IMG/VR virus record: IMGVR_UViG_3300036851_000411
Location: 1-64,000 of that record
Direction: 5' to 3' (one strand)
Origin: a virus
Length of the DNA stretch: 64,000 bases
Under the pieces are notes generated by a model. It was not told where the DNA came from. It did no database searches and saw only the letters and a program-made list of their open reading frames with translations. How positions within the stretch are numbered: position 1 is the stretch's first letter; each line of letters begins with the position of its first letter. This document shows, one piece after another, positions 1 to 64,000 of the stretch. The position numbers were made by a program, and so were the translations under genes.

Positions 1-109
1 GGGCGTATCTGACGCGGGGCTGAGGCGAGTTGTAGGGGGGAGGGCTGCGGGTTACATTGCGCGTTCCGTTGTGGCTCCGGTTGCCTGAGGAGTCGCGGTG
101 GGAAGTAGA
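1..109. other. Left edge, no gene seen
   Basis: No convincing coding frame or RNA is seen in these bases, which run into the tRNA-Pro gene. They may carry the tRNA promoter or the end of a gene outside the window. Confidence 0.5.
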
Positions 110-183
110 CGGGACGTAGCGCAGCCCGGTAGCGCACCTGAATGGGGTTCAGGGGGTCGCGGGTTCAAATCCCGCCGTCCCGA
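110..183 (+). tRNA. tRNA-Pro (anticodon GGG)
   Basis: A full cloverleaf can be drawn. The acceptor arm CGGGACG pairs with CGTCCCG, the anticodon stem CCTGA/TCAGG closes a 7-base loop with anticodon GGG (reads CCC), and the T arm GCGGG/CCCGC carries TTCAAAT. The discriminator is A and CCA is not encoded. It closely resembles bacterial tRNA-Pro. It could be a phage tRNA gene or a host gene at an attachment site; no integrase is visible to support the second reading. Confidence 0.93.
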
Positions 184-204
184 TAGAATCGTAAGCATGG
201 AAGT

Positions 205-245
205 CGAACGCCGACACCGCTTTCCACACAGCGGGTCGGCGTTCG
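205..245. terminator. Strong hairpin after tRNA-Pro
   Basis: CGAACGCCGAC (205-215) pairs perfectly with GTCGGCGTTCG (235-245), with an inner CCGC/GCGG stem. No T run follows, so it may be a factor-dependent or bidirectional terminator, or a processing signal for the tRNA transcript. Confidence 0.6.
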
Positions 246-322
246 TGCGTTAGGCGGTCTGGCAACGTTGCTGGCAAACCGGCGCACACAACGCTGTCCC
301 AACCCTGGCAAGGGGGGACGGT

Positions 323-1258
323 ATGGCTCCATCGATGCGACCGCTGGGCGTGCCCGGCGAGGCGACCGTTGCGGTCGCCGTGGCTTCACGAACGTTCGGC
401 AAGCGCGACGGCGCCTGCTGCCTTCGGGACTTCGATTTCGACGGCGAGTGCCCCGACCATCATCGATGTCCGGGCCCGTGCAACCGGAGCATCGAGCGGG
501 CGTTCACGCTCTGCACGGAGTGCGCGGCGAAGGCTGACGTAGTCTCGCCCGCCGTCGTTGCTGCGATAGCTCCTACGGCGCTGCCTTCGGTGCCCGCGGC
601 CGATGGCGATGCCACGGAGTGGCAGAAGGTCCACGCGGAAGGCCTGGCGTGGCTGGAGGACGCGGCGGCGCATTCGCGCGTCGAGTCGGCGGAGTCACGG
701 CACGCTGAGTATCGGCGAGTTGCCGAGGCGCTGATACCTGGACGTAGTGAGGATAGCGAGCATCTCCCGCGCGTCGTGCTCGCGCTGCTCGACGACATCG
801 CGGACAGCCGGCAGCTCGGCCGGATCAGCATTTACCACCTCGTCACTGCGAACGCGCGCATTCGAGATGACGTTGGTCGCGCGAGCTGCATCTGGTGTCA
901 CTGGTCGTTTGAGTCATCGGTCCCGCTGACGGATCGCGGCGACGGCCTCTCCTCGGCGGCGATCGAGAGCGATGCCGAGGCGATGGCGCGCATCACGCGC
1001 GAGCGCCGCGTGGAATCGATAGCCGCGATCAAGGCGCACGTTGCCGAGTGCCCGAGCCATCCGATGCGTGGTCTGGAGCGAGCGATCGCTGCCGCCTGCG
1101 CGATCATCGAGACCGGTGACCAGCGGTTGCTTGCTGGCGACGGCCCAGCAGGCGGTCAGCCGCCGGAGCTGTCGCTCGCCGAGTGGAAGGAGATGTATGA
1201 CGCGCTCGATCGGGCACGGACGACTGCCGCGCGACGCATCGGCGTGGCGGGGCGATGA
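323..1258 (+). CDS. Cys-rich hypothetical protein
   Basis: A 311-residue protein of unknown function that opens the long + strand early operon. The ATG follows a purine-rich AAGGGGGG ribosome site. Cysteines cluster at residues 32-67 (including CTEC at 64-67), and a second CxxC (about 189-192) is followed by an HxxxC about 45 residues later, which suggests one or two structural zinc sites. The middle is helical and charged. Its stop overlaps the next start as ATGA, so the following genes are probably translationally coupled. No family was recognised. Confidence 0.75.
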   Translation: MAPSMRPLGVPGEATVAVAVASRTFGKRDGACCLRDFDFDGECPDHHRCPGPCNRSIERAFTLCTECAAKADVVSPAVVAAIAPTALPSVPAADGDATEWQKVHAEGLAWLEDAAAHSRVESAESRHAEYRRVAEALIPGRSEDSEHLPRVVLALLDDIADSRQLGRISIYHLVTANARIRDDVGRASCIWCHWSFESSVPLTDRGDGLSSAAIESDAEAMARITRERRVESIAAIKAHVAECPSHPMRGLERAIAAACAIIETGDQRLLAGDGPAGGQPPELSLAEWKEMYDALDRARTTAARRIGVAGR

Positions 1259-1596
1259 CGACTGCCGCGCTGGAGCGTGAGATCCGACTTTCTACCGCCG
1301 CCTCGTTGCGTGTGGTCGACGGCGCACTCGAGGTGAAGATCGAGGACGCACTGCCAGGCCGGTGGCTGCAGTATCTCGATGCTGCGCAGACGGCGGAGCT
1401 GCGCGACGCGTTGAACACGCTCGCGGCACCGGTCGCACTCACGCGCCTCGCGTGGACTGCCGACATGGGCAACGTGTTCTGGTGGGCGTTCCCCGTCGAG
1501 CAGGCGCCGTACGTCGGGACGCCGCTCGATGAGGCGTTCCCCGAGCACTGCACGCACTGGACGCCGCTCATCATCCCGCGGAGGCCGGGACGATGA
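1255..1596 (+). CDS. Hypothetical protein
   Basis: A 113-residue protein with no recognised family. It starts on ATGA overlapping the previous stop and ends in the same kind of overlap with the next gene. The C-terminal half is rich in aromatic residues (WWAFP, HWTPL). Codon use is GC-rich like its neighbours. Confidence 0.7.
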   Translation: MTTAALEREIRLSTAASLRVVDGALEVKIEDALPGRWLQYLDAAQTAELRDALNTLAAPVALTRLAWTADMGNVFWWAFPVEQAPYVGTPLDEAFPEHCTHWTPLIIPRRPGR

Positions 1597-2030
1597 GCGC
1601 CTTCACACCGCTATGGGACGAGCGGCTGCTACTCGTGAACGAGTGGCTTGTGGCCATCGCGTCCTGCGGGCGGCAGTTCTTCCATCGCATCGATGGGACG
1701 GTCGCGCAGTTCGCGATCGACGGCCGCGGGCGCCTCGTGTACCTCGATCGCTGCGACGCCCATGCCATCGTCGTGAACCGGCGCGCCCGCTGGCGTGGGT
1801 TCTCCGAGGGGTCGACGCTCAAGTGGTTTGTGGAGATGCTGGCGGACTACGTCCGCAGCGCTGAGACGATCCCCGCGGACTGTTGCGTATTCACGCATTG
1901 GGGCTACGGGGACGCAGCGTTAGGTGTCATCGAGACCGGGCGCCGCCTTGGGGTGGTCGTCGGCACGCGCACGAAGCCGTTCACGCAATACGGAAAGGCG
2001 CCGACGGCCATGGTAGAGGTGACGCCGTGA
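1593..2030 (+). CDS. Hypothetical protein
   Basis: A 145-residue unknown protein, start coupled by ATGA to the gene before it. It looks like a small soluble alpha/beta protein with a conserved-looking hydrophobic strand near the C-terminus. It lies inside a run of six small genes joined by 4-nt overlaps, the usual form of an early phage operon. No motif suggests a function. Confidence 0.7.
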   Translation: MSAFTPLWDERLLLVNEWLVAIASCGRQFFHRIDGTVAQFAIDGRGRLVYLDRCDAHAIVVNRRARWRGFSEGSTLKWFVEMLADYVRSAETIPADCCVFTHWGYGDAALGVIETGRRLGVVVGTRTKPFTQYGKAPTAMVEVTP

Positions 2031-2293
2031 GCGCTTTTGACATGGGATTTGATGAGCGTGGGAACCCGCGCGTCTCCTTTGGCGATTCGCTCAAGGATTG
2101 GACGGCGTCGATGCGCGAGATGCGGAAGGTCGTCGAGCAGAACACGACGCCGGCAGGGTTCGTCCGCAAGACGATCAAGATGCGTGGCGTGGTCGTCGGG
2201 ATCGTCGTGCCGACCGACCTCACAGCGGCCGAGCTCCAACAGCTCCACGCCGTCCTCGATGACATCGCGGCGAAGCAGCAGGCGACGCCATGA
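2027..2293 (+). CDS. Small hypothetical protein
   Basis: An 88-residue unknown protein. The start is taken as GTG at 2027 because it overlaps the previous stop as GTGA; an upstream in-frame ATG would lie deep inside the previous gene. The C-terminal helix (TAAELQQLHAVLDDI) may mediate protein contacts. Confidence 0.65.
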   Translation: MSAFDMGFDERGNPRVSFGDSLKDWTASMREMRKVVEQNTTPAGFVRKTIKMRGVVVGIVVPTDLTAAELQQLHAVLDDIAAKQQATP

Positions 2294-2523
2294 ACGCCGA
2301 GAACGCGCCGACCCGCCACACGATGACCATCGTGCGCACCGAGCAGGTGAACTACGCGCACGTCCGCGTCGAGTTGTCTGGCGCTGAGCCCTGTACGCTC
2401 GTCCCACCGACCGGCGCGACGCGGCTCGATCTCACCGTTCCGAACCGTGAGGCTCCAGCGTTCCCGATCGGCGCACGGTTCACGGTCACCATCGAGCCTG
2501 ACCTGGCGGAGCCGTTGCCATGA
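2290..2523 (+). CDS. Small hypothetical protein
   Basis: A 77-residue protein of mostly beta-strand character, coupled by ATGA overlaps on both sides. No family recognised. Confidence 0.65.
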   Translation: MNAENAPTRHTMTIVRTEQVNYAHVRVELSGAEPCTLVPPTGATRLDLTVPNREAPAFPIGARFTVTIEPDLAEPLP

Positions 2524-2885
2524 GCCGCGGCGTCAATCCGTGGCAGAGCGACCCGGCCGCCGTCTCCTACACCGACGACAGCGACGGCCGCACGCCGCTC
2601 CCCGTGCCACCTGAAGCGCCGCGGCGCGGGGATCTCGTGCGACGGCTGGACCGGAATATCTGGCAAGTCATCGAGACGAGCGGACACAGCCCGCAGTTCG
2701 GGGTCTGGCAGGTGTCGCTCGCGTTCGTGAGCGGGAAGGCCGCACTCCCGGTCACCAACGGGCCTGAGCATCCGATCCTGTGGGTGGCGCGCGCGCCGAC
2801 GGACGATCGGCTGCACCACTGGCAGGAGGCGTACGGCTACGTCGCCTACGATCCCGGGACGGGCGAGGAGGCATCCCATGCCTAA
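2520..2885 (+). CDS. Hypothetical protein
   Basis: A 121-residue unknown protein. The central part has several strands and aromatic residues. Its end is notable: the last codons and TAA stop sit in ATGCCTAA, which is also the start of the next gene, the first of eight such 8-nt junctions in this window. Confidence 0.68.
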   Translation: MSRGVNPWQSDPAAVSYTDDSDGRTPLPVPPEAPRRGDLVRRLDRNIWQVIETSGHSPQFGVWQVSLAFVSGKAALPVTNGPEHPILWVARAPTDDRLHHWQEAYGYVAYDPGTGEEASHA

Positions 2886-3420
2886 CGCACTTAGCCCACT
2901 CGAACCGCTCGGCGACCTCCGCGCTCTTACGCTGACCGAGCCGTGGGCAACGCTGATGGCGTTCCGCGAGAAGTGGTGGGAGACGCGGAGCTGGGGCACG
3001 AGCTACCGGGGCTGGGTGGCCATCCATGCCGCGAAGGGGATGCCGCGCGATGCACTCGCCGCCTGTACGCTCAATCCGTTCTGGGTCGCGCTGCACCGCC
3101 ACGGGTGCGTCGATGTCGAGGTCGCACCAGCGTACCAGCTCATCACGACGTTCGACGAGACGCGCGGCCGGATCGTCGCCATTGGGCGCGTCGTGTCCTG
3201 CGTGAGGATCACGCCCGAGTTCGCGCATCGCATGGCGACGCAGCAGCCCGTGCCGCCCGCGCATGCGGAGCACGAATTCGCGTTTGGGGATTACACGCCG
3301 GGCCGGTTCGCCTGGCGGTTCGCCGAGGTCGTTCGCGTTGAGCCGATCGCGACGCGCGGCGCGTTAGGGCTCTGGACCGTTCCCGAGGATGTCCGTAGCC
3401 AACTGAGGGCCGCCGCATGA
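2878..3420 (+). CDS. ASCH domain protein
   Basis: A 180-residue protein whose N-terminus matches the ASCH fold: ALTLTEPWATL, then WWETRSW and a YRGW-IHAAKG block. ASCH domains are PUA-like beta barrels thought to bind RNA or modified nucleotides, and are common in phages. The start is ATG at 2878, within ATGCCTAACG, overlapping the previous stop by 8 nt. A second, different ASCH protein lies at 9783. The substrate is unknown; the family call rests on pattern only. Confidence 0.8.
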   Translation: MPNALSPLEPLGDLRALTLTEPWATLMAFREKWWETRSWGTSYRGWVAIHAAKGMPRDALAACTLNPFWVALHRHGCVDVEVAPAYQLITTFDETRGRIVAIGRVVSCVRITPEFAHRMATQQPVPPAHAEHEFAFGDYTPGRFAWRFAEVVRVEPIATRGALGLWTVPEDVRSQLRAAA

Positions 3421-3596
3421 AGCGCTTCAGCTGGCTCATCGGACTCTATGGCGCCGTCGGCGTCGTCATCGGGGTCACGTTGCTCATCACGGAGCGCGCG
3501 CCCGCCCAGCCCTGCCGGATCTTCGCGACCGTCGGCGCGGCGATGGTGCTTGTGTCGGCGATCATCGACGGCATCGAGGAGGACGCCCATGCCTAA
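3417..3596 (+). CDS. Small two-span membrane protein
   Basis: A 59-residue protein starting on an ATGA overlap and ending in an ATGCCTAA junction. Two hydrophobic stretches (about residues 6-24 and 35-50) are separated by a short loop with one Cys. It could be a superinfection or membrane-modifying protein, or a small holin-like protein, but its place among early genes is against a lysis role. Function unknown. Confidence 0.72.
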   Translation: MKRFSWLIGLYGAVGVVIGVTLLITERAPAQPCRIFATVGAAMVLVSAIIDGIEEDAHA

Positions 3597-4089
3597 CGGT
3601 GCCGTCGTTGGGGCGGCCGGCGCTTCCGAGATTCGGTTCTACCGCGCAAGCGACCAGCCGTACGGCGCGTTCTCGAATCTCTTGCGTTGCCAGATGGTGT
3701 TCGAGGACCGGGCGTTCCCGACCGCCGAACACGCTTACCAGTTCGGCAAGGCGGCGAAGCACAACGTTCGCGAGTGGCTCATGTCGGCGCCGTCGCCATC
3801 GCTCCTCGCGGTCACGGCGCACAACCTCCTGCCGTGGGACATCGTCCCCAACTGGACGCGCATCAAGGTCGACCGCATGCGCCGCGTGCTCCACGCGAAG
3901 TTCACTCAGCACGAGGATCTCCGCGCCCTGCTGATCGGCACCGGGAGCGCCCGCATCGTCGAGTGCGCCACGGTCAACAACGCCGTCAACCGGTTCTGGG
4001 GCGAGGTGAACGGGAAGGGCGAGAACACGCTCGGCGTACTCCTCATGGAGCTGCGGGCCGAGATGGCGACGGAGGCGACCAATGCCTAA
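3589..4089 (+). CDS. NADAR (YbiA-like) domain protein
   Basis: A 166-residue single-domain protein of the NADAR family. Visible marks are the FYRASDQPYGAFSN block near residue 16, FPTAEHAYQ near 46, and a C-terminal FWGEVNGKGENTLG block. Known NADAR proteins cleave N-glycosidic bonds of ADP-ribose derivatives; some remove ADP-ribose from DNA and act as antitoxins to DarT-type enzymes. A phage copy could reverse host ADP-ribosylation of phage DNA, or act on NAD pathway products; this is inference. Its start is in ATGCCTAACG, 8 nt inside the previous gene. Confidence 0.85.
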   Translation: MPNGAVVGAAGASEIRFYRASDQPYGAFSNLLRCQMVFEDRAFPTAEHAYQFGKAAKHNVREWLMSAPSPSLLAVTAHNLLPWDIVPNWTRIKVDRMRRVLHAKFTQHEDLRALLIGTGSARIVECATVNNAVNRFWGEVNGKGENTLGVLLMELRAEMATEATNA

Positions 4090-4726
4090 GCCGGCGCCTA
4101 ACGGCTTCTCGGTTTTGGCCGCGGATCCGCCGTGGTTCTACGCGCACTCGCGGTCCACCTCGCGCAAGATCGACACGCACTACCCGACAATGCGCACCGC
4201 GGACATCGCCGCGCTCGACGTGGCCGCGCTCTGCGATCCCGCCGGCGCCGTCTGCTACCTCTGGGTACCAGCACCCAAGCTGTTCGAAGGGATGCTGGTC
4301 CTCGCGGCGTGGGGCTTCGCGTACAAGACGCATCGCGTGTGGGACAAAATGCAGATCGGCATGGGCTACTGGACGCGTGGGAAGCATGAGGACCTGCTGA
4401 TCGGTACCACCGGGCGGAAGTCACCGCCCGCACCGGCCAACCGCCCGCCGTCTCTCCTGCACGAGGCGCGGTCCAAGGTCCACTCCCGGAAGCCGACGCT
4501 CGCACGCCAGCAGATCGAAGCGGCGCATCCACACGAAGAACGCCTCGAGCTGTTCGCGCGGGAGACGCACCCGGGGTGGACCGCGTGGGGACACGGCGTC
4601 GAGAGCGCCGTGTCCATCGGCACGCGTGCCCGCTCGACGATGCTCCCGCTCGTCAACCGCATCCAACACGACATCGCCCGGCAGCTGCTCGTGCCGATGG
4701 GCGAACCTATGGAGGGCGAGGAATAG
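4082..4726 (+). CDS. MT-A70 family DNA N6-adenine methyltransferase
   Basis: A 214-residue methyltransferase of the MT-A70 class. The catalytic DPPW is at residues 15-18, close to the N-terminus as usual, with a LWVPAPKL strand and an ERLELFARE block further on. It should transfer a methyl group from SAM to N6 of adenine. In phages such solitary enzymes usually protect DNA from host restriction; no restriction gene is adjacent. The start lies in ATGCCTAA, 8 nt inside the NADAR gene, so the two are probably translated together. Confidence 0.9.
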   Translation: MPKPAPNGFSVLAADPPWFYAHSRSTSRKIDTHYPTMRTADIAALDVAALCDPAGAVCYLWVPAPKLFEGMLVLAAWGFAYKTHRVWDKMQIGMGYWTRGKHEDLLIGTTGRKSPPAPANRPPSLLHEARSKVHSRKPTLARQQIEAAHPHEERLELFARETHPGWTAWGHGVESAVSIGTRARSTMLPLVNRIQHDIARQLLVPMGEPMEGEE

Positions 4727-5101
4727 ATGCGCATCACCGATACCCCGCCGTCGAGCCATGCGCCGACGACGAGCCGCCGCAAGCAGTGGCCGACGCTCGA
4801 CGAGGTGCTCGCCCTCATGGTGGCGACCGGCGCAGTGCTGGTGCGCGTCCCAACCTCGGCCGGGTTTCAAACGATCGTCGGCGGGACGGAGGTCCACGGC
4901 CGCACGTACCAGGTGCTCTATCAACGGCGCTATATCCGCATGAAGACGGACGCCGCCGGTCACATCCGCGGGCATTATGAGCTGTCGCCGTTAGGCGCGG
5001 CGCACGCCCGCTCACGCGAGGCCTTTCGGGCGGCGACACAGAATCTCCAGGCGGTCGCGGAAGCGGACGCGCAGGCGTCGGCCGCACGGAGGTCCGCATG
5101 A
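4727..5101 (+). CDS. Hypothetical protein
   Basis: A 124-residue unknown protein starting directly after the methyltransferase stop (TAGATG). The middle is strand-rich with a cluster of Tyr and Arg (YQRRYIRM), and the tail is an alanine-rich helix. It ends on an ATGA overlap. Confidence 0.65.
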   Translation: MRITDTPPSSHAPTTSRRKQWPTLDEVLALMVATGAVLVRVPTSAGFQTIVGGTEVHGRTYQVLYQRRYIRMKTDAAGHIRGHYELSPLGAAHARSREAFRAATQNLQAVAEADAQASAARRSA

Positions 5102-5493
5102 GGCACGATGGCGCCGAGCGGCGTCCGCGAACGGGGATGGATGCCACGGACCGCGTGCGCGTGTCGACGGCCGAACAGACCGAAGGGCTCGGGCTGTTCG
5201 CGCAGACCAAGCCCAAGCCGCGGCGGATGGCCGACACGAGCATCAGCGCCGAGGCGAAGGAGGCCGCGCATCGCGAGATCCACAAGGTGATCTGTCGCCA
5301 GGCAATTCGCGAAGCGAAGGGCGACGGCATCACGCGGCAGGAAATCTCGGACCGCACGGGCCTCAAGGTGAACACCGTCAACGCCCGATGCCGGGAGATC
5401 CTCGACGACACCGGCGAAGGCGTCGGGATCTTCGGTCGGCGTGGCGCGGAGAGCGTGCTCATGGAAGTGGGATACAGCGGCGGGAGGGCCTAA
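5098..5493 (+). CDS. Probable winged-helix DNA-binding protein
   Basis: A 131-residue protein. Residues about 55-112 read as a helix-turn-helix or winged helix: an N-terminal helix, then TRQEISDRTGL and NTVNARCREI as the turn and recognition helix, then a short glycine-rich wing. It could control early genes or act in replication. The stop TAA lies in a GCCTAACG word, with the GTG of the next gene 2 nt later. Confidence 0.65.
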   Translation: MRHDGAERRPRTGMDATDRVRVSTAEQTEGLGLFAQTKPKPRRMADTSISAEAKEAAHREIHKVICRQAIREAKGDGITRQEISDRTGLKVNTVNARCREILDDTGEGVGIFGRRGAESVLMEVGYSGGRA

Positions 5494-5494
5494 C

Positions 5495-5959
5495 GTGGCC
5501 AATCACAGCGAACGGCGAGAGCAGGCACGTGCCCGCGAGCAACTCGCCGAGATCGTGGCCCGGCGCAAGGGCGACATCCGTGACTACCTGCGCGTCCACG
5601 ACCGTGGCCGAGAGGCGATCGAGGTCCTGAGCGAACCCGAGAACGCGGCGATACGTGTGGGATCGTGGCTGACCGATGTATTTCGTCGCGGCAACGCTGG
5701 GGCGTACGCCGAATGTGAGACAATCCTCGCGATGCTGACGTTGCTCAGCGATGCCGAGGGCGATCGGATCGACCTGGCGAGCGCGCTGCTCTCGTTAGGA
5801 ATCGGACCTGACCCGCGGTTCGGCGTCGAGGCGATCGACATCGCCGCCATCGGGCGCATGGGCGACCGGCCATTCAGCGCGCCGGCCGCGCGTCCGCTCA
5901 CCATCGAGGAAGCCGACGCGGTGATCGCCGCATGGCGGGAGGCAACCCGTGGACGCTGA
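5495..5959 (+). CDS. Hypothetical protein
   Basis: A 154-residue, mainly helical unknown protein. GTG at 5495, placed right after the TAACG of the previous stop, is preferred over an ATG at 5441 that lies within the previous gene. No family recognised. Confidence 0.65.
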   Translation: MANHSERREQARAREQLAEIVARRKGDIRDYLRVHDRGREAIEVLSEPENAAIRVGSWLTDVFRRGNAGAYAECETILAMLTLLSDAEGDRIDLASALLSLGIGPDPRFGVEAIDIAAIGRMGDRPFSAPAARPLTIEEADAVIAAWREATRGR

Positions 5960-6164
5960 GACTCTCCTCGCGCGCATCGTGGCTGACGCCGATCGCGCCC
6001 GAGGACCGAAGCAACATGTGTGCGTCGTCGTTGTGACCGAGGTGCCCGACGGGATGCAGCTCAACAGCGCGCACACGGTGGGATGGACGGGCGACACGTG
6101 GGCGATGATTCTCGCCCGCGCCGCGCACGGCGTGCCGGGACAGCGCGGGGGTGCCCGTGGCTGA
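5949..6164 (+). CDS. Small hypothetical protein
   Basis: A 71-residue unknown protein starting at GTG 5949, overlapping the previous gene by 11 nt. It has a strong beta strand (HVCVVVVTEV). The C-terminal Gly/Arg-rich tail overlaps the next gene. Confidence 0.55.
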   Translation: MDAETLLARIVADADRARGPKQHVCVVVVTEVPDGMQLNSAHTVGWTGDTWAMILARAAHGVPGQRGGARG

Positions 6165-7041
6165 GCACACCGGAATCGAATGGTGCGACAAGACGTTCAA
6201 CATCGCGTGGGGCTGCGAGAAGCACTCGCCGGGCTGCAAGAATTGCTACGCCGAGCGCGACTCGACGCGCTACGGACACAAGGTGTTCGGACCCGCGAAG
6301 ACGACCGAACGCCGGACCTTCGGCGATGGCCACTGGGCGGAGCCGCTCAAGTGGAACCGCGACGCGATGGTCACCGGCATCCGGTTGCGTGTGTTCTGCT
6401 CGAGCATGGCCGACTGGGCCGAAGATCACCCGACGATCGCGGCCCAGCTCCCGCGGATGTGGGCGCTTATCCGCGCAACGCCGTGGCTCGACTGGCTCCT
6501 GCTCACGAAGCGCATCGAGCGCGTGTCGCAGCTCCTGCCCGACGACTGGGGCGCGGGCTACGCCAACGTGTGGCTCGGAACGTCCGTCGAGAACCAACAC
6601 TACGCCGACAAGCGGATCCCGCACCTCATCGCCATCCCGGCGGCGATTCGGTTTCTGTCGTGCGAGCCGCTGCTCGGACCGGTCGATCTCAAGCCATGGC
6701 TCCGGAAGGTCCGCGAGGACCTACTGATGACAGACGGCCAGTACGATGAGGCGAAGCACGAGGCGAACAACGCCACGAAGATCTTCGCCCATCCGGATGC
6801 GTGGGCGATCCACTGGGTGATCGATGGCGGGGAGTCCGGCTTCACCGCGCGGCCGGCGGAACTCGACTGGTACCGCCAGCATCGCGACCAGTGCGACCAC
6901 TACGGCGTGCCGTATCTGCTCAAGCAGCTCGGCGGTCGTGGCGTGACGAAGGAACAGGTGCGCGGCGGGCCGTATGCGCTGCTCGACGGGAAGCTGCACC
7001 GCCAGTGGCCGAAGCCGCATCCGGAGGCGCTCCATGCCTAA
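6151..7041 (+). CDS. Phage Gp37/Gp68 family (three-Cys motif) protein
   Basis: A 296-residue protein matching the phage Gp37/Gp68 (DUF5131) family. Marks are the N-terminal GIEWCDKTFN block, a CX6CX2C cluster at about residues 22-32 (GC...GCKNCYAE), the SMADW, LLLTKR and GTSVEN blocks, FLSCEPLLGP, and IDGGESG. The cysteine arrangement recalls radical-SAM-like or metal-binding proteins, but the reaction is not known. GTG at 6151 or 6157 may be the start. It ends in an ATGCCTAA junction. Confidence 0.88.
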   Translation: MPVAEHTGIEWCDKTFNIAWGCEKHSPGCKNCYAERDSTRYGHKVFGPAKTTERRTFGDGHWAEPLKWNRDAMVTGIRLRVFCSSMADWAEDHPTIAAQLPRMWALIRATPWLDWLLLTKRIERVSQLLPDDWGAGYANVWLGTSVENQHYADKRIPHLIAIPAAIRFLSCEPLLGPVDLKPWLRKVREDLLMTDGQYDEAKHEANNATKIFAHPDAWAIHWVIDGGESGFTARPAELDWYRQHRDQCDHYGVPYLLKQLGGRGVTKEQVRGGPYALLDGKLHRQWPKPHPEALHA

Positions 7042-7624
7042 GAAAAAGCTGGAGGCTGTGGCCACCTCGCGCGGGCTTGAGCTGGTCGAGGCACTCCGTG
7101 CACTTCGGCGGGATGCGAAGTACCCGCCCGACGTTGAGTTCCACGGCAACTGGACTGCGTGGCGGAGCGGCGCTTCGTGTTTCCTCGGTGGTGTGTTCCT
7201 CACGAACATCTATCGCCGTCAGGATTGCGTCGACGGTTGGGATGCCGGGTTCGCGTGGGCCGAACGCGAGTGGGCGAAGCGCGTCGCGCCGATCTTGGCG
7301 GCGATCGAGCAGAACGAGCGGGCCATGGTGCCGGCAATGCCGACCGAGAAGGCGCTCGCGATCATGGCGCTCTACAGCGCCCACGTGCTCGCCAGTTTCA
7401 CCGGTGGTGATTCACCACCGGCCCTTGCCACGTATTCGCTTCGTGAGATCGTCGAGGCGAAAGCCATCGTCGAGGCGTTGAACGCTGAAGAGTCCAAGAA
7501 TGGTTATCGGACCATCTATGTCGTCCCCGACGATGAGATGATCGCGGTGTTGTACGTCGCATGCCGCATCGAGAATGGCGCCGCGCTGGTGGCGATCGAA
7601 ACGATGGCGGTAGCGCATGCCTAA
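7034..7624 (+). CDS. Hypothetical protein
   Basis: A 196-residue unknown protein starting in ATGCCTAA, 8 nt inside the previous gene, and ending in another such junction. The N-terminal half contains aromatic and Cys residues (FHGNWTAWRSGASCF); the C-terminal half is helical and acidic. No motif was recognised. Confidence 0.7.
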   Translation: MPKKKLEAVATSRGLELVEALRALRRDAKYPPDVEFHGNWTAWRSGASCFLGGVFLTNIYRRQDCVDGWDAGFAWAEREWAKRVAPILAAIEQNERAMVPAMPTEKALAIMALYSAHVLASFTGGDSPPALATYSLREIVEAKAIVEALNAEESKNGYRTIYVVPDDEMIAVLYVACRIENGAALVAIETMAVAHA

Positions 7625-9536
7625 CGTACCAGCTACCCGGGCGTGGCTCGACCCGGACGAGATCATCGTGGACAGCTTCGCCGGCGGCGGCGGCGCCTCG
7701 CAAGGGATCACCGAGGCGCTTGGCCGCGCGCCCGACATCGCCATCAACCACGACGCGGAAGCGATCGCGCTCCACAAGGCGAACCATCCGACGACGGAAC
7801 ACTTCCCCGAGAACGTCTGGAAAGTCGACCCGGTGACCGTCTGTCGCGGCCGACGCGTCGGGCTGATGTGGCTCTCGCCGGACTGCAAGCACTTCTCGAA
7901 AGCGAAGGGCGGCAAGCCGGTTGAGAAGAAAGTCCGCGGCCTCGCGTGGGTCGCGGTGCGATGGGCAAAGGCGGTGCGGCCGAGGGTGATCGTCCTCGAG
8001 AACGTCGAGGAATTCCAACACTGGGGCCCGCTCTTCCGGTCGGACCACCCGAACAGGAAGCTGCGCGACCGTCCAGACCCTGAGCGGAAGGCGCTCACGT
8101 TCCGCCGGTTCGTGGGCCGGCTGCGTGCGTTAGGCTACGTCGTCGAGTGGCGGGAGCTCCGTGCCTGCGACTACGGTGCGCCGACGACGCGCAAGCGCTT
8201 GTTCCTCGTCGCGCGCTGTGACGGCCAGCCGATCCACTGGCCCGAAGCGACGCACGGGAAGCACCGCCTACTGCCCTGGCGCACGGCGGCCGAGTGCATC
8301 GACTGGTCGATCCCGTGTCCGTCGATCTTCCTCACGCCCGTCGAGGCGAAGTCGTTGGGGGTCAGGCGTCCGCTCGCCGATGCGACGCTCCGTCGAATAG
8401 CCCGTGGCGTACAGCGCTATGTTATCGACGCGGCGGATCCGTTCATCGTCAGCTACTACGGTGCGAAGCGAGATGGTGACGACCGCACCGCGCCCCTCGA
8501 TGGGCCATTGCCGACGCAGACGACGGAGAACCGCTTCGCGGTGGTCGATCCGTTCATTGTGCCGGTGAGTCACAGCGGCGATGATCGCACGCACTCGGTC
8601 CACGATCCACTCCGCACCATCACCGGCGGGTCACGCGGGACGCACGCGATCGTCCAGCCGTTCATCGCTGGCGTTGGTGGAAGGATGGGGCAGTCCGCCG
8701 AGCGCGGCGTCGACCGTCCGTACCAGACGATCACCGCGAAGGCCGATGCCGCGTTGGTCGTCCCGACGCTCATTCAAACGAGCTACGGCGAAGACAAGAA
8801 GCGGAATGGCGGAATGGGACAGCCGCCTCGCGTGCTCGATCTTGGGGCACCGCTAGGTACGGTCGTCGCGGGCGGGATCAAGCATTCGCTCGTGTCGGCG
8901 TTCCTCGCCAAGCACTACGGCGGGCATGAGACGCCGGGGTCGTCGCTCGCGCAGCCGATCGACACGGTGACCGGCACCGATCATCACGCAGTCGTGAGCG
9001 CGCACATCGCGAAGCACTACGGCGGTCGCGTGGGATCGTCGATGGACGAGCCGCTGCACACGGTGACAGCCGACAGCGTGCATCACTCGGTCGTCGCGTC
9101 CTCGCTCGTGAAGCTCAAGGGCACGGCGAAGGACGGCCAACAGCTCTCGCTGCCGCTCCATACCGTGCAGGCGGGCGGGAACCACTACGGCGAGGTGCGG
9201 GCCTTCCTCATGAAGTATCACGCCACCGGCGGGCAGTGGAACGCGCTCAGCGCGCCGATGCCAACCGCCGTCGCGAAGGACAGCATCGCGCTCGTGACGG
9301 TGGCCGGCGCCCAGTACGTCATCGCTGACATCGGCATGCGGATGCTCGCGCCGCGGGAGCTCTACCACGCGCAGGGCTTCCCGTCGACCTATCGCATTGA
9401 CATCGAGTTCAACGGCAAGCCGCTGAGCAAGACGGCCCAGGTGAAGATGTGCGGCAATTCTGTCTGTCCTCCGCTCGCGGCGGCCATCGTCCGCGCGAAC
9501 TTCGCCACCACGGACCGGCAGGAGGTGGCAGCGTGA
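7617..9536 (+). CDS. DNA (cytosine-5) methyltransferase with repeated recognition region
   Basis: A 639-residue C5 methyltransferase. Motif I is DSFAGGGGASQG (about residues 19-30), motif IV is a variant SPDCKHFSKAK in place of the usual PCQ block, motif VI is VLENVEEF, and the C-terminal motifs are ELYHAQGFP and a GNSVCPP block. Between them, about residues 275-560 hold at least seven copies of a unit of about 35 residues with the pattern F-I/L-x-KHYGG, then DxPLxTVT, then HHAVV, which must form or extend the target recognition region. That is unusual for a C5 enzyme and may mean multi-site specificity. Likely role: protection from restriction. Confidence 0.92.
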   Translation: MPNVPATRAWLDPDEIIVDSFAGGGGASQGITEALGRAPDIAINHDAEAIALHKANHPTTEHFPENVWKVDPVTVCRGRRVGLMWLSPDCKHFSKAKGGKPVEKKVRGLAWVAVRWAKAVRPRVIVLENVEEFQHWGPLFRSDHPNRKLRDRPDPERKALTFRRFVGRLRALGYVVEWRELRACDYGAPTTRKRLFLVARCDGQPIHWPEATHGKHRLLPWRTAAECIDWSIPCPSIFLTPVEAKSLGVRRPLADATLRRIARGVQRYVIDAADPFIVSYYGAKRDGDDRTAPLDGPLPTQTTENRFAVVDPFIVPVSHSGDDRTHSVHDPLRTITGGSRGTHAIVQPFIAGVGGRMGQSAERGVDRPYQTITAKADAALVVPTLIQTSYGEDKKRNGGMGQPPRVLDLGAPLGTVVAGGIKHSLVSAFLAKHYGGHETPGSSLAQPIDTVTGTDHHAVVSAHIAKHYGGRVGSSMDEPLHTVTADSVHHSVVASSLVKLKGTAKDGQQLSLPLHTVQAGGNHYGEVRAFLMKYHATGGQWNALSAPMPTAVAKDSIALVTVAGAQYVIADIGMRMLAPRELYHAQGFPSTYRIDIEFNGKPLSKTAQVKMCGNSVCPPLAAAIVRANFATTDRQEVAA

Positions 9537-9790
9537 CGAGGCGGGTCGTGAGGTGGCACCAGCAGACGACGGCGAGCTATGGCGACGCCGAGACCTGGTA
9601 CGCCCGCTACCGTGGCTGGACGCTGTACGCGCATCGCATGAAGAAGCGCCGGGTCTGGTACCCGAGCGTGCATCGCTTCACGGGCGGCGGGGCCGACGAC
9701 GCGCGCAGCGTGGCGATCTATGGCTCGCCCGAAGGCGCGCAGAATGCCGCCGAGTTCTACGCCGAGCACGGACGGTGGCCGCATGCCTAA
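9533..9790 (+). CDS. Small hypothetical protein
   Basis: An 85-residue basic, aromatic-rich protein. GTG at 9533 overlaps the methyltransferase stop as GTGA. It ends in an ATGCCTAA junction. The many Trp, Tyr and Arg residues suggest a nucleic-acid-binding role, without a known family. Confidence 0.62.
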   Translation: MTRRVVRWHQQTTASYGDAETWYARYRGWTLYAHRMKKRRVWYPSVHRFTGGGADDARSVAIYGSPEGAQNAAEFYAEHGRWPHA

Positions 9791-10499
9791 CGCAACGGTC
9801 GCCGTTCGCGAGCGCGGGATCATCATGCAAGCCGAGAGCGTGCTGGCCACGCTCGACGGTCGGAAGACCCAGACGCGACGCATCGTGAAGCTCAAGCCTT
9901 GGATGGCACGTGACGCGATGACGCGCGACGCGGCGTGGGCCGACCCCGGCATCGGTGCCGGTGGCTACCTCAAGGTCCCCCGCGGCCAGGACAACACCGC
10001 ACATCGACTGTATTGCCCGTACGGCGCGGTCGGTGATCGGCTGTGGGTGCGGGAGACGGCGTGGTTCGACCGAGAAATGATGCCGTTGCTCGGGTATCTC
10101 CGATGCTTCTTCGAAGGCGGTGATGTCCGGCATGAAGGGGACCCGACGACGGCGAAAGCGCCAGGCCTGCCGGGGTCGCACGTCGCCAGCGTGTTCAATC
10201 TCAACACGGCGCTCGTTCGGCGTTCGTCGATATTCATGCCGCGCTGGGCCTCCCGCCTCACCCTCCAGATCACTGGCCTACGCGTCGAGCGGCTGCAGGC
10301 GATCAGCGATGCCGACACACTCGCCGAAGGCGTCCGGTCGCACACCACGAGCGACGACACCGCAACGGGGGCAGCGTCTCGGCGGCAGGTCTACCGCAAT
10401 CTCTGGGACTCGCTGAATGCGAAGCGCGGCTACGGATGGGATGCGAACCCGTGGGTCTGGGTCATCGGGTATCGACGCCTAACGGGCGAGGTGGCCTGA
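9783..10499 (+). CDS. Phage ASCH-type protein
   Basis: A 238-residue protein of the long phage ASCH type: MQAESVLATLDGRKTQTRR near the N-terminus, YGAVGDRLWVRET in the middle, then a MPRWASRLTLQIT block, RVERLQAISDADTLAEGV, and a closing WDANPWVWVIGYRR. These proteins are frequent in phages; binding of RNA or modified bases is assumed from the PUA-like fold. The start is in ATGCCTAACG. Its presence beside several DNA modification genes may be meaningful, but there is no direct evidence. Confidence 0.85.
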   Translation: MPNATVAVRERGIIMQAESVLATLDGRKTQTRRIVKLKPWMARDAMTRDAAWADPGIGAGGYLKVPRGQDNTAHRLYCPYGAVGDRLWVRETAWFDREMMPLLGYLRCFFEGGDVRHEGDPTTAKAPGLPGSHVASVFNLNTALVRRSSIFMPRWASRLTLQITGLRVERLQAISDADTLAEGVRSHTTSDDTATGAASRRQVYRNLWDSLNAKRGYGWDANPWVWVIGYRRLTGEVA

Positions 10500-10500
10500 C

Positions 10501-11343
10501 ATGGCGCCGAAAAACAAGGAGTTCTCGACCGAGAACCCGCTCTACTGGATGCCGTTCCCATGGGAGAAGTGGCACGAGATCGTCGACACCATGACGCGCG
10601 CCCAGACGCTCGCGACGCTCCAACTGCTCGAGCTGGCGTGGAAGAACCGCGGAATCCTGCCAGCGTCGGAGGAGATCCTCGCGAAGGGTGCGGGTCTCTC
10701 CGACGACGAGTGGACACGGATCGGAGGCCCGGTGCGCGCATTGTTCGTCACAGACCCCGGGCAGCCGGGTATGCTGCGCTGGCCGTGGGTCTTCGGGCTC
10801 TTCGCCGCCCAGCTCGCGAAGCACGAGTCAGCGGTGACGAAGGGGAAGATGGGCGGCCGTCCAACGAAGGAGGAGGCCGAGGCAAAGAAGAAGCACCAGC
10901 CGAAAAGCCGAAGGAAAAGCCCAAAGAAAGCTGAGGTTCTAGCTGAGGATTCCCCCGGGGTTTCACCTCAGCTAGATGCCCAGCCAAAGCCCGGCGTAAA
11001 GTCCAACGAAACAGAACTAGAACTACAGGGTTTTTCTCTCTTACAGAGAGAAAAAGACCCTGCCGCTGCTTCGTCGCGCTCGCCTGACGGCGCGCGGCGC
11101 AGCGGGACGAGCGAACGGCGCCCAGCCGAAGTGCATTCGCGGATCCCGTCGATCGACGATCCCGAACGCCGTCGAACAGGGCCGGCGTCGAAGCACCCCA
11201 TCGCGCTCGCCGATCTCACCGGCCCCGCGCTCGTCCGCCTCGAGCCCGAGCTCGTGACGCTGCTCGCCGCGCGGGTCGAGGCCGAGCAGGGCGCCGAGCA
11301 CTCCAGCCATCTGCAACATCACCGTCAGGAGGCCGTGTGCTGA
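10501..11343 (+). CDS. Possible DUF1376/YdaU-like replication protein
   Basis: A 280-residue protein. The first 90 residues (YWMPFPWEKW, a TLATLQLLELAWKN helix, then LPASEEIL) resemble the DUF1376 domain found at phage replication loci; a link to replication initiation is inferred. Residues about 115-230 are low-complexity, basic and probably disordered, and hold an AT-rich perfect hairpin in the DNA. The tail is helical and acidic. It could equally be a DNA-binding structural protein. Confidence 0.5.
   Translation: MAPKNKEFSTENPLYWMPFPWEKWHEIVDTMTRAQTLATLQLLELAWKNRGILPASEEILAKGAGLSDDEWTRIGGPVRALFVTDPGQPGMLRWPWVFGLFAAQLAKHESAVTKGKMGGRPTKEEAEAKKKHQPKSRRKSPKKAEVLAEDSPGVSPQLDAQPKPGVKSNETELELQGFSLLQREKDPAAASSRSPDGARRSGTSERRPAEVHSRIPSIDDPERRRTGPASKHPIALADLTGPALVRLEPELVTLLAARVEAEQGAEHSSHLQHHRQEAVC
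11027..11064. other. AT-rich hairpin inside a coding region
   Basis: Within the disordered part of the preceding gene, CAGGG plus TTTTTCTCTC is mirrored by GAGAGAAAAA and CCCTG after a TTACA loop. It stands out in this GC-rich genome and looks like an intragenic terminator or a pause/frameshift element. Confidence 0.6.
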
Positions 11344-11654
11344 CAGCTCTCATGCAGTGGCTGACATCGATCTCGCCTGTGGTCGTCGCGTTGTTCTGGG
11401 CGGTCGGGTGCGCGGCGCTCGCGGTCGCGATGGTGTTCGCGCTCGCCGCGGCCGAGCAGTTCAAGGCTGGCATCGAGGCCAAGCGGCAGCTCGCGATTGA
11501 GGAACGCCGTTGGTTCGACACCCCCTTTCCCATAGAGCTCGCGTCCGACGCGGCACTCGACGCGATCAGCCGACGCCTCGAGGCGAAGCTCGATCAGGCG
11601 CGGGGCACGAAGAAGGCGCGCGCCATCGCCGCGGTCGCCCCACACCTCGCGTGA
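11337..11654 (+). CDS. Membrane-anchored small protein
   Basis: A 105-residue protein with one long hydrophobic region (about residues 5-42, perhaps two short spans) followed by a charged helical tail. GTG at 11337 overlaps the previous stop by 7 nt. Function unknown. Confidence 0.65.
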   Translation: MLTALMQWLTSISPVVVALFWAVGCAALAVAMVFALAAAEQFKAGIEAKRQLAIEERRWFDTPFPIELASDAALDAISRRLEAKLDQARGTKKARAIAAVAPHLA

Positions 11655-11661
11655 AGTCCGC

Positions 11662-12255
11662 ATGAAGTCTGCGCCCGTGTTCGTCCCCAGCTCGCTCGGT
11701 CCCGACTCGCCGTTGCTCACGGCGGGCGGGAATCTGCGCGCGCCAGGGCCGAGCGAAGCCGATGCACAGATCGCGTACATGGCGCTCTGTGTCGGTGCGG
11801 TCCGGAAAGGGCAGCCGCGCCGGATGGGCGACGGGATGACCGGCCGCTATCCCGAGCTGTATCTCCTCCGCGCCAACAACCCGAACAAGGGCGGCCAGCG
11901 TTCGAAGGCGGCGCGCGGGTTCGCGAAGGCGATGGGTCTCCTGCGTGACGTTCCCGATATCACGCTGCCGGTCGCCCGGGGGCCGTTCACCGCGTTGGAG
12001 CTCGAGTTCAAGAAGCCGGGTGAGTATGGCACGCCGAATCAGCGCGCGATGGCGGAGCTGCTGTGCGCACAGGGCCATTGCGTCGTGGAAGTGCAGGGGT
12101 GCCAGGAAGCGCTCGATGTGACGCTCGGCTATCTCGGGTTCACGCCGCACGACGAGTGGGTGCTCGACTGGGCGAGCCAGAAATACGGGCTCCGACAGCC
12201 GCTCGCGCCCATGCGCGCGAAGATGTACGAGCAGCTCAAGCCGAGGAGGCGTTAG
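11662..12255 (+). CDS. VRR-NUC domain nuclease
   Basis: A 197-residue protein. Residues about 95-160 match VRR-NUC: PDI with D99, ALELEFKK with E115 and K117, Q127 and a C-terminal VVEVQGCQEALDVTLGYL strand-helix. This is the PD-(D/E)xK nuclease type found alone in phages and in eukaryotic FAN1. It may act in replication, recombination or Holliday-junction processing of phage DNA. The N-terminal 90 residues are unassigned and basic. Confidence 0.85.
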   Translation: MKSAPVFVPSSLGPDSPLLTAGGNLRAPGPSEADAQIAYMALCVGAVRKGQPRRMGDGMTGRYPELYLLRANNPNKGGQRSKAARGFAKAMGLLRDVPDITLPVARGPFTALELEFKKPGEYGTPNQRAMAELLCAQGHCVVEVQGCQEALDVTLGYLGFTPHDEWVLDWASQKYGLRQPLAPMRAKMYEQLKPRRR

Positions 12256-12259
12256 GCTG

Positions 12260-12490
12260 ATGGGTAAGACGAAGCTAGGCAAGCGCGCATGGGACGTGCT
12301 CGAACGCCCGCAGGGGCTTTCGTTCTACTCGGACGCGATGTGTGGTGAGTCCGACGAAGAGGTGGCCGCGTTTCTCGCGTTCGCGGTCCCGCACGCGCAG
12401 ACGGTCGTGCGTGAGATGCGTCGATTGCTTCGCGAATACATCGCGACATTGCCCAAACCCGAACAGCCCTCCGGACCGTTGTCATTATGA
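12260..12490 (+). CDS. Small hypothetical protein
   Basis: A 76-residue helical protein of unknown function. The gene before it ends with a CGTTAGGC word a few bases upstream of this ATG. Confidence 0.6.
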   Translation: MGKTKLGKRAWDVLERPQGLSFYSDAMCGESDEEVAAFLAFAVPHAQTVVREMRRLLREYIATLPKPEQPSGPLSL

Positions 12491-12517
12491 CCACCACCTG
12501 CCGGAGGCGTTAGGCCC

Positions 12518-12802
12518 ATGGCGGTCTACGTCGACAATATGCGCGCCCGGATGGGCCGGATGGTGATGTGCCACATGTTCGCGGACACGACGGCGGAGCT
12601 GCACGCGATGGCGGAGCGGATCGGCGTTGAGCGGCGATGGGTCCAGAACGAGGGCACGCACCGCGAGCACTACGACATCGCGCTCAGCAAGCGGGCGCTC
12701 GCGATCGCTGCTGGCGCGCGGGTCATCGGGATGCACGAGCTGAGTCGATTACTCAACGCCAAACGCGGGAACGCAGATGCGGCAGTGGTGAATGACGCCT
12801 AA
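12518..12802 (+). CDS. DUF4031 family protein
   Basis: A 94-residue protein that fits DUF4031: MAVYVDNMR start, a HMFADTTAELHAMAERIG helix, and HYDIALSKRALAIAAGA. The family is common in phages and actinobacteria and has no assigned reaction. The N-terminal YVD and central conserved His suggest an enzyme. The stop lies in a GCCTAACG word that is also part of the next gene. Confidence 0.82.
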   Translation: MAVYVDNMRARMGRMVMCHMFADTTAELHAMAERIGVERRWVQNEGTHREHYDIALSKRALAIAAGARVIGMHELSRLLNAKRGNADAAVVNDA

Positions 12803-13671
12803 CGGTGCTCCGTCGCGGCCCGTGCTTCGGTACCACGGCGGCAAGTGGCGTCTCGCGCCCTGGCTTCTCGGCGTGTTCCCGCCGCACCACGTGTACACGG
12901 AATCGTTCGGGGGGGGCAAGCGTGTTGCTCCGTAAACCGCGCTCCTATGCCGAGGTCTACAACGATCTCGACGACGAGATCGTGAACCTGTTCCGGGTGC
13001 TCCGAGACGACGGTGCCGCGCTCCTGCGCGCAGTGGAGCTCACGCCATACGCTCGCACCGAGTTTCACGGCAGCTTCCGTCCGACGAGCGACCCGATCGA
13101 GCAGGCGCGTCGCACCGTGGCGCGGAGCTTCATGGGGTTCGGCGGGAACCTCACGCGAGCGAATAGAGACCAGTCGCCACAACGCACCGGGTTCCGCAAC
13201 TACAGCTCGACGAACCGGCGAGCGACGCCGGCGAGTGACTGGCGCAACTGGCCTTCCGGGCTGGTGGAGATCATCGACCGCCTGCGAGGCGTGATCGTCG
13301 AGCACCGCGACGCGATGGTGGTTCTGCTCGCGCACGATGGGCCGAACACGCTCCACTACGTCGACCCGCCCTATGTCCATGTGACGCGTGGGTATGATGC
13401 CGGCGGATCGCATCGCGGCTACCGCCACGAGATGACCGATGATGGCCATCGCGCGCTCGCTGCCGTGCTCCGCGGGCTCGAGGGGATGGTCGTGCTGTCT
13501 GGCTACCCCTGCGATCTCTATGACCGCGAGCTCTATCCGGACTGGACACGCTACGAACGACCGCACGTTGCCGACGGCGCGCGCCCGCGCACCGAGGTCG
13601 TCTGGCTCAACCCCGCGTGCGTCGCTGCGCTCCATTGCAGCCGCGCGCAATTGGAGATCCCGCATGCCTAA
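12792..13671 (+). pseudogene. D12-class (Dam-like) adenine methyltransferase, split by a G8 run
   Basis: The first frame (ATG 12792, codons up to a stop at about 12937) gives LRYHGGKWRLAPWLL and YTESFGGG, the N-terminus of a D12 adenine methyltransferase. It then runs out of frame in eight G residues (12909-12916). The second frame continues as ASVLLRKPRSYAEVYNDL through the catalytic DPPY to 13671. Seven or ten Gs would restore one protein of about 290 residues (FGGAS or the canonical FGGGAS). Causes could be a sequencing error, phase variation, ribosomal slippage or true decay. Annotated as broken as written. Confidence 0.85.
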
Positions 13672-14377
13672 CACCACCAGCACGCCACTGACGCGGGCCG
13701 AGCTCGCGCGCTGGCTCCGCTCAGAGGTCGAAGGGCAAACCTACCTCGCCGCCGACTTCGCCATCAACCAAGGCGGAGAGGCGGCGAAGCTCTGCGTCAT
13801 CCGCGCCGACCGACTGAACGCCGCCGCGGCGCTGCTTGAAGGGATGGCGCCCTCCTTCGACGATCGCATGCGGGCCATCAGCGAACGTGTGGCTGCCGCG
13901 GCGCAGGCCCACTCCCACTCTCGCGTCGACTTCATTCACCCCGAGTGGCTCACGATTGTGCGCGACCGCGTGGCCGGCGGCGCGTTGCATCACCAGGTGG
14001 TGGAACTCGCCCCGCACGAGTGCATCGCGCTCTTCGCGATGGTGGACACGGCGACCGCCAACATGCTCGGCCTCCTCACGCCGGCCGGCCTCGAGTCGTC
14101 GCTCCAGCGGGAAGTCCTCCGCTCGCTCGGCTACGGGTATGAGGTCACGGTATCGACGGCGCTCCGGTGGCTGCGCCATGACCGCGACGAGCTGCGCGCG
14201 GCGGATGAGGTCCTCGATGAACTCGACGTGCCCGACTCGTGGGAGGATGAGCGTGACCCCGAGCGGCCGAGAGGCGGTCACCTCACGCTGAGCCAGCGCA
14301 TTCGCATGCTCCAGGAGCGGTACGAGCGCGAGTTCGCGTCTCTCCGTGCGGAGAACGAGGCGCCCGCACCCGCATGA
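13664..14377 (+). CDS. Hypothetical protein
   Basis: A 237-residue mainly helical protein starting in ATGCCTAAC, 8 nt inside the methyltransferase gene. It has a central HHQVVELAPHECIALF segment and an acidic C-terminal coiled-coil-like tail. No family recognised. Confidence 0.7.
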   Translation: MPNTTSTPLTRAELARWLRSEVEGQTYLAADFAINQGGEAAKLCVIRADRLNAAAALLEGMAPSFDDRMRAISERVAAAAQAHSHSRVDFIHPEWLTIVRDRVAGGALHHQVVELAPHECIALFAMVDTATANMLGLLTPAGLESSLQREVLRSLGYGYEVTVSTALRWLRHDRDELRAADEVLDELDVPDSWEDERDPERPRGGHLTLSQRIRMLQERYEREFASLRAENEAPAPA

Positions 14378-14913
14378 GCGCCGCTGCTGCTGCGACCAAC
14401 GCCATCGGTTGGCGTGCCTCGACGACGCCGGCACAGAGCGTTGAGTGGGGCACACCCCCAGCGCTCTACCTGGCGCTCGATCGCGAATTCGGGTTCACGA
14501 TCGACATCGCGGCCGACCCGGCGATGGCGAAGCACGTTCGCTTCGTCGCGAAGGAGACCGATGCACTAACGCTATCGTGGGCGGGCGAGCGCGTATTCGC
14601 GAACCCGCCGTATGGGCGCGGGCTCGATCGCTGGATGCGCAAGGGCTTCACCGAGGCGAGCGAGCACGGCGCGCTGGTCGTCATGCTCGTCCCCGCGCGC
14701 ACTGGTAACGCGTGGTTTCACGACTACGCCTTGCCCCATGCGGAGGTGCGCTTCATCCGCGGGCGTCTGAGCTACCAACGCGACGGGCAACCGACCGGCC
14801 GCCAGCATCGATGCCCGTTCGATAGCTGCGTCGTGATCTTCCGCCCGCACAGCCGCGGCGCGGGGCGGATCATCCAGCAACACGTCATGCCGTTCCTGAG
14901 CCGGGTCGTCTGA
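14374..14913 (+). CDS. Phage DNA N6-adenine methyltransferase
   Basis: A 179-residue protein of the phage N6A (Dam) family. Marks are EWGTPPALYLALDREFGFTID near residue 24, then AADP, and the catalytic NPPY at residues 77-80. It is compact, as usual in phages. It should methylate adenine, adding to the MT-A70, C5 and D12 enzymes. It starts on ATGA after the previous gene. Confidence 0.92.
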   Translation: MSAAAAATNAIGWRASTTPAQSVEWGTPPALYLALDREFGFTIDIAADPAMAKHVRFVAKETDALTLSWAGERVFANPPYGRGLDRWMRKGFTEASEHGALVVMLVPARTGNAWFHDYALPHAEVRFIRGRLSYQRDGQPTGRQHRCPFDSCVVIFRPHSRGAGRIIQQHVMPFLSRVV

Positions 14914-14979
14914 CCGGCGGCCGTTAGGCAGTTTCCCCGTTCGATCCCACACACCAACTCATCACCACGGAGCGATCCC

Positions 14980-15192
14980 ATGGCACGCGTCAGCGGCATC
15001 ACCTACCTCACCGATCTCGTCGAGAAGCTACGGCGCCGGAAGCGCTGGCCCTCGCTCGGCGAGGTGGCGGAGTCCCGCGCCATCCGCGCGCGCAGCGATC
15101 GACGAAGCCTCAACCTCAAGCCGACGGAGTTGGCGCGGCCGAGGCACAACCATCCGGCGAAGCCGGCGGTGGGGAAGGGCCGCGCCCGTTAG
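14980..15192 (+). CDS. Small basic hypothetical protein
   Basis: A 70-residue, strongly basic protein, last of the first + strand operon. Its stop lies within a CGTTAGGC word at the meeting point with the convergent - strand genes. Confidence 0.58.
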   Translation: MARVSGITYLTDLVEKLRRRKRWPSLGEVAESRAIRARSDRRSLNLKPTELARPRHNHPAKPAVGKGRAR

Positions 15193-15530
15193 GCAGGCAA
15201 AGCGGCGGGAAGCCCCAAGGCGGCAGCCACCACGCGTCGGGCGACGCGTCGGTAGGCTGCCCGCCGGTCGTCCGAGATCCGCGGCCACCACGCGCTGGCG
15301 TCCCGCGCATCCTCCGGTGTCTGAGCGGCGAGGGCGATCGCTCCGCGCTCGACCATGGCATCGAGATCCGCCGGACCGGTGATCATCCGCGCGAACGCCT
15401 CCGCGTCCTCCTCGTTCATCGGCCCCGAGAGCTCGTGCTCACCGTCCTCGGTGACGACGATCAATCGACCCGCGTTCGGGCCGTAGGTCTGCTCGTCGTC
15501 TGCGAGCTGATAGGGCTTGGCGATCGTCAT
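15189..15530 (-). CDS. Hypothetical protein
   Basis: A 113-residue acidic unknown protein, last gene of a three-gene - strand operon. Start is the ATG at 15530, overlapping the upstream stop by 4 nt. The long upstream extension of the frame is not needed. Confidence 0.65.
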   Translation of the reverse strand: MTIAKPYQLADDEQTYGPNAGRLIVVTEDGEHELSGPMNEEDAEAFARMITGPADLDAMVERGAIALAAQTPEDARDASAWWPRISDDRRAAYRRVARRVVAAALGLPAALPA

Positions 15531-15793
15531 CGGGCGGCCTCCAATTCGGCGCGCTGGAAGTAGTTGGGCTCCGTCTCGCCGTCGAGCCGCACCGCGAGCA
15601 TCCCATCGACCACGTCGACGATCTCGCCCGAGCGGCCGAAGTCGATGTCCGCCGTCACCGTGACGCGCCGACCGACGACGCGCGCGCGGTAGCTCGCCGC
15701 TTGGGCCGCAGCCGCCTCGCGACGGTTCTGCTCGGCGATCGGGTCGCGCCGGTAGGCGTACCCACGGCCCATCGAGTTGAAACTGCCGCCCAT
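15527..15793 (-). CDS. Hypothetical protein
   Basis: An 88-residue protein, second gene of the - strand operon. The C-terminal half (RVVGRRVTVTADIDFGRS then GEIVDVVDG) looks like a small SH3/KOW-like beta barrel. Function unknown. Confidence 0.65.
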   Translation of the reverse strand: MGGSFNSMGRGYAYRRDPIAEQNRREAAAAQAASYRARVVGRRVTVTADIDFGRSGEIVDVVDGMLAVRLDGETEPNYFQRAELEAAR

Positions 15794-15804
15794 GGCTCGG
15801 GTCC

Positions 15805-16035
15805 TCAGCGGTTGATGGTGGTGGAAACAGTCGTCGAGCGTGCGGCGCGCTCGGCGGCGCGGAGCTGCTTCCAGCCCGGCACCCACGCGCAGCCGCCGAG
15901 GCTCTGGCACTCGTCGGCGTCGTGGCCCGCCTCTTTGCCGCAGACCACCCATTGCTCGGTCGGGTGGATCTCGCCGCAGAACCCCATCCGGCGCGCCTCG
16001 CGCTGCAACCCTGCTTCCGTCCGAACCCGTGCCAT
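15805..16035 (-). CDS. Small Cys-rich hypothetical protein
   Basis: A 76-residue protein, first gene of the - strand operon. Four Cys and two His (CGEIH, VCGKEAGHDADEC, GGC) suggest a small zinc-binding fold. ATG at 16035 is chosen since it follows the outward-facing promoter element. Confidence 0.62.
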   Translation of the reverse strand: MARVRTEAGLQREARRMGFCGEIHPTEQWVVCGKEAGHDADECQSLGGCAWVPGWKQLRAAERAARSTTVSTTINR

Positions 16036-16055
16036 CGTGCCCCGCTCCGTTTGTC

Positions 16056-16084
16056 GTGTGGGATATGATACCATATGCTACCAC
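16056..16084 (-). promoter_or_regulatory. Class II early promoter/operator, leftward copy
   Basis: Read on the - strand this is GGTAGCATATGGTATCAT followed by a short C-rich stretch and CAC. It is an inverted copy of 16211-16238 and near 18921-18947. The element contains the near-palindrome TACCATATGCTA and a TATCAT that could act as -10 for the - strand operon. Confidence 0.65.
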
Positions 16085-16175
16085 ATAACACAAGAGGGAA
16101 GATGTTGCCGATGTTCCCGGACGCGTGCGCGGTGGCCACCCCTTCCAGAACGTACTACTCGCGCCGGTTGTTTGC

Positions 16176-16199
16176 TTCAATCTATGTGATAATTGCCTA
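16176..16199 (+). promoter_or_regulatory. Class I palindrome box (partial)
   Basis: TATGTGATAATTGCCTA at 16183-16199 matches the left half and centre of the class I box, with TTC 7 bp ahead. It lies directly before the rightward class II element and so could modulate the radC operon. Confidence 0.5.
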
Positions 16200-16210
16200 T
16201 TGCGTAATCT

Positions 16211-16238
16211 GGTAGCATATGGTATCATACTCCTACAC
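16211..16238 (+). promoter_or_regulatory. Class II early promoter/operator, rightward copy
   Basis: GGTAGCATATGGTATCAT and a trailing C-rich/CAC segment, 50 bp before the radC-like start. Together with the inverted copy it forms a divergent control region of about 180 bp (16056-16238). Confidence 0.65.
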
Positions 16239-16286
16239 AGAGAACGTCAATCGCGACACGGTCAGCACGGACGAGGGGTCGACGCA

Positions 16287-16766
16287 ATGGGCAATCGGGG
16301 CGACGCAGCAAAGCGGCGGAAGCGCTACGGATGGCGGCTGGTGCGGGAGTCGGACGCGGGTGTCGAAGTCTCCTCGGCGGATCGCCTGCCGTGCCGGAGC
16401 CCCCGCGATGCCTACACGATCATGGCGCCGTTCGCGGCGCAGGAGGGGCAGGAGGTGTTCTGGATGCTTTGTCTGGACTCGCAGCATCGCGTGACGCGTG
16501 ACGGCGTCGTGGTGATCACGCGCGGCATTCTCAACTCGTCGCTCGTCCACCCGCGCGAGGTCTTCCGCGAGGCCGTGCTCCGCGAGTCGGCGGCGGTGAT
16601 TCTCTGCCACAACCACCCGTCGGGCGACCCGACGCCGAGCCCCGAGGATCGGCTCATCACCGAGCAGCTCGCCGCTGCCGGTCGCGTCCTCGACATCCCC
16701 GTGTTCGACCACGTCGTGATCGGCGCGGGATGTTACACGAGCTTCGCCGAGCAGGGGTTGCTATGA
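16287..16766 (+). CDS. RadC-like JAB1/JAMM protein
   Basis: A 159-residue RadC-family protein. The JAMM metal site reads H108-N-H110-PSGDPTP-S118-PED121, with an upstream Glu in the EVFWML strand. The N-terminal helix-hairpin-helix of full RadC is missing, as in phage and plasmid versions. These stand-alone proteins are often beside anti-restriction or recombination genes; the substrate is unknown. ATG at 16287 has a GAGGGG site upstream and fits the divergent promoter. Confidence 0.88.
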   Translation: MGNRGDAAKRRKRYGWRLVRESDAGVEVSSADRLPCRSPRDAYTIMAPFAAQEGQEVFWMLCLDSQHRVTRDGVVVITRGILNSSLVHPREVFREAVLRESAAVILCHNHPSGDPTPSPEDRLITEQLAAAGRVLDIPVFDHVVIGAGCYTSFAEQGLL

Positions 16767-17275
16767 GCCGACTGCGACTCACCGCCAACTCTGCGCTCGC
16801 CCTCGCCGTGGCGTCGGTGCGTGAGGCGGTGAACGACGCCGCCGCGCGGACCCCCGAGCCAGCGCTGGTCATCTCGGGCTACACGCGGGCGCAGGGGATC
16901 GCGGACGGCGTGCTCTTCGACGCCATGGCGCCGGAGCTGGCCGAGGTCACCCGCCAGCACTGGCCGAGCTGGGCCGCGCAGCGGCTCGGCGTCGCGATGA
17001 CGGACGGCGTGCACGCGCTCCTCGGCCGAGCGGTGGCGAACAAGCGATGGCGCCACGACTGGAAAGGGCTGTGGCACGACGTGCTGTGGATCTCTCGCCG
17101 CGCGGTCGGCCGTGCGATTCAGAAGGCGATCGCGAGCGGCCACGGCGAGCGGGTGGAATTCCAAATGGTGATCACGGGCGTCGGGCGCCAGCGCTACCAG
17201 TGGCTGAGCGTCCACGTCGGCCCCGGCGATGATGGGATGCCGGTGCTCACGTTCCTGTTGCCTGACGAGGACTAA
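16763..17275 (+). CDS. DUF6573-like protein
   Basis: A 170-residue protein starting on ATGA. The blocks SGYTRAQGIADGVLFD, VAMTDGVHALL, a DVLWISRRA helix and the end VHVGPGDDGMPVLTFLLPDED match a family common on plasmids and phages beside radC-type genes. Its function is not known. Neighbourhood with RadC supports a shared accessory module. Confidence 0.75.
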   Translation: MSRLRLTANSALALAVASVREAVNDAAARTPEPALVISGYTRAQGIADGVLFDAMAPELAEVTRQHWPSWAAQRLGVAMTDGVHALLGRAVANKRWRHDWKGLWHDVLWISRRAVGRAIQKAIASGHGERVEFQMVITGVGRQRYQWLSVHVGPGDDGMPVLTFLLPDED

Positions 17276-17280
17276 CGACG

Positions 17281-17574
17281 ATGCTGGACATCACATGGGT
17301 GATTGCTGACGTGCGAGCACAAATCGCTCTCGCGAAGCGGTCGCCGAATGCGAGCGGTGCCGTCACGATCGGCGCCGAAGCCGCTGAGACGCTGCTTGCG
17401 CACCTGACCCACCATGCGGCCGAGCCAACGGTCGAGGAGATCGCGAGCGCTCGACACCAGGCGCAGGGCGGCGATCAGGACGCGTGGCGATCGCTCTGCC
17501 ACCGGTATCCCGAGTGGAACGAGAACGGCGGCTCGGCCGACGCATGGGCAGACGACTCAGAGCTTTACCTCTAA
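17281..17574 (+). CDS. Hypothetical protein
   Basis: A 97-residue acidic helical protein, 5 nt after the previous gene. No family recognised. Confidence 0.6.
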   Translation: MLDITWVIADVRAQIALAKRSPNASGAVTIGAEAAETLLAHLTHHAAEPTVEEIASARHQAQGGDQDAWRSLCHRYPEWNENGGSADAWADDSELYL

Positions 17575-17585
17575 CCTAACGAGTG

Positions 17586-17801
17586 ATGCGAACCCGATGC
17601 CTGAACGGCGTGCGGACTCCCGCCGGCATGGTGCGATGTGGATGGAGTGGCCACGGCTACGAGCTCACGACCGAGCGCGGCGCGAAGAGCTGCCCGCGAT
17701 GCAAGTCGAGCACGACGCTGGTCGTGGTCCGCGAGGTGGCGGCGGTGGTGTACAGCGCGCCCCGCCGGGCGGTCGCGGCGCGGCTCGCGCGGAGGGCTTG
17801 A
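17586..17801 (+). CDS. Small zinc-ribbon-like protein
   Basis: About 71 residues, starting at ATG 17586 (a GTG lies one codon earlier). RCGWSGH and CPRC pairs suggest a rubredoxin-like zinc ribbon, followed by a hydrophobic/basic tail. Confidence 0.58.
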   Translation: MRTRCLNGVRTPAGMVRCGWSGHGYELTTERGAKSCPRCKSSTTLVVVREVAAVVYSAPRRAVAARLARRA

Positions 17802-17804
17802 GCG

Positions 17805-18131
17805 ATGAGCATCGAAGCGCTCCGCCAGGCATTCAAGGATGGATGCCGGCACAACGCGTGTGCGATGTACGACGAGGCCGAAGTTGAGAGCGAGGCCTCC
17901 GAGCGGTTTCCCACGCCCGCGATCGCACCGGAGGACCGGTCCACCCAGGTCTATCCGAGGCTGACGCCGCGCGGGTCTCGGCTACTCGCGGCGTTCGACA
18001 ACGCCGCGTTCGCGTGCGGCGAGTGGTCGCAGGATGATGACGAGCCGTTCGTGGCCGTCTACCGACGCTCTCGGCGAGCCCAAAAGGCGCTGCTCGACTA
18101 CTTCGTCGAGTTGGAGGCGCGGACGCCGTGA
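17805..18131 (+). CDS. Hypothetical protein
   Basis: A 108-residue acidic unknown protein that ends on a GTGA overlap with the Mom-like gene, so the two may be coupled in expression or function. Confidence 0.62.
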   Translation: MSIEALRQAFKDGCRHNACAMYDEAEVESEASERFPTPAIAPEDRSTQVYPRLTPRGSRLLAAFDNAAFACGEWSQDDDEPFVAVYRRSRRAQKALLDYFVELEARTP

Positions 18132-18925
18132 ACAAGCGATGGCGCGATCGCTCGCAGCGCTGGCGCGCGCCGGGCGACGTGTTCGACCCGCGTCGCTTCG
18201 CGGTCGATGGGATCGCCGACGACACCCGGCCGAAGGAATTCGTCGAGCAGCATCACTACGCGGCGAGTTATCCGGCGGCCGTCTTTCGCGTCGGGCTGTT
18301 CGGTCCGCGGGCCGCGCTCGTCGGCGTCGCGGTATTCAGCGTCCCGCCACAGCAGGCCGCGCTCCCGAAGTGGACCGGCGTCACGTTAGGCGAGGGCGCG
18401 GCGGAGCTCGGCCGCTTCGTGCTCCTCGACGACGTGGGCTACAACGCCGAGACGTGGTTCCTCTCGCGCGCGTTTCGCCTCCTCCGAACGCACAAGCACT
18501 ATCGACGCATCCTCTCCTACGCGGATCCGCTCGAGCGCCCGGAGATCGCGAAGCCCGCGCACTGGGGAACGGTCTATCAGGCGGCGAACGCAACGTTTGC
18601 GGGTCGATCGGAAGCCCGGTGGCAACACATTGCGCCGACAGGCGAGGTCGTCAGCCGGCGGATGCTCAACAAGATCCGCCAGGGCCATCAGGGATGGCAG
18701 TATGGAGTCGACTGGCTGAGAGAGCGCGGCGCGCCAGTGCAGGGAACTGCCGAGCCGTCCCGTGGATGGGTCGATCGGGTGCTCTCAGCGTGGCGACGTG
18801 TGTACCACCCCGGCAACCTCGCCTATGTGTTCGGGCTCGACGATCGCGCGAAGTCGGCGCTCCGGACGCTCCACGCTGGTGGGTTACCCTACGTGCGCCC
18901 TGCGGCGGCTTGTGTGCAATGGTAG
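18128..18925 (+). CDS. Mom-like DNA modification protein (GNAT-type)
   Basis: A 265-residue protein similar to the phage Mu Mom family. After EFVEQHHYAASYP comes a GLFGPRAALVGVAVFSVP strand pair, the block AAELGRFVLLDDVGYNAETWFL, and ILSYADP with YQAANATFAG. Mom converts adenine in DNA to a carbamoylmethylated form by a radical-independent iron-linked route on a GNAT scaffold and blocks many restriction enzymes. Here it joins four methyltransferases. No Com-like regulator was recognised, though the Cys-rich 17586 gene just upstream is a candidate. Confidence 0.82.
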   Translation: MNKRWRDRSQRWRAPGDVFDPRRFAVDGIADDTRPKEFVEQHHYAASYPAAVFRVGLFGPRAALVGVAVFSVPPQQAALPKWTGVTLGEGAAELGRFVLLDDVGYNAETWFLSRAFRLLRTHKHYRRILSYADPLERPEIAKPAHWGTVYQAANATFAGRSEARWQHIAPTGEVVSRRMLNKIRQGHQGWQYGVDWLRERGAPVQGTAEPSRGWVDRVLSAWRRVYHPGNLAYVFGLDDRAKSALRTLHAGGLPYVRPAAACVQW

Positions 18926-18947
18926 CATATGGTATTATTCGTGTGTC
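18921..18947 (+). promoter_or_regulatory. Class II early promoter/operator, third copy
   Basis: GGTAGCATATGGTATTAT overlaps the end of the Mom-like gene and precedes the gene at 18970. A further TTATCATATG lies just before that start, giving the same CATATG core twice. Confidence 0.6.
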
Positions 18948-18969
18948 GTCAGCCAGTGAGTGTTATCAT

Positions 18970-19176
18970 ATGCGCCAGTCATCGACTGTGCCCCTCAGCG
19001 CCGAACAAGTGAACGCGATCCTCGCGCGCGCTGCCGGCGATATCGATGTTTGCGAGAACCCGCCGGGGCGGAATACGTCCGCGGTGCTCGCGGTGTTTGG
19101 CTTTGCTGCGCATCGGAGCGTCGACCAGGCAGCCGACGCCGAGGCGATGCTCGACGCGCTGGAGAGCGACAGGTGA
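18970..19176 (+). CDS. Small hypothetical protein
   Basis: A 68-residue helical protein, first gene after the third class II promoter. Start ATG 18970 is within CATATGCG. The upstream open frame is a shadow of the Mom-like gene. Confidence 0.6.
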   Translation: MRQSSTVPLSAEQVNAILARAAGDIDVCENPPGRNTSAVLAVFGFAAHRSVDQAADAEAMLDALESDR

Positions 19177-19400
19177 GAATCGAGCCGATGGAGTGCGCTG
19201 GCGGGTCCGCCGTCGTCGTGCATGCCGCCGACGGCGAGCCAGCGCTCCTCATCGCCGAGCGCGATGGATTGCTCATGTGGATGGAGGTGCGGCGCGGCTA
19301 TCGTCGGAGCGCCCACAGTCGACGCGCGGGGCTCGCGAGCGCGGCGGCGAAACGGAACCGCGCCAACCCCGACGCTGTGGCGACCTTGCCAACCCCATGA
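19173..19400 (+). CDS. Small hypothetical protein
   Basis: A 75-residue protein, GTG start overlapping the previous stop as GTGA. The tail is basic and alanine-rich. No family recognised. Confidence 0.58.
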   Translation: MRIEPMECAGGSAVVVHAADGEPALLIAERDGLLMWMEVRRGYRRSAHSRRAGLASAAAKRNRANPDAVATLPTP

Positions 19401-19870
19401 CACCGCGTAGAATGCCCGCGGTGCCCCGCAAGCCACTCGGCCCCAAGCCCAAGTTCCCGAAGCAGAACCTCGGTGCGCGCGACGCGCAGATCAGCGTGCG
19501 ACGTGCGAACCTTCACGAGCCACTGCTCGCCCGCGAGCGCACGGGGCTCAAGCCGGTCGACATCATCCGGCGCGACCTCCTCCGCTTCTGGACGGCGGCC
19601 GACGACAGCGCCTCCCGGCTCGCCCTCTCACGCGAGGATCTCGAGAAGATCGGCAAGGCGATTGCGGGGGTGGCGTTCGACGATCCGAAGCACGCGCGCA
19701 TGCTGCCGGCGTTCGTGGCGGCGGAGCTCGGCGACGATGACCCAATCGTCGATCGACTCAAGGGCGCGGGAAGCGGGGCATGGCCGCTCGCGGTCCTGTA
19801 CGGCGTGATCGATGCAGCCGATCGCGCGTGGAACAATGGCATGGCGAGAGATGAGAAGGGCGATGCCTGA
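19397..19870 (+). CDS. Hypothetical protein
   Basis: A 157-residue helical unknown protein with a Pro/Lys-rich N-terminus. Start is ATGA-coupled at 19397. It ends in a variant junction ATGCCTGA with the next gene. Confidence 0.65.
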   Translation: MTPRRMPAVPRKPLGPKPKFPKQNLGARDAQISVRRANLHEPLLARERTGLKPVDIIRRDLLRFWTAADDSASRLALSREDLEKIGKAIAGVAFDDPKHARMLPAFVAAELGDDDPIVDRLKGAGSGAWPLAVLYGVIDAADRAWNNGMARDEKGDA

Positions 19871-20195
19871 CGATCGCGATGAAGAGCGCCGTCACCTCCG
19901 GCTCGAAAAGTCTGACGCCCGCGACGAGACCGAGCCGCGTCCAATTCGCGAACGGCCGCCGATCGTGACCATTGATCCGGCGACACTGCGCGGGTACTCG
20001 GAGATGCGTGCGATCGGGCTCAGGGTCACGCAGGCCGCGGAGCCCGGCGGTGGTCACGGTTGGGTCGGATGGGTCGCAACGTGCGATGCATTTCCGGGTC
20101 TGGAAGGTCTCGGTGATATGCCGGACTACGCAATCGGCTCGCTCCTCTCCAAAGTGATCGATCGGTACCACGCGCTGGAGAATGAGCGTGGCTGA
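19863..20195 (+). CDS. Hypothetical protein
   Basis: A 110-residue unknown protein. It starts in ATGCCTGA, 8 nt inside the previous gene. The C-terminal segment (GWVATCDAFPGLEGLGDMP) faintly recalls a HicB-type fold, but not enough to name it. Confidence 0.6.
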   Translation: MPDDRDEERRHLRLEKSDARDETEPRPIRERPPIVTIDPATLRGYSEMRAIGLRVTQAAEPGGGHGWVGWVATCDAFPGLEGLGDMPDYAIGSLLSKVIDRYHALENERG

Positions 20196-20541
20196 GACCG
20201 TGGTGCCCAACGACCAACCGAGCCGCGATCTCGACTTCGCCGTCGCTCGCGCGATGGGCATCGAGCTGCAGCAGCTGCCGGGCGAAAGCGAGCCGAGTGT
20301 CGTCGAGCGAACGGTCGCGGGTGCGGTGCGTTCGCTGGCGCGTGTTCGCGGCTACTCCGGAGACGAGCGCTATCTCGGGGATCTCCTGCGGTTCCTGGTG
20401 AACAAGGGATGGACGTTCTCGTTCGGTCGCGAGCTCGACGGATGGCACGCGGCCATCCCGCTCGTTCAGGTCCGGATGCGCGGCGATTCGCTATCGGTGC
20501 TGCTCTGCGCCGTGATCGTCGCCGTGACCGAAGCGCGATGA
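20182..20541 (+). CDS. Hypothetical protein
   Basis: A 119-residue helical unknown protein overlapping the previous gene by 14 nt and the next by ATGA. Confidence 0.62.
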   Translation: MSVAETVVPNDQPSRDLDFAVARAMGIELQQLPGESEPSVVERTVAGAVRSLARVRGYSGDERYLGDLLRFLVNKGWTFSFGRELDGWHAAIPLVQVRMRGDSLSVLLCAVIVAVTEAR

Positions 20542-20786
20542 CGATGGCCCCGCGGCTCTCGCCCGAGATGCACGCTCGGATCATCGCCGAATTGCGACGG
20601 CGGCTCCAGAGCGCGATCGAGCGAGCGGCGCGCGAGGGGTGCGACACGCCGGTGATCCACATGAGCGCCGAGCGGCGATGTGGCGCGGTGGGCGTCGACG
20701 AGGAAGGGCATTGCCTGCGGTGCGGCCTCGTGCCTCCCGAAGAGGACACCGAGACCGAGTGCCCACCGGGCTTCTTCGACAGTTAG
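20538..20786 (+). CDS. Small Cys-containing hypothetical protein
   Basis: An 82-residue protein ending the early + strand operon. A CxxC pair (LRCGL region with upstream RRC) suggests a zinc ribbon. The gene-free control region follows. Confidence 0.6.
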   Translation: MTMAPRLSPEMHARIIAELRRRLQSAIERAAREGCDTPVIHMSAERRCGAVGVDEEGHCLRCGLVPPEEDTETECPPGFFDS

Positions 20787-20921
20787 AAGGCTGTGCGGCA
20801 ACGCTCAGACGGCTGTGCGGCGACGGAACGGCAGCGCCACGAGTCAGAGCCGGCATGTACGGGCAATGCCAAGCCGTACAAGGCGTTACGCGAGGTGTGG
20901 TGTCACACGCTCGTACACTGT

Positions 20922-20937
20922 TGCAACACGTGTTGCA
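20922..20937. promoter_or_regulatory. 16-bp perfect palindrome TGCAACACGTGTTGCA
   Basis: A perfect inverted repeat, followed by two further TGTTGCAC half-site-like words up to 20950. It is a likely operator for a dimeric regulator. Confidence 0.6.
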
Positions 20938-20956
20938 CACAATGTTGCACAAAGTG

Positions 20957-20997
20957 ATGTGAAACATATTTCACATGCATGCAACACCGTGTATAAT
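20957..20997 (+). promoter_or_regulatory. Operator overlapping a sigma70-like promoter
   Basis: Arms ATGTGAAA (20957-20964) and TTTCACAT (20969-20976) are perfect inverted repeats around CATA. TTTCAC (20969-20974) and TATAAT (20992-20997), 17 bp apart, form a promoter that points right into the control region, antisense to the tRNA. Confidence 0.6.
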
Positions 20998-21039
20998 CAA
21001 CGGTGGGTGGCGGCCGAATCATTCAGTCGTCACTCGGAA

Positions 21040-21133
21040 GGAGCGTGGGGGATTCGAACCCTCGGCCCGGTGCGCTAACACCGGACGCCTCATTGATAGT
21101 GAGGTGCTTTCAGCCAGACTCAGCCAACGCTCC
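21040..21133 (-). tRNA. Class II (serine-like) tRNA with unusual AUC anticodon loop
   Basis: On the - strand the acceptor GGAGCGT pairs with ACGCTCC, the D arm is serine-like, and the anticodon stem CCTCA/TGAGG closes the loop CTATCAA. The long variable arm CCGGTG/CACCGG is that of tRNA-Ser/Leu, and the T loop is TTCGAAT with one mismatch in the stem. The loop gives anticodon AUC, which would read Asp GAU rather than Ser. The discriminator appears to be T and CCA is not encoded. It may be a recoding tRNA, a decoy or a decayed gene. Confidence 0.7.
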
Positions 21134-21419
21134 GCCTTCAGGAACTCGGGCCGGTCGAGGGATCACTCCTTCGGCCGGTTCGTGCATCTACCACCGTCGC
21201 TCACGAACATTTGAAGGGCTGGGCGACAGGTGGCGGCACAAGCATGCTAATACATAGTGTGGATCTTCGCAAAGCGTACAAATGAACGGGTGACAAACCT
21301 AACCGTCATGAATGCAACGTGTTACAACCCATTCACCGGCCGGCGCTAGAAGTCGTTGTCACGCGTTGGGTTGTTTCATCTCGCCACCCCAGTATAGGTG
21401 CCGCCGCAAGCGCGCGGTA

Positions 21420-21446
21420 TTGACGCTAGCGTCAGATAGATAGACT
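21420..21446 (+). promoter_or_regulatory. Palindrome TGACGCTAGCGTCA at a possible promoter
   Basis: A perfect 14-bp palindrome (21421-21434) overlaps TTGACG, with TAGACT 15 bp further on. A promoter under tight operator control is possible. Confidence 0.45.
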
Positions 21447-21492
21447 ACTGGTGCGACGACGAGCCGCTTCTCTGAAGAAGTGGGCTTAGGCG

Positions 21493-21501
21493 TTATCCAC
21501 A
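21493..21501 (+). promoter_or_regulatory. Perfect DnaA box TTATCCACA
   Basis: An exact consensus DnaA-binding 9-mer, one base before the parS-like site. A single box is not an origin by itself. Confidence 0.7.
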
Positions 21502-21502
21502 T

Positions 21503-21518
21503 TGTTTCACGTGAAACG
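21503..21518. promoter_or_regulatory. parS-like ParB site
   Basis: TGTTTCACGTGAAACG differs from the bacterial chromosomal parS consensus only in its last base. It would probably be bound by the host ParB (or a phage one outside the window). The pairing with a DnaA box is typical of chromosome origin regions and odd in a phage. Confidence 0.85.
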
Positions 21519-21552
21519 TTCATAACTCCACGCTGGAGACCCGGCGGATCTA

Positions 21553-21577
21553 TTGCGGATTATGCTTTAATCACATA
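21553..21577 (+). promoter_or_regulatory. Class I palindrome box before the packaging block
   Basis: TATGCTTTAATCACATA (21561-21577) with TTG 8 bp ahead. It is the first of the class I boxes that lead the late modules. Confidence 0.6.
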
Positions 21578-21676
21578 ATCTGAGCGCGCACCTGGCGACC
21601 GCCACGGTGCGCGCGCTGCGTTCGGGCACCTCGCCGAGGCAGTGCGCTCCGGACACGACGCCCCCGGCTCCCACGA

Positions 21677-22408
21677 GTGCGGGGGCGTCGATGGCCTCTA
21701 CTCGGTCTGGTGGAGCGGCGCGTGCCACGGCGACATCCTGCACCTCGTCCTATCCGACGAAGCCAGCGAGCGAAGCGCACGGCGCTCGATGCGATACGAC
21801 GCAGGCCTGCCGTTCCGCTGGAGCTCTGCGAGGCGGGTGGGAGTGAGTTTGCCCCGGCGCTCGATGTGGCCACGTGGCTCCGCGACACGTTCGTCACCGA
21901 AGGCTCGCCGCTCTACAACGAGGACCACAAGCACCTCGCCTTCGCGGCGATCGGCGTGCTGTGGACCAACGTTGCGAACTCAGGGCAGCAGCGCACGGTG
22001 CTCGCGACCGCGGAGATGCCGACGCCCAAGGGTGCGCGGTGGACGATCGCGCGCGCCAAGTATCAGCTGGCGCAATGGTTCGGCGACGTGCCGGACTTCG
22101 TCATCACGCTGTCGGCGCCGCTCCTCTCGGACGTGGATGACGCAACGTTCTGTGCGGTCCTCGAGCACGAGCTCTATCACTGCAGCCAGGCGCGGAATGA
22201 GTTCGGCGCGCCGAAGTGGCATCTCGATGGCTCGCCGGTCTTCGGGATCCGTGGTCACGATGTCGAGGAGTTCGTGTCGATCGTCGCGCGCTACGGTGCT
22301 GGAGCGACGCGGGTCGGTGCCCTCGTCCAGGCCGCCCAGCAACGACCGCTCGTCCAGGCGGCATCGATCGTTGGTGCCTGCGGGACGTGCATCGCGAGGG
22401 CCGCATGA
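21677..22408 (+). CDS. Putative phage metallopeptidase
   Basis: The frame from about residue 58 on (FAPALDVATWLRDTF, YNEDHKHLAFAAIGVLWTNV, a WFGDVPDFVITL block, EHELYHCSQARNEFGAP and RGHDVEEF) matches a conserved phage metallopeptidase family; HELYH is the zinc site. The start is not clear. The only ATG is 21677, but the first 60 residues look like shadow sequence; GTG at 21866 is the nearest start to the conserved part. Another open frame covers 21642-21860, so a frameshift upstream cannot be excluded. Function in phages is unknown. Confidence 0.75.
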   Translation: MRGRRWPLLGLVERRVPRRHPAPRPIRRSQRAKRTALDAIRRRPAVPLELCEAGGSEFAPALDVATWLRDTFVTEGSPLYNEDHKHLAFAAIGVLWTNVANSGQQRTVLATAEMPTPKGARWTIARAKYQLAQWFGDVPDFVITLSAPLLSDVDDATFCAVLEHELYHCSQARNEFGAPKWHLDGSPVFGIRGHDVEEFVSIVARYGAGATRVGALVQAAQQRPLVQAASIVGACGTCIARAA

Positions 22409-22542
22409 GGCGTCGGTCACCCGAGGAGTCGCTCGACCGGGCCTTGAAGTGGTTGATCGCCGCGTTGGTGGTCAACGCTGTCGCAGCGGTCGTTAAAGCG
22501 GTGATCGCGGTGGGCGTCCTGTTCGGCTGGTGGGGCCGATGA
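22405..22542 (+). CDS. Small single-span membrane protein
   Basis: A 45-residue protein, ATGA-coupled to the metallopeptidase. A basic N-terminus is followed by one hydrophobic helix (residues about 17-42). Confidence 0.6.
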   Translation: MRRRSPEESLDRALKWLIAALVVNAVAAVVKAVIAVGVLFGWWGR

Positions 22543-22609
22543 GGCCCTGCCGTGCTGGCATCTCCACGCTGCCGCTGCGGCGTGACCTGGGCGCGACGGG
22601 CCGCGGCTG

Positions 22610-23167
22610 ATGGCGACACTCGTGGACGAAGTCAAAGCCTTCATCGTGCAGCGACTTGCGTGTTGGGATAGCCCGAAGCAGGTCGCCGCGGCCGTCACCG
22701 AAGAATTCCGCATCAAGATGGACCGGCGTCAGGTCGAGAAGTACGACGCCACTCGGGCGGGGAAGAAGCCGGCGAAGAAGTGGGTCGCACTGTTCACGGC
22801 GACTCGCAACCGATTCGAGGACACGATCGACGAGATCCCCGCGGCGAAGAAGGCGGTCCGCGTTCGCCGGCTCGATCGCATGGCGCTCAAGGCGGAAGAG
22901 TCGGGGAACTTCCCGCTCGCGAAGGAGCTCCTCGAGACGGTCGCGAAGGAGGTTGGCGGGGCGTTCACCAACCGGCGCGAGCTGACGGGCGCTGGTGGCG
23001 GACCAATTCAGGCGAAGGTCGATGGCGTGTTGTCGGCCGAGGAGATGGCGGCGCGGCTTCGCACGCTGCTCGATCGCACGACCGCGGTGGTGCACTCGGC
23101 GCCGGCCGTGGTCGCGCCACCCATCGCCCAACCTCCATCGATTCCTCCAGCGGCGGTGTCGCCATGA
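22610..23167 (+). CDS. Small terminase subunit (DUF2280-like)
   Basis: A 185-residue protein matching DUF2280-type small terminases: MATLVDEVKAFIVQRLAC start, SPKQVAAAVTEEF helix-turn-helix, KKWVALFTATRNRFED, and KEVGGAFTNRRELTG near residue 120. It should bind the packaging site and feed DNA to the large subunit at 26501. The C-terminus is a Pro/Val tail. TerS and TerL are separated by eight genes, which is unusual. A 23-codon frame (22539-22610) ends at its start (TGATG) and may be a coupling leader. Confidence 0.85.
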   Translation: MATLVDEVKAFIVQRLACWDSPKQVAAAVTEEFRIKMDRRQVEKYDATRAGKKPAKKWVALFTATRNRFEDTIDEIPAAKKAVRVRRLDRMALKAEESGNFPLAKELLETVAKEVGGAFTNRRELTGAGGGPIQAKVDGVLSAEEMAARLRTLLDRTTAVVHSAPAVVAPPIAQPPSIPPAAVSP

Positions 23168-23173
23168 CCCGCG

Positions 23174-23821
23174 ATGCGAGGCGTTGACGTATGCGCACTT
23201 CGCTGCGAAGGGCCGATCGCCGGCCGGTTCGCCGGCTTCGACTGGTGTGCTGCTCACCTCGACCGCGTCCGCGCCATCGCGGCCGACGCTGGAGTTATTG
23301 AGATGCCGGAGATCCGCGTGCCCATCGAGCGCGTGTACCAGATGAAGCCGTGCGAGAAGTGCGAGCGGCTCTTTCAGCCGAGTGGGCCGCGGTCGACCGA
23401 GTGTAAGCGCGAGAACTGCGCGTCGGCTACTGCAGCCCTGCACGCGGCGATCGAGCGCAACACGAGCAGCAACGGCGAGACGCCAACCATCACGGAGGAT
23501 CTGCCGGATGCGCCCAAGCCAAAACGGAAGCGACCCGCGGCAAAGGCGAAGGCTGCGCGATCGGTGAGGCGACCGGTGAAACGGTCGGTGAAGCGAACGA
23601 AGGTTGTCGTTAGGCCGCGCCGCGCTAAGCCGTCGATCGGTCTGACGAGCGTGGGCCCCGTGCTCGGTCTCATCGAGCAGTTCGGGCTGGACTACTATCT
23701 CGGCACGGCGGTGTGTCGCGTCCTCGAGAGGGATGACGGCGACGAGATCGAGAACCTCATGGACGCGCGGTTCTACCTCGACCGCGCGATCGAGCTGCGC
23801 CAAGCGGAAGCGAACGCGTGA
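23174..23821 (+). CDS. DUF3310-like protein with zinc ribbon
   Basis: A 215-residue protein. The N-terminal half has CEKCERLF and CKRENC cysteines (residues about 57-82) that suggest a zinc ribbon; residues about 100-150 are a very basic Lys/Arg/Pro linker. The end (GLIEQFGLDYYLGTAVCRVL then LMDARFYLDRAIEL) matches DUF3310, a small domain common in phages and sometimes named a nucleotide kinase. DNA binding is likely from charge; the activity is unknown. Confidence 0.7.
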   Translation: MRGVDVCALRCEGPIAGRFAGFDWCAAHLDRVRAIAADAGVIEMPEIRVPIERVYQMKPCEKCERLFQPSGPRSTECKRENCASATAALHAAIERNTSSNGETPTITEDLPDAPKPKRKRPAAKAKAARSVRRPVKRSVKRTKVVVRPRRAKPSIGLTSVGPVLGLIEQFGLDYYLGTAVCRVLERDDGDEIENLMDARFYLDRAIELRQAEANA

Positions 23822-24018
23822 AGCCATCCATCGGCACCGCGGGGGATCACCCGCCCGGCTCACACGCGGCGAAGCGGCAGGGATGCACGTGCCCGATGCC
23901 GGAGAACCAATACGGGCACGGGACGCGGCCGACGTACCTGTCACGGCCAGAGCAGGCGGTGTTCGTCGTCGCGCCCGACTGCCCGATCACCGCGCATCAG
24001 GAACTGGCGACCCGATGA
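23818..24018 (+). CDS. Small hypothetical protein
   Basis: A 66-residue protein, GTG-coupled on both sides. It has a GDHPPGSHAAKRQGCTCP segment typical of short Cys-containing phage proteins of unknown role. Confidence 0.6.
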   Translation: MKPSIGTAGDHPPGSHAAKRQGCTCPMPENQYGHGTRPTYLSRPEQAVFVVAPDCPITAHQELATR

Positions 24019-24575
24019 GCGTCGATCCCAACGACCACATGGGCCTCCTCTACTGGGAAGCGGCGCAGATGGCGCGCACCTACGGGCGGCCAGTGTCGGA
24101 GCTCGTGGGCTCGGGCTATCTCGGCCTCGCGCGCGCGGCGCGGCGGTTCGATCCGTCGTTAGGCCTCGCGTTCGCGACGTTCGCCGTCCCGCACATCCGC
24201 GGCGCGATCCTCGACGGGCTTCGTGCTGAGCAGCCGAGAGGGAAGCGCTACGGCCGTCGTGCGCACATCTCCCTCGAGTCGCTCCTGACGTTGCCGCCGG
24301 CCGCGATGCCTCCGCGCCTCGCCGACGCACTGACGACGAACCCCGACTATGGGGCAGCGGTGGACCGTGAGCGGCGCGCCTCACGCGTGCGCCGCGCCGT
24401 CGACGCGCTCAAGCCCCGACCACGCGCAGCGATCCATGCGCATTTCTGGGGCGATGGGCCGTCGGCGCTCGCGGCGCGCTGGGGATGCACGATCGCCAAC
24501 ATCTCACACATGAAGCGCCGGGCGCTTGCGCGCCTCGCCCGCATGCTGGCGCCGCTCGCGCCGGAGGGTGCCTAA
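24015..24575 (+). CDS. Phage sigma-70 family sigma factor
   Basis: A 186-residue sigma factor. Region 2 (SELVGSGYLGLARAARRFD, then FATFAVPHIRGAILDGLR) lies at about residues 25-75, and region 4 (a helix-turn-helix with ALAARWGCTIANISHMKRRAL) at about 140-175. It is closest in layout to FliA/WhiG-type sigma factors. It is placed just before the late genes, so it may direct RNA polymerase to the class I boxes, whose TTG-to-CATAAG spacing (14-15 bp) is too short for ordinary sigma70. That link is inferred. Confidence 0.85.
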   Translation: MSVDPNDHMGLLYWEAAQMARTYGRPVSELVGSGYLGLARAARRFDPSLGLAFATFAVPHIRGAILDGLRAEQPRGKRYGRRAHISLESLLTLPPAAMPPRLADALTTNPDYGAAVDRERRASRVRRAVDALKPRPRAAIHAHFWGDGPSALAARWGCTIANISHMKRRALARLARMLAPLAPEGA

Positions 24576-24578
24576 ACC

Positions 24579-24980
24579 ATGCACGACAGCATGCACGACG
24601 CTGACGACCGTTTTACGAAACCGTTCGGGCACGTGCCGCTGCCCCTGCGCTCGCCCGATCAGGCGCGCACGGTCGTGATCCGCAACCTTGGAGGCACGCC
24701 GCTCGCCCCGCTCCAGAGCATCGCGATCGACGGGCGGGAGCTTCACGGTGTGCACGACGTGCGGGTCCACATCACGCACGATCGTCGGCCCCGCGTCGAG
24801 CTCCGCACGTGGTGGGCGATCGACATGGACGCGCTCGTCGGCCTCGGTGTCGTCGCCGTGCACGAGGAGGGCGAGACGTACCGGAGGGGCCGCATCCGGT
24901 GGGTGACCGCGTTCGCGTGGGGCACGTTCGTTGGTTCGATGGCGATGTGGACGGTGCTCAGCCTAACGGGGCGGCTGTGA
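24579..24980 (+). CDS. Hypothetical protein with C-terminal membrane span
   Basis: A 133-residue protein. The first 105 residues are strand-rich and soluble, like a small antitoxin- or tail-type fold; the last 20 form one hydrophobic span. Function unknown. Confidence 0.62.
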   Translation: MHDSMHDADDRFTKPFGHVPLPLRSPDQARTVVIRNLGGTPLAPLQSIAIDGRELHGVHDVRVHITHDRRPRVELRTWWAIDMDALVGLGVVAVHEEGETYRRGRIRWVTAFAWGTFVGSMAMWTVLSLTGRL

Positions 24981-25423
24981 TCAACCACGACGAAGCGAGC
25001 GAGCCGGTCGGGCCCGCGGTCGCAATCAACCCAGGCGATCTCTTCGAAGCGCTGACGCCGATTCCGCGCTACGGCTGGATCGGCGTCGACCTCGATGGGA
25101 CGCTGGCCAAGCACCCTCGCGGTCCGTTCGAACCGACGGAGATCGGGGCCCCGATTCCTCGCATGGTCGAGCGCGTGCAGCTCGCGATCACGCGCGGGTA
25201 CACCGTGAAGATTGTCACCGCGCGCATGTGCGAACAGGACGACGACACCCGGCGCGCGGTACAACAGGCGATCGGCGACTGGACGGGCGAGCACATCGGG
25301 CAGCGCCTCATCGCCGTGTTCTACAAAGACTATTCGATGTTGGAGCTGTGGGACGATCGCGCGGTGCAGGTGATCTGCGACACGGGCGAGTTCGTCGGAC
25401 AATCGGCGTTAGGTATCGACTGA
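24977..25423 (+). CDS. HAD-like phosphatase/hydrolase
   Basis: A 148-residue protein with the HAD motif I DLDGT (D38 and D40) and a motif II strand KIVTAR with T81. The end (VFYKDYSMLELWDDRAVQV) supplies the acidic motif IV. GTG at 24977 overlaps the previous stop as GTGA. Phage HAD proteins often trim 3'- or 5'-phosphates or nucleotides; the substrate cannot be told. Confidence 0.78.
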   Translation: MINHDEASEPVGPAVAINPGDLFEALTPIPRYGWIGVDLDGTLAKHPRGPFEPTEIGAPIPRMVERVQLAITRGYTVKIVTARMCEQDDDTRRAVQQAIGDWTGEHIGQRLIAVFYKDYSMLELWDDRAVQVICDTGEFVGQSALGID

Positions 25424-25436
25424 TGAGGGGGGCGCA

Positions 25437-25931
25437 ATGAGCGAGACGAACGCGGCAGCGGTCAATCTGCCAAAGTGGATCCCGACACAGGTAGCCACCG
25501 CCTGCGCCGATGGGATGGTGGCCGAACCCTCCATCGTGCACGAGTGGTGTCCTGGCCTCGCCGTCACGATGCATGACTTCGGAATCTTTCGCGTCACACA
25601 CATCGCGTCAGGCATGGCGCTGGGCGGCCGATACGAGCGCGTTGGGAGTGCGTGTCGCGAGCTCGCTGAATGGGCGGCGGTGGGACGGGCGATCGGAATG
25701 GCGTTCGCGCTGGCCGATGCCGTGGTGGTGCGCGACACCTTGATGGCCCACCTCGACGATGCGGTCCCGTTCCCCGGAGCGACCACGACCGAGAAGGGTG
25801 TCACGCGCCCGTCGACCGTCCGTGAGTGGTACCAGCTCATCCGGACATCGGACTTGGTCGATGAATTTCCATGGGAGTCTGAGTCGCCTATGGATCGGTG
25901 CGACGAGTTGCTCAAGACGCTCGCCCCGTGA
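25437..25931 (+). CDS. Hypothetical protein
   Basis: A 164-residue unknown protein, with a Trp/Cys-rich first half and acidic tail. The start follows TGAGGGGGGCGCA, a strong ribosome site. Confidence 0.62.
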   Translation: MSETNAAAVNLPKWIPTQVATACADGMVAEPSIVHEWCPGLAVTMHDFGIFRVTHIASGMALGGRYERVGSACRELAEWAAVGRAIGMAFALADAVVVRDTLMAHLDDAVPFPGATTTEKGVTRPSTVREWYQLIRTSDLVDEFPWESESPMDRCDELLKTLAP

Positions 25932-26128
25932 CGATCGCCGACAAGCTCGCGACCATACCGCTTCTGAGAGGCGAGGGGAGGCGTAGACGCGTTGACCGCC
26001 TTCGCGGCGAGGCCACGCTCGCATCTCTGGATTACACCGTGCACGTCATGCGGGAGCGAAAGAAGTGGCTGTTCGCGTGGGCCACCTCACGACGCGCGTT
26101 CCCGCGGCTGCACGAGCGCCGCCGATGA
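25928..26128 (+). CDS. Small basic hypothetical protein
   Basis: A 66-residue, arginine-rich protein with GTGA-coupled start. It is likely a small DNA-associated protein, but nothing specific is seen. Confidence 0.5.
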   Translation: MTIADKLATIPLLRGEGRRRRVDRLRGEATLASLDYTVHVMRERKKWLFAWATSRRAFPRLHERRR

Positions 26129-26170
26129 AACCGTGTCCGCAGTGACGCAAAGCTCGCGAGCTCGCGAAGC

Positions 26171-26488
26171 ATGAAAAAGCGGCCACCCGTTAGGCGGCTG
26201 ATGACCGATGAGGAGCGGCGGATGGCGCTGGCCATCGCGCCGCCGCACGTCACGTACGTCCCGGGCATCGGCACGAAGCGCTTCGCGCGCGAGATCGCGC
26301 AGGAAGCCGAGCGCGCGGACGCGGAGATCACCGAGGGGCAGGCGAGCTACCTGCGCGAGGTGGTCGTACGGTTCCGACGCCAGATACCACGCGAGGTCGT
26401 CACACTCGCGCTTGACGGCCGTGTCGTGCCCCTCTATGCCGACCACGGCGCGTCGAACGCCGACGTGCCGCGCGACCGCCGCGCCTAA
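26171..26488 (+). CDS. Hypothetical protein before the large terminase
   Basis: A 105-residue charged helical protein. Its stop lies in GCCTAACG, 12 bases before the terminase start. Confidence 0.62.
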   Translation: MKKRPPVRRLMTDEERRMALAIAPPHVTYVPGIGTKRFAREIAQEAERADAEITEGQASYLREVVVRFRRQIPREVVTLALDGRVVPLYADHGASNADVPRDRRA

Positions 26489-26500
26489 CGGCGCCGCCCC

Positions 26501-28114
26501 ATGCTTACCGCCGCCGAGATCGAAGGGCTCCTCGAGCGGGTCCGGTCCGGCACCCTGACGCTCGATCAGCAACGCGAGCTCTCGTTCCTCCTCTGTGATG
26601 TGCCGCCGGCGCCGCCGGCCATCCCGTTCACGGACTTCGTTGCCGAGGCGAAGCCCGACTATCGGTGGTGGGAGTGGAACACCCGACTCGCCGCGCGGCT
26701 GCAGGACGTGGCAGATGGGAAGATCCGTCGCCTCATGGTGTTCTGCCCGCCGCGCTATGGAAAGTCCGAGCTCACATCGAAGCTGTTCCCGGCCTACTAC
26801 CAGTACCGCTTCCCAATACGGCGCGTCGGGCTCAGTGCGTACGGCGAGGACCGCGCGCACGAGTATCTGAGCCACGCGCAGGAATACTATCTCCGCGTCG
26901 GCGGCAAGCTCCGCTCGTTGCGCGATGCGGGGCTCCGTCGTGGGTTCGAGGTCGAAGGCCGAGGCGGCATGTGGGCCGCGGGTCTCAATGGCGCGTTGCC
27001 TGGCCTCGGCTTCCACCTTGGCATTATCGACGATCCGCTGAAGAACATGGCGGAGGCGGCCAGTAAGGTCATCCAGTCGCGGAACATCAAGTGGTACAAC
27101 ACGACGTACTACAGCCGCCGGGAACCGAACGACGCGATCATTCTCATCACCACGCGGTGGCACCCGCGGGACCTCGCCGGGCAGATCCTCGAGCAGGAGC
27201 GCATCAACAAGGACGACGAGGGCGCGCTCGAAAACTGGCACATCGTCATCTACGACGAGACCCGCGACGAGAAGGAGCCCTACGACCTGCCGGACAATTG
27301 CTCGCTGGAGCCCGACTGGCGTAAGCACGGGGAGCTGCTGTGCCCCGAGCGATGGCCGGAGTCGGAGGTCAAGAAGAACCGCGCCAAGGGGACGTACAGC
27401 TATAGCACGGTCTACCAGCAGCGCCCGAAGACTTCGGAGGGCACGCGGTTCAAGGCTGAGTGGTTCCCCACGGTCGACGCCATGCCGGTGGATGTCACGG
27501 CGCGCGTGAGGTATTGGGATCTGGCGGGCACCGACGAGCCGAGCGACGAAGACTCGGATCCCGACTGGACGGTCGGCTTCCGCGTGTCACGCGGGCGGCA
27601 GGACCAGATCATCTATTTCGAGAAGATGAAGCGGTTCCGGAAGAAACCCGGCGGCCGCAATGCCACCATGCGTGAGACAGCGGAGGCCGACGCGCGGGAA
27701 TTCGGATCGGAGGAGCAACCCAATCGGCACGCGGTCGTGCAGTGGTGGGAAGGCGAGTCGGGGGTCGATGGCGGTGATCGCAATAAGGCGCTCGGCGCGG
27801 CGCTCGCCGGCCACATCTGCAAATTCGATCGACCCATCGCGAGTAAGGAAATGCGTCACGAGGTCCTCGCGGGGCAGGCGGAGGTCGGGAATGTGCGGCT
27901 AGTGGAGCCCAAGCGCGATGCGCATGGCAACCTGCTCGATGGGGAAGAGGACTGGATTCCAACGTTCCTCGACGAGATGACGAGCGTGCCGTTCGGGGCG
28001 CACGACGACATCGCGGACGCGGCGAGCGATGGCACGGCCAAAGTGCTCGACGCGCCCGAGCCCATTCTCGCCGAGATCGTGACGGTGGAGCTCAAGAGTC
28101 CCTTCGCGCTCTAG
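26501..28114 (+). CDS. Terminase large subunit
   Basis: A 537-residue packaging motor. The ATPase has Walker A CPPRYGKSE (about 82-90), Walker B GIIDDP (174-179), and the coupling block ILITTRWHPRDLAG. The nuclease domain begins near residue 338 with RYWDLAGTDEPSDEDSD, giving the acidic metal site, and continues with YFEKMKRF and a C-terminal HDDIADAASDG. Length and order are typical of the Terminase_6 type. It cleaves and translocates phage DNA into proheads at the portal. Confidence 0.95.
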   Translation: MLTAAEIEGLLERVRSGTLTLDQQRELSFLLCDVPPAPPAIPFTDFVAEAKPDYRWWEWNTRLAARLQDVADGKIRRLMVFCPPRYGKSELTSKLFPAYYQYRFPIRRVGLSAYGEDRAHEYLSHAQEYYLRVGGKLRSLRDAGLRRGFEVEGRGGMWAAGLNGALPGLGFHLGIIDDPLKNMAEAASKVIQSRNIKWYNTTYYSRREPNDAIILITTRWHPRDLAGQILEQERINKDDEGALENWHIVIYDETRDEKEPYDLPDNCSLEPDWRKHGELLCPERWPESEVKKNRAKGTYSYSTVYQQRPKTSEGTRFKAEWFPTVDAMPVDVTARVRYWDLAGTDEPSDEDSDPDWTVGFRVSRGRQDQIIYFEKMKRFRKKPGGRNATMRETAEADAREFGSEEQPNRHAVVQWWEGESGVDGGDRNKALGAALAGHICKFDRPIASKEMRHEVLAGQAEVGNVRLVEPKRDAHGNLLDGEEDWIPTFLDEMTSVPFGAHDDIADAASDGTAKVLDAPEPILAEIVTVELKSPFAL

Positions 28115-28141
28115 CGACTCCGGCTAAGGCTGTCGCGGATT

Positions 28142-28165
28142 TTCGATCTATGCTATTATCACATA
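28142..28165 (+). promoter_or_regulatory. Class I palindrome box before the portal gene
   Basis: TATGCTATTATCACATA (28149-28165) with TTC 7 bp ahead, in an 84-base gap with AT-rich flanks. It probably opens the head operon. Confidence 0.68.
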
Positions 28166-28198
28166 ACTCGCGGTCTCCTCTCCACGGCCCCACCCGGA

Positions 28199-29653
28199 GT
28201 GCATCGGATGTCCAAACGGCGGCGCGGCGGCACTGCCCTCGACGCACTCGCCGGGTCGCCCGGCCCATCCGGTGGTCGGTCGAGCCCCTATGTCGAGCTG
28301 GGCTCCACCGGCCTCTCCAACGTCGGCGGGTTCGTTCGCGCGGATTTCCTCCCGCAGCTCGTCGGCCGGCAGGGGATCCTCGCTTATCAGGAGATGGAGA
28401 ACAACGATGCGCTGATCGGCGGCATCCTCTACGCCATGCAGATGCTGATCCGCTCGGGCGAGTGGACGATCGAGCCCAACGAGCTGGCGACGAAAGCGGC
28501 CGGACCGGGCGGGAAGATCAGCCCCGCGGCGCAGAACGCGGTCGACTTCATGCGCGATGCGTTGTTCGAAAGCATGGATCACCCGTTCGATGAGCTGATC
28601 ACCGACGCGCTCACGATGCTGCCCTACGGGTTCGCGCCCTGCGAGTCCGTGCTCAAGAAGCTTCCGGCGTCCAACCTCGGGCCCGCGCGCATCGGCTTCA
28701 AGTCAGTCCGGCTCCGCGCCCAGGATACGCTCTACAAGTGGGAGTTCGATCCGGAGTCCGGTGACCTGTTAGGCATGTGGCAACAGGACTTCCAGAACCC
28801 GGTCGCCTACATCCCGTACGACCGGTTGGCGTTGTTCCGCACCAACTCGAGCCGTGGCAATCCCGAGGGACGCTCGGTTCTCCGCAACTCGTACAAGTAT
28901 TACAAGCGCAAAGGGGCGATCGAGGAGGCCGAAGGTCGCGCCGCACTCCGATCGGCTGGTCTCGTGGTGATGCGGGTGCCGTGGAGCATCATGAACCCGA
29001 CCGCCGGCCAGATCGAGCGAAACATCTTCGCGCAGCTCAAGACCGCGCTCGCCAGCATCGCCGAGGACCGGCAGGGCGCGGTCATCCTGCCGAGTGATCC
29101 GTACGAGGGTCAGCAGGGCAAGCGTGGCGGCTATCAGTACGACATCGACTACAAAGTCGCCGATGGCCGGCGATCGGCCGACATGAGCACGCTGGTCGAG
29201 CGCATGGACAAGCGCATCGCCGGATCCGTGCTCGCCGACTTTATCCTCATCGGGCAGCAGGCTGCCGGTTCGTACGCCATGCACGGCGACAAGACCGAGA
29301 TGTTCACGAACGCGTTAGGTGGGTACAACCGCGTCATCGAGGCGGAGCTCAACCGCCGGACGATCCGACGATGGTGGCACCTCAACGGCCTGCCGGACGA
29401 GCTGCGTCCGCGACTCAAGCCGAAGAAGCTGTCGAAAGAGCAGCTCGAGAAGATCGGCGCGTTCGTCGGGCAACTGGCGGCTGCCGGCATGCTCCCGCCG
29501 GACAAGGCGTTGTCGAACAGACTGCTGGGGATGGCCGAGCTGCCACCGTCCGAGGTCCCGCTTCCGCCGCCGAGGAGCGCGACGCCCCCACCGGGGCGGC
29601 CTAACGCGCTCACAGGGACGGATCCCGACGACGAGGAGCACGCTGATGCCTGA
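28199..29653 (+). CDS. Portal protein, DUF935 (Mu gp29-like)
   Basis: A 484-residue portal. Marks are ENNDALIGGILYAMQMLI, GEWTIEP, DALTMLPYGFAPCESVLKK, a GNPEGRSVLRNSYKYYKRK block and AGSYAMHGDKTEMF near the C-terminus. It forms the dodecameric ring at one vertex for DNA entry and tail joining. The Pro-rich end is probably disordered. It ends in a variant junction ATGCCTGA. Mu-like portals usually travel with a Mu F-like protein, which is found two genes on. Confidence 0.92.
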   Translation: MHRMSKRRRGGTALDALAGSPGPSGGRSSPYVELGSTGLSNVGGFVRADFLPQLVGRQGILAYQEMENNDALIGGILYAMQMLIRSGEWTIEPNELATKAAGPGGKISPAAQNAVDFMRDALFESMDHPFDELITDALTMLPYGFAPCESVLKKLPASNLGPARIGFKSVRLRAQDTLYKWEFDPESGDLLGMWQQDFQNPVAYIPYDRLALFRTNSSRGNPEGRSVLRNSYKYYKRKGAIEEAEGRAALRSAGLVVMRVPWSIMNPTAGQIERNIFAQLKTALASIAEDRQGAVILPSDPYEGQQGKRGGYQYDIDYKVADGRRSADMSTLVERMDKRIAGSVLADFILIGQQAAGSYAMHGDKTEMFTNALGGYNRVIEAELNRRTIRRWWHLNGLPDELRPRLKPKKLSKEQLEKIGAFVGQLAAAGMLPPDKALSNRLLGMAELPPSEVPLPPPRSATPPPGRPNALTGTDPDDEEHADA

Positions 29654-29867
29654 TTTCGGCCGGCACGTCACGTCGATCACCCCGAACCACGAGGGGCTCG
29701 ACGAGGACGACATCGCGCTCACCCGCCGGCATGCGCGCATCGCCGCCGAGTTCGCGGCGGAGCTGGAGCGGCAGGGCATGGACGAGAGTCGCGTCACCTT
29801 CATCACCGGTGACTACATCGCGAGCCTTGCGGCGAACGATGACCCCAAACAGCCGTGGGCATCGTGA
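29646..29867 (+). CDS. Small hypothetical head-region protein
   Basis: A 73-residue acidic helical protein starting in ATGCCTGA, 8 nt inside the portal gene. Confidence 0.6.
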   Translation: MPDFGRHVTSITPNHEGLDEDDIALTRRHARIAAEFAAELERQGMDESRVTFITGDYIASLAANDDPKQPWAS

Positions 29868-30058
29868 GCGACGCCGCCGTGCGCTGCCACTACGTGTGGG
29901 TGATGGCCACCACAGTCCGCGTGCAGACCGTGTGTGAGGACGACTCGTTCACGTTCGGCGTAGTCCACCCGGGTCAGGCCTTCCATGGCGTGCCGTACGA
30001 GGCGCTGCAGGCCGGGAAGTATGACGCGGCGATGCAGTTCGTCCCGTTCGGCACCTAA
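29864..30058 (+). CDS. Small hypothetical head-region protein
   Basis: A 64-residue protein with GTGA-coupled start. Its stop TAA lies in CCTAACG, with the next GTG 4 bases later. Confidence 0.58.
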   Translation: MSDAAVRCHYVWVMATTVRVQTVCEDDSFTFGVVHPGQAFHGVPYEALQAGKYDAAMQFVPFGT

Positions 30059-30062
30059 CGCG

Positions 30063-32675
30063 GTGGCGACGCTCTTCGCGGCGCTCCGGGCCGAGGCGCA
30101 GTCGGCAGTCGCCAAGGGCGCGGCGATGTACGTCGGCCGCCGGCTGCTGAACGAGCGCGCGCTCCGCACCTGGTGGGTGGCGAACAGAAAGGCGGGTGAG
30201 CCTGACCTCGATCCGAACCCGCACATCACCGTTGCCTACTCGCGCACCGCGGTGCATCTGGCGCCCGACGATGACCTGGTCGTCGTGCCGCCGGCCGCCA
30301 TGATCGGCTTTCGCGTGTTAGGCACGGATCGCGCGGTCGTCCTGGAGATCGATGGCGCGCTCGCCCTGCGCGTCATGCACAGCGGCGATCCTGCCGGTCA
30401 CGCTGGCAACGACGGCGAGGCCGGCGTCCTCAATGCGCGCTTTGCCCAGTATCGCGAGGCGGGCGCGACGTGGGACCATGGGTCGTATACGCCGCATCTG
30501 ACGCTGTTCTACCTGCCCGCTGGCTACGACTCGACCGACTGGCGCGACGGCCCCGACCAGTGGCCGCCGTTGCCGGACTTCCCGCTGGTGTTCGGCCGGG
30601 AGCTGCGCGCGAACGGCGACGACGATGCGTTCGACCAGCCGGGCGCAGAGGCGGGCGTCGAGAAGCTGCTGCGCATGCTGTTCGGCGGTGAGCAGATCGC
30701 GAAGGCCACGACGGTCGCCGCGCCGATCCTTCGCGCGACATGGCTGGCGTGGCCTGATGCCGAGTCTCTCGCGGACACGTCGGACGAGTGGCTGTACCAC
30801 GTCACCAGCGCGGCCAACGCCGACGCGATCCTGACTGAGGGCTTCGCGCCCGACGATTGTGAGCGGACCATCACCGGTGGTGTGGACGAGGCGCAGTCGG
30901 TCGGGCGCTCGTTCTTCACCGACCGGGGCGGCGTCGCCTACTGGGCCGAGCGCATCGGGACTGCGTTAGGCGGCGTTCCGTTGGCCGTGGTTGCCATTCC
31001 GAAGCGAAGCGTCCCGCACGCCGAGCACGACGCGTTAGGCACGCAGCAGGCCGGCGGGCACGCCGCGTTTTGCGTTGAGGGTCCGATTCTGCCGCGTGGC
31101 GTCGGGCGGTCGACGTGGGGCGAGCTGGTTGACCGTGTTGTTGGCAAGCGCGAGACGAAGGTCCCAAGCCCGCCGCTCCGGCGCGGGTTGCAATGGCTCA
31201 CAGCCGCCGGCCAGCGGCGCGCGCAGTCCGCCGCCGACCGCTACGCCGCAGATCTCCGCGCCGGGCGCGCCACGGTGTTCGATCGCGTTCTGCGCGACGA
31301 GCGACGGGATCGCCAGCTGCAGCGCATGCGGCGCGAGGACGAGCCGCCGCCGCCGACGCTCATCGACACACTCGCGGCGACGTACCGCCGACGCCTCGAG
31401 CGGCATTACCACAACGTCGAGCACCAGTACGCCGACGTAGTGGAAGAGGCACGCCGGGACCGCGCGGAGTGGGATGGGATGATGGAGTCCTATGTCCGCG
31501 ACGGTGGCAGTCGCTACCTCGTGACGAAAGAGTGGGTGACCGCCGAGGATGAGCGGGTGCGTCACGCCCACGCCGCGCTCCACGGCCGCACCATTCCGTA
31601 CGACGCGCTCTTTCAGGGTCAGCACGGACCGGTCTGGGGGACGCCCGACGGACTCGGATGTCGGTGCCGACTTCGCGTTGCGTTCCCGACAATCGACGGC
31701 GACGCGCTCGAGGAGTCAGCCGAGAAGTCGTTGACACGCTCCGTCGGTGCCTGGCTCGTGGCCAAATTCCGCCCCGCGCAACACCGCGTGCCGGGCGGTC
31801 TGCCGCGTGGTGGTCGGTGGGCAGGCTCGGCGTCGGCGCGAGCGCACCAGACGCTCGCCGTGTTGCCGTCGGCGGACGATGCGGGGCATTACGTGGCGGT
31901 GCCATTCCCGCTGCATCAGCGGTTCGAGCATGAGCGGGCGTATGGACGTGCGATTTCGATGCGTGCCCGCCCGACGGTCGAGTCGGTGCCGCTGTCGGAG
32001 CTCCACGCCACGCAAGCACTCGTGCACCGCGCTGGCGTCGCACGGTGGATCGACGGCAGGGACGAGGCCGATGCGCAACCCGCGCGCCTGATGCGTGATC
32101 CGAGCGGACGCGTGCTCATCCAGCAGGGCCATCATGAGGCGACCGCAGCGCGGCTCCGAGGGGACACGCACCTCGACGCCGAGGTCTACGATCTCGCGTC
32201 CGAGGCGCTCTGGAAGGAATGGGCACCGACCGACGTACCTGAGCACATCCAGAAAGCGCTCGACGCCAGACTCGGGATTTCGGATATCGAAAAGTCGGAA
32301 GACGAGCAACGGCTCGTTACCGGATGGGCGCTCGTCTGCACGGAGCCCGACGGCACGCCGCTGGTCGATCGACAGAATGACATCGTCGATATCCGCGAGC
32401 TCGAGCAGGCCGCGCACCGTTTCATGGTGGAGTATGCCGACGGTGGGATTGTGCATCTGCGCGACGCGGACGGCGAGCCCATTGTCGCTGGCCGGATCGT
32501 CGAGTCCATGGTGGTGACGCCCGAGCTCAAGGCGGCGTTAGGCCTGCCGGGGGACACGCCACTCGGCTGGCTCGTGACCTTCCATGTCACGAGTGACGAG
32601 GTGTGGGCGCGCGTGAAAGCGGGCGAGCTCCGCATGTTTTCGATCGGCGGGAAGGCGGACCGCGTACCGGTTTGA
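30063..32675 (+). CDS. Multidomain virion protein: 2H phosphoesterase, ART-like, Mu F-like, ParB-like, XkdF-like
   Basis: An 870-residue fusion. GTG 30063 is chosen because the ATG at 29985 lies inside the previous gene. Domains in order: a 2H phosphoesterase (about 45-150) with HIT54-56 and HLT145-147; an ADP-ribosyltransferase/KptA-like domain (241-345) opening with LYHVTSAANADAILTEGF; a Mu F-like minor head domain (440-540) with RVRHAHAALHGRT and GCRCRLR; a ParB/sulfiredoxin-like domain (638-715) with QQGHHEATAARL; and an XkdF-like prohead protease or scaffold segment (745-870) with FSIGGKA. It should be built into the head; the two N-terminal domains could be counter-defence enzymes carried in the virion. 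Domain calls are by pattern; the ART call is the weakest. Confidence 0.82.
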   Translation: MATLFAALRAEAQSAVAKGAAMYVGRRLLNERALRTWWVANRKAGEPDLDPNPHITVAYSRTAVHLAPDDDLVVVPPAAMIGFRVLGTDRAVVLEIDGALALRVMHSGDPAGHAGNDGEAGVLNARFAQYREAGATWDHGSYTPHLTLFYLPAGYDSTDWRDGPDQWPPLPDFPLVFGRELRANGDDDAFDQPGAEAGVEKLLRMLFGGEQIAKATTVAAPILRATWLAWPDAESLADTSDEWLYHVTSAANADAILTEGFAPDDCERTITGGVDEAQSVGRSFFTDRGGVAYWAERIGTALGGVPLAVVAIPKRSVPHAEHDALGTQQAGGHAAFCVEGPILPRGVGRSTWGELVDRVVGKRETKVPSPPLRRGLQWLTAAGQRRAQSAADRYAADLRAGRATVFDRVLRDERRDRQLQRMRREDEPPPPTLIDTLAATYRRRLERHYHNVEHQYADVVEEARRDRAEWDGMMESYVRDGGSRYLVTKEWVTAEDERVRHAHAALHGRTIPYDALFQGQHGPVWGTPDGLGCRCRLRVAFPTIDGDALEESAEKSLTRSVGAWLVAKFRPAQHRVPGGLPRGGRWAGSASARAHQTLAVLPSADDAGHYVAVPFPLHQRFEHERAYGRAISMRARPTVESVPLSELHATQALVHRAGVARWIDGRDEADAQPARLMRDPSGRVLIQQGHHEATAARLRGDTHLDAEVYDLASEALWKEWAPTDVPEHIQKALDARLGISDIEKSEDEQRLVTGWALVCTEPDGTPLVDRQNDIVDIRELEQAAHRFMVEYADGGIVHLRDADGEPIVAGRIVESMVVTPELKAALGLPGDTPLGWLVTFHVTSDEVWARVKAGELRMFSIGGKADRVPV

Positions 32676-32722
32676 GCATAGCTCGAGCGGGGTAGATTCG
32701 TCCGGGTTCCGTGGCACGACGC

Positions 32723-32748
32723 TTGACTCTATGTGATAATCGCATAAG
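32723..32748 (+). promoter_or_regulatory. Class I palindrome box before the scaffold gene (best copy)
   Basis: TTGACTC then the palindrome TATGTGATAATCGCATA (32730-32746) and AGTT. It fits the consensus fully and opens the capsid genes. Confidence 0.75.
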
Positions 32749-32816
32749 TTGCGCGACGTGAAGACACCAGCCGCCCTCGCCGAGCGCCCCATGGGCCTGT
32801 CGTAAGGCTCGATGCG

Positions 32817-33791
32817 ATGCCGAGCGACGCCTCGACTCCGACGTTCCTCCGGCGGCTCCGCCTCCGTGAGGTGTCGCTGGTCCCGCGCGGCGCGAACCAG
32901 CGGGCGGACGTGCTCATCGTCAAATCCGACGCCGACCCCGGTCCCGCCTCCGCGGAGCGCTCCATGAGAAACCCGATCGTGAAGTTCCTCGGTGGCCTCA
33001 AGCACGCGGTCCTCGCCATGGCCACGACCGACGCCCAGAGGGCCGCGGTCGCGAAGGGTTTTGGCGACGCCGAGGCCGCGCTCGCCGAACCGGTCACCGA
33101 TGGTGGCGCCGACAACGGGGATGGGAATGGTGCGGCTGCGGTCGACGTAGCCGCGATCGCCGATGCCGTGGCCGAGAAGATGGCGGCGCGCTGCGCGAAG
33201 GCGGGCTGTGGTGGGATGATCGAGAAGGGCAAGTGCGCCAAGTGCGGCGCCATGACCAAGGCCGACAACTCGGGAGATGCCGCGATGGATCAGGAAGCGA
33301 TCAACAAGGCGATCGGCGACGCGGTCGGCGCGGTCCGGACCGAGTTCACCACGGCGATCACGAAAGCGCAGGCCGACATCACGAAGGCGAACGAGCGCGC
33401 TGACGCCGCCGAGGCCAAGGTCGCCACGCTCGAGAAGGCGCAGAGCGAGCAGACGAACATCGCGAAGGCGCAGGAGCTGCTCGGCGAGCTGCCGGGCGAT
33501 GCCAAGCCGATCGCGAGCCTCCTCGCGAAGGCCAGCCCGGAAGAGCGCGCCGAGTTCGAGAAGATCGCGAAGGCCGGGAACGCCGCGACGCAGAGCGCCC
33601 GCCTGTTCGTGCCCGCCGGCCGCGATGTCGCGATGAGCGGCAGTGCGCTTGCCGAGATCGAGTCGAAGGCCGCCCAGGTGGCCAAGGACCAGAAGATCAC
33701 GAAGGAGCAGGCGTTCGACGTGGTCGTCAAGGCGGATCCGTCGCTCTACACGCGCTACCGCGCGGAGAACGAGATCCGTCCGCAGAGCTGA
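32817..33791 (+). CDS. Capsid scaffold / prohead protein
   Basis: A 324-residue protein. The start RLREVSLVPRGANQRADVL is like the C-terminal part of XkdF/prohead proteases; then come a Gly/Asn/Asp-rich linker, a Cys cluster (CAKAGCGG, CAKCG at about residues 122-143) that may bind zinc, and a long Lys/Ala/Glu coiled coil (170-240) typical of scaffolds. Its place directly before the capsid genes supports a scaffolding role. An internal start for a shorter scaffold product is possible. Confidence 0.75.
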   Translation: MPSDASTPTFLRRLRLREVSLVPRGANQRADVLIVKSDADPGPASAERSMRNPIVKFLGGLKHAVLAMATTDAQRAAVAKGFGDAEAALAEPVTDGGADNGDGNGAAAVDVAAIADAVAEKMAARCAKAGCGGMIEKGKCAKCGAMTKADNSGDAAMDQEAINKAIGDAVGAVRTEFTTAITKAQADITKANERADAAEAKVATLEKAQSEQTNIAKAQELLGELPGDAKPIASLLAKASPEERAEFEKIAKAGNAATQSARLFVPAGRDVAMSGSALAEIESKAAQVAKDQKITKEQAFDVVVKADPSLYTRYRAENEIRPQS

Positions 33792-33867
33792 GTCCCGGTC
33801 CGACCTCGCGTTCCCCGTGTTCCAACTCGCGTTTCTCCTGTCACCGCGTTAGGCGAGGACCGATCCT

Positions 33868-34305
33868 ATGGCAACCGAAGGCGGCAACACCCGATCGACG
33901 CTCGCAGGCGTGGCCGGCGAGGACCTCAGCGCCAAGGCCGGCTACATCGCGAAGATGAATTCGAGCGGTGTCTGGGTGCTCGCCAGCACCGGTGAGATGG
34001 GCTTTCCGATCATCGTCGGCGCGGCCAGCGGTGGCGCCATCACGCTCGCGACCCCGGGCTATGTCGCCTGCGTGGTGGCCGGCGCGGCGATCGCCACGCC
34101 GTTCACGACGCTCAAGGCCGACTCGGCGGGCAAGGTGCAGGCCGCCGTCAAGGGCCGCACCGATACGTCCGATGCGGGCGCCGCGGTGGATCCGCTTCTC
34201 GGCTCCAACGTGCTCGGTTTCAATCTCACGGCCGCCGCGGGTGACCTCTCGGTCATCGAGATGCTGGTCTGTCCCGTCGGCGCTGTGCCCACGACTGCCG
34301 CCTAA
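33868..34305 (+). CDS. Capsid decoration protein (DUF2190-like)
   Basis: A 145-residue Gly/Ala/Val-rich beta protein just before the major capsid gene, with GYIAKMNSSGVWVLAS and GYVACVVAGAAI strands, fitting a head-stabilising decoration protein. The stop lies in GCCTAACGGC. Confidence 0.72.
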   Translation: MATEGGNTRSTLAGVAGEDLSAKAGYIAKMNSSGVWVLASTGEMGFPIIVGAASGGAITLATPGYVACVVAGAAIATPFTTLKADSAGKVQAAVKGRTDTSDAGAAVDPLLGSNVLGFNLTAAAGDLSVIEMLVCPVGAVPTTAA

Positions 34306-34367
34306 CGGCGGACGGCGCTCACCCTCCCGACTTCTTCCATCCCGGTTTCGCTCAGGAGACGCCAGCT

Positions 34368-35366
34368 ATGCCGTTCGCCCCGACCCGCGGTCAGATCCAC
34401 GTCGACCGCCTGCTGACGAACATCACGATCGGCTTCTTGCAGGATGCGCGAGCGTTCGTCGCACCGCGCGTCTTCCAGCGCGTTCCTGTCCTCAAGCAGA
34501 GCGACCGGTACGCCGTGTATGACCGCGGCTTCTTCTTCCGGAACCAGATGAAGAAGCGGGCGCCGGGCACCGAAGCGGCACGTGTCCACTACGCGATCGA
34601 CAACACGCCGACGTACTACGCCGACGTGTGGGCGCTCGCCAAGGACATCGCTGACCAGGACCGCGCCAACTACGACCAGCCGCTGCTCGGCCCGGACCGT
34701 GAGGCGTCGCTGTTCCTCGGTCAGCAGGCGCTCCTGAACCAGGAGACGGAGTTCGTCACCAACTGGTTCAAGACGGGCGTCTGGACGACCGAATACACCG
34801 GCGTCGCGTCGAGCCCGAGTGGCCCGCAGTTCCTCCAGTGGAACGACGCGGCGTCGAATCCGATCGAGGACATCCGTGCGCGGAAGCGCGCGGCCCGCGA
34901 GCTCACCGGGTACGAACTCAACATCCTCACGCTCGGCCGCGCGGTCTACGACGCGCTGCTCGATCACCCCGACATCATCGACCGCATCAAGTACGGCCAG
35001 ACGCCTGGCCAGCCGGCGATGGCGAACGAGCAGATCCTCGCGCAGCTGTTCGAAGTCGACGAGGTGAATGTCATGAACGGCATTCAGACGACTTCGAACG
35101 AAGGCGCGACCAACACGTTCGCCTTCATCGGCGGCAAGCACGCGATGCTCACGTACCGCCCACCGGCCCCGGGGCTCTTCGTCCCAGCAGCTGGCTACAC
35201 GTTCGTGTGGACGGGCTACCAGGGCAGCGCGGGCGAGCTCGGCACGGAAGTCAGCCAGTACCGGATGCCGGAGCTCAAGAGCGACCGCACCGAGATCGAG
35301 GCCGCGTACGACCAGAAGCTCGTGTCGGCCGACCTCGGCGTGTTCTTCGCCAGCGCCGTCGCGTAA
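34368..35366 (+). CDS. Major capsid protein
   Basis: A 332-residue protein that fits an HK97-fold major capsid family without a long N-terminal delta domain: ITIGFLQDARAFVAPRVF, a VLKQSDRYAVYDRGFFFR strand, REASLFLGQQALLNQETEF, NILTLGRAVYDALLDHPDI, and a closing FVWTGYQGSAGELG with YRMPELKSDRTEIE. The ATG follows a CAGGAG ribosome site. It follows decoration and scaffold genes as expected. Confidence 0.9.
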   Translation: MPFAPTRGQIHVDRLLTNITIGFLQDARAFVAPRVFQRVPVLKQSDRYAVYDRGFFFRNQMKKRAPGTEAARVHYAIDNTPTYYADVWALAKDIADQDRANYDQPLLGPDREASLFLGQQALLNQETEFVTNWFKTGVWTTEYTGVASSPSGPQFLQWNDAASNPIEDIRARKRAARELTGYELNILTLGRAVYDALLDHPDIIDRIKYGQTPGQPAMANEQILAQLFEVDEVNVMNGIQTTSNEGATNTFAFIGGKHAMLTYRPPAPGLFVPAAGYTFVWTGYQGSAGELGTEVSQYRMPELKSDRTEIEAAYDQKLVSADLGVFFASAVA

Positions 35367-35373
35367 CGCAAGC

Positions 35374-36081
35374 GTGCGACGCGGCCGGGTCTTCCCGCCT
35401 TTCGATCCCGCCGGGCCCTTCGTGGCTCGGCGGGAAGGCCTCACGCTAGGCGGGACGGCGTACCATGCTGGTGCGGTGGTCGATGTCAGCGGCGTCAATG
35501 CACGCCGCGTGCGGCAGCTGTTCGACTGGCGGTGGATCGCGCATCCGGCGAAAGCCACGACCGACGAGTCGACCGCGACTCAGCCGCCAGTCGGCAGCAG
35601 CTCCACCGAGACGCCATCGACCGATGATGGCCGCTTAGCCCGCGAGGCCGCGGTTGCACTGCTCGCTTACGAGGCGCCGGCCATTCGCCGGATCCTCGCT
35701 GAGCATTTCGTGAATCCTGAGCACCTCGCGGGTGCAAAGCTGATGCTTGGGCTCGCGCGTGATATCGAGGGATCTGAGCGACAGCGCGCCGAAGTCATCG
35801 ACGCGATCACCGCACAACTCGCCGCGTATGACGGGAGCGCTGCGATCAGCGGCGACGGCATCGGCGAAGCATTGCCGCCGTTCGAACTCCGACCGACCGA
35901 GTTGGGACTGCGGGTCGGGCTCGGAGGTGCTGGGGACGAGGAGCCTAACGAGGATTCTACAACCCCGCCCAGCGGGGTCAGCGATGACCCCGAGACGAAT
36001 GCGCCCAGCACGTCCCCGTCTGAGGACGCGTCGCCGTCCGCGGGGCAGGGCACACCGCGCCCACCGAAGCGGAAGCGCTAG
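35374..36081 (+). CDS. Head-tail region hypothetical protein
   Basis: A 235-residue protein from GTG 35374. The first 50 residues (a strand-rich GLTLGGTAYHAGAVVDVSG then VRQLFDWRWI) resemble small head-completion domains; the rest is helical, with an acidic Pro/Ser/Thr tail. It may be a capsid-tail adaptor. Confidence 0.6.
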   Translation: MRRGRVFPPFDPAGPFVARREGLTLGGTAYHAGAVVDVSGVNARRVRQLFDWRWIAHPAKATTDESTATQPPVGSSSTETPSTDDGRLAREAAVALLAYEAPAIRRILAEHFVNPEHLAGAKLMLGLARDIEGSERQRAEVIDAITAQLAAYDGSAAISGDGIGEALPPFELRPTELGLRVGLGGAGDEEPNEDSTTPPSGVSDDPETNAPSTSPSEDASPSAGQGTPRPPKRKR

Positions 36082-36114
36082 CGCCCGCGTCACCCTGCAT
36101 CCAGGAGTCCGCGC

Positions 36115-36729
36115 GTGGCGTTTACCGTCGAAGACGGTTCCGGGTTAGCCAACGCCACCGCGCTTGTTGCCGTGGCGACGGTCGATGCGTTCTGGGCCGA
36201 CCGCGGTGGCAACGCCACGTGGGATGCGATCGCCGACATTCCCTCCGGCGCGACCGAGGAGGAACAGAAGCAAGCGGCGATTGTAAAGGCGAGCGACTAC
36301 GTCCGCTCGCATCCCGGCTATCGCTGGCGCGGATCGAAGAAGACGGCCGCGCAGCGCATGCCATGGCCGCGCACCGGGGCGCAGGAACGCGACGGTGCCG
36401 AGGCGCTGCCTGACGACGCGGTGCCGTGGCAAGTCGTTGACGCCGTGTGCGTGCTCGCGCCTCGCGCCGCGGCCGGCGAGAACCTCTTCCCGGATCTCAC
36501 GCGCGGCGGGCAGATCGCGTCGCAGACGGTTGGGCCCATCTCGACGAGCTACTTCAAGAATGCGCCGGTCGGGAAGGTCCTCCAGGCGGTCGACGGGCTG
36601 GTTGCGCCGCTCCTCCGCCTCGGCCTGAGCGACGACCCGATCGACCCGTTCTTCTCGATCCTCTCGGTGCCTGACGTGTTCGTGGAGTCGAACTACTCCA
36701 ACCTGACCGGTGGAGCGGGTGCTCCGTGA
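36115..36729 (+). CDS. Head completion protein, phage DnaT-like family
   Basis: A 204-residue protein from GTG 36115 behind a CAGGAG site. GSGLANATALVAVATVDAFW, ASDYVRSHPGYRWRG, and MPWPRTG match the phage family named DnaT-like ssDNA-binding, which sits in head-tail connector gene order. It is more likely a connector or adaptor than a replication protein here. Confidence 0.82.
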   Translation: MAFTVEDGSGLANATALVAVATVDAFWADRGGNATWDAIADIPSGATEEEQKQAAIVKASDYVRSHPGYRWRGSKKTAAQRMPWPRTGAQERDGAEALPDDAVPWQVVDAVCVLAPRAAAGENLFPDLTRGGQIASQTVGPISTSYFKNAPVGKVLQAVDGLVAPLLRLGLSDDPIDPFFSILSVPDVFVESNYSNLTGGAGAP

Positions 36730-36753
36730 GCGGCGACGTATGAGTAGCGCCGT

Positions 36754-37152
36754 ATGAATTCCGCCGAGATGCGCGAGATGGCGCAGACGAACCTCCGCGA
36801 GGCGCTCGAGCTCACGAGCCCGAACCTCACGCTTACGAAGCGTGCGACGGGCATACTCGCTCCCATCACGGACACGACGACGCCGTCGACGCGCACGCCG
36901 ACGAGCTACGCGGCGTACGGGGTCGTGTTGCCGAAGAAGCCACGTCGGTTCGAGCCGGGGAGCACGGCGACTGGCATGGCCGAGCAGGTTCTTATCGCCG
37001 CGGCGGAGCTGCCGGACGGGATCGCGCCCGAGCCGAACGACCTCGTCACGATGAGTGGCGGTCGCCAGATCGTCATCGGCCCAGTCGACACGCTTCGGCC
37101 GGACGGCGTCACGCCGGTGCTGTACACCTGCGACGCGACAGGAGGGCGTTAG
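36754..37152 (+). CDS. Probable head-tail stopper/connector protein
   Basis: A 132-residue protein with a strand-rich C-terminus (LVTMSGGRQIVIGPVDTLRP) like phage stopper proteins. The order (adaptor, this gene, gp10-like, terminator) supports the call. Confidence 0.62.
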   Translation: MNSAEMREMAQTNLREALELTSPNLTLTKRATGILAPITDTTTPSTRTPTSYAAYGVVLPKKPRRFEPGSTATGMAEQVLIAAAELPDGIAPEPNDLVTMSGGRQIVIGPVDTLRPDGVTPVLYTCDATGGR

Positions 37153-37155
37153 GCG

Positions 37156-37608
37156 ATGGCTGACGACCTCAACGCCTTCATCGAGGAGCTTGCGCGCGCG
37201 GGGAGCCAGGTGCTCCACGCGGTCGACCGCATCGCCAAGGAGGCGACGAACGACCTCGCGCGGGAGATCGTCATCGGCGGCTCGTATTCGCCCGGCACGC
37301 CAGTCGCGAGCGGTGCGGCACGCGGGCACTGGGGCGCGTCGATCGATGGGAACGGTGGACCGCCGCCCTTCCTGCCATCGCACGTCGACCCCGCAGGCGA
37401 CGCAACGTTAGGCGCGATCCACCAGAGTGTCCTCGGCGCGCCGCTCTTCGCCGAGGTCGGGCTGACGAACAGCGCGCCCTACATCGAGAACCTGGAGAAC
37501 GGGCTGTCGGGGCAGGCACCCGAGGGCATGGTGCGGCTTGCCGTTGCCCAGTGGGAGCCGATCGCCACCGCCGCGGCCGAGCGCGTGATCCGACAGGAGC
37601 TGGTCTAG
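37156..37608 (+). CDS. HK97 gp10-like neck protein
   Basis: A 150-residue protein: FIEELARAGSQVLHAVDRI helix, TPVASGAARGHWGASI, and SAPYIENLENGLSGQAPEGMV match HK97 gp10-like minor tail/neck proteins. It ends on TAGTG shared with the next gene. Confidence 0.82.
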   Translation: MADDLNAFIEELARAGSQVLHAVDRIAKEATNDLAREIVIGGSYSPGTPVASGAARGHWGASIDGNGGPPPFLPSHVDPAGDATLGAIHQSVLGAPLFAEVGLTNSAPYIENLENGLSGQAPEGMVRLAVAQWEPIATAAAERVIRQELV

Positions 37609-38063
37609 TGCCGCTCTCGACCGATGTCGCGGCCTTCGAAGGCAAGGTGCGGAGCGCCCTCGTGACCGCGCTGCTCGGGGTGAGTGGCTTCCCCACCAAC
37701 CCGGCGCATCAGGGCTGGGAAAACCGGCCGTTCACGCCGCCGGCGCAGACGACGCACTTCCGCTTCCGCCTGGTGATGGGTGAGCCGACGCAGATGAACA
37801 TCGGCCGGCAGCCGCGGCTCCTCCGCTACCGCGGGACGGCGGCCGTCGATCTGTACTTCCCGGCGGGTGACGGCACTGTGCCGGCCTCGACGCTCGGCGG
37901 CGCCATCGTGGCCGCGTTCCCGCCCGGGCACGAGCTCACGTACAGCGACCAGCGCGTGCGGATCACGAAGGCCGTGAAAGAAACCGGGAAGCCCGGCAGC
38001 GAGTGGTTCCACGTCCCCGTCACGATCACGTGGTGGGCCGACGTGCTCGACACGTCCGCCTAA
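37608..38063 (+). CDS. Tail terminator protein
   Basis: A 151-residue protein from GTG 37608 (TAGTG overlap). Size, order and strands (RFRLVMGEPTQMN, RYRGTAAVDLYFPAGDG, VPVTITWWAD) fit tail terminators of the DUF4128/gpU type, which close the tail tube at the head end. Confidence 0.78.
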   Translation: MPLSTDVAAFEGKVRSALVTALLGVSGFPTNPAHQGWENRPFTPPAQTTHFRFRLVMGEPTQMNIGRQPRLLRYRGTAAVDLYFPAGDGTVPASTLGGAIVAAFPPGHELTYSDQRVRITKAVKETGKPGSEWFHVPVTITWWADVLDTSA

Positions 38064-38122
38064 CGCACCGTTCAACCCGCGTTCTCACCGCGCTCACCGA
38101 ACACCTAACGAGGGACTGACCC

Positions 38123-39592
38123 ATGGCACAAGCCACCACCGATCGCGTCCGACTCGCCTACGTCCCCGAGGTGACGTTCAAGACGACGCCCGCGAGCCCG
38201 CTCTTCCGGCTCTGGCGCAACAAGTCGCAGGGACTGGGTGGGACGCCCAAGTCCGTCGTCTCCGAGGAGATCATCTCCTCGCGCGAGATCGCCGATTTCA
38301 TCCTCGTCGGCAAGGATGTCGCGGGCGATGTCGGCGGCGAGCTGATTCACGATGCGTACGAAGAGCAGATGGCCGGCGCGTACGCCAACGCGTGGGTCGG
38401 CGGGCCGCGTCGGTGGAATGCCTTCGCCGGGCAGATCACCGCGGTGTCGAGCTCCCAGTACACGGTCCTCGCGGTCACCGGCGAGGCGTTCGCCGAGGGC
38501 ATGCTCGTCCGAGCGACCGGATTCACCAACGCCGGCAACAACCGAATCTTCCGCGCGGCGGCCACGTCGAGTGGCACGGCGGTCGTCGTCTCCGGCGGAA
38601 CCACCGAAGCCTCACCGCCTGTGACGGCGCGGCTCCAGGTGATCGGCTTCGCGGGCGCATCGGGCGATGTCACCGCCACGACCACGGGCCTCGCCTCGAC
38701 GGTGCTGGACCTAACGACGCTCGGACTCACCGTGGGCCAGTGGTTGTACGCGCCGGGCACCGCCGACGCGTTCGGCACCGCGGCGGGCAACAAGTTCGCG
38801 GGGATTCCCGGCGGGTTCCTCCGGATCAGTGCCATCGCCGCCGCGGCGATCACGTGTGACATCCGACCGGCGGGGTGGACGACCGACGCCGGTGCGTCGA
38901 AGACGATCCACGTCTACGGCGGGAAGTTCCTCAAGAATGGAACGACACGCACGTCGTTCACGATCGAGCGCGCGTTCCTCGATACCGACGCGGTCACGTA
39001 TGAGTACTTCACCGGGTCGATCATGGACAAGATGTCCGTGAGCGCCAAGCCGCAGGCGATCATGGAGATCGGCTTCTCGGTGCTGTCGGCGGTGCACACG
39101 CTGACGGAGACGGAAGCCTCGGGCGCCACCCGCACGACGATCTCGAGCGACGACGTGATGAACACGTCGAGCAACGTCGTGGAGCTCATGGAGGGCGGCT
39201 CGTCGATTCTGGCCGGGCCGAACTTCGTGCTCGGGATGGATTTCCAGATCAACAACAACGTCCGTCAGGGCCCGGGCATCGGCACGCTCAACTACGTCGT
39301 CGTGAACCTCGGCACGTTCGAGGTCTCAGGGAAGGTCGAGACCTACTTCGCGAGCAAGGCGTTGCTCGACAAACTGCTCTCGCAGTCGGAGACGCAGCTC
39401 ATGCAAGCGGTGATCGACGGCGATCACCATGGCCTGCTGTTCGACTTCCCGAACGTGAAATACGGGTCGGGCTCGCCGGCTGTCCCGGGGCGCAACGAAG
39501 ACGTGAAGGTCACGCTCGACTTTCGTGCCAAGCGCGACCCGACGCTGCTCTACACGGCGAGCGTCACCCAGTTCGAATCGATCGGCAGCTAA
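38123..39592 (+). CDS. Major tail tube protein
   Basis: A 489-residue tube protein. The N-terminus RVRLAYVPEVTFKTTPASP and GDVGGELIHDAYEEQM match siphophage tube proteins; the long middle (about 110-260) with several Ig-like strands (SGTAVVVSGGTTEASPPV) is probably an added surface domain. It polymerises along the tape measure. Confidence 0.85.
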   Translation: MAQATTDRVRLAYVPEVTFKTTPASPLFRLWRNKSQGLGGTPKSVVSEEIISSREIADFILVGKDVAGDVGGELIHDAYEEQMAGAYANAWVGGPRRWNAFAGQITAVSSSQYTVLAVTGEAFAEGMLVRATGFTNAGNNRIFRAAATSSGTAVVVSGGTTEASPPVTARLQVIGFAGASGDVTATTTGLASTVLDLTTLGLTVGQWLYAPGTADAFGTAAGNKFAGIPGGFLRISAIAAAAITCDIRPAGWTTDAGASKTIHVYGGKFLKNGTTRTSFTIERAFLDTDAVTYEYFTGSIMDKMSVSAKPQAIMEIGFSVLSAVHTLTETEASGATRTTISSDDVMNTSSNVVELMEGGSSILAGPNFVLGMDFQINNNVRQGPGIGTLNYVVVNLGTFEVSGKVETYFASKALLDKLLSQSETQLMQAVIDGDHHGLLFDFPNVKYGSGSPAVPGRNEDVKVTLDFRAKRDPTLLYTASVTQFESIGS

Positions 39593-39608
39593 TCGGCAGC
39601 TCACAGGA

Positions 39609-39706
39609 GGGTAACCGGAAACTCCATCACCTGCGCTGCACCAGCACACTCTCATAGATACTGAGCCTGGCGCGGTGGCGTGGGTGCTCTGCAAGACCGG
39701 TTACCC
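39609..39706. other. Inverted repeat, possible structured RNA
   Basis: GGGTAACCGG (39609-39618) is perfectly repeated in reverse at 39697-39706 (CCGGTTACCC), enclosing 78 bases with further short complements. It lies after the tube gene and may be a terminator or a structured control element before the tail chaperones. Confidence 0.45.
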
Positions 39707-39716
39707 GATCCATGCA

Positions 39717-39753
39717 CGTTAGGGCACGTTAGGGCACGTTAGGAGTCGTTAGG
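39717..39753 (+). repeat. Four CGTTAGG words at exact 10-bp spacing
   Basis: CGTTAGG starts at 39717, 39727, 39737 and 39747; the first two units share GGCAC spacers and the last is preceded by AGT. The spacing equals about one DNA turn, so the words lie on one face of the helix, which suggests cooperative protein binding. Confidence 0.9.
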
Positions 39754-39888
39754 CATGGCCTCGGCGGCGTTCATGCCGTCGTCGGGGAGCGGAGCGGAGG
39801 GGGACTCACAGCCCCAAACCGGGCGCGGCTCGCGAGAGCCGGCATGACGCCCGGGGAGGGGCATCCGCGTTTACCGGAGAGACTCGTT

Positions 39889-40392
39889 ATGGAAGGCGAC
39901 ACATCGAACACCACCGTGAACCCGCTCGCCCGTCAGGAGATCGCGACCACGCAGCCCGACAACCCGCGCCCAGTGCCGGCGCTCTGGGACCGCTACGCGC
40001 AATCGGAAGAGGCGATCGAATCAGGCGCGTGGGTGGATCTCGGCGACGGCATCCGCGTCAAGGTCCGGTCGGTCCACTCGACGCGCGTGCGGAAGAAGAA
40101 CGCCGAGACGCTGCGGAAGGACCGGGCGAAGTATGCCGCGCGCGGGTTCGTCCTCGATCCGGCCGAGCAGGATGCAAAGGAGATCGCCGACGCCGTCGAG
40201 GTGTTGGTCGACTGGGAGGGCGTGACCGATGCGTTTGGCGAGGTCCTCGTCCCATCGCGCGAGAACAAGGAGGAGATTTTCAAGGCGCTCCCGCCGTTCC
40301 GTCGCGATGTGCTTGCGGCGGCGGGGATGGACGAGACGTACCGGGCCACCGCGCTCGCCGGTATCGCGGGAAACTCACGGCGACCCGCTTAG
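39889..40392 (+). CDS. Tail assembly chaperone, short form (G-like)
   Basis: A 167-residue protein. ATG 39889 is preferred to 39844 because a GGAGAG site precedes it. It has VKVRSVHSTRVRKKNAETLRK and a helical end, and lies between tube and tape measure genes as tail chaperones do. Its last codons contain the slip site GGGAAAC. Confidence 0.82.
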   Translation: MEGDTSNTTVNPLARQEIATTQPDNPRPVPALWDRYAQSEEAIESGAWVDLGDGIRVKVRSVHSTRVRKKNAETLRKDRAKYAARGFVLDPAEQDAKEIADAVEVLVDWEGVTDAFGEVLVPSRENKEEIFKALPPFRRDVLAAAGMDETYRATALAGIAGNSRRPA

Positions 40393-40781
40393 CGCTCTTT
40401 CGCTACGGCGGGATGGCGAGCGCGCTCGAGATCGCCGAGCGTGCGCTGCGAAAGGGTCTGGCCATTCCGGAAGGTGTGGAAGCGGTACTCTCGATTCCGG
40501 AGCCGCTGCAGCCCTACTGGGACGCGTGGGACGTGCTCCACGCGGGGCGCCACTACGCGGCGGGTATGGCGGGTGCGCTGCCCATGGGGCTCGCGGTGAG
40601 TGAAATGCTGGCGTACGCGCACGCGTTCGGCTTCGCGGAGAGTGACGAGGATCTCGCGGAATTCTTCGACTATATGCGCGCGCAGGACAGCGGATTCTTC
40701 CAGGCGTTCTCGGAGCTCCACGGCGCGCCCGGGTCGGATGGTGGGCACGCGCAGAAACGACTCGGATCGCCGGAAGGGTAG
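39889..40781 (+). CDS. Tail assembly chaperone, frameshifted long form (GT-like)
   Basis: The heptamer G GGA AAC at 40368-40374 is in the right phase for -1 slippage (zero frame GCG GGA AAC). After slipping, translation continues as GKLTATRLALFRYGG and MASALEIAERALRKG to 40781, giving about 297 residues. A G/GT pair made by -1 frameshift is typical of siphophage tail chaperones. The downstream part could also start on its own at ATG 40413, so both modes are possible. Confidence 0.82.
40368..40374 (+). promoter_or_regulatory. -1 ribosomal frameshift site GGGAAAC
   Basis: An X XXY YYZ slip heptamer in correct phase, 16 bases before the short-form stop (40390-40392). Confidence 0.85.
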
Positions 40782-40926
40782 TGCCGGAGTGAGCAAGTCT
40801 GGCGAAAGGGTCCGCCGTTAAGCGGGCCACCCTGATCCAGGTACTACGCGCTCCGGTGCATCCGGCCGCTTGCGCAACCGCGCGGGCGGCGCCAGCCTTC
40901 CCGGGAAGCTCATCCGGGAGCGATGT

Positions 40927-41313
40927 ATGTGGGCATGGTTGGCGATCTTCGCGGGCGGGGTGCTCGCGGGCTATTTCGTCTGGCGCTTTACGACACGGAG
41001 CGGGAAAGCCCATAGCGCGCGACTCCTCGAGCGATCACAGCGCGCCGTCGGTTCCCTCCAGGACATCCGAGTTACTCAGGAACTGCGTCGGCGCGCACTG
41101 GAGAACGAGGCGCTCACGCGTAATGCTGGCGAGTCGCTCATCTGCCCGAAATGCGGATCCGAATCGGTCGGCGTCGGACGCCGCGGGTTCAGTGCCGGGA
41201 AGGCCGCTTTAGGCGCCCTGACCGCGGGTGGCGTGCTGTTAGGCGCCGTGGGCGCGGGGAAGGTCGAGAACGCGTGCGGCCACTGCGGTCACCGGTGGAG
41301 CCCATCCAGCTGA
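40927..41313 (+). CDS. Membrane protein with C-terminal zinc ribbon
   Basis: A 128-residue protein. A first hydrophobic span (residues 2-20) is followed by a basic helix, then CPKCGSES, a glycine-rich hydrophobic stretch (a second span) and CGHCGHRW, giving a split zinc ribbon. It lies between tail genes but has no tail-like features, so it is probably a cargo (moron) gene. ATG at 40927; upstream frame is not used. Confidence 0.7.
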   Translation: MWAWLAIFAGGVLAGYFVWRFTTRSGKAHSARLLERSQRAVGSLQDIRVTQELRRRALENEALTRNAGESLICPKCGSESVGVGRRGFSAGKAALGALTAGGVLLGAVGAGKVENACGHCGHRWSPSS

Positions 41314-41403
41314 GAGACAGTCGGTTCGCCGGGTAAGTTTGCACTGTCGTACCGCGCGCCGTAGGATTGTGTGTCTCTCACATTCAAACGGGACCGACGA
41401 CCT

Positions 41404-41838
41404 GTGAACGTGACATTTGCCCATCTGTGCGACTACGCGACAGTTTCGCGAGAGGGAAAGTTAAGCATGATGGGCATTTTTGACCGGATTGGGGTTCAGT
41501 CCCTTCCGGCCATGCACCCGCTCTTTTATCTGGCGTTCGAACTGGAGCTATTCCCGGCCGAGTTGGGCCGGCCATTCAAGCTTGCGATTCGACTTGCCGA
41601 TGCTGATGGGGGGAAGGTCCTCGAGACCGAAGCTGACGCAAAGATAGAGGGGCAGGCCAAGCCCGGTGATATGGTTCGCAGTCCGCAAGTGATTGCCTTC
41701 GCCGGACTTCCATTCCGGAAGGCCGGTCGGTACAGCGTCGATATCTTTCTCAACGGCGACCGCAAGTCAGGCGCGACATTCGAGGTCATCGCTGGCGCTA
41801 CCCAAGCCGACGTTTCACCGCCCGACTTACCGAAGTGA
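41404..41838 (+). CDS. DUF6941 family protein
   Basis: A 144-residue protein whose N-terminus (VTFAHLCDYATVSREGKLSM then MGIFDRI) matches DUF6941, a small bacterial beta-sandwich family of unknown role. GTG 41404 fits the family start. Base composition is clearly less GC-rich than the tail genes around it, a sign of recent transfer. First gene of a three-gene cargo operon. Confidence 0.75.
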   Translation: MNVTFAHLCDYATVSREGKLSMMGIFDRIGVQSLPAMHPLFYLAFELELFPAELGRPFKLAIRLADADGGKVLETEADAKIEGQAKPGDMVRSPQVIAFAGLPFRKAGRYSVDIFLNGDRKSGATFEVIAGATQADVSPPDLPK

Positions 41839-42101
41839 GCCGTTACGCGTCTGCTATCAATACGCTGACGGCGTGGCAATCCGATCCAGCCGGAGCTACG
41901 ACGGAGGCGGTGCGGCAACTCCTTCACGATATCGGGTATACAGAGGAGACGGCTGCCGATTACCGGACCGTTCTGTTGTTCTACCGGAAGGGATGGTGTC
42001 GTTGGACGCTCGTTGCGGGAACGCCTTTCGTTCCGGTGGGCTATTTGCAAGAGATTGCGAGCACGATGATTCCAATTCTTTCAGCTGAGAGTGATACATG
42101 A
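41835..42101 (+). CDS. Hypothetical protein of cargo operon
   Basis: An 88-residue protein, GTGA-coupled to the DUF6941 gene and ATGA-coupled to the HicB-like gene. It has a helical first half and aromatic strand (LFYRKGWCRWTLV). It could be the toxin partner of the HicB-like protein, but it does not look like HicA. Confidence 0.65.
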   Translation: MSRYASAINTLTAWQSDPAGATTEAVRQLLHDIGYTEETAADYRTVLLFYRKGWCRWTLVAGTPFVPVGYLQEIASTMIPILSAESDT

Positions 42102-42466
42102 CTACCTCCGGCATCCTTGGGGCGGCTCAACAGCCGATCATACCGGGCATGTTTGTACTCGGGGGATACAGGGTGGAAACGCGCGATGACGCGTATCCCG
42201 ATGGAACGGGGTGCGTGGTGGCAAAGCATCCGGACCTACCGGGTTGCGTTGGCTACGGGGCTGATCATTCGGAAGCCCTCCAATCGCTTGAGGCAGCGCG
42301 GTGCGCCTACATCACCAGTTTGCGCACACACGGGGAAGAAGTCCCCGCATCGCTGATCCTTTCAATTTCGGGTTCCGCGCATTGGCAGCTTACTGCGGCG
42401 CCGATGTGGACCAAGACCACGGTTAACCCGACGCTAGGGGCTCAGCCCGCGCTGCAGACCGCGTAG
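42098..42466 (+). CDS. HicB-like antitoxin-fold protein
   Basis: A 122-residue protein. VVAKHPDLPGCVGYG, then HSEALQSLEAARCAYI and GEEVPASL fit the HicB RNase H-like fold. No C-terminal DNA-binding part is seen and no HicA is next to it, so it may be an orphan antitoxin or an anti-defence decoy. Confidence 0.75.
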   Translation: MTTSGILGAAQQPIIPGMFVLGGYRVETRDDAYPDGTGCVVAKHPDLPGCVGYGADHSEALQSLEAARCAYITSLRTHGEEVPASLILSISGSAHWQLTAAPMWTKTTVNPTLGAQPALQTA

Positions 42467-42535
42467 CAGCTGTCCCACGAAGGTGCGGCGGCGTCCCGAG
42501 CGGGGCGCCGCCGCTCGTTGTTTCCATCTCGGGCG

Positions 42536-42561
42536 TTGAGTATATGTGATAATCGCATAGA
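42536..42561 (+). promoter_or_regulatory. Class I palindrome box before the tape measure
   Basis: TTGAGTA then TATGTGATAATCGCATA (42543-42559). The following GATTC, four bases and CGGCATG are the same in the box at 53582, so the short leader is conserved too. Confidence 0.75.
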
Positions 42562-42570
42562 TTCCCCGGC

Positions 42571-42597
42571 ATGCCTCGGCCGGAGCGCGCGCCCTGA
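42571..42597 (+). CDS. Eight-codon leader peptide before the tape measure
   Basis: ATG 42571 gives MPRPERAP and a TGA that overlaps the CTG of the tape measure gene (CTGA). It would couple translation of the leader to the non-standard start. Confidence 0.45.
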   Translation: MPRPERAP

Positions 42598-45500
42598 GCA
42601 CCTACACGCTCAATATTGCGATCAACGCTGGGCCGGCCCAAGCGGGCGGCCAGCTGGTCGTCCGCACGCTCGAGGAGATCAAGGCCGCAGCACAGCAGAC
42701 CGTCGCGGCGGTCTCGCAGTCGAACCAACTGCTCGGCCAGATCCTCGGTGCCGTGCAGACTGGTGCACAGCAAGGGGCCAACGGTGTCAAGCAGCTCAGC
42801 GCCCAGGTCTCCGCGCTCCAGCGGACGATGCAGAGCGCATGGGCGGTCGCCAAGCAGTGGCTCGCGTTCGCGGGGATCGGGCTCGGCGTCAAGCAACTCA
42901 TCGACTACGCCGACGGCTACCGGCTCGTCGAAGGGCGCATCAAGCTCACGACGAAGTCGACCGACGAGCTGCGCGCCGTCGAGGCGAAGCTGTTCGAGGT
43001 CGCCAACGCGACGCGCACGAGCTACGCGGCGACGGCCGATCTCTATTCGAAGGTCGCGCGATCGTCCGGTGAGCTCGGGATCAGCCAGCGGCAGGTCGTC
43101 ACACTGACGCAGGCCGTCGGCCAAGCCCTGCAGATCTCCGGTGCGAGCACCGGGGAGGCGACGGCGGCGACGCTCCAGCTCGGGCAGGCGTTCAGCTCCG
43201 CGCGCCTCAGCGGCGACGAGCTGCGGTCCGTGCTTGAAAATGCGCCGCGCCTCGCCAAGGCAGTCGCCGACGGCATGGGCGTCACGGTGGGCCAGCTCCG
43301 CACGTTAGGCTCGCAGGGGAAGCTCACTGGCGAAGCCGTCGCGAAAGCGATTCTCAGCCAGGCCGACGCGCTCAACCGGGAATTCAAGAGCGTCCCGCTC
43401 ACGATCGGCCAGAGCTTTACGGTTCTGGGCAACTACATCCAGCGGTACGTCGGCTGGTCGGACCGCGCGACGGGTGCCAGTGCGCTGCTGGCGCGCACGA
43501 TCATCCTGCTCGCGCATAACGTCGACCTCCTCGCCAACTTCGCGATCTACGCCGGGGTCGTATTCCTGCTGTATCGGAACCTGACACTCCTCACCGCCGG
43601 CATGGCGATCGCCCGGGTGGCGGTGCTTGCGCTCGCGGCGGGGAACTGGGCGGGCGTCGCGTCCACGTTAGGCCTCACCGCCGCGGTCAATGGGCTCAAG
43701 GCGGCCATCGCCTCGACCGGCATCGGGCTCCTCCTCATCGCGATCGGCGCCATCGCCGTGGCGCTCTACACGTGGTACCAGCGCACGAAGCAGCAGAAGG
43801 AGGCGCTCCGCGAGCTCTCGGACGAGATCAAGAAGCAGAAGCAGGCGTCCGACAGCGCGCGCGCCAGTGTGCTCAACGAGGCCGCGGCCGATCAGATCCG
43901 GCAGCAGCAGCAGCTCGAGGCGCTCCGCCGCAGTGGGCCCAAGGCACTGGAGCGCGTGCAGAACGTGCAGTCCGATGAGAACGCCGCGCTCGAGGAGGGG
44001 AAACGTCTCTACGGCGAGTATGTGAAGAAGTCCGAAGAGGCGGCGCAAGCCCGCGGCAAAGCTATCACCGTCGAGAGGGATTTCACGAAAGCGCTCGCCG
44101 GTGGCAACAAGGAGGCGCAGGCCTTCCTCCTTATCGCTGCCGAGACGGCGCTCCGGAAGCGTGCGGTCACCACCGAGACGGAGCTCGTCACGAAGGCAAT
44201 CGAGATCCAGAACGACCGCCTCGAGAAGGAAGCCGACGCGTGGGCGACGGTGGGGCAGGCCGTGCGTCAGGCACAGCGCGACGGCGCTGGGCTCAAGACG
44301 CTCACCACGGCGTATCAGAACGCGGAGACGCGGGCGCGCGCCGCGGCTGGGGCCTCTGGTGGCTACGCGCTCGCGTTAGGGAACGAGCTGCGCGCGATCG
44401 AGAACTACGTCAAGGAGGCCGAGCGCGCGACGGAGATCGGGGAGGCGATCAACGGGCTGTCGTTCGACGCCGCGGCGATCGTGACGAAAGAGATGAACGC
44501 GCGCTACAAGCTCGCCGACGCCCTCGACGAGCAGACGCGGAAGACAAAGGACCTCGCCCGACTCCAGGCCGAGGCGCAGAACCGACAGCTCAAGGCGACG
44601 CTCCCGTCCACCCCGCCCAAGAGCGCCTTTGCGCAGGCGAACGACGCCGAGGAGGGGGACATCGCGGCCCGCATTCAGGCGCGGGCGCAGGAGATGAAAC
44701 TCATCGTCGAGAACGTGTTCCGCGGCATGCAGGAGTCGGCGGCGCAGTTCTTCCTCAACGTCTTCACGCAGGGTATCCGCTCGTTTCGCGATCTGTTCAA
44801 CAGCATCCGGCTGCTCTTCCTCCAGATGCTGGCGCAACTGGCCGCCGCGAAGCTCGTGACGAAGCTGCGCGACACGATCCGCGCGCAGGTCGGCGGGGTG
44901 AGCGAAGACGGCCTGACGAAGATCGCGCCCACTTCGCCCGGGTACGGGACCGCTGCATCGAAGCTCGGGGCGGCGGGCCAGGTGGCCGGCGCCGTGGGAT
45001 TCGTCGCCTCCATCATCACGGGCTTCGGCAACACCCTCGCCAAGAGCCGCGACCAGGCGAAATACGGCGGGGCGGCGTTAGGCTTCGCCGCGTTCGGCCC
45101 GGTCGGGGCACTGGCCGGCGCCGCGCTCTCGCTCGCGGGGTTCGACAAGAAAGCGAAGGCCGCGGCGAAGGCAATGGCTGAGGCGCAGAAGGAGTTCGCG
45201 CGCAACCTCGACAGCTTCGTGGCGACGGCGTTCGGCACCGGCTCGGGGCTCGCCGACGCGTTGCGCGCGAATCAGCAGGCGCGGGACGAGCTCCGGAAAG
45301 AAGCCAACGTGGCGCTCTCGGGCAAGAAAAACGAGAAGGTCCGTAACCAGCAACTCGAGGAGATCGACACCGCGACGAAAGCCAATGCCGCTCGGCTGGC
45401 GAAGGAGTTCACCGACGGCATCGAGGCGCAGATCAACGCCCTCACCGGGAAGAGCGACCTCAACGCGCGGGCCGCGCTGGAAAAGGAGTACGCCGAGAAC

Positions 45501-46979
45501 CTCCGCAACGCCGCCGCGGCGGGCTCCGACGCTGCCAGGGTGACGGAACTCTACAACCTCAAGCTCAAGGCCCTCAACGACGAGGTGGCGCGCGCCGCGG
45601 CCAGCATCGGGGCCAACGTTGGCGCACGCGAAGCGTTGTTAGGCGGGCGGGGCGACGAGGCGCAGGGGATCGCTGCCAGGGAGACGGCCGCCGCCGCGCT
45701 GTTCGAAGCGCAAAAGCTCTATCAGGCCGGCACCATCAGCGAGGAGCTGTTCAAGCGACTCGCCGCCGTCATCGAGGGCGAGCTCAATCGCTCGCTCGAT
45801 CAGATCGCGCAGGAGGCGAAGCAGCGCGCTGGCGATCTCGAGGCGCGTCGGCTCACGGCGGCTGGCCAGACGCAGGAAGCCGACGCGCTCCGGTTCAAGC
45901 TCGCACAGGAGAAGGAACTCAACGACGCCGTCGCAGCCGGCACCTCGGCGGCGGAGATCGCCACGCTCCGATACGTGCAGGCGCTGGAGGCCGAGGCGTT
46001 CGCCAAGGCGCAGGCGCAGCAGAAAGCTGACGCCGCGGGCGAGTTCCAGGTGCGCGCACTGCTCGCGCAGGGCCGCACGCAGGAGGCCGACGCCATGCGG
46101 ATCCAGCTCGCCAACGAGAAGGAGCTGCGCGACGCGCGCGAGCTCGGCATCGAGTCGCTGGTGAAGGAGACGCAGGCGCTGGAAGCCGCCACGCGCGCTC
46201 GCGAGGCTGCTGCTGCCGCCGCCAACGCGCTGGCCGATCTCGAGATACGGAAGCTCCAGGCGGAGGGCCGAACCGCCGACGCCGATGCGCGACGGCTCGA
46301 TCTGCAGCAGGCGCAGGAGCGCGAGCAGTTCGCGAAACAGTTCGGCGAAGACTCGCCGGTCTTCAAGCAGCTGCTGGAAGTGCAGCGGTTGGAGAAGGAG
46401 CGAAAGACCGCCGAAGCCGCCAGCGCCCTTGCGGGGAGCACCAGCGCCGCTCCAGGCCCGAGTAATGGTGCCGTGGTGTCGAGTGGGTTCCAGGCGATCT
46501 CGCGCGAGGCGGGCGATCGGTTGGCCGACTACGGGCGGACCGCGCTCATCGTGTTCCGCGAAATCCGGCAGGATACGGCGACGCTCCCGAAACTGCTGGA
46601 CGCGTTCCGCGCCGGCCAGTTCCCGTTAGGGGGAGCGTTAGGCGGTCCGACGGCGGCACCCGCGGCGATCGCGCCGTCACCAGCTGCCAGTGCGTTCGCC
46701 CAGACTGCCACGACCGCCAGCCCGGGTTTTGTGTCCGCGTTCGGCGCGGGATCGACCGGAAGCACCGCTCCGCCGAGCACCGGCACGCACGGCCCGCTCA
46801 TCGGGCAGATCACATTCGACGTGGTGGTCGCCGCCGATGTGCCCGACGCGAAGGCGAAAGGGCAGGAGATCGCGGACGCCGCGCTGGAGCGCTTCATGGA
46901 GCGCATCGACGAAGGGCTCTTCGACCGTCTCGCTCGCCAGGACGCGGCGCGCGGTAGCACCACGCTGAGCATCCAATGA
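42594..46979 (+). CDS. Tape measure protein
   Basis: A long tail length ruler, 1461 residues if it starts at CTG 42594; the first ATG is at 42753, but the 53 codons before it (STYTLNIAINAGPAQAGGQL) look like a true tape measure N-terminus. Residues about 90-260 hold a tape-measure domain (VEGRIKLTTKSTDELRAVE, ATLQLGQAFSSARLSGDELR). Hydrophobic spans follow (about 305-385), then coiled coils. Near 1075-1270 a unit of about 70 residues (QTQEADALRFKLA type) occurs three times. Confidence 0.93.
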   Translation: MSTYTLNIAINAGPAQAGGQLVVRTLEEIKAAAQQTVAAVSQSNQLLGQILGAVQTGAQQGANGVKQLSAQVSALQRTMQSAWAVAKQWLAFAGIGLGVKQLIDYADGYRLVEGRIKLTTKSTDELRAVEAKLFEVANATRTSYAATADLYSKVARSSGELGISQRQVVTLTQAVGQALQISGASTGEATAATLQLGQAFSSARLSGDELRSVLENAPRLAKAVADGMGVTVGQLRTLGSQGKLTGEAVAKAILSQADALNREFKSVPLTIGQSFTVLGNYIQRYVGWSDRATGASALLARTIILLAHNVDLLANFAIYAGVVFLLYRNLTLLTAGMAIARVAVLALAAGNWAGVASTLGLTAAVNGLKAAIASTGIGLLLIAIGAIAVALYTWYQRTKQQKEALRELSDEIKKQKQASDSARASVLNEAAADQIRQQQQLEALRRSGPKALERVQNVQSDENAALEEGKRLYGEYVKKSEEAAQARGKAITVERDFTKALAGGNKEAQAFLLIAAETALRKRAVTTETELVTKAIEIQNDRLEKEADAWATVGQAVRQAQRDGAGLKTLTTAYQNAETRARAAAGASGGYALALGNELRAIENYVKEAERATEIGEAINGLSFDAAAIVTKEMNARYKLADALDEQTRKTKDLARLQAEAQNRQLKATLPSTPPKSAFAQANDAEEGDIAARIQARAQEMKLIVENVFRGMQESAAQFFLNVFTQGIRSFRDLFNSIRLLFLQMLAQLAAAKLVTKLRDTIRAQVGGVSEDGLTKIAPTSPGYGTAASKLGAAGQVAGAVGFVASIITGFGNTLAKSRDQAKYGGAALGFAAFGPVGALAGAALSLAGFDKKAKAAAKAMAEAQKEFARNLDSFVATAFGTGSGLADALRANQQARDELRKEANVALSGKKNEKVRNQQLEEIDTATKANAARLAKEFTDGIEAQINALTGKSDLNARAALEKEYAENLRNAAAAGSDAARVTELYNLKLKALNDEVARAAASIGANVGAREALLGGRGDEAQGIAARETAAAALFEAQKLYQAGTISEELFKRLAAVIEGELNRSLDQIAQEAKQRAGDLEARRLTAAGQTQEADALRFKLAQEKELNDAVAAGTSAAEIATLRYVQALEAEAFAKAQAQQKADAAGEFQVRALLAQGRTQEADAMRIQLANEKELRDARELGIESLVKETQALEAATRAREAAAAAANALADLEIRKLQAEGRTADADARRLDLQQAQEREQFAKQFGEDSPVFKQLLEVQRLEKERKTAEAASALAGSTSAAPGPSNGAVVSSGFQAISREAGDRLADYGRTALIVFREIRQDTATLPKLLDAFRAGQFPLGGALGGPTAAPAAIAPSPAASAFAQTATTASPGFVSAFGAGSTGSTAPPSTGTHGPLIGQITFDVVVAADVPDAKAKGQEIADAALERFMERIDEGLFDRLARQDAARGSTTLSIQ

Positions 46980-47107
46980 ACGGCGATCACGTGCTAGTCA
47001 TCCCGCCGATCGTACCTGCCGGCACGTCGATGGTCATCGCCATGGTGCACGACGGCACCGTCCTGTACGTCTACATCAACGGCAAGGAGGTGTTAGGCCA
47101 TGGCTGA
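46976..47107 (+). CDS. Tiny hypothetical tail-region protein
   Basis: A 43-residue hydrophobic, strand-rich protein joined by ATGA to the tape measure and overlapping the next start by 8 nt; it contains a GTTAGGC word near its end. Tight coupling on both sides supports that it is real. Confidence 0.6.
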   Translation: MNGDHVLVIPPIVPAGTSMVIAMVHDGTVLYVYINGKEVLGHG

Positions 47108-47897
47108 CCTCCTGCTGAGTGACGTGGATGTGGCGAGCTTCGGCGTCACCGTCTCGGAGTGGGATGGTGTACTGCCGCCTCCCGACATTTCGTACGCGAC
47201 CGTTGCGATCCCGGGCGTGGAAGGGACCGTGCTCGAAAGCGATGAGCCGATCGTCGCAGCGCGCTCATTCCGGGTGAAGGGCGCGGTGGAAGCGGCGTCC
47301 GTCGCGGCGCTTGAGACCGCGGTGCGTGTGCTCCTGCGGTGGATCCACCATAAGCGGCTCGTCGGGATCCGCACTGGGCACGATGCGACGAAGGTTGCCT
47401 ACGGCCGGCTCACCAAGTGCGACTTTCCGAACTATCCGCACCAGCTCGTGCAGCCACTCGTGAAGGTCGACCTCACGCTGGAGTGCCACGACCCGCTCTG
47501 GTACGCGGTGACGCCGACGGCACTCGCGTTCACAACGGCCACGCAGGTGCCGTTAGGCAGCTGGCGCGTGCGGAAAGGCGTGGTCCGACTGACGGGCGTC
47601 CAGAACACGCCGACCGTGAGCATCACGGACTGGAATGACGTGGCCGTCTCGAGCTTCACCGTAGCGGACAGCGTGCCAGGCGCGAGCGACTACATCGAGG
47701 TCGACGGCGGCGCGCAGAGCTGCATCAAGAGCGTGAGCAGCGTCATCACGAACATCATCGATAAGTTCTCGGGCGCGATGCCGGTGATCGACATCGCGAA
47801 CGCCAAGGACGATTTCAGCGTGTGGCCGAAGATCGCGCGGACGGCCGTCTCGGGCACGCCGGCCGGGCTGTTTACGTACGCGCCGACCTGGCTCTAA
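47100..47897 (+). CDS. Distal tail protein (Dit-like)
   Basis: A 265-residue protein between tape measure and spike, as Dit is. The first half (RSFRVKGAVEAASVAALE then HHKRLVGIRTG, VDLTLECHDPLWY) matches the ring-forming Dit domain; the second half is a strand-rich galectin-like extension. It forms the hub that links tube and tip. Confidence 0.82.
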   Translation: MADLLLSDVDVASFGVTVSEWDGVLPPPDISYATVAIPGVEGTVLESDEPIVAARSFRVKGAVEAASVAALETAVRVLLRWIHHKRLVGIRTGHDATKVAYGRLTKCDFPNYPHQLVQPLVKVDLTLECHDPLWYAVTPTALAFTTATQVPLGSWRVRKGVVRLTGVQNTPTVSITDWNDVAVSSFTVADSVPGASDYIEVDGGAQSCIKSVSSVITNIIDKFSGAMPVIDIANAKDDFSVWPKIARTAVSGTPAGLFTYAPTWL

Positions 47898-47911
47898 TGA
47901 GCGCGCGTTAG

Positions 47912-50900
47912 GTGCCAGCCGCTACGTCGAAGTTTCTGCACCTTGCCATCCGCGACAACCCGCGGTGCGTGAGCGGCTCGCTGCAGCTCGGGATCGACCA
48001 ACATCCTATCTCACTTCTCGAGGTCGAGCGCGACACCGACGAGGACGCGCTCACCTTTGAGCTCGCGTCGGACAGTCCGCTCCTCACGCTCGTTCGGGAG
48101 CGGCGCGTGGCGTCGGTCCACTATGCGGGCAATCCCGCGACCGATTTCGACGAGTGGCGCATCATCCAGCCAGCGCGCCAGCGGAAGGGCCCCGGCCGCC
48201 GCTGGGAAGTCGTCTGCGCGCCGATGGTGTGGGATCTGGCGCTCCCCGGCGTGCTCGTCGACCCGACGCTCTTTGGCGAGCAGCGGCAGGTCATCCGCTT
48301 CGCCGGAGCCACCGTCGAGGAAGCCTACGACGAGTTTGTCGCGCCGTTTCTCATCGACAAGGGCTACACGTGGATCGGGAAGGGGCTCATCGTCCCAACC
48401 ACGCCGCTCACGGACGCGCGCGCCTCCTTCGCCACGCCGCTCGAGTTCCTGCGGTTCTGTGCCGGTGCAGTCTCGACGCCAGAGATCACCTATATCGTGA
48501 GGCTCCGCCGGAACGGCGTCACGAACTATCTGGTCGACATCGTCGAGCGCGGCACCGATGCGGCCGGCGATCCGCTGCCGATCGCCGACGTGCGCTACGG
48601 GAAGAATCTGATCGACGCGCGCATCGAATCGGACGGCCGGGAAGTCGCGACCGATCTCGAGGCGAAGGGCACGGAGATCCCGATCACGGGCGGGTTCTAC
48701 ACGATCGCGCGCACGGGCTTCAAGATCACCGCGAAGTCAACCGACGTGTTGACGGTGGCGGACCCGGACCCCGATGGCGGGCCGATGATCCGCGAGGACG
48801 ACCAACTCGTCGGCCGCTATCTGCAGCCGACGAGCGCGGCGGTCCCGCCCAAGCTCATCACCGACTCCGACGCTACGGCGCAAACGCTCACGATGGCGAG
48901 TGGCGCGGGCGCATCGTTCGCGGTGAACGACATCGTCGAGCTGCGGGCCGATACGAGCGGCACCCTGGTCACGAGCCTCTCAAGCCCGGCCGCGCGCGCG
49001 CGGTATGCCGGCAGCATCATCACGCGCGTCGTCGAGCGATCGGACCTCACGGGCGAGCGGAACCTTCACCCGAACGCGTTTCTCCGCGACTACGCGAACT
49101 CGTCGAGCGTGGCGGACGGCTTCACCCTCACGAGGATCGACGCCGGGGGGGCCAACGGGACGATCGTGCGCGACAGCGACCCGACGTATGCCATGTTCGG
49201 GCCGTACACGATGCGGATGCGCAACAATTTCAAGGGCCTTGGCATCCAGGGGATTCCGTTCGGGGTCGCGGGGGCGCCTGGTGCGGATCGGATGAGCGTG
49301 ATGGTGCGCGTCGCGTTCCGATCATGGCAAAAGCCGAGCTGGATGCGGGTGACGCTCCTGCAGACCGTCCCGCTCGTGCTGGGGCTGCCGGTGGTGCTCG
49401 CGACGATCCTGCTGCAAACCCCGGATAATGCCTTTGGCGGCGTGTCGGTCATTCAGGGGTCGTTCAAGGACATCATCCTGCAGGACATCCCCATCCCCAC
49501 GAGCCCGATCACCTGCCGGGTCGATGTCGAGGCGGTGACGCCGAGCGACGAGCTCACGTTAGGCGCGTGGTACGATCTCCATGTCGGCCCGTACATGGTC
49601 GTGCAGTATGCGCGGGGGCCGGAGAGCTATAGCGAGTTCGGGAACGCGAACAAGCTGTATGCCGCGGTGCAAAAGGCGTTCGAGGCGGTGGTGCTGCCGA
49701 TCGACACGTACCGCGTGGGCGCGGTCGATTTCACGCGATTGGATGGCACCGCGTACCCGTACGATGCGCTCGTGCGGCATGCGCAACTCCGGGTCACCGA
49801 TGCGGGGCTCCTCGTGCCCAATGGGGAGCTGCTGCGCATCGCGGGCCTTGAGCGCGACAAGCTGGTCGAGACGAGCACGACACTCGTCCTCGCGTCGCGG
49901 CGGAAGACGCTCACCGAGACGCTCCGCGACTCCGTCGGTGGCGCGGGCACCATCACCATCACGAGCGCGACCGGCTCGGCGGCCACACCACCGCCGACCT
50001 CGACGCCGCCTCCGACGACGACGCCGCCCCCGGGCAGCGGCACGCCAGGCGGCGGCACGCCCGTCACGCCCGGCCCGTTGCCGGACCCGGGCGGTGTGGT
50101 CACCGGCGCCCCGGGCAATTTCAGCCTAACGATTGTCGGCGGGCCCGCGCTCGTCATCGATCCGGTCCCGGCCGTAGCGACGCGACCGCCGGAATGGGAT
50201 GTCTCGCCCAAGGCGCACAATTTCAAGAACGTGAAGTCCATCCGTGTCCAGGTGCCCGTGTTGTCGGCCGGCCCGGCGGACTCGCGGGTGGCGGTGCGCG
50301 CGTTGCTGTTTGATGGGGGCGCCTGGCGCTACTTCAATACCATCGAGTCGGCGCCGTGGGCACCCATCGACGCCGTCATCGAGGCGGACGGCGTCATCCT
50401 GCCGTCAACCGGCGCGTGGTTCACCCTGGACCCGGCGTTGCAAGTCGAGAACGTCATCCTCGAGCCGGTCACGGTCGGGGGCGATGACGCGTCGCCGGCC
50501 ACGTTAGGCAACGTCTACGTCGATTGCAGTTCGATCCTCATGCCGCCGTCGGGCGAGCTGGCCACGCCGGAAATCCCGACCGATGGACTCATCGCCTATT
50601 GGGAGCTCACGGAAGGCAGCGGGTCGTCGGTGGCGTCGAAAGACCCGGCGCCATCGGGCCCATCGCTCACGCTCGGGTTCACGACGGGCACCGAGTCAGA
50701 TCCGCGATTCGATCCGTCGTGGCAGACTGGCCCACGGCGTTTGCGGCCTGCTGGGTTCGACCTCGTGTATTCGGCATTTAGCCATCTCGCGAATATCCCA
50801 TCGTACGCTGCCGGCTCCGCGTGCTTCATGTACGTCGATGTCACGACCTTTGGAGGCTTGGCGAAATTCTTCATGGGCACGGGCAACTCGCCCTACGTCT

Positions 50901-51295
50901 ATCGGATGGGGGTCGACGGGTCGAATAAACTGTTCGCGCAAATTACCGAGGATTCGGGCGGGACACCGACACGCACGGCGACCGGCACGACGACCATTTC
51001 CAACGGATCGAAGCATCTCGTCGGATTCATTCACGACGGCACCAATCTCAAGGTTTACGTCGATCCCGTTGACGGACTACCCGAAGGCACTGTGGCGTGT
51101 GCGGCGGCGCTGTTCGACGCGACGACGGACCTCATCATCGGCGGTGGCGCCTATCCGCCAGGCGCCGGTCAGCCTGACAACTTCGATCATGGCGATGTGG
51201 TATACGCATCGGGCGCGGCGGTCGCGAACCTAACGCCCGATAAGATCGCGGAGCTCTACGCGAAGATGAAGCTCACCTACACGGCGCTCCCATGA
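47912..51295 (+). CDS. Tail tip/spike protein with LamG-like domain
   Basis: A 1127-residue protein from GTG 47912. The first 350 residues behave as a tail-associated (Tal/gp44-like) hub with an EVVCAPMVWDLALPGVL block. A Pro/Thr/Gly linker lies at about 690-720. The end (about 890-1125: GLIAYWELTEGSGSSVAS, HLVGFIHDGTNLKVYVD) is a concanavalin/LamG-like sugar-binding sandwich. It probably contacts host surface glycans. No clear peptidase site was seen. Confidence 0.82.
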   Translation: MPAATSKFLHLAIRDNPRCVSGSLQLGIDQHPISLLEVERDTDEDALTFELASDSPLLTLVRERRVASVHYAGNPATDFDEWRIIQPARQRKGPGRRWEVVCAPMVWDLALPGVLVDPTLFGEQRQVIRFAGATVEEAYDEFVAPFLIDKGYTWIGKGLIVPTTPLTDARASFATPLEFLRFCAGAVSTPEITYIVRLRRNGVTNYLVDIVERGTDAAGDPLPIADVRYGKNLIDARIESDGREVATDLEAKGTEIPITGGFYTIARTGFKITAKSTDVLTVADPDPDGGPMIREDDQLVGRYLQPTSAAVPPKLITDSDATAQTLTMASGAGASFAVNDIVELRADTSGTLVTSLSSPAARARYAGSIITRVVERSDLTGERNLHPNAFLRDYANSSSVADGFTLTRIDAGGANGTIVRDSDPTYAMFGPYTMRMRNNFKGLGIQGIPFGVAGAPGADRMSVMVRVAFRSWQKPSWMRVTLLQTVPLVLGLPVVLATILLQTPDNAFGGVSVIQGSFKDIILQDIPIPTSPITCRVDVEAVTPSDELTLGAWYDLHVGPYMVVQYARGPESYSEFGNANKLYAAVQKAFEAVVLPIDTYRVGAVDFTRLDGTAYPYDALVRHAQLRVTDAGLLVPNGELLRIAGLERDKLVETSTTLVLASRRKTLTETLRDSVGGAGTITITSATGSAATPPPTSTPPPTTTPPPGSGTPGGGTPVTPGPLPDPGGVVTGAPGNFSLTIVGGPALVIDPVPAVATRPPEWDVSPKAHNFKNVKSIRVQVPVLSAGPADSRVAVRALLFDGGAWRYFNTIESAPWAPIDAVIEADGVILPSTGAWFTLDPALQVENVILEPVTVGGDDASPATLGNVYVDCSSILMPPSGELATPEIPTDGLIAYWELTEGSGSSVASKDPAPSGPSLTLGFTTGTESDPRFDPSWQTGPRRLRPAGFDLVYSAFSHLANIPSYAAGSACFMYVDVTTFGGLAKFFMGTGNSPYVYRMGVDGSNKLFAQITEDSGGTPTRTATGTTTISNGSKHLVGFIHDGTNLKVYVDPVDGLPEGTVACAAALFDATTDLIIGGGAYPPGAGQPDNFDHGDVVYASGAAVANLTPDKIAELYAKMKLTYTALP

Positions 51296-51600
51296 GCAAT
51301 CGCGCTCGCCTGCTCGGGATCGAAAGCGCACCAACGGGCCAGCTCGAGGGCTGGGGCCAGTTGGCGAGCGGCGTGTGGGTGAAGGCGAGCGGCACGCCGA
51401 GCGCCGGCAAAGCGGTCGTGGTCAACGCGACCGGCGATGGCTTCGTGTGGGGCGCCGCCAGCGGGGGTAGCAGCGCAACGTCCGCTGCGCTCACGGCCGC
51501 GCTCCAGGTCGACGGGGATGCCCGGGTCCGAGAGTCGGCAGGCGGCGGCACCATCAACGAAGAACAAGTGGTCTTGCTCGCTCAATTCTACGGAGCCTAA
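51292..51600 (+). CDS. Small tail-tip protein
   Basis: A 102-residue Gly/Ala/Ser-rich protein, ATGA-coupled to the spike. It resembles short fibre or chaperone pieces; its stop lies in GCCTAACGC, before the next ATG. Confidence 0.62.
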   Translation: MSNRARLLGIESAPTGQLEGWGQLASGVWVKASGTPSAGKAVVVNATGDGFVWGAASGGSSATSAALTAALQVDGDARVRESAGGGTINEEQVVLLAQFYGA

Positions 51601-51603
51601 CGC

Positions 51604-51960
51604 ATGGCACTCGCGAAGCTGAAACTCTCAGGGTCCACGGATGGGAAGCCGATCAAGGTCGCGGCCACCGCGATCGGGTCCGGCACGACCATTCACACCG
51701 CGCAGTCGGGCACCTCGTTCCTCGATGAAATCTGGCTGTGGGTGTCGAATACCGACTCGGTTGAGCGCACGCTCACCATCGGGCACGGCGGCACGACGGA
51801 CCCGGATGACCTAACGCTCAAAGCCGTCACGATCGCCGCGAACTCTGGCCCACAATGCATCTCGCCAGGGCTCCCCCTGCAGAACTCCCTCATCGTGAAA
51901 GCCGCGGCGAGTGTGGCGAACGTGCTCACGATCACCGGCCACGTCAACCGGCAGAGCTAA
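51604..51960 (+). CDS. Hypothetical tail-tip protein
   Basis: A 118-residue beta-rich protein (IHTAQSGTSFLDEIWLWVSN) like small virion surface proteins found between tail genes. It ends on TAATG with the propeller gene. Confidence 0.65.
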   Translation: MALAKLKLSGSTDGKPIKVAATAIGSGTTIHTAQSGTSFLDEIWLWVSNTDSVERTLTIGHGGTTDPDDLTLKAVTIAANSGPQCISPGLPLQNSLIVKAAASVANVLTITGHVNRQS

Positions 51961-53066
51961 TGACCGGGCGTCGTGGGACTCCGTGGGATGAGCACCGACT
52001 GACGAACGTCGGGGCTGGTGCGGGCGTGTTCAAGCGAAAGACGGCCGGTGCGCTCGAGCTGCGCACGATCACCGGCGGGGTCGGCATCACCGTCACGGAG
52101 AACGCGAACGAGATCACGCTCGACACTGGTGGCGGCGGCGGCGGGACGTTCGACCCGAATTACACCGTCGCCGATGGCATCCGCCAATCGCCGTGGATTC
52201 CCGAGTTGCGCCGCATGGTGGTCGCGCGCCGTAACTCCGGCCTGATGGTGTTCGTTGATCCCGTCTTGAAAACGACGGAGGAACGCACCGCGCACGGCGC
52301 GACGACCGATGCAACGCCGACCTGTGCATACGACCCGACGAACTTCCAACTCTTTGTCAGCAACTACATCAACGGCGGAGGGACGAAGGTCCACGTCCTC
52401 GATCTCACCACGCTACAACGCATTGCCGAAATAACCGTTGGCACTGGCCCGCTCGGCATCGCCTGGTGCCCGACGAACGACTGCATCTACGTCGTCAACG
52501 TTTTTAGCAACTCTGTTTCGGTCATCAGCACATCGTCGCTCACAGTCGTGGCGACCGTAACAGTCGGGACGCTGCCCATTGGGATCTGTTATTGCCCCTC
52601 GAATGACTCGATGTACGTCGGGAACCGCACATCGAATTCTGTCTCGGTGATCGCCTGCTCGAGCAACACGGTCACGGCGACCATCACGTCGATGGGCGCG
52701 GCGGATTGCCCGTTCTACGTGCCGAGTAGTGACGAAGTCATCGTCACCGCAACAACGGCGAACGTTCACAAGTGGATCAATCCATCAACAAACGTCGCCA
52801 CGTCGCTCACGACGAACGGATTTAGCAATTGTCGTGGTGGCACCTACGTCCCGCCGACGGACGAATACTGGATGGCTGCCGGGAACGGTCGCTTTGAGGT
52901 CTACGATGCCGCGACCAATAATGCCGTCACGACCATCACGACGGCGGGGGTGGGCGCGCCTGCCTATTGTCCGATCACCGAGCAAGTCATCTATCGCGAT
53001 GAAGGGGAAAGCTATTGGGCGATTATTGATCCGGCGACTCGGAATATTGCCTACATGGGATTCTAA
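51960..53066 (+). CDS. Tail fibre with YVTN-type beta-propeller
   Basis: A 368-residue protein from ATG 51960 (TAATG). A 50-residue attachment segment with GGVGITVTENANEITLD and a glycine run is followed by about seven propeller blades with repeats such as TVGTGPLGIAWCPTND, VYVVN-like strands and NSVSVIS. Its N-terminus matches short tail-fibre linkers, so this is likely a receptor-binding propeller. Such folds are rare at siphophage tail tips. Confidence 0.78.
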   Translation: MTGRRGTPWDEHRLTNVGAGAGVFKRKTAGALELRTITGGVGITVTENANEITLDTGGGGGGTFDPNYTVADGIRQSPWIPELRRMVVARRNSGLMVFVDPVLKTTEERTAHGATTDATPTCAYDPTNFQLFVSNYINGGGTKVHVLDLTTLQRIAEITVGTGPLGIAWCPTNDCIYVVNVFSNSVSVISTSSLTVVATVTVGTLPIGICYCPSNDSMYVGNRTSNSVSVIACSSNTVTATITSMGAADCPFYVPSSDEVIVTATTANVHKWINPSTNVATSLTTNGFSNCRGGTYVPPTDEYWMAAGNGRFEVYDAATNNAVTTITTAGVGAPAYCPITEQVIYRDEGESYWAIIDPATRNIAYMGF

Positions 53067-53085
53067 CCATCCAACCGCCACCGCA

Positions 53086-53544
53086 ATGAACCCGACCAAT
53101 CTTGAGCTCGTGAGGTGGGTGCTCGGAGTCGCCGGGACGCTCGTTGTCACGGCGATCACCCTAGCGTGGCGCTTCCATCGTCACAGCATGAGCGAGGTAC
53201 GGCGATCGACGGAGGAAGCCGGGAAGCAAACCGCCGCCATCACGAAGATTTCGACCTTTCTCGAGGAGACGCTCCCTCTCAAGCTGGGTGAGGCGCAGAG
53301 CAACGTCGTAGACCGCGTCACGAAGAACTCGGACTTGGGATTCGAGCGAGTGAACGGCCGGATCGACGGCATCGATTCGATGTACCGAGGCCTCACCCGC
53401 GAGCTGGACGGCGCGAAGGGCGACATCAAGCGGCACGACGCGCAGCTCGACGACCACGCCCAACGGATCGAGCGCCTCGAGGAAACGCCCCTCAATCGCG
53501 TGCTGGGCTGGCCAGGCACGCAGGCGCCGCCGAAAGCCGACTGA
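53086..53544 (+). CDS. Membrane-anchored coiled-coil protein, possible lysis gene
   Basis: A 152-residue protein. One N-terminal hydrophobic span (residues about 8-27), then a long coiled coil to residue 135. The layout suits an inner-membrane spanin or a holin partner; position before lysis-type genes fits. No outer spanin was identified, though the lipoprotein at 55927 is a candidate partner. Confidence 0.6.
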   Translation: MNPTNLELVRWVLGVAGTLVVTAITLAWRFHRHSMSEVRRSTEEAGKQTAAITKISTFLEETLPLKLGEAQSNVVDRVTKNSDLGFERVNGRIDGIDSMYRGLTRELDGAKGDIKRHDAQLDDHAQRIERLEETPLNRVLGWPGTQAPPKAD

Positions 53545-53574
53545 TCGCCGACTGGCGCCCCAAAGAACATACCG

Positions 53575-53600
53575 TTGTGTCTATGTGATTATCGCATAGA
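53575..53600 (+). promoter_or_regulatory. Class I palindrome box before the lysis block
   Basis: TTGTGTC then TATGTGATTATCGCATA (53582-53598), 11 bp from the ATG of the next gene; sequence up to the ATG is nearly the same as at 42560-42571. Confidence 0.75.
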
Positions 53601-53609
53601 TTCAGCGGC

Positions 53610-54032
53610 ATGGTTCCCGAGAGCACGACCGTGCCGCGGGGGTGGCCAGACCCGCACAACACCCCGTGGGGCTACTTCATCGGCCATCCGAAGACGGAGT
53701 GGCTCTTCGGTGACGACGGGGACCGGATGCGGCTCTGTCAGGACTTCGCGTACTGGGACCGCCGGTCGATCCGCTGGGTCGCGCGCGAAGGGCTGGAATT
53801 CGACGGCGCCAGCAAGCCGCGGTTCTTGTGGTGGGGCGGGGGACCGTACGAGGGCCGCTATCGTCGTGCGGCGATCATCCACGACGCGCTCTATCACGAC
53901 CGCCGCGTCGATCGCGCCACGGCGGACCGCGTCTTCTACGAGGGCATGCGCGCGGATGGCGTGAGCGCGACGCGCGCGCTCCTCTACTACTGGGCCGTCC
54001 GCTGGTTCGGCCCGCGGTGGGAGCCCGAGTGA
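53610..54032 (+). CDS. DUF1353 family protein
   Basis: A 140-residue protein with FDGASKPRFLWW, AAIIHDALYHD and DRVFYEGMRADGVSATRALLYYWAVRWFG, matching DUF1353, a phage family often found near endolysins and sometimes fused to peptidases. Its role is not known. Very short leader after the class I box. Confidence 0.85.
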   Translation: MVPESTTVPRGWPDPHNTPWGYFIGHPKTEWLFGDDGDRMRLCQDFAYWDRRSIRWVAREGLEFDGASKPRFLWWGGGPYEGRYRRAAIIHDALYHDRRVDRATADRVFYEGMRADGVSATRALLYYWAVRWFGPRWEPE

Positions 54033-54709
54033 CGACGGCGCATGCGTTCCCGACCTTTCGCGTGCTCGCGCCGGAGCTCCGGCCGCGGCGGTTGCAGCTG
54101 GCGTCGCGCCACTGGCCGGTGCCAGGGCGATGGCTCCGACCGCAAGGGCAGGGGCTGCCCGACCCGAACTGCACGCAGCTCCAGAAGAACATCGTGCTGC
54201 GCATGCACGTCGATCTGGACGAGCTGGAGCAACCGTTAGGCAGCAATTGCTCGCCGTACGTCAACGAGCTGAAAGTCTGGGCGGGGTTCGGCGCCACGGA
54301 GGACGTGCCGTGGTGCGCGATCTGGGTCGCGCGGGTGTGGGTCGACGCCGGAGCGACGGTGCCACGCGACTTCGCGTCAGTCGACAACTGGCTGCCGTAC
54401 CTGGTGCCGTTCGACAGCCTCTCGCCGCGCCAGCGCGTTGGTTGTGCGATCGCCTACGGGAAACGCGGAGCCGGTGACCCGAGCGCGGACGTGGCGGACA
54501 TGCGGCGGCGCGGGTGGGACGGCAAGCACCTCGAGCTCATCAAGCGCGAGCACCCGGAGCTGACACTCGTGCAGGGCGGGAACCGCGGGTACGCGGGCCT
54601 CGTCGGCAAGCTCGATCTCGGTCCGAACACCAACAACGGGTTCGCGATCGATTCGGCGCCGCTCGTCCGCACCGACGTGCTCGGGCTGATCATCCCGGCG
54701 GCGGCCTAA
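54029..54709 (+). CDS. Probable endolysin, CHAP-like amidase/peptidase
   Basis: A 226-residue protein from GTG 54029 (GTGA). NCSPYVNELKVWAGF (from C74) and VPWCAIWVARVWVDAG with C96 match the catalytic Cys region of CHAP/NlpC-like lysins. A candidate active His is in the GKHLELIKREHP segment, and GGNRGYAGLV follows. No signal peptide or clear wall-binding domain. Cleavage of host peptidoglycan is inferred from pattern and position; the His placement is not sure. Confidence 0.7.
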   Translation: MTTAHAFPTFRVLAPELRPRRLQLASRHWPVPGRWLRPQGQGLPDPNCTQLQKNIVLRMHVDLDELEQPLGSNCSPYVNELKVWAGFGATEDVPWCAIWVARVWVDAGATVPRDFASVDNWLPYLVPFDSLSPRQRVGCAIAYGKRGAGDPSADVADMRRRGWDGKHLELIKREHPELTLVQGGNRGYAGLVGKLDLGPNTNNGFAIDSAPLVRTDVLGLIIPAAA

Positions 54710-54711
54710 CG

Positions 54712-55425
54712 ATGGCCGCCCCGATTCCCGTGTTCTGGCTGGAGCTGAGCGACCAGCAGCGCGTGTGGCTGCGCCGCCATCGCACCGGGCCCTGTGGCGA
54801 TCGCGGTGAGCATTCCTACCACAACGCGATGGCGCTCAAGTATGACGTGATCGGTGCCCACATCACGCTACGGGGCGATGTGAATGGTGCCGGCGCTGAG
54901 GCGAAGCCCGGTGGCGGGCTCGATCTCATCAGCGCTGATGATCCGCTCTGGCCAACGCACTGCGAGCACTGCGGCTGTGCGTTCCACCCAACCGACGATC
55001 CTAAACAGATCTTCGCGCATGCGCTCTACAGGGGGGCGCCCGACGGGAACCTCTACACGCTGGTGGACGCGCCGGTCGGCGCGATGTGGAACGCGGACTG
55101 GTTGGCGGATCTCGCATCGGGATGGGGCACCGGGCCGGATGGGTTGTCGCTGCACGTGAAGACCCCCGGTGGCGATTGGTGCCCCGATAACGAGGCGTCG
55201 AACTGCGACCGTACCCAGTACGGCCCGAAAGAGATCGACGGCGTCCTGCACAACAAGGTGTGGCTCGGCCGCACTCACTACTGCTGGGTGCGACACGGCG
55301 ATCCACGTCAGCCGTCGACGCTTCATATCGACAAGAACGGCACCACGTGCGGAGCCGGCGCCGGTTCGATAGCGCAGGAGACCTGGCATGGGTTCCTCCA
55401 TCACGGCCACCTCGTGACGGCCTAA
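54712..55425 (+). CDS. Hypothetical protein in lysis region
   Basis: A 237-residue protein with CEHCGCAFH (about residues 84-92), a WHGFLHHGH end and many Trp, His and Asp residues. Start is the ATG after TAACG of the previous stop. It may be a metal-dependent enzyme; no family could be named. Confidence 0.65.
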   Translation: MAAPIPVFWLELSDQQRVWLRRHRTGPCGDRGEHSYHNAMALKYDVIGAHITLRGDVNGAGAEAKPGGGLDLISADDPLWPTHCEHCGCAFHPTDDPKQIFAHALYRGAPDGNLYTLVDAPVGAMWNADWLADLASGWGTGPDGLSLHVKTPGGDWCPDNEASNCDRTQYGPKEIDGVLHNKVWLGRTHYCWVRHGDPRQPSTLHIDKNGTTCGAGAGSIAQETWHGFLHHGHLVTA

Positions 55426-55427
55426 CG

Positions 55428-55805
55428 ATGAGCGTGCGCGCGAAGATCGTTCGTGACGGTGAAGGCCGGTTGTACGGCATCCGCGTCAATTGCCCCGGCT
55501 GCGAGTCCGGCGCGCATGTGCTTCCGGTGTCGTGGCTGCCAGAGAGCGAGTCGATCGAGTCGCCGCACAGCGCCGGGAAGCCGCACTGGACTTTCAACGG
55601 CGACTTCGAGCGCCCGACGTTCGGCCCGTCCGTGCTATCACGAGGTACGTACGGCGAAGCCAACGAGGCGCGAGTTTGCCACTCCTTCGTGCGCGACGGA
55701 CGCATCGAGTTCCTGAGCGATTGCACGCACGCGCTCGCAGGCCAGACCGTGGATCTCCCCGAGATCGCTGACACGGACAGTGAGGCCGATTGCCACGATG
55801 CCTAA
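55428..55805 (+). CDS. DUF6527-like protein
   Basis: A 125-residue protein whose second half (PHWTFNGDFERPTFGPSVL, CHSFVRDGRIEFLSDCTHAL then AGQTVDLPE) matches DUF6527, a family common in phages; some bacterial members sit in ubiquitin-like conjugation loci. The Cys/His/Asp cluster may bind a metal. The stop lies in an ATGCCTAACG junction. Confidence 0.78.
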   Translation: MSVRAKIVRDGEGRLYGIRVNCPGCESGAHVLPVSWLPESESIESPHSAGKPHWTFNGDFERPTFGPSVLSRGTYGEANEARVCHSFVRDGRIEFLSDCTHALAGQTVDLPEIADTDSEADCHDA

Positions 55806-55914
55806 CGCACCTTCGACATCACCGTCGAGGCGATTGACCGCCCGCACCGCCCGCTTGACGACGTTGACCTGTGACGCCGCTCGTCACGCCAGTCGAGCGC
55901 ATCCCACTGCCTAA
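55798..55914 (+). CDS. Tiny ORF after the DUF6527 gene
   Basis: A 38-codon Arg/Thr/Ala-rich frame starting in ATGCCTAACG and ending in another CCTAACG. A competing frame GTG 55871 to 55936 overlaps the next start. One of them may serve to couple translation; neither has a recognised family. Confidence 0.4.
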   Translation: MPNAPSTSPSRRLTARTARLTTLTCDAARHASRAHPTA

Positions 55915-55926
55915 CGGACCCGACCA

Positions 55927-56445
55927 ATGCCAATGACGAACGCTCTCCTGACCAACGCACTCCGCTCCGCCTCGCTCGCGATTGCCATCACCCTCGCACT
56001 CGCCATCGCCGCCTGCACGTCTCCGACGGCGCCACACGCCACGGCGCTACCGCACTCGCCGGCGTTCGGGATCTACGACGCCACCCGTCCGGCTCCGGTG
56101 ATCATCAGTGCTGTGCGTGTGGACGCGTCCACGGTTCAGCTCACGTTCGTCGATAACGCCGAAGACGAGACGTTCGCGTCGGCCTACTTCACCAGCGCTG
56201 GGGATACTGGGCCGACCTCCACATCAAATCCGATCTTCACTCCGATGGGGACGGGTGAGCGCGTCGTGGATGTGTATGCGCCGGCGGATAAGGTCTACGT
56301 GCGCTTGGATTTCGCGTGGGGGCCATTCCCGACGACTGATACGAGCCTGCGCATCTGGGGGCCGTTCTCGGAGAGGGCGGAGGTCACGGCAGCAATCATC
56401 ACCACCGCGACCGCGTGCAAGGCACACGGGAAGTGCAAGCCGTGA
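55927..56445 (+). CDS. Phage-encoded lipoprotein
   Basis: A 172-residue protein with a classical lipoprotein signal: basic/polar start, hydrophobic SLAIAITLALAIAAC and lipobox IAAC with C30. The mature part (VIISAVRVDASTVQLTFVDNA) looks like one fibronectin III-like domain. It should be anchored at the host membrane after expression. It could exclude superinfection, or be an outer spanin, and is GTGA-coupled to the secreted beta-helix protein. Confidence 0.78.
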   Translation: MPMTNALLTNALRSASLAIAITLALAIAACTSPTAPHATALPHSPAFGIYDATRPAPVIISAVRVDASTVQLTFVDNAEDETFASAYFTSAGDTGPTSTSNPIFTPMGTGERVVDVYAPADKVYVRLDFAWGPFPTTDTSLRIWGPFSERAEVTAAIITTATACKAHGKCKP

Positions 56446-58622
56446 GCTGCCGAACGCTGACGCTCCGCCTGATGCTGGTCGCCGCCGCCTCATGCGGCGG
56501 CGGGCTGATTCCGGTCGCGGCGCAGGGCACGAGGGCGGACACGACGCTCGCGAACAACGCCCGTTCGCGCGTCACGGATTCGCTCCGCCTCGAGGCCGCC
56601 CGGAAGCAGGGCATCCGCAAGACCGTGATCACGCGGCTTGCGACGCGTGCGGACTCGCTGCTCCGCGATCACCTCAGGCCGATCGCTCCACCGCCACCTC
56701 CACCGCCTGTTACGCCGGCCGCGCCGGTTGCGTCGTTCGAGGTCGTGTGTGCGCAGCTCCAGTGTGCGTTCAACGCTGGCGCCAGTACCGGCGCGCGCCT
56801 GAGTCTCGCGTGGGACTGCGGTGCCTTTCCGAACTGCACCAGCACCGCCTCGAGCTTCTCCTTCTCGTACCCGCACGAGGGTCCTCGCGTCGCTGCGCTG
56901 ACTGTCCGTGACTCGTTAGGCCGGACGGCGAGCAAGAGCCAGACGTTCACCGTGCCTGGCATCCCGGTGCCAGTCGATACTGGCCCGCCGCTGCCTCCGC
57001 CTCCCCCGCCACCACCACCGCCAGTCGATACGATCGTTGCGAACGTAACGGCGACGCCGCCGGCTGCTCCCGCGCCCGTGACTCCGTTCAATCTCACCAG
57101 CACGCGCATCGTTCGCGTCGCGCCGCCTATGGACCTGCAGGCGGCGCTCAATGGTGCCACGCCGGGCACGGAGTTTCGTCTCGCGGCTGGCGCGACCTTC
57201 ACGGGTGTGTTCACGCTTCCCGTTGTGTGCGGCGTTGGCGCGGTCACGCTCCGCACGGACATCAATGTGGATTCGCTGGTGCCACCGGACGCGCGGATGA
57301 CGCCGACGAAGGCCGTGCCGCTCGCGAAGCTCGTCAACACCACCTACCAAGCGACGCTCAACATCGACGGCCCGAGCTGCAACATCCATCTCCTCGGGCT
57401 CGAGATCGCGTACACACCGCCGCCGAATTATCCATCGATCAACTACGGGCTGTTGCTCCTGGGCAACGGCGGCTGGAAGGACGGCGGCGAGACACAGCTC
57501 ACGGTCGACCGTGTGCCACGCAACATCCGCATCGACCGCAGCTATATCCATGGCTCGTCGATCAGCGAGCTGCGCCGCTGTGTAGCGCTGAACAGCGCGA
57601 ACACGGCGATTGTGAACAGCTGGATCGACGAGTGTCACACGAGCGGCTTCGACGCGCAGGCGATCGCCGGGTGGAACGGGCCCGGGCCGTTCTTGATCGC
57701 GAACAACTACCTCGCTGGCAGCGGCGAGAACGTCATGTTCGGCGGCGCGGACCCCGCGATCCCGGCGCTCATTCCCGCCGACATCACGATCGACGGCAAT
57801 CACATCACGAAGCCCAGCAGCTGGCTGGGTAAATGGGCGCTGAAGAACCTCTTCGAGTTGAAGGACGCCCGCCGGGTGCTGTTCACCCGCAACGTGGTGC
57901 GCTACTCGCCGCCGTCAGGGCAGGAAGGCATGGCGATCGTGATCAAGTCGAGCATCGGCGGCGACCCGAGCAAGACATGGCAGGGCACGACCGATCTGGA
58001 TATGAGCTGGAACATCGTCGACGAAGACGCCGTGGGTCTCAATCTGCAGGCGGTCGACTGCTCGGGTCAGGCGTGCACCGACGTGCATCTGGCCCGCGTC
58101 CGAGCCACGAACAACCTCTTCACCGGCGTAGGGACGTTTCCCAACCGCAATTCGCTAATGCTGTTCGGCGGCGATCTGCGTGACGTGCTCATCGCCAACA
58201 ACACGATGGTGCACGCGGCCACTGCGACCTACGGGCTGCCGATGACGTTGGCCTACGGCGGCGGGCTCGCGCGGAACATGGTGTGGCGCGACAACGTGCT
58301 CACCGCGCCGTCGGCGTATCTCGCGCACTTCAGCGACTCGGGCGTGGAGAGTCAGGTGAACCGCCGGGCGCTCGCGGCGTTCGTCAACGACGGCAGCTGG
58401 AGCTTTCAGCGCAACGTCGTTGGCGGCATCGACCCGCAGTACCTGGGCAACCTTCCGAGCACGAGCTGGTATCCGTCGACCGTCGCAGCTATCGGCTTGG
58501 CGGCCGACTACTCGCTGCTCGCGACCTCGCCATTCAAGGGCAAGGGCTTGAACGGCACGGATCCGGGGGCGGACATCGCCGAGCTCACGCGCCGGACCGC
58601 GGGCGTCGTGGTCGCGCCCTAA
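56442..58622 (+). CDS. Secreted PKD and parallel beta-helix protein
   Basis: A 726-residue protein from GTG 56442. A signal-like segment (LRLMLVAAASCGGG to VAAQ) is followed by a short helix, polyproline run, a PKD-like Ig domain (about 95-170), a second polyproline run (about 185-195), then a right-handed beta-helix (about 225-715) with VAPPMDLQAALNGATPGTEF entry and NIRIDRSYIHG coils. It resembles polysaccharide-lyase or depolymerase-type proteins. A signal peptide argues for export from the lysogen rather than for a virion spike; no catalytic residue could be assigned. Confidence 0.75.
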   Translation: MSCRTLTLRLMLVAAASCGGGLIPVAAQGTRADTTLANNARSRVTDSLRLEAARKQGIRKTVITRLATRADSLLRDHLRPIAPPPPPPPVTPAAPVASFEVVCAQLQCAFNAGASTGARLSLAWDCGAFPNCTSTASSFSFSYPHEGPRVAALTVRDSLGRTASKSQTFTVPGIPVPVDTGPPLPPPPPPPPPPVDTIVANVTATPPAAPAPVTPFNLTSTRIVRVAPPMDLQAALNGATPGTEFRLAAGATFTGVFTLPVVCGVGAVTLRTDINVDSLVPPDARMTPTKAVPLAKLVNTTYQATLNIDGPSCNIHLLGLEIAYTPPPNYPSINYGLLLLGNGGWKDGGETQLTVDRVPRNIRIDRSYIHGSSISELRRCVALNSANTAIVNSWIDECHTSGFDAQAIAGWNGPGPFLIANNYLAGSGENVMFGGADPAIPALIPADITIDGNHITKPSSWLGKWALKNLFELKDARRVLFTRNVVRYSPPSGQEGMAIVIKSSIGGDPSKTWQGTTDLDMSWNIVDEDAVGLNLQAVDCSGQACTDVHLARVRATNNLFTGVGTFPNRNSLMLFGGDLRDVLIANNTMVHAATATYGLPMTLAYGGGLARNMVWRDNVLTAPSAYLAHFSDSGVESQVNRRALAAFVNDGSWSFQRNVVGGIDPQYLGNLPSTSWYPSTVAAIGLAADYSLLATSPFKGKGLNGTDPGADIAELTRRTAGVVVAP

Positions 58623-58791
58623 CAGGACGTTAACGCTCGGATATAATGTGCGCTTGTTGGATGGCGGCTGCAATGAAACGATGACGCTCGGGCGCTGCGC
58701 TGCGCCCATCCATGTCCGGCATGAGCCTCTTCGAATGGTGGGACCTGCCGGGCTTTACGTCGATTGGGCTCGCGTTCCTACGCCCGGCGGG
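58623..58791. other. Intergenic region with possible promoter
   Basis: TATAAT at 58642-58647 is a good -10, but no clear -35 is seen 17 bp upstream. A + strand frame from 58712 opens here but looks like a shadow of the - strand gene. Confidence 0.4.
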
Positions 58792-59028
58792 TCATCCCCG
58801 CAAGTCCCGTCGACGCCGGTCGATCGCCCGCCGGAGGTCGCCTAACGACGCGCGCTCCCAAGCCGCGAAGGTGCGCTCTTCGAAAGACGCCAGCTCGTCG
58901 GGCCCCATCGAGGCCACGCGCTCGCACCAGAGCCTCACCGTCTCCGACGGGGCAGGGCCCACACCGCCCGAATCGGCGCTCGGTGTGTCGTCAGTCACGG
59001 GACGCGAACCGGAAGCGAAGTGACGCAC
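58792..59028 (-). CDS. Small hypothetical protein
   Basis: A 78-residue acidic then basic helical protein (VRLWCERVASMGPDELASF). The - frame has better GC-rich codon use than the overlapping + frame. It may belong to the lysogeny region. Confidence 0.55.
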   Translation of the reverse strand: MRHFASGSRPVTDDTPSADSGGVGPAPSETVRLWCERVASMGPDELASFEERTFAAWERASLGDLRRAIDRRRRDLRG

Positions 59029-59300
59029 CGAGTGACCAGCCGGGTCTGTAACACGCCGGGGTCATCATCAGCGAGAGGCTAAGAGAACCGCCCAAGGCGG
59101 TCACAGGGGTTGGATTCGGCCATTTTGGCCCGTGCGTCAGTCAATGCGTCCACTGCATGCAAATAGACTCTCGCCACATAGCGCCAAGCAGTCCGATATT
59201 GCGGGGCCCGCCGCATCGCGTTACCGTAGCCCGCCCAACCGAACTGACCAGAAACTAACCGCAGTGCCCGCCACCCTGTTCCCGCCCTGGTCACCGCTCA
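59029..59300. other. Intergenic region, unresolved
   Basis: A - strand frame of 71 codons (59079-59294) is open but has no recognised family and no clear start signal. The segment contains CCGCCCAAGGCGG and GGCCATTTTGGCC inverted repeats and could hold an attachment or control site. Confidence 0.35.
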
Positions 59301-59702
59301 GTGATTTCTCTCTGCGAGAGCTCCACCTCCGCTGCCCCAGCGCTCGACGCCGCGGCCGATCCCGCCGTTGCGGATCACACCGATTCGCTCCCGACCGACC
59401 CGTCCGTGCGCGTTCCCGCCGGCCCGCTGCTCCCCGCTGGTGCGGAGATCGCGATCCTCATGACCGGCGCGAAGATGAACGGGACCACCGCGCTGTCGAT
59501 CGGCGACCCGGCTCACGAGCACGAGTATGCGTACATCCGGCTCGACAACCGGGTCTACGATGCCGAGACCTATTGCATTCTGCAGACGCTGGCCTCTCAC
59601 ATTGCGGATCTCGGCCTCGTGAGTGCGCTCGCGAGCGTTGCGAAGCCGAGCCTCGCGCTCGTTGACGACCCATCACCATCGGCACCAGTAGCAACGGGAT
59701 AA
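59301..59702 (+). CDS. Hypothetical protein
   Basis: A 133-residue protein from GTG 59301. After a Pro/Ala/Asp-rich start, GAEIAILMTGAKMNGTTAL and YAYIRLDNRVYDAETYCILQ look like a folded alpha/beta core. It ends just before a strong hairpin. Unknown function. Confidence 0.6.
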   Translation: MISLCESSTSAAPALDAAADPAVADHTDSLPTDPSVRVPAGPLLPAGAEIAILMTGAKMNGTTALSIGDPAHEHEYAYIRLDNRVYDAETYCILQTLASHIADLGLVSALASVAKPSLALVDDPSPSAPVATG

Positions 59703-59710
59703 AACGAGAG

Positions 59711-59734
59711 CGGGCCCCGACCCCGGGGCCCGCA
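59711..59734. terminator. GC-rich hairpin between convergent genes
   Basis: GCGGGCCCCG and CGGGGCCCGC form a perfect 10-bp stem with loop ACCC, between a + gene and the - strand repressor-like gene. It suits a bidirectional terminator. Confidence 0.8.
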
Positions 59735-59792
59735 TCCACCGTCGCATCCACACGACTGCCCATCGCTTCGCTCGTGCAGCTGGTGACGCTGA

Positions 59793-60386
59793 CTACCGTT
59801 TCCTGCCCGACCTGCGACTGCCGGCGGCTTTCTTCGCCGGTTGTTCACGCCCCGCGGTGGGCGGTGCCGGTGCCGGTCGGTAGCTGACCCTCGGCAACCC
59901 CTCGGCGACTGCTGGGGCCTCCACCCGATACGCGCGCAGCACCTCGAGCTCGGCGGCCTCGCCACCGACCACGTACGCGAGCGTCCGCCCAGACAGCGCG
60001 GCGACGGCGACGTTCTCGTCGTTGTAGAGGTCCAGCACGCCGAGCTCCGCCCGCGAGATGCGGGACTGGTCGACGACCAGTCCGGTCATCGACGCGATCA
60101 GGTCCGCGAAATCCCCCTGCGACATCGCCACCGGCGGCTGCATGCGGGCGCCGGCCTCGAGCCGGCACCGCTTGAGCCGCCGTCCTCGTTCGACCTTCGC
60201 CTGCTTCCCGACTTCGGTCGGCGGGAGTACCGCCCCCGCGGCCGACCGGCCCCCTGTGCCTCCGGCCACAACCTTCCTCCAGAATGAGGTCGATCCGAAC
60301 CCGGCTGGCGACCCGGTTGCCAGCCCTGGTGTCCTGGTCGGTCTCGTGCTCCTACCTGTGCGCGTGCTTGTGCTCGGTACAGTCAT
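59793..60386 (-). CDS. Probable XRE-type phage repressor
   Basis: About 197 residues if it starts at the ATG at 60386. The N-terminal 65 residues are Thr/Arg/Gly-rich and may be non-coding. RRLKRCRLEAG, MSQGDFADLI, then SRISRAELGVLDLY fit an XRE helix-turn-helix with an 8-residue insert, and the tail is Pro/Lys/Arg-rich. It is divergent to a small regulator across a class I box, the classic immunity layout. No peptidase domain, so not a RecA-cleaved CI type. Confidence 0.65.
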   Translation of the reverse strand: MTVPSTSTRTGRSTRPTRTPGLATGSPAGFGSTSFWRKVVAGGTGGRSAAGAVLPPTEVGKQAKVERGRRLKRCRLEAGARMQPPVAMSQGDFADLIASMTGLVVDQSRISRAELGVLDLYNDENVAVAALSGRTLAYVVGGEAAELEVLRAYRVEAPAVAEGLPRVSYRPAPAPPTAGREQPAKKAAGSRRSGRKR

Positions 60387-60449
60387 CGGTCTCGATCCCC
60401 CCGCCGGAGAAGCCGTCCCCGCCGCACTGCGAACGTCGTTGCGTACAAC

Positions 60450-60489
60450 TATGCGATCGGGGCTTGACGGGATGTGATTAGTGCATAAG
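60450..60489. promoter_or_regulatory. Immunity operator with class I box
   Basis: A half-site TATGCGAT (60450-60457) lies 20 bp before the box GATGTGATTAGTGCATA (60471-60487), with TTGACGG directly before the box. It lies between the divergent repressor-like and Cro-like genes. Confidence 0.62.
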
Positions 60490-60491
60490 TT

Positions 60492-60899
60492 ATGCTCATG
60501 CACGAGCGACATAATACACCCGACAGGGCGCGGCGCGCAATCGAGCGTCGCATCCGCGCCACAGATATCCGGGTGCTCCGTCTCGGGGGCGACTCCGAGG
60601 ATCGGCGTCGCAAGTTCACGCGGTTCATCGCGAGCCGCACCGGCTACTCCGAGGGCTACGTCAGTAACCATCTGTGGGGTCATCGAGGGAAGGGTGGGCG
60701 TCCACGGTTCGCGCTGTATCTCGAGATCTACCTCGCCGGGTTCTTTGGCGATCGGATGGATCTCAAAGCATTGCCGCCTGCAGCGAAAGACGTGGTGGTG
60801 TACGCGGAACCGGTCGAGGATGCCGGCGATGTCGAGACGTTGATCGATGTGCGCGACGCGGCGCACGCGGCCACGCAAAAACCCAGCCAGGGTGCGTGA
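60492..60899 (+). CDS. Small regulator, Cro/CII-like position
   Basis: A 135-residue protein. KFTRFIASRTGYSEGYVSNH looks like a helix-turn-helix, followed by an LYLEIYLAGFF helix and an acidic tail. It starts right behind the class I box (ATG 60492 or 60498). Divergent position to the repressor suggests a Cro or CII role. Confidence 0.62.
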   Translation: MLMHERHNTPDRARRAIERRIRATDIRVLRLGGDSEDRRRKFTRFIASRTGYSEGYVSNHLWGHRGKGGRPRFALYLEIYLAGFFGDRMDLKALPPAAKDVVVYAEPVEDAGDVETLIDVRDAAHAATQKPSQGA

Positions 60900-60999
60900 A
60901 CACCACTGGCTGGGGGCAAGGAGGCGACTGCAGGCGATACGGGCTGCCTGAGTCGACCGCACGATAGACGAAGCCTGGGGCGCAAGGCAAGAGGCAGAC

Positions 61000-61650
61000 A
61001 TGGAACACCCCGAGACAGTTTCACCGCCGGTGATGCTGTACGCCGGCTCCGACGGAGCGCCGGGCGACAGTGCGAACAAGGGCACATCACCGACGCCCAA
61101 TCTTGTATTCCCAACCAAACCCGAACGGCCAGCGCCGGGCACGGTCTTGCCGTGCGAGAGCTGCAACGGCGGCACGTGGCGCGACCCGTTAGGCGCTGAC
61201 GACGCCCTCTGCGCGCGATGCCAGGGCTCCGGCAGTGTCACCGTTCGGAGCCAGGCGGACCTGACCGCGCTGATGCACGCGTGGGAGGCCGAGGGCGCTG
61301 TGTGGGCGCTCCAGGAGGTCGAGGGCTTCGGTTACCACTACGACGAGCTCAAGGCATACGCCGTGGCTCGCGGGCGGACACTAGCGAAGGCGGCCGAGAG
61401 TCGCGCACGCCAGAAAAAACAGCAGGAACATCAGCGCCTCCAGCAGCTTGCCGAGTCGCTCGATCTCATTCCCGATTCGGAGGCTGACCACGAAGAGCGC
61501 ATGCGCGTGCGCACGGTGTTTCGGGCGCTGGTGATCGACCGGTTCGACCGATTGATCGGTGCCATCGATCGACTCGGCTCGACCATCGCGCACACGAGTG
61601 CCGAGCAGATCGACCAGATGGTGCACGAGAGCCGGAGGAGCGAGCGATGA
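61000..61650 (+). CDS. Hypothetical protein with DnaJ-like zinc pair
   Basis: A 216-residue protein. LPCESCNGG and ALCARCQGSG (about residues 50-78) form a DnaJ-type zinc ribbon; the rest is a long helix with a coiled coil near 135-155. It is ATGA-coupled to the Rad52-like gene, so it may assist recombination or replication. Confidence 0.68.
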   Translation: MEHPETVSPPVMLYAGSDGAPGDSANKGTSPTPNLVFPTKPERPAPGTVLPCESCNGGTWRDPLGADDALCARCQGSGSVTVRSQADLTALMHAWEAEGAVWALQEVEGFGYHYDELKAYAVARGRTLAKAAESRARQKKQQEHQRLQQLAESLDLIPDSEADHEERMRVRTVFRALVIDRFDRLIGAIDRLGSTIAHTSAEQIDQMVHESRRSER

Positions 61651-62597
61651 CCGCCGCCGCGCTCGTCCGCCCCTCTCCGCGCAACGTGGCCGCCATCCTC
61701 GATGCACTCGCCGCGCCGTTCGCGGCCGAGCATGTCGGATGGATGCTGCGCGATGGGAAGCTCGACAACAACGTGCCGAAATCGGTGGCGGTGCCGTTCA
61801 TCGACATCTGCGCCGTGATGGACCGGCTCGACCAGGTGCTCGGACCGGAGAACTGGAAGGACGACTACCGTCCGGTGCCGAATTCCACGACGGGCTTGCT
61901 CTGCGAGCTCTCGATCCGGATCTGGCGTGAGGACGAGGGCTACACGTGGCTCACGAAGGTCGATGGTGCCGACCCGACGGCGATCGAGCGCACGAAAGGG
62001 GGGATTTCGAGCGCGATGAAGCGCGCCGCGGTGCGGTTCGGCATCGGTCGCTATCTGCACCGGCTGCCCAAGATGTACGCGTCGTTCGTGCTCGACCGGA
62101 GGCGACAGGGCCCGGGGAGGTACTTCGGCTATGTCAAGGCGTCGAAGGACGACAAGCGCGGTGTTGGCTTTGCGTGGAACCCGCCGACGTTGCCGTCGTG
62201 GGCACTGCCTAACGGCAGCGGATGGCCGGGGCCGACGCGCACGAGCGAAGGAGACAAAAAGGGAGACACAAAGACTGACCGGACCCGAGGCGGCCAGAGC
62301 AACGCTGCCGCCGCCTCACATACCGCTGGGGCGGCAGGAGTCCCTGCCGGCGGGGTGTCTGAGTCAGGGTCGTCGTCCGAAGGCGCCCCCATCGACCCAT
62401 GCCGCATCGAGCTTCCAAAGCTGATCGGCTTCACCGACCTGCGCGGCGTGCCGTTAGGCAAGATCCCGGTCGCCGATCTCCGACGTATCCACCGGCACGT
62501 CGAGAAGCGGAAGCCGCACTTGGCGGAGAAGGTTGCGCACGTGATCGCTGCGTGCGAACAGGCCCCCGGAGGGCGCATCGATGACCTGCCGTTCTGA
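61647..62597 (+). CDS. Rad52-family single-strand annealing protein
   Basis: A 316-residue protein. The first 150 residues (VPFIDICAVMDRLDQVLGPENW, ELSIRIW, TKGGISSAMKRAAVRFGIGRYLH) are typical of phage Rad52/22 annealing proteins. A Ser/Gly/Pro linker (about 200-250) and a short C-terminal domain (GKIPVADLRRIHRHVEKR) follow, the latter perhaps for contact with a single-strand binding protein. It pairs homologous strands in phage recombination. Confidence 0.9.
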   Translation: MTAAALVRPSPRNVAAILDALAAPFAAEHVGWMLRDGKLDNNVPKSVAVPFIDICAVMDRLDQVLGPENWKDDYRPVPNSTTGLLCELSIRIWREDEGYTWLTKVDGADPTAIERTKGGISSAMKRAAVRFGIGRYLHRLPKMYASFVLDRRRQGPGRYFGYVKASKDDKRGVGFAWNPPTLPSWALPNGSGWPGPTRTSEGDKKGDTKTDRTRGGQSNAAAASHTAGAAGVPAGGVSESGSSSEGAPIDPCRIELPKLIGFTDLRGVPLGKIPVADLRRIHRHVEKRKPHLAEKVAHVIAACEQAPGGRIDDLPF

Positions 62598-62608
62598 GGG
62601 CGTCGGCC

Positions 62609-62965
62609 ATGGCGATCACCGAGAAGAGTGCTCGGTGCCGCAAGTGCGGATGGTTCCTCCCGGAACCGCCCGCCGAGCAGGCCTGCGGCATGTGTGGCAG
62701 TGGAGCGGGCGACCCGATCGAGCTGACGGCGCTCGACCGCATCTACCTCCTGGTGCGGGCGGCGCAGCGGTTGCGGGCGAAGCTGGAATCCGAGGCCGGG
62801 CTCGACGATCGGACGTACTGGGACCGGAAGCTGTTCAACCACTACATCGACCAGGACCAGCAGCCGTCCCCGGAAGGGTTCACGGTGCAGACGCCGATCG
62901 CCGACATGGCCAGGAAGATCAAGGAGGAGTCGGGGGTCTGGCGTCAGGCGGGGTGCCCGGTATGA
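62609..62965 (+). CDS. Hypothetical zinc-ribbon protein
   Basis: A 118-residue protein with CRKCGWF and ACGMCGSG at the N-terminus (zinc ribbon) and a helical remainder. Ends on ATGA. Confidence 0.65.
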   Translation: MAITEKSARCRKCGWFLPEPPAEQACGMCGSGAGDPIELTALDRIYLLVRAAQRLRAKLESEAGLDDRTYWDRKLFNHYIDQDQQPSPEGFTVQTPIADMARKIKEESGVWRQAGCPV

Positions 62966-63261
62966 CGCGCCCGAAACCACGATGCGAATGGTGCGGTGCC
63001 GTGATTCCCGCCCGGCGATTGGAGCGGGTGAGTTCCATGCGTGGCGCGTGGAGCTTCTGCTCGGATCACTGCGAGCGCGATGAGCGCGTCGCGAACGCTG
63101 GCGGCGGGGATGGCGAAGTGGCTGACGTTAGGCAACCGCGCTGCTCCGCGGAGTCCTGCGCTTGTGGCGCGTATCGCCCGCGGGACGACGGCGAGGAGGC
63201 ATGCCACTGCGGGTGCCGGTGGTGCGACAACTCTCTCTTTCAGCCAGAGCGGATCGACTGA
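62962..63261 (+). CDS. Cys-rich hypothetical protein
   Basis: A 99-residue protein with CEWCGAVIP, CSDHCERD, then CSAESCACG and CHCGCRWCD clusters, probably two zinc sites. It contains a GTTAGGC word and ends on TGATG. Confidence 0.65.
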   Translation: MTRPKPRCEWCGAVIPARRLERVSSMRGAWSFCSDHCERDERVANAGGGDGEVADVRQPRCSAESCACGAYRPRDDGEEACHCGCRWCDNSLFQPERID

Positions 63262-63650
63262 TGCAGATCCTCGCGGACAAGGTGGAGACGTTCATCGGCA
63301 CGCTCGAGTCGCGCGCTACCCAGCGAGAGAAGGAGGGCGCGAACACTGCGCTCGCCTACCGCAGCATCGCGGCGGAGCTGCGGACGAAGCTCGACGAGTG
63401 GATGCACACGGCCCTCAAGATCAGCGAGGCCGTCGAGGTGAGCGGGTACAGCAAGGCGCAGCTCAACAACCTGCGCCGGCAGGGGCTCACGACGTTCTGT
63501 TTGTGCGACCTCCCGATCAAGCCGCGCCCGCGGAAGCCGGCGCTCGTTACCCGGGCGCGTGTGTCGAAGGGGAAGGGAAGCGGAAAGGGTGCACCGCGCC
63601 GGAAAGGCCCCGAGCTCGCCGCGTCGATGCTCCGACGGAGGCACGGATGA
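63261..63650 (+). CDS. Small DNA-binding-like protein
   Basis: A 129-residue protein: a helical N-terminus, a helix-turn-helix-like segment (ISEAVEVSGYSKAQLNNLRR), then a long Lys/Arg/Gly tail. It suits a DNA-binding or excisionase-type protein. Start overlaps the previous stop (TGATG). Confidence 0.6.
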   Translation: MQILADKVETFIGTLESRATQREKEGANTALAYRSIAAELRTKLDEWMHTALKISEAVEVSGYSKAQLNNLRRQGLTTFCLCDLPIKPRPRKPALVTRARVSKGKGSGKGAPRRKGPELAASMLRRRHG

Positions 63651-64000
63651 CGGTGCTCCGTGTCGTCACCATGAGCGCCGAACGGGTGGCGGAGTACCGG
63701 CCAGCGCCGGGCGACATCTGCATCTCGATCACGAGCGACGCCAACCGGCCGGCGCAGTTGGCTTACGGATTCGCCGACGTGCTCCGACTCACGTTCATCG
63801 ATGACCCGTTCCCGAATCCGAATCGGCCGCCGCAAGGCATCCAGCCGGTGCACGCCGATGGGATTGCGGCGCTCATTGCGAAACACATCGATCAGCCAGT
63901 GACGTGTGTCGTGCACTGCATGGTCGGCACGTCGCGCTCTCCGGCGATCGCGCTCGCGCTTGAAGACGCGGGGCTCGTTCGGTACGAGCGACCATGGTGG
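63647..64000 (+). CDS. Tyrosine/dual-specificity phosphatase-like protein, partial
   Basis: The first 118 codons of a gene cut by the window end. VVHCMVGTSRSPAIAL has the Cys-x5-Arg signature of cysteine phosphatases. In phages such enzymes may dephosphorylate host proteins or nucleotide ends. Start ATGA-coupled. Confidence 0.78.
   Translation, partial: MTVLRVVTMSAERVAEYRPAPGDICISITSDANRPAQLAYGFADVLRLTFIDDPFPNPNRPPQGIQPVHADGIAALIAKHIDQPVTCVVHCMVGTSRSPAIALALEDAGLVRYERPWW

Follow-up and report, generated by a model that had tools for sequence, protein, structure and literature searches.

We analysed a window of 64,000 nucleotides (the whole stretch of viral DNA under study, from an 82,133-bp IMG/VR contig), in which the following features carry the argument:

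110-183, plus strand: tRNA-Pro(GGG), the probable attachment site, its 3' part forming half of a repeat
142-185, plus strand: 44-bp direct repeat (att core) in the 3' half of tRNA-Pro, with copy 2 at contig 69046-69089, beyond the window
20787-21865, no strand: 1,079-bp gap without called genes, early-type genes to its left and the packaging/late block to its right
20922-20937, no strand: perfect 16-bp palindrome TGCAACACGTGTTGCA, operator-like, with a CACGTG centre as in parS, yet not a parS
20970-20997, plus strand: sigma-70-like promoter match TTCACA-16-TATAAT, 11/12, a consensus match alone
21039-21133, minus strand: tRNA-like gene with a long variable arm, anticodon called ATC
21493-21501, plus strand: consensus DnaA box TTATCCACA, single copy, one base from parS
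21503-21518, no strand: parS site TGTTTCACGTGAAACG, with a perfect 14-bp palindromic core at 21504-21517
21866-22408, plus strand: gene 44, putative phage metallopeptidase (PF18894, HELYH motif), the first called gene after parS
22610-23167, plus strand: gene 46, phrog_546
26501-28114, plus strand: gene 54, terminase large subunit (phrog_38), starting 5.0 kb downstream of parS
28208-29653, plus strand: portal protein (phrog_113)
34368-35366, plus strand: major head protein (phrog_1005)

A direct read of the window gives the DnaA box at 21493-21501, a T as spacer and the parS site at 21503-21518, confirming what the initial annotation had described as a DnaA box followed after one base by a near-perfect parS. 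ParB and parS form a very widespread system of bacterial chromosome segregation, and the palindrome by which its chromosomal sites are recognised, GTTTCACGTGAAAC within the consensus TGTTTCACGTGAAACA, is present here: the core is exact (14/14), the full site matches at 15 of 16 positions, and the sole mismatch falls on the outermost base. The site is the single match at up to three mismatches in the 64,000-nt window, where shuffles expect 0.07, and its 14-mer is unique in the entire contig even when one mismatch is allowed. Base composition predicts about 7e-5 copies of the core per contig and 2e-6 in the gene-free gap.

The DnaA box invites a different reading, in which the locus would be a DnaA-dependent origin with a cluster of boxes and an AT-rich unwinding element. 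We find one exact copy of TTATCCACA in the window, and the local GC content around parS is about 50-58%. The expectation of such a box arising by chance within 20 bp of parS is about 1e-4, a figure that carries no correction for the post-hoc choice of motif. The box was also considered as a general companion of parS and rejected, a loose DnaA-like box lying near two of about 100 viral parS sites, in related contigs. With a single box and no cluster, a role for it is not supported.

The gap that holds the site has a GC content of 60%, compared with 67% for the contig. The earlier description of it as a gene-free hub stands insofar as no gene is called at 20787-21865, and fails insofar as the minus-strand tRNA-like gene lies inside. 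That gene is an odd phage tRNA: it combines a Ser/Leu-type long variable arm with an Asp anticodon (ATC), and CCA is not encoded. Elsewhere in the gap, two blocks at 20870-20997 and 21229-21330 have GTACAA, TGCAAC and ACGTGTT motifs in common, TGCAACACGTGTTGCA included, and a GTGAAA-N4-TTTCAC repeat within these blocks overlies the promoter match. Half-sites GTTGCA/TGCAAC, related to TGCAACACGTGTTGCA, are found around 20920-20990 and 21307-21328. The two blocks are likely operators of a phage regulator.

The genes on either side of the gap follow an orderly plan, with early-type genes on the left and, on the right, the metallopeptidase, a probable small terminase, terL, portal, head and tail genes. 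Gene 46 is probably the small terminase subunit, by analogy with cultured relatives in which a gene (DUF2280 or unnamed) sits between metallopeptidase and terL. Since the terminase, portal, head and tail genes all lie to the right, parS leads the packaging/late block, and terL starts 5.0 kb further on. The early region also carries three DNA methyltransferases and a Mom-like modification gene (4082-4726, 7617-9536, 12922-13671, 18128-18925), a set that suggests heavy anti-restriction.

The anatomy of the element is that of an integrated prophage. The 44-bp direct repeats at 142-185 and 69046-69089 make the phage look like a 69-kb prophage integrated in the tRNA-Pro gene, and between these repeats falls a weak match to tyrosine recombinases (65917-66393; E 6e-5, short of the family cut-off). 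Outside the 142-69089 repeats come a clear integrase (70524-71642), one excisionase-like gene and one Rep-like gene (72152-73096), which are probably part of a second, tandem element. One tRNA-Pro seems to host two different integrative elements side by side, with genes at 65014-66462 and 70524-73096. The annotation's remark that the window has no parA or parB gene was borne out and extends further: the whole contig has no match to ParB_N (PF02195) or to the ParA-type AAA_31 (PF13614) at a threshold as loose as E<=10, in a search whose controls gave matches. A self-contained phage or plasmid ParABS, with parA and parB on the element, is accordingly not what this phage carries.

These observations bear on the textbook use of parS, namely that the phage persists as an extrachromosomal low-copy plasmid segregated by the host ParABS. 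SGI1 offers a precedent for this (PMC10954446), and the initial annotation had proposed a plasmid-like prophage. A phage-plasmid would replicate by plasmid means and would not integrate, whereas here integration is indicated by the repeats at tRNA-Pro, which resemble att sites, and by the recombinase candidate that they enclose; this weakens the proposal. No plasmid Rep was found within 142-69089 among the genes scanned against family libraries, the Rep-like gene being outside the repeats. In 39 parS-bearing virus records of at least 13 kb, among the matches listed, a tyrosine integrase is present in four and an AAA_31 ParA in none, so neither lifestyle is typical of viruses with the site. Altogether, we consider plasmid partition unlikely.

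The host can be approached through two kinds of similarity. The closest capsid relatives in bacterial genomes belong to Alphaproteobacteria and Acidobacteriota, and tRNA-Pro identity reaches 95% at best in Acidobacteriota compared with 88% in Alphaproteobacteria (about 390 sampled genomes each). As an exact host marker the tRNA-Pro was set aside, its best identity in Acidobacteriota being 95% and no exact match appearing in viral contigs. The exact parS occurs in one or two copies in six of seven genomes with distant capsid relatives and is absent from the seventh; bacterial genomes of 3.6-8.2 Mb thus have no more than 0-2 copies each. In the three Acidobacteriota draft genomes among them that have parS, the two copies are within about 20-80 bp of each other.

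Most relatives of the phage lack the site. Phage DNA matches to the contig are weak, a nearest-relative search with the terminase alone and a search with the joint DnaA-parS 25-mer both returned nothing in viral contigs, and no close relative was found. Of four close cultured records, none has parS, and no site at two or fewer mismatches was found in the stretches fetched from DSL-LC04, 023Pt_psg01, HTVC023P, ct7L0027, CRP-902 and Pag-Yong1. A copy is present in the cultured pelagiphage HTVC027P: it reads CGTTTCACGTGAAACA, falls within an unannotated short ORF and is 4.1 kb upstream of terL. Among virus records, the site occurs in one of 50 metallopeptidase relatives and one of 43 capsid relatives. 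Two distant relatives carry the core: G104 (51% capsid identity), where it is upstream of the portal and capsid genes, and the prophage G049, where it is flanked by a cI-like repressor and the early operon. An origin of the latter copy in flanking host DNA was rejected in view of PHROG matches (repressor, Erf, exonuclease) around it. The suggestion that relatives be checked for parS gave a negative result for about 98% of sampled viral relatives; since that majority is without the site, parS appears to have been gained and lost among them.

The scarcity of the site among distant relatives and the lack of close ones might favour a chance palindrome or a functionless relic of host origin DNA. 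We hold this to be very improbable. The expectation of about 7e-5 per contig speaks against chance, as does the strong overrepresentation of this 16-mer in viral contigs, described below. No host genes are recognised around the site, and the earlier idea that it comes from host DNA near the origin fits poorly with a site that is 21 kb into the phage and has early-type genes on one side and the packaging block on the other.

Across IMG/VR, the parS 14-mer occurs at 120 loci or more, compared with whole-collection counts of 20 and 18 for two composition-matched control palindromes (reversed parS, and one sharing TCACGTGA); the parS figure sets a lower bound on the enrichment, and the contigs may include misassigned elements. 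Among the matches listed, 68 of 119 non-redundant loci extend to the full 16-mer TGTTTCACGTGAAACA, compared with about 1 in 16 by chance (p ~1e-49), whereas the reversed control shows mixed flanks. The sites also prefer intergenic DNA: the longest covering ORF is below 90 aa at 51 of the 119 sites listed, compared with 2/35 controls and 15% of random positions. Where parS does fall within long ORFs, it is read in both readable frames, mostly as VSRET or FHVK, in unrelated and often linker-like peptides, so that no protein motif accounts for these copies. A coding motif was rejected as the cause of the enrichment on this ground and because nearly half of the listed sites lie outside long ORFs. 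The 16-mer extension, the short covering ORFs and the unrelated peptides together make it seem that selection acts on the DNA site.

Most of these viral sites look like orphans. In the 39 records mentioned above, ParB_N is above the cut-off in three and reaches E<=0.001 in five, among the matches listed; since many records are fragments, absent parAB is no proof. In four contigs (L018, L030, L075, L088) parS is present three to five times, clustered over about 1 kb or as close pairs, and no ParB was found in L018, the sole multi-copy contig checked. Homologues of gene 15 (6151-7041; DUF5131) were seen, among about 330 loci, in just four that bear parS (L010, L020, L232, L333), which may be coincidence; as a companion of parS, DUF5131 was dropped, four loci being too few.

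A site without its proteins might also serve as a decoy, titrating or redirecting host ParB during lytic growth and thereby disturbing host segregation. Such a strategy needs the site alone and would work for lytic phages, in keeping with most listed parS-bearing records being without an integrase. One site per genome, however, makes a weak sponge unless copy number is high, and placement upstream of terL is left unexplained; we regard a decoy as highly improbable.

That placement is the second regularity of the viral sites. With this phage's own TerL as query, a related TerL was detected in 23 of 120 listed parS loci and in one of 38 control loci (Fisher p 0.01). Among these 23 listed TerL loci, 18 have every parS site upstream of terL with respect to the strand of that gene, and in seven of the 18 parS is within 140 bp of the terL start. 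A PHROG scan of the nearest genes identified the terminase large subunit as the commonest neighbour of parS among the matches listed: phrog_38 accounts for 11 of 97 left and 2 of 99 right flanking genes (13), with further TerL families besides, and is not listed among 63 control flanking genes. The TerL proteins of parS loci group by identity into about seven lineages, and the TerL-linked cases are therefore not independent. Taken from sequence, the position ahead of terminase genes hints at a late-phase role rather than plasmid partition.

One such role would be control of late genes or lysogeny, with host ParB spreading from parS to repress or tune the packaging/late operon in the prophage. 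Several observations agree with it: parS heads the packaging/late block here, terL is the commonest viral neighbour, with parS mostly upstream on its strand among the matches listed, and the G049 copy separates a cI-like repressor from the early operon. The sop system of N15 reportedly facilitates late gene expression (Ravin 2008, as cited in PMC11652158), which also speaks in favour. In P. aeruginosa, ParB represses promoters adjoining parS3 and parS4 (PMC5521831). On the other side, a large intergenic gap often precedes terL, so that the position may reflect mere room; parS itself has no promoter evidence; the TerL-linked cases, falling into about seven lineages, are not independent; and distances vary between 18 bp and 4.7 kb. 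Late-gene control, in essence an operator read by a host protein, is a specific form of ParB loading, and our confidence in the two overlaps; on its own we rate it as a doubtful possibility.

We prefer to read the 16-bp site as an orphan parS at which host chromosomal ParB is loaded in cis, an interpretation that the sequence evidence makes probable. Use of host ParB, already raised in the initial annotation, is the natural interpretation of a genuine-looking parS in phage DNA from which parA and parB are absent. Under this model, the proposed steps are as follows:

(i) CTP-bound host ParB would nucleate on the phage palindrome.

(ii) ParB would then slide onto the adjoining phage DNA.

(iii) The phage genome, whether prophage or replicating molecule, would thereby be tied to the host ParA and SMC machinery, with the site coming from the phage and the proteins from the host.

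ParB binding, its spreading and any benefit to the phage are steps that we infer. Among the possible consequences, we rank placement or segregation of replicating phage DNA first, ParB-spreading control of late/packaging genes second and SMC loading third. The absence of the site from most relatives counts against the loading-site model. Segregation can be disturbed when a chromosomal parS sits ectopically, far from oriC (PMC4368675), and a similar disturbance by the parS of an integrated phage might be a further point against it.

Comparison with known systems helps to define what is particular to this phage. It shares with chromosomal parS (TGTTTCACGTGAAACA) the 14-bp core and the CACGTG centre, and its outermost mismatch is of the kind seen in P. 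aeruginosa parS1 and parS4, which are functional despite that single deviation (PMC4368675). Unlike chromosomal parS, the phage copy is single, lies outside the origin domain and has no parAB in cis. The parS-only sites of SGI1 use the ParABS of an IncC plasmid, and the likeness lies in sites that stand alone on a mobile element and rely on the ParAB of another replicon; SGI1, however, mimics a plasmid parS in two copies, whereas the phage uses the chromosomal type (PMC10954446). The phage-plasmids P1 and N15, mycobacteriophage RedRock and cyanophage Mic1 likewise have a centromere-like site in a phage genome, but each brings its own ParA/ParB and a site type of its own, whereas this phage encodes neither protein and appears integrated.

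We found no description of an orphan parS pattern in phages in the open-access literature searched. The scans suggest that many unrelated phages carry parS but not the proteins that read it, often just ahead of packaging genes, so that phages may routinely borrow the segregation protein of their hosts. As a tentative generalisation, which we put forward as conceivable and somewhat short of an even bet, the orphan chromosomal-type parS could be a recurrent cis-element of tailed phages that infect many hosts, placed ahead of packaging genes and loading host ParB, and thereby SMC, for late expression, packaging or positioning. If phages do repeatedly carry the site and not the proteins, host ParB would be a point of contact between phage and cell that has gone unrecognised, and parS would mark phages that dock onto the segregation machinery.

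Follow-up and report, generated by a model that had tools for sequence, protein, structure and literature searches.

An 870-residue phage head-operon protein that joins an Acb1-type 2H phosphoesterase domain to MuF and head-maturation protease domains

Results

The DNA analysed here (the window) is the first 64,000 bases of an 82,133-base virus record, IMG/VR IMGVR_UViG_3300036851_000411. At 30063..32675 on the + strand, it contains a single open-reading frame of 870 codons. The coordinates that an earlier sequence-only reading had assigned to this gene held, the frame running from a GTG start at 30063, 4 bases downstream of the preceding stop, to a stop at 32675, and codon-position GC was coding-like over the full frame from end to end. 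The gene lies in a head operon with the order terminase large subunit (26501..28114, +; phrog_38, 2e-60), Mu-type portal protein (28199..29653, +; PF06074, 6e-23), the 870-residue protein, a scaffold-like protein (32817..33791, +; phrog_3244, 2e-5, and phrog_80, 8e-4) the beginning of which looks like the region found after the protease in other phages, a probable decoration protein (33868..34305), and the major capsid protein (34368..35366, +; phrog_1005, 7e-84). A search of genomes with the terminase returned no host for the phage. Elsewhere, the record carries four DNA/RNA methyltransferase-like genes of the MT-A70, C5-cytosine, D12, and Dam types (window positions 4082-4726, 7617-9536, 12805-13671, and 14374-14913), a DUF5131 protein (6151-7041, 7e-69) and a Rad52-like recombinase (61647-62597, 2e-9). 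ARAGORN also called a tRNA-Asp with anticodon atc at 21039-21133 on the - strand, at 95 bases an unusual length that may indicate a false call.

Five domains had been proposed for the 870-residue protein, and three of these are solid: an Acb1-type 2H phosphoesterase domain, a MuF domain, and an XkdF/S78_2 protease domain, each matched by Pfam above its cut-off and in agreement with a PHROGs search of the whole protein. A ParB-like segment was recovered weakly, and the proposed ADP-ribosyltransferase (ART) segment was not recovered. No close relative of the entire chain was found in the sequence collections searched, and PADLOC, a search for defence systems, returned no match to it.

The N-terminal domain (residues ~20-190; 30120..30632, +) matched the Pfam family Acb1 (PF23474) at 5.2e-11 and 42.9 bits, where the family cut-off is 27 bits. 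An AlphaFold2 (AF2) model of this segment, built with 58 relatives in the alignment, had a pLDDT of ~90, and the best PDB match to the model by Foldseek was the FBB1 Acb1 structure 7T26 (E 8e-7), with Acb1 structures occupying ranks 1-5, LigT placed below them, and the Foldseek viral library also returning Acb1. A PDB search with a profile of the domain and nine relatives recovered FBB1 Acb1 (1e-19) and, with a stronger match still, the C-terminal part of the Pam3 portal (8HDS). The HxT/HxT catalytic tetrad is present as H54/T56 and H145/T147, and in the alignment the window residues Y23, H54, T56, H145, T147, and E180 correspond to Y12, H44, T46, H113, T115, and E141 of T4 Acb1, the residue roles of which have been described, with E141 being the adenine contact (PMC9117128). 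Across 59 aligned head-linked Acb1 domains, each of these six positions is conserved in 56-59 rows, and the four catalytic residues in 59, 59, 59, and 56 rows, at an overall identity of only about 23-36%. Two ligand-stacking positions differ, with W74 replaced by F83 and F107 by H139. A histidine at the F107 position is common (27/59 head-linked rows), while the phenylalanine at the W74 position is found in the window protein only, in a region where the alignment is uncertain, and no counterpart of the lid tryptophan (W147 of the solved enzyme) was identified. Compared with the stand-alone Acb1 enzymes (T4 57B, FBB1; PMC9117128; PDB 7T26/7T27), the window domain therefore shares the 2H fold, the tetrad, and the equivalents of Y12 and E141, but is part of a large head protein, is about 20% identical, and differs at the W74, F107, and lid positions. 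The sequence-only reading had suggested a 2H phosphoesterase and compared it to Acb1; profile, predicted fold, and motifs bear out the first point and extend the second, as the tetrad and the adenine-contact glutamate place the domain in the Acb1 family itself, beyond a generic 2H fold. We conclude that it is an intact predicted cyclic-oligonucleotide nuclease of the Acb1 type. The domain might alternatively process RNA ends, as in tRNA repair together with a KptA-like ART, or be an RNase, rather than act on cyclic-dinucleotide signals. Some 2H domains do process RNA ends and KptA acts on a 2H product (PMC9503650), and an RNase role was proposed for 2H-MuF and 2H-portal fusions in a 2017 survey (PMC5512222). 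Profile and fold, however, both place Acb1 ahead of LigT, the tyrosine and glutamate specific to Acb1 are conserved, and the record contains no KptA match, making this alternative improbable.

The MuF (minor head protein) domain occupies residues 442-537 (31386..31673, +), ends in a CRC motif, and matched PF04233 (Phage_Mu_F) at 3.6e-8, above the cut-off, and the head morphogenesis family phrog_3517 at 2e-13. Together with the position in the head operon, this upholds the Mu F-like assignment made earlier. The XkdF-like end of the protein was likewise recovered as an XkdF/Peptidase_S78_2 head-maturation protease domain (residues 740-867; 32280..32663, +; PF14550, 4.5e-19), in which H798 and S860 are invariant in a 29-row alignment and the AF2 model has a pLDDT of ~90. 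Across all 82,133 bases of the record, the 870-residue ORF alone matches PF04233, and it alone matches PF14550, so the phage probably relies on this one chain for both the MuF and the head-protease functions. The operon, the MuF domain, and the protease domain make a location of the protein in the phage head likely. A linker motif downstream of the MuF domain, FRPAQHRVPGGLPRGGRWA (31767..31823, +), resembles a linker, YRPDQPRGPDGRF, that follows the Acb1 domain in a protein at locus L003, and it is a possible candidate for a processing or hinge site.

The segment named ART/KptA-like in the sequence-only reading (residues ~240-350; 30780..31112, +) has at most a putative ART fold. Pfam searched up to E 10 returned nothing for it, and neither the KptA nor the ART-PolyVal profile matched; searches of phages, plasmids, viral contigs, and genome contigs found no relatives, and pairwise scores against three genuine ARTs equalled those of shuffled sequences. 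Structure prediction gave a low-confidence AF2 model (pLDDT about 30-64) with a strand-helix...helix-strand order only. The motifs YHVT (245-248), AYW (292-294), and VEGP (338-341) would fit an H-Y-E arrangement (H246, Y293, E339), a possible ART triad that we treat as a lead only. Of the two likely counter-defence enzymes suggested for the protein, the second has these residues as its sole backing.

The ParB/Srx-like segment (residues ~629-711; 31947..32195, +) had no direct match in Pfam or to ParB_N, and AF2 and Foldseek yielded an uninformative model. It does align, ungapped and colinearly, with the domain directly before XkdF in a ParB-protease relative at L217, scoring 62 where the best of 2000 shuffles scored 51 (z 7.3), with an E value of 0.0016 for the pair by hhalign, and the L217 domain itself matched ParBc_2 at 0.019, below the cut-off. 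The motif is QGHHEA in the window and DGHHRS in L217, with glutamate replacing the arginine of GHHR. The ParB/Srx superfamily has a conserved active-site arginine (PMC5512222), and if this is the arginine of GHHR, as we take it to be, the usual ParB/Srx catalysis by the window copy is doubtful. The ParB/Srx-like domain proposed earlier is retained as a weakly supported resemblance with glutamate in place of the motif arginine, and a DNA-modifying activity for it is doubtful. The ART-like and ParB-like middle block may be cargo or filler.

On another reading, the additional domains have a structural role or have degenerated, and the protein is a decorated head protein devoid of a counter-defence role. 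This reading could draw on the GHHE motif, on the unproven ART segment, and on the HIS that stands for HxT at the second motif of the Pam3 portal domain. The strict retention of the four catalytic Acb1 residues in the window and in nearly all relatives argues against it, and we consider it decidedly improbable.

A search with the major capsid protein as query identified 80 relatives of 41-59% identity, in which MuF and XkdF are separate genes wherever both were found; a MuF and an S78_2 domain in one ORF occurred in none of the other loci fetched. At L201, where the capsid protein is 50% identical, the same order of terminase, Mu portal, scaffold, decoration, and capsid genes surrounds a 382-residue Acb1-XkdF fusion that lacks the ART, MuF, and ParB segments and is 42% identical to the window protein in XkdF and 29% in Acb1. 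No MuF match was found within the 57 kb of L201, indicating that the basic Acb1-protease fusion does not need MuF docking. Given the same locus and the match at both ends, the window protein is most simply an L201-type fusion with a block of ~500 residues (ART-like, MuF, ParB-like) between its ends, the change presumably having run in that direction. In a tree of Acb1 domains, the window groups with L201 (SH-aLRT 97), a grouping to which we give no weight because both are long branches. The comparison with L201 also bears on whether the ORF is an artefact of a chimeric metagenome contig or a gene-joining error. The chain is known from one metagenomic record with no close relative of its full length found, and its pairing of MuF with S78_2 was seen in no other locus fetched; against this, the 870 codons form one open frame with a steady coding signature, gene order and both ends match L201, and the record has no other MuF or S78_2 match. 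An artefact is therefore extremely improbable.

Further Acb1-protease fusions were found on the IMG/VR contigs L202, L215, L120, and L169, along with Acb1 domains within MuF proteins (L151, L156) and on portals (68 ORFs), counts that come from searches seeded with the 870-residue protein and its capsid protein and are not frequencies. As in the window, Acb1 is N-terminal to the XkdF protease in all five Acb1-S78_2 fusions, L201 included at the same locus, but these chains are 298-566 residues long compared to 870 and have no MuF, ART-like, or ParB-like segment. The portal fusions (Phage_portal_3 + Acb1, for example L158 and L140, and the Pam3 portal, PDB 8HDS) similarly place an Acb1-family domain on a head protein, the partner being the portal instead of the protease and MuF. 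In the solved Pam3 portal, residues 463-619 form a domain of the Acb1 family, matching the profile at 2.6e-43. Two short proteins, DSS3P8 gp129 (L015:3896-4348) and ZHS_4 (L016:2116-2715), were considered as Acb1-protease fusions; they are 150-199 residues long with an Acb1 domain, and because no protease domain was detected in them, they were left out of the count. Their GenBank label, 'prohead protease', is possibly an error spread from fusions.

Discussion

Multidomain head-operon proteins of this general kind were described in 2017 as polyvalent proteins, with 2H, MuF, ART, ParB/Srx, and C-terminal assemblin-like peptidase domains among their parts, and 2H-MuF and 2H-portal fusions were proposed to degrade immune nucleotides (Iyer et al., PMC5512222). 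A 2022 survey repeated the nucleotide-signalling proposal and reported fusions of Nudix domains with MuF, portal, and head protease (PMC9503650). The 870-residue protein has several enzyme domains (two certain, Acb1 and protease, plus MuF) in an operon of packaging genes and resembles this class in its 2H, MuF, and C-terminal assemblin-like peptidase domains. It differs in that its 2H domain is specifically of the Acb1 type and in that MuF and S78_2, the record's only matches to these families, lie in one chain. Its exact domain combination appeared neither in the survey text examined nor in the loci fetched, and the papers examined contained no description of recurring Acb1-head protease fusions, or of MuF, protease, and Acb1 in one chain. 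The earlier remark that no phage protein with this full set had been described is accordingly correct for the exact set, absent from everything searched, and not for the class (PMC5512222; PMC9503650): the class is known, and the arrangement of Acb1, MuF, and protease in one chain is new. MuF polymorphic toxins (Jamet et al. 2017, PMC5576092) offer a second comparison, as they also join enzyme domains to MuF and are thought to be injected. Their toxin is C-terminal to MuF, often with an immunity gene, whereas the window protein has its enzyme at the N-terminus and a protease at the C-terminus.

The sequence shows the domains, key residues, operon, and uniqueness of the chain; from these we infer, with moderate confidence, how it could be packaged, cut, and injected and what its substrate could be. 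In this reading, the chain is a polyvalent head protein with an Acb1-protease fusion at its core, the Acb1 part of which would be packaged, released, and injected and would block CBASS, a bacterial immune system, by destroying its alarm molecules. The MuF and protease domains would bring the chain into the prohead beside the portal, and at prohead maturation, the protease would cleave the linkers within its own polypeptide as well as the scaffold, the product of the gene that follows. Once released, the Acb1 domain would remain in the head, like T4 Alt and the internal proteins, and enter the next host along with the DNA. In that host, or already in the producing cell, it would break down 3'3'-cGAMP and cyclic trinucleotides and thereby keep CBASS effectors switched off. 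In T4, effectors packaged in the head are processed by a protease (PMC9958956; PMC5512222), and T4 Alt and the internal proteins, prohead-core effectors that the gp21 head protease trims and that remain in the head (PMC9958956), serve as our working analogy, although they are products of separate genes rather than one chain and are not homologous as a system. Against delivery, a fragment joined to a protease could be degraded or lost at maturation.

In the main alternative, Acb1 would act late in the producing cell and not at entry, timed with the head genes and with the triggering of CBASS, its presence in the virion being incidental. T4 Acb1 becomes active some 15 min after infection, in step with a late onset of CBASS (PMC9117128), a timing compatible both with injection and with a role in the producing cell. 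RNA transcribed from terminase genes, in the packaging/head region, activates a CBASS cyclase of staphylococci (PMC10686824), and the 870-residue gene lies in the head operon. A stand-alone late gene would nevertheless suffice for such a role without any fusion, and the recurrence of portals, MuF proteins, and the protease as partners points, if indirectly, to a head location that is used; we regard late action of this kind as rather unlikely. If the virion-borne Acb1 of our preferred reading is active, CBASS counter-defence would start ahead of any phage gene expression, and a protease-cut polyprotein would be its delivery route. The protein gives the 2017 prediction of head-packaged 2H domains acting against nucleotide immune signals a specific example that can be tested, in which the enzyme family is named and the active site is intact. 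Fusion of Acb1 to head proteins recurs, in most cases to portals but in others to MuF proteins or the head protease. As a tentative extension, phages may repeatedly make the head-maturation protease, and MuF, a device for loading and releasing an anti-CBASS nuclease, allowing the incoming particle to disarm cyclic-nucleotide immunity; the window protein, with two further effectors in its chain, would be an extreme example.

Several other proteins at the loci fetched carry additional enzyme domains. At L140:3591-6530, a 980-residue protein combines Phage_portal_3, Acb1, and ADPrib_exo_Tox, a clear ADP-ribosyltransferase, and at L055:3828-5441, a 538-residue protein combines ART-PolyVal, a 2H domain of the 2_5_RNA_ligase2 type, and an XkdF protease, indicating that two effectors per head protein, as first suggested for the window protein, are real elsewhere, though unproven in the window protein. 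An XkdF protease is fused to a NUDIX domain at L027:4821-6674, in line with the head-borne Nudix domains reported earlier. Giant ORFs of 2864 and 2702 residues at L099:1179-9770 and L106:1032-9137 carry Acb1 mid-chain, the latter also with SNase and the polyvalent-associated LPD38 domain. A 1267-residue head-protease protein at L213:2608-6408 has a methyltransferase, an ATP-dependent DNA ligase, and a uracil-DNA glycosylase before XkdF and, judged by these domains, looks like a head-borne DNA repair set.

Follow-up and report, generated by a model that had tools for sequence, protein, structure and literature searches.

The stretch of DNA analysed here (the window) covers the first 64,000 bases of a virus record that is 82,133 bp long. 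On its plus strand, a tail tube gene (38123-39592), whose product matches an annotated major tail tube protein, is followed by a tail assembly chaperone gene (39889-40392; phrog_313), and the gap between the two (39593-39888) holds four plus-strand copies of the word CGTTAGG at 39717-39753. Their starts, at 39717, 39727, 39737 and 39747, lie at exact 10-bp steps, so that both the spacing and the gene context described in the first-pass annotation were confirmed. The 10-mer GCACGTTAGG makes up units one to three, and unit four, AGTCGTTAGG, has a different spacer (AGT). A simple consensus scan of the gap returned no promoter-like or terminator-like site. A putative open reading frame of 30 amino acids (MASAAFMPSSGSGAEGDSQPQTGRGSREPA; 39755-39847, plus strand) begins one base past the last word, and the AGGAG ahead of it (39741-39745) is partly built by the third word. 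With the 87 words of the whole record placed at random, runs of four spaced by exactly 10 bp would number about 1e-8; the identity of three of the units makes tandem duplication the simplest source of the array, which, judged by its letters, looks more like a short tandem repeat than like four independent sites.

The same word is scattered throughout the virus record. The window contains 69 copies of CGTTAGG, where dinucleotide-preserving shuffles lead one to expect 3.28 (largest shuffled count, 10), and the whole record contains 87, with 47 copies forward and 40 reverse. Its one-mismatch neighbours mostly number 0-9, the exceptions being CGTTCGG (37), CGTGAGG (29) and CGTCAGG (25), and the longer form CGTTAGGC is present 63 times in the 82 kb. 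Within phage genes, as called by a home-made caller, 26 of 28 coding-strand copies are read as NCG-TTA-GGN, copies on the opposite strand often supply NCC-TAA-CG stops, and 26 of the record's 35 TTA codons lie inside the word; the TAG within CGTTAGG ends two genes. Three plus-strand gene overlaps consist of ATGCCTAACG, which joins the start of one gene to the stop of the previous one (2878-2887, where the TAA stop lies within the reversed word; 7617-7626; 9783-9792). At 37147-37153 (plus strand), a copy provides the TAG stop of one gene, follows GGAGGG and precedes the ATG of the gene after it, and two copies 12 bp apart in the tape measure gene (46624-46642, plus strand) are both in-frame NCG-TTA-GGN. 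The word is a DNA-level signal: both strands carry it, it uses every frame in which it makes no stop, and it also serves as a stop codon, as would be seen for a DNA word retained wherever the protein allows. That the array and the scattered word belong together is supported.

Several other genes of the window may be recorded here. An MT-A70 methyltransferase gene (4082-4726), a gene for a DUF5131 protein (6151-7041) and a DNA methyltransferase gene (7617-9536) belong to a run whose members are joined by 8-bp ATGCCTAA overlaps. A gene with a sigma-70 region 2 domain, possibly for an ECF-type sigma factor, lies at 24015-24575, and its product is 52% identical over 46 amino acids to a stretch of plasmid 1 of Gemmatirosa kalamazoonensis; an Erf/Rad52-like single-strand annealing protein is encoded at 61647-62597.

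G. kalamazoonensis, a soil bacterium of the Gemmatimonadota, which provided the host data in the form of one strain with two megaplasmids, proved to be rich in the same word. Plasmid 1 (1.106 Mb) contains 778 copies of CGTTAGGC (404 forward, 374 reverse) against 20 of the word written backwards, and plasmid 2 contains 701 against 19. Ranked by the ratio to one-mismatch neighbours, CGTTAGGC is the top 8-mer in both replicons (778 versus 42 in plasmid 1; 537 versus 31 in the 800 kb of plasmid 2 that were analysed in detail). Its density is about 0.7 per kb over both strands, and that in the virus record is near the host value of 0.70 per kb. The extended word is YGTTAGGCR, with CGTTAGGC as its core and flanks that contribute mainly the Y before and the R after. 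In eight counted genomes of other groups, CGTTAGGC was not enriched, being scarcer than or about equal to the backwards control.

On plasmid 1, 335 of 367 TTA codons fall within GTTAGG(C), TTA accounts for 24% of leucines in the context [SPTA]LG versus 0.3% elsewhere, 59% of usable Pro-Asn slots contain the word, and its use is independent of reading frame. The word is about 1.5 times denser between genes. Its spacing is more even than random, with 171 gaps of 500 bp or less between words on plasmid 1 versus 230 expected, and with coefficients of variation of 0.85 versus 0.98 on plasmid 1 and 0.90 versus 0.98 on plasmid 2. Plasmid 1 also carries hairpin-like elements in which GGACTGAAG units at 11-bp steps are followed by the same units inverted (for example, at 183401-183490, 231506-231600 and 1092878-1092970), as well as 120 copies of GGACTGAA/TTCAGTCC.

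The first 106 kb of plasmid 1 is a tandem pair of a siphophage prophage that encodes remote homologues of the window's tail genes. The two 53-kb copies (1-106120) include homologues of the tail tube, chaperone and DUF5131 proteins of the window's phage; the genome paper reported a 53-kb tandem repeat there and did not call it a prophage (PMC3974934). CGTTAGG occurs at 0.62 per kb in the prophage versus 0.69 per kb in the remaining plasmid, and the prophage was not selected by the word. Taken together, we are highly confident that the word clustered locally in tandem in the array is one that is highly iterated in the host lineage. Likewise, the window's phage very probably has a host among the Gemmatimonadota, an assignment based on the word, the GC content and distant protein matches, of which the protein matches alone are not specific: the window's tail tube is 33% identical to that of the Gemmatirosa prophage, which is no better than its identity to the tail tubes of Vibrio phages. 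Between positions 30000 and 48000 of the window, no DNA-level match was found among 50,697 phage records.

The word was also met in four further viral records of high GC content, which came from a scan of viral contigs for repeated words followed by whole-record counts: G004 (25 copies in 30 kb), G014 (37 in 46 kb), G017 (43 in 41 kb) and L006, also listed as G001 (9 in 11 kb). Since G001, G004, G014 and G017 were picked by means of the word, they are not an unbiased sample, and we make no claim on all phages of Gemmatimonadota. The word-bearing records are mutually remote and have few proteins in common, whether among themselves or with the window's phage, and protein-based scans of viral contigs retrieved only remote or known relatives. 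In the tail genes that are homologous between the window's phage and G004, word positions are not shared, but this comparison carries little weight, as most of these words lie in poorly aligned parts. A Big_2-type repeat protein occurs in G017 and G014, which presumably points to Gemmatimonadota; in G017 (73% GC), where our home-made gene calls are unreliable, a polarity of the word that at first seemed two-sided was not significant. A dense group of CGTTAGGC and GTTTAGGCGAAACGTTAGGC repeats at about 12.1-12.3 kb of IMGVR_UViG_3300045136_000261 lies in a contig of 54% GC that is probably unrelated.

The one-turn spacing had been taken as a sign of cooperative binding in the gap, and the comparison with the same gap in a relative bears directly on this idea. 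The matching gap of the related prophage on plasmid 1 has zero copies of CGTTAGG. Arrays occur in other gaps instead: L006 has five copies at 9-10-bp steps between two of its genes, and G004 has two copies a short way upstream of its major-head-protein homologue. The position of the array is therefore not conserved, and what proved common to the host lineage is the word itself. An operator dedicated to the tail tube-chaperone gap would account for exact 10-bp steps that put all copies on one face of the helix, and short words that recur at phage gene junctions are familiar from the stoperators and start-associated repeats of mycobacteriophages. Unlike these, CGTTAGGC also occurs in host replicons, in both orientations and with many in-frame copies inside genes; the array is missing from the prophage gap, and L006 and G004 have theirs elsewhere. 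We thus rejected a phage-specific operator and regard it as extremely unlikely.

The arrays of the window's phage and L006 have variable spacers but nine intact words, as expected if the words are under selection. The 10-bp array probably arose by tandem amplification, with the words preserved and the spacers drifted. A scan for three copies in 84,980 bacterial and archaeal genomes returned 13 loci, mostly simple 10-bp tandem repeats; the eight genomes of other groups in which CGTTAGGC was counted came from this set.

A broader tendency towards helical spacing may nevertheless be real, and to this extent the original idea may stand, without a dedicated cooperative site in the gap. Of the 20 close same-strand pairs on the Gemmatirosa replicons, 8 are 10-12 bp apart, versus 14% for 400 control words (binomial P 0.004); a fraction as high as that of the word was reached by 4.3% of the control words. 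We regard the preference as a hint of helical phasing. It would suit a host protein that acts on all cellular DNA, in nucleoid organization, segregation or self-marking, and whose cooperativity is aided by such phasing, as would the occurrence of the word in host and phage, in both orientations and with even spacing. Against this, the close pairs are few and could stem from short tandem duplication, and no candidate protein was found; we consider such a protein an unlikely explanation.

A non-palindromic 8-mer that is strongly over-represented at similar densities in host replicons and phages brings Chi to mind. In a Chi-like role, a helicase-nuclease of the AddAB/RecBCD type in the host would switch from degradation to recombination at CGTTAGGC, and phages would carry the word to survive the nuclease. 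The word occupies 24-59% of synonymous slots, which seems high for Chi. It has no replication polarity on the megaplasmids (across the GC-skew arms of plasmid 1, 248/250 and 156/124), and neighbouring words are on the same strand in 55-56% of cases versus 50%, a slight local strand run. Chi of E. coli (GCTGGTGG), which shares with CGTTAGGC the nature of an over-represented non-palindromic 8-mer, differs in lying almost only on the leading strand (PMC8022716). In view of the absent polarity, Chi was rejected, and a Chi-like function appears doubtful to us.

Another genome-wide, lineage-specific iterated octamer is HIP1 of cyanobacteria (GCGATCGC), and a methylation-linked word of this kind might be considered, as the phage encodes methyltransferases and iterated words in cyanobacteria track methyltransferases (PMC4390886). 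HIP1 is palindromic and linked to methyltransferases (PMC4390886), whereas CGTTAGGC is not palindromic and is absent from the published SMRT methylome of the strain, which lists only RGATCY, ATGCAC and CCAGN7TCA and in which 5-methylcytosine is not reported (PMC3974934). With published motifs that differ from the word, we rejected HIP-type or m6A methylation, whose chances we hold to be very slim. The nick motifs of phage tf and phiKMV were likewise rejected: the phiKMV consensus, printed as CGACxxxxxCCTA/CTCCGG (PMC3517423), has CCTA in common with the word's reverse complement, but nick sites are confined to one strand, and the word lies on both strands of the phage record.

A different connection is offered by an integron on plasmid 1 (about 807-850 kb), an array of small cassette genes whose attC sites measure about 97 bp (GCCTAACG...TGCAACGATTCGTTAGGC). 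The attC sites of this cassette array start with GCCTAACG and end with CGTTAGGC, so that the two make up the outer core of these Gemmatirosa sites and the word coincides with their R box (GTTRRRY). Scattered copies could accordingly be targets of recombination or be left over from cassette traffic. Only in the cassette array, however, were R''/R' boxes found as pairs on either side of a hairpin; the scattered words stand singly, at even distances and where synonymous codon choice puts them, without a paired attC partner, and outside the array there are only nine chance-like pairs 40-130 bp apart. Secondary integron sites were thus rejected, and an integron-linked origin of the scattered copies is, in our estimate, very unlikely. 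The iterated word may match the integron core by coincidence, given how loose the consensus of the attC box is; alternatively, the match may reflect a link between cassette capture and DNA import. An integrative element of commensal Neisseria is reported to be seemingly adapted to uptake words as integration sites (PMC7371117).

Among known systems, DNA uptake sequences provide the best fit, because the word is non-palindromic, lies on both strands, reaches about 700 copies per Mb and is present in temperate phages. By analogy, we suggest that the word may act like a DNA uptake signal, a reading to which we give slightly less than even chances. Like the USS of Pasteurellaceae (AAGTGCGGT) and the DUS of Neisseriaceae, CGTTAGGC is short, non-palindromic and sharply defined, at a density that in those systems is about 0.5-0.8 per kb on both strands, and is shared by host and temperate phages. 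The huge over-representation was found in both host megaplasmids, both orientations are used without replication polarity, and the word has accumulated in the Gemmatirosa prophage at its 0.62 per kb. Temperate phages of Pasteurellaceae accumulate the uptake sequence of their host, saturating near 750 per Mb, whereas large, likely lytic ones are without it (PMC6776037); our direct count in phage HP1 (32 kb) gave 17 copies of AAGTGCGGT and 0-2 of its neighbours. The window's record encodes a protein with a phage integrase domain, just over the Pfam cut-off, which is consistent with a temperate phage.

If the word serves in uptake, a receptor of the host would prefer DNA that bears it, and word-bearing fragments would be taken up and recombined more often. 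Copies would then build up where the protein sequence permits, namely, in TTA leucines of xLG, in Pro-Asn, in stop codons and in gaps, and this accumulation would extend to temperate phages that have long been resident in the gene pool. To give the 10-bp array, a 10-mer in a non-coding gap would have been duplicated in tandem or multiplied by slippage, and selection would hold the words intact while the spacers change. A search of the two megaplasmids and the phage did not find ComEC. Differences from USS and DUS are the other sequence and the other phylum, together with the putative nature of an uptake role for CGTTAGGC; in addition, CGTTAGGC often supplies stop codons and ATGCCTAACG overlaps, and its letters are those of the R box in a resident integron array, a coincidence that speaks against the uptake reading and is left unexplained by it.

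To our knowledge, no uptake word has been described for the phylum Gemmatimonadota, and we found no report of CGTTAGG/GTTAGGC for phages or Gemmatimonadota in the literature, including that on uptake sequences, iterated words and methylomes. It is possible, and we put it forward only tentatively, that Gemmatimonadota have a lineage-wide word for DNA self-recognition, CGTTAGGC, which is read by a host machine such as an uptake receptor or a recombination nuclease and is adopted by phages, and that its coincidence with the integron core could allow DNA import and cassette capture to share a signal. Few highly iterated words have a known role (Chi and DUS/USS), and HIP1 is unexplained. A sharp new word in an abundant, hardly cultivated soil phylum would provide a handle on natural transformation or recombination there, and CGTTAGGC lends itself to a direct uptake or nuclease assay. 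Furthermore, word frequency may serve as a simple test for assigning soil viruses to Gemmatimonadota hosts, in the manner of USS profiling for the phages of Pasteurellaceae.
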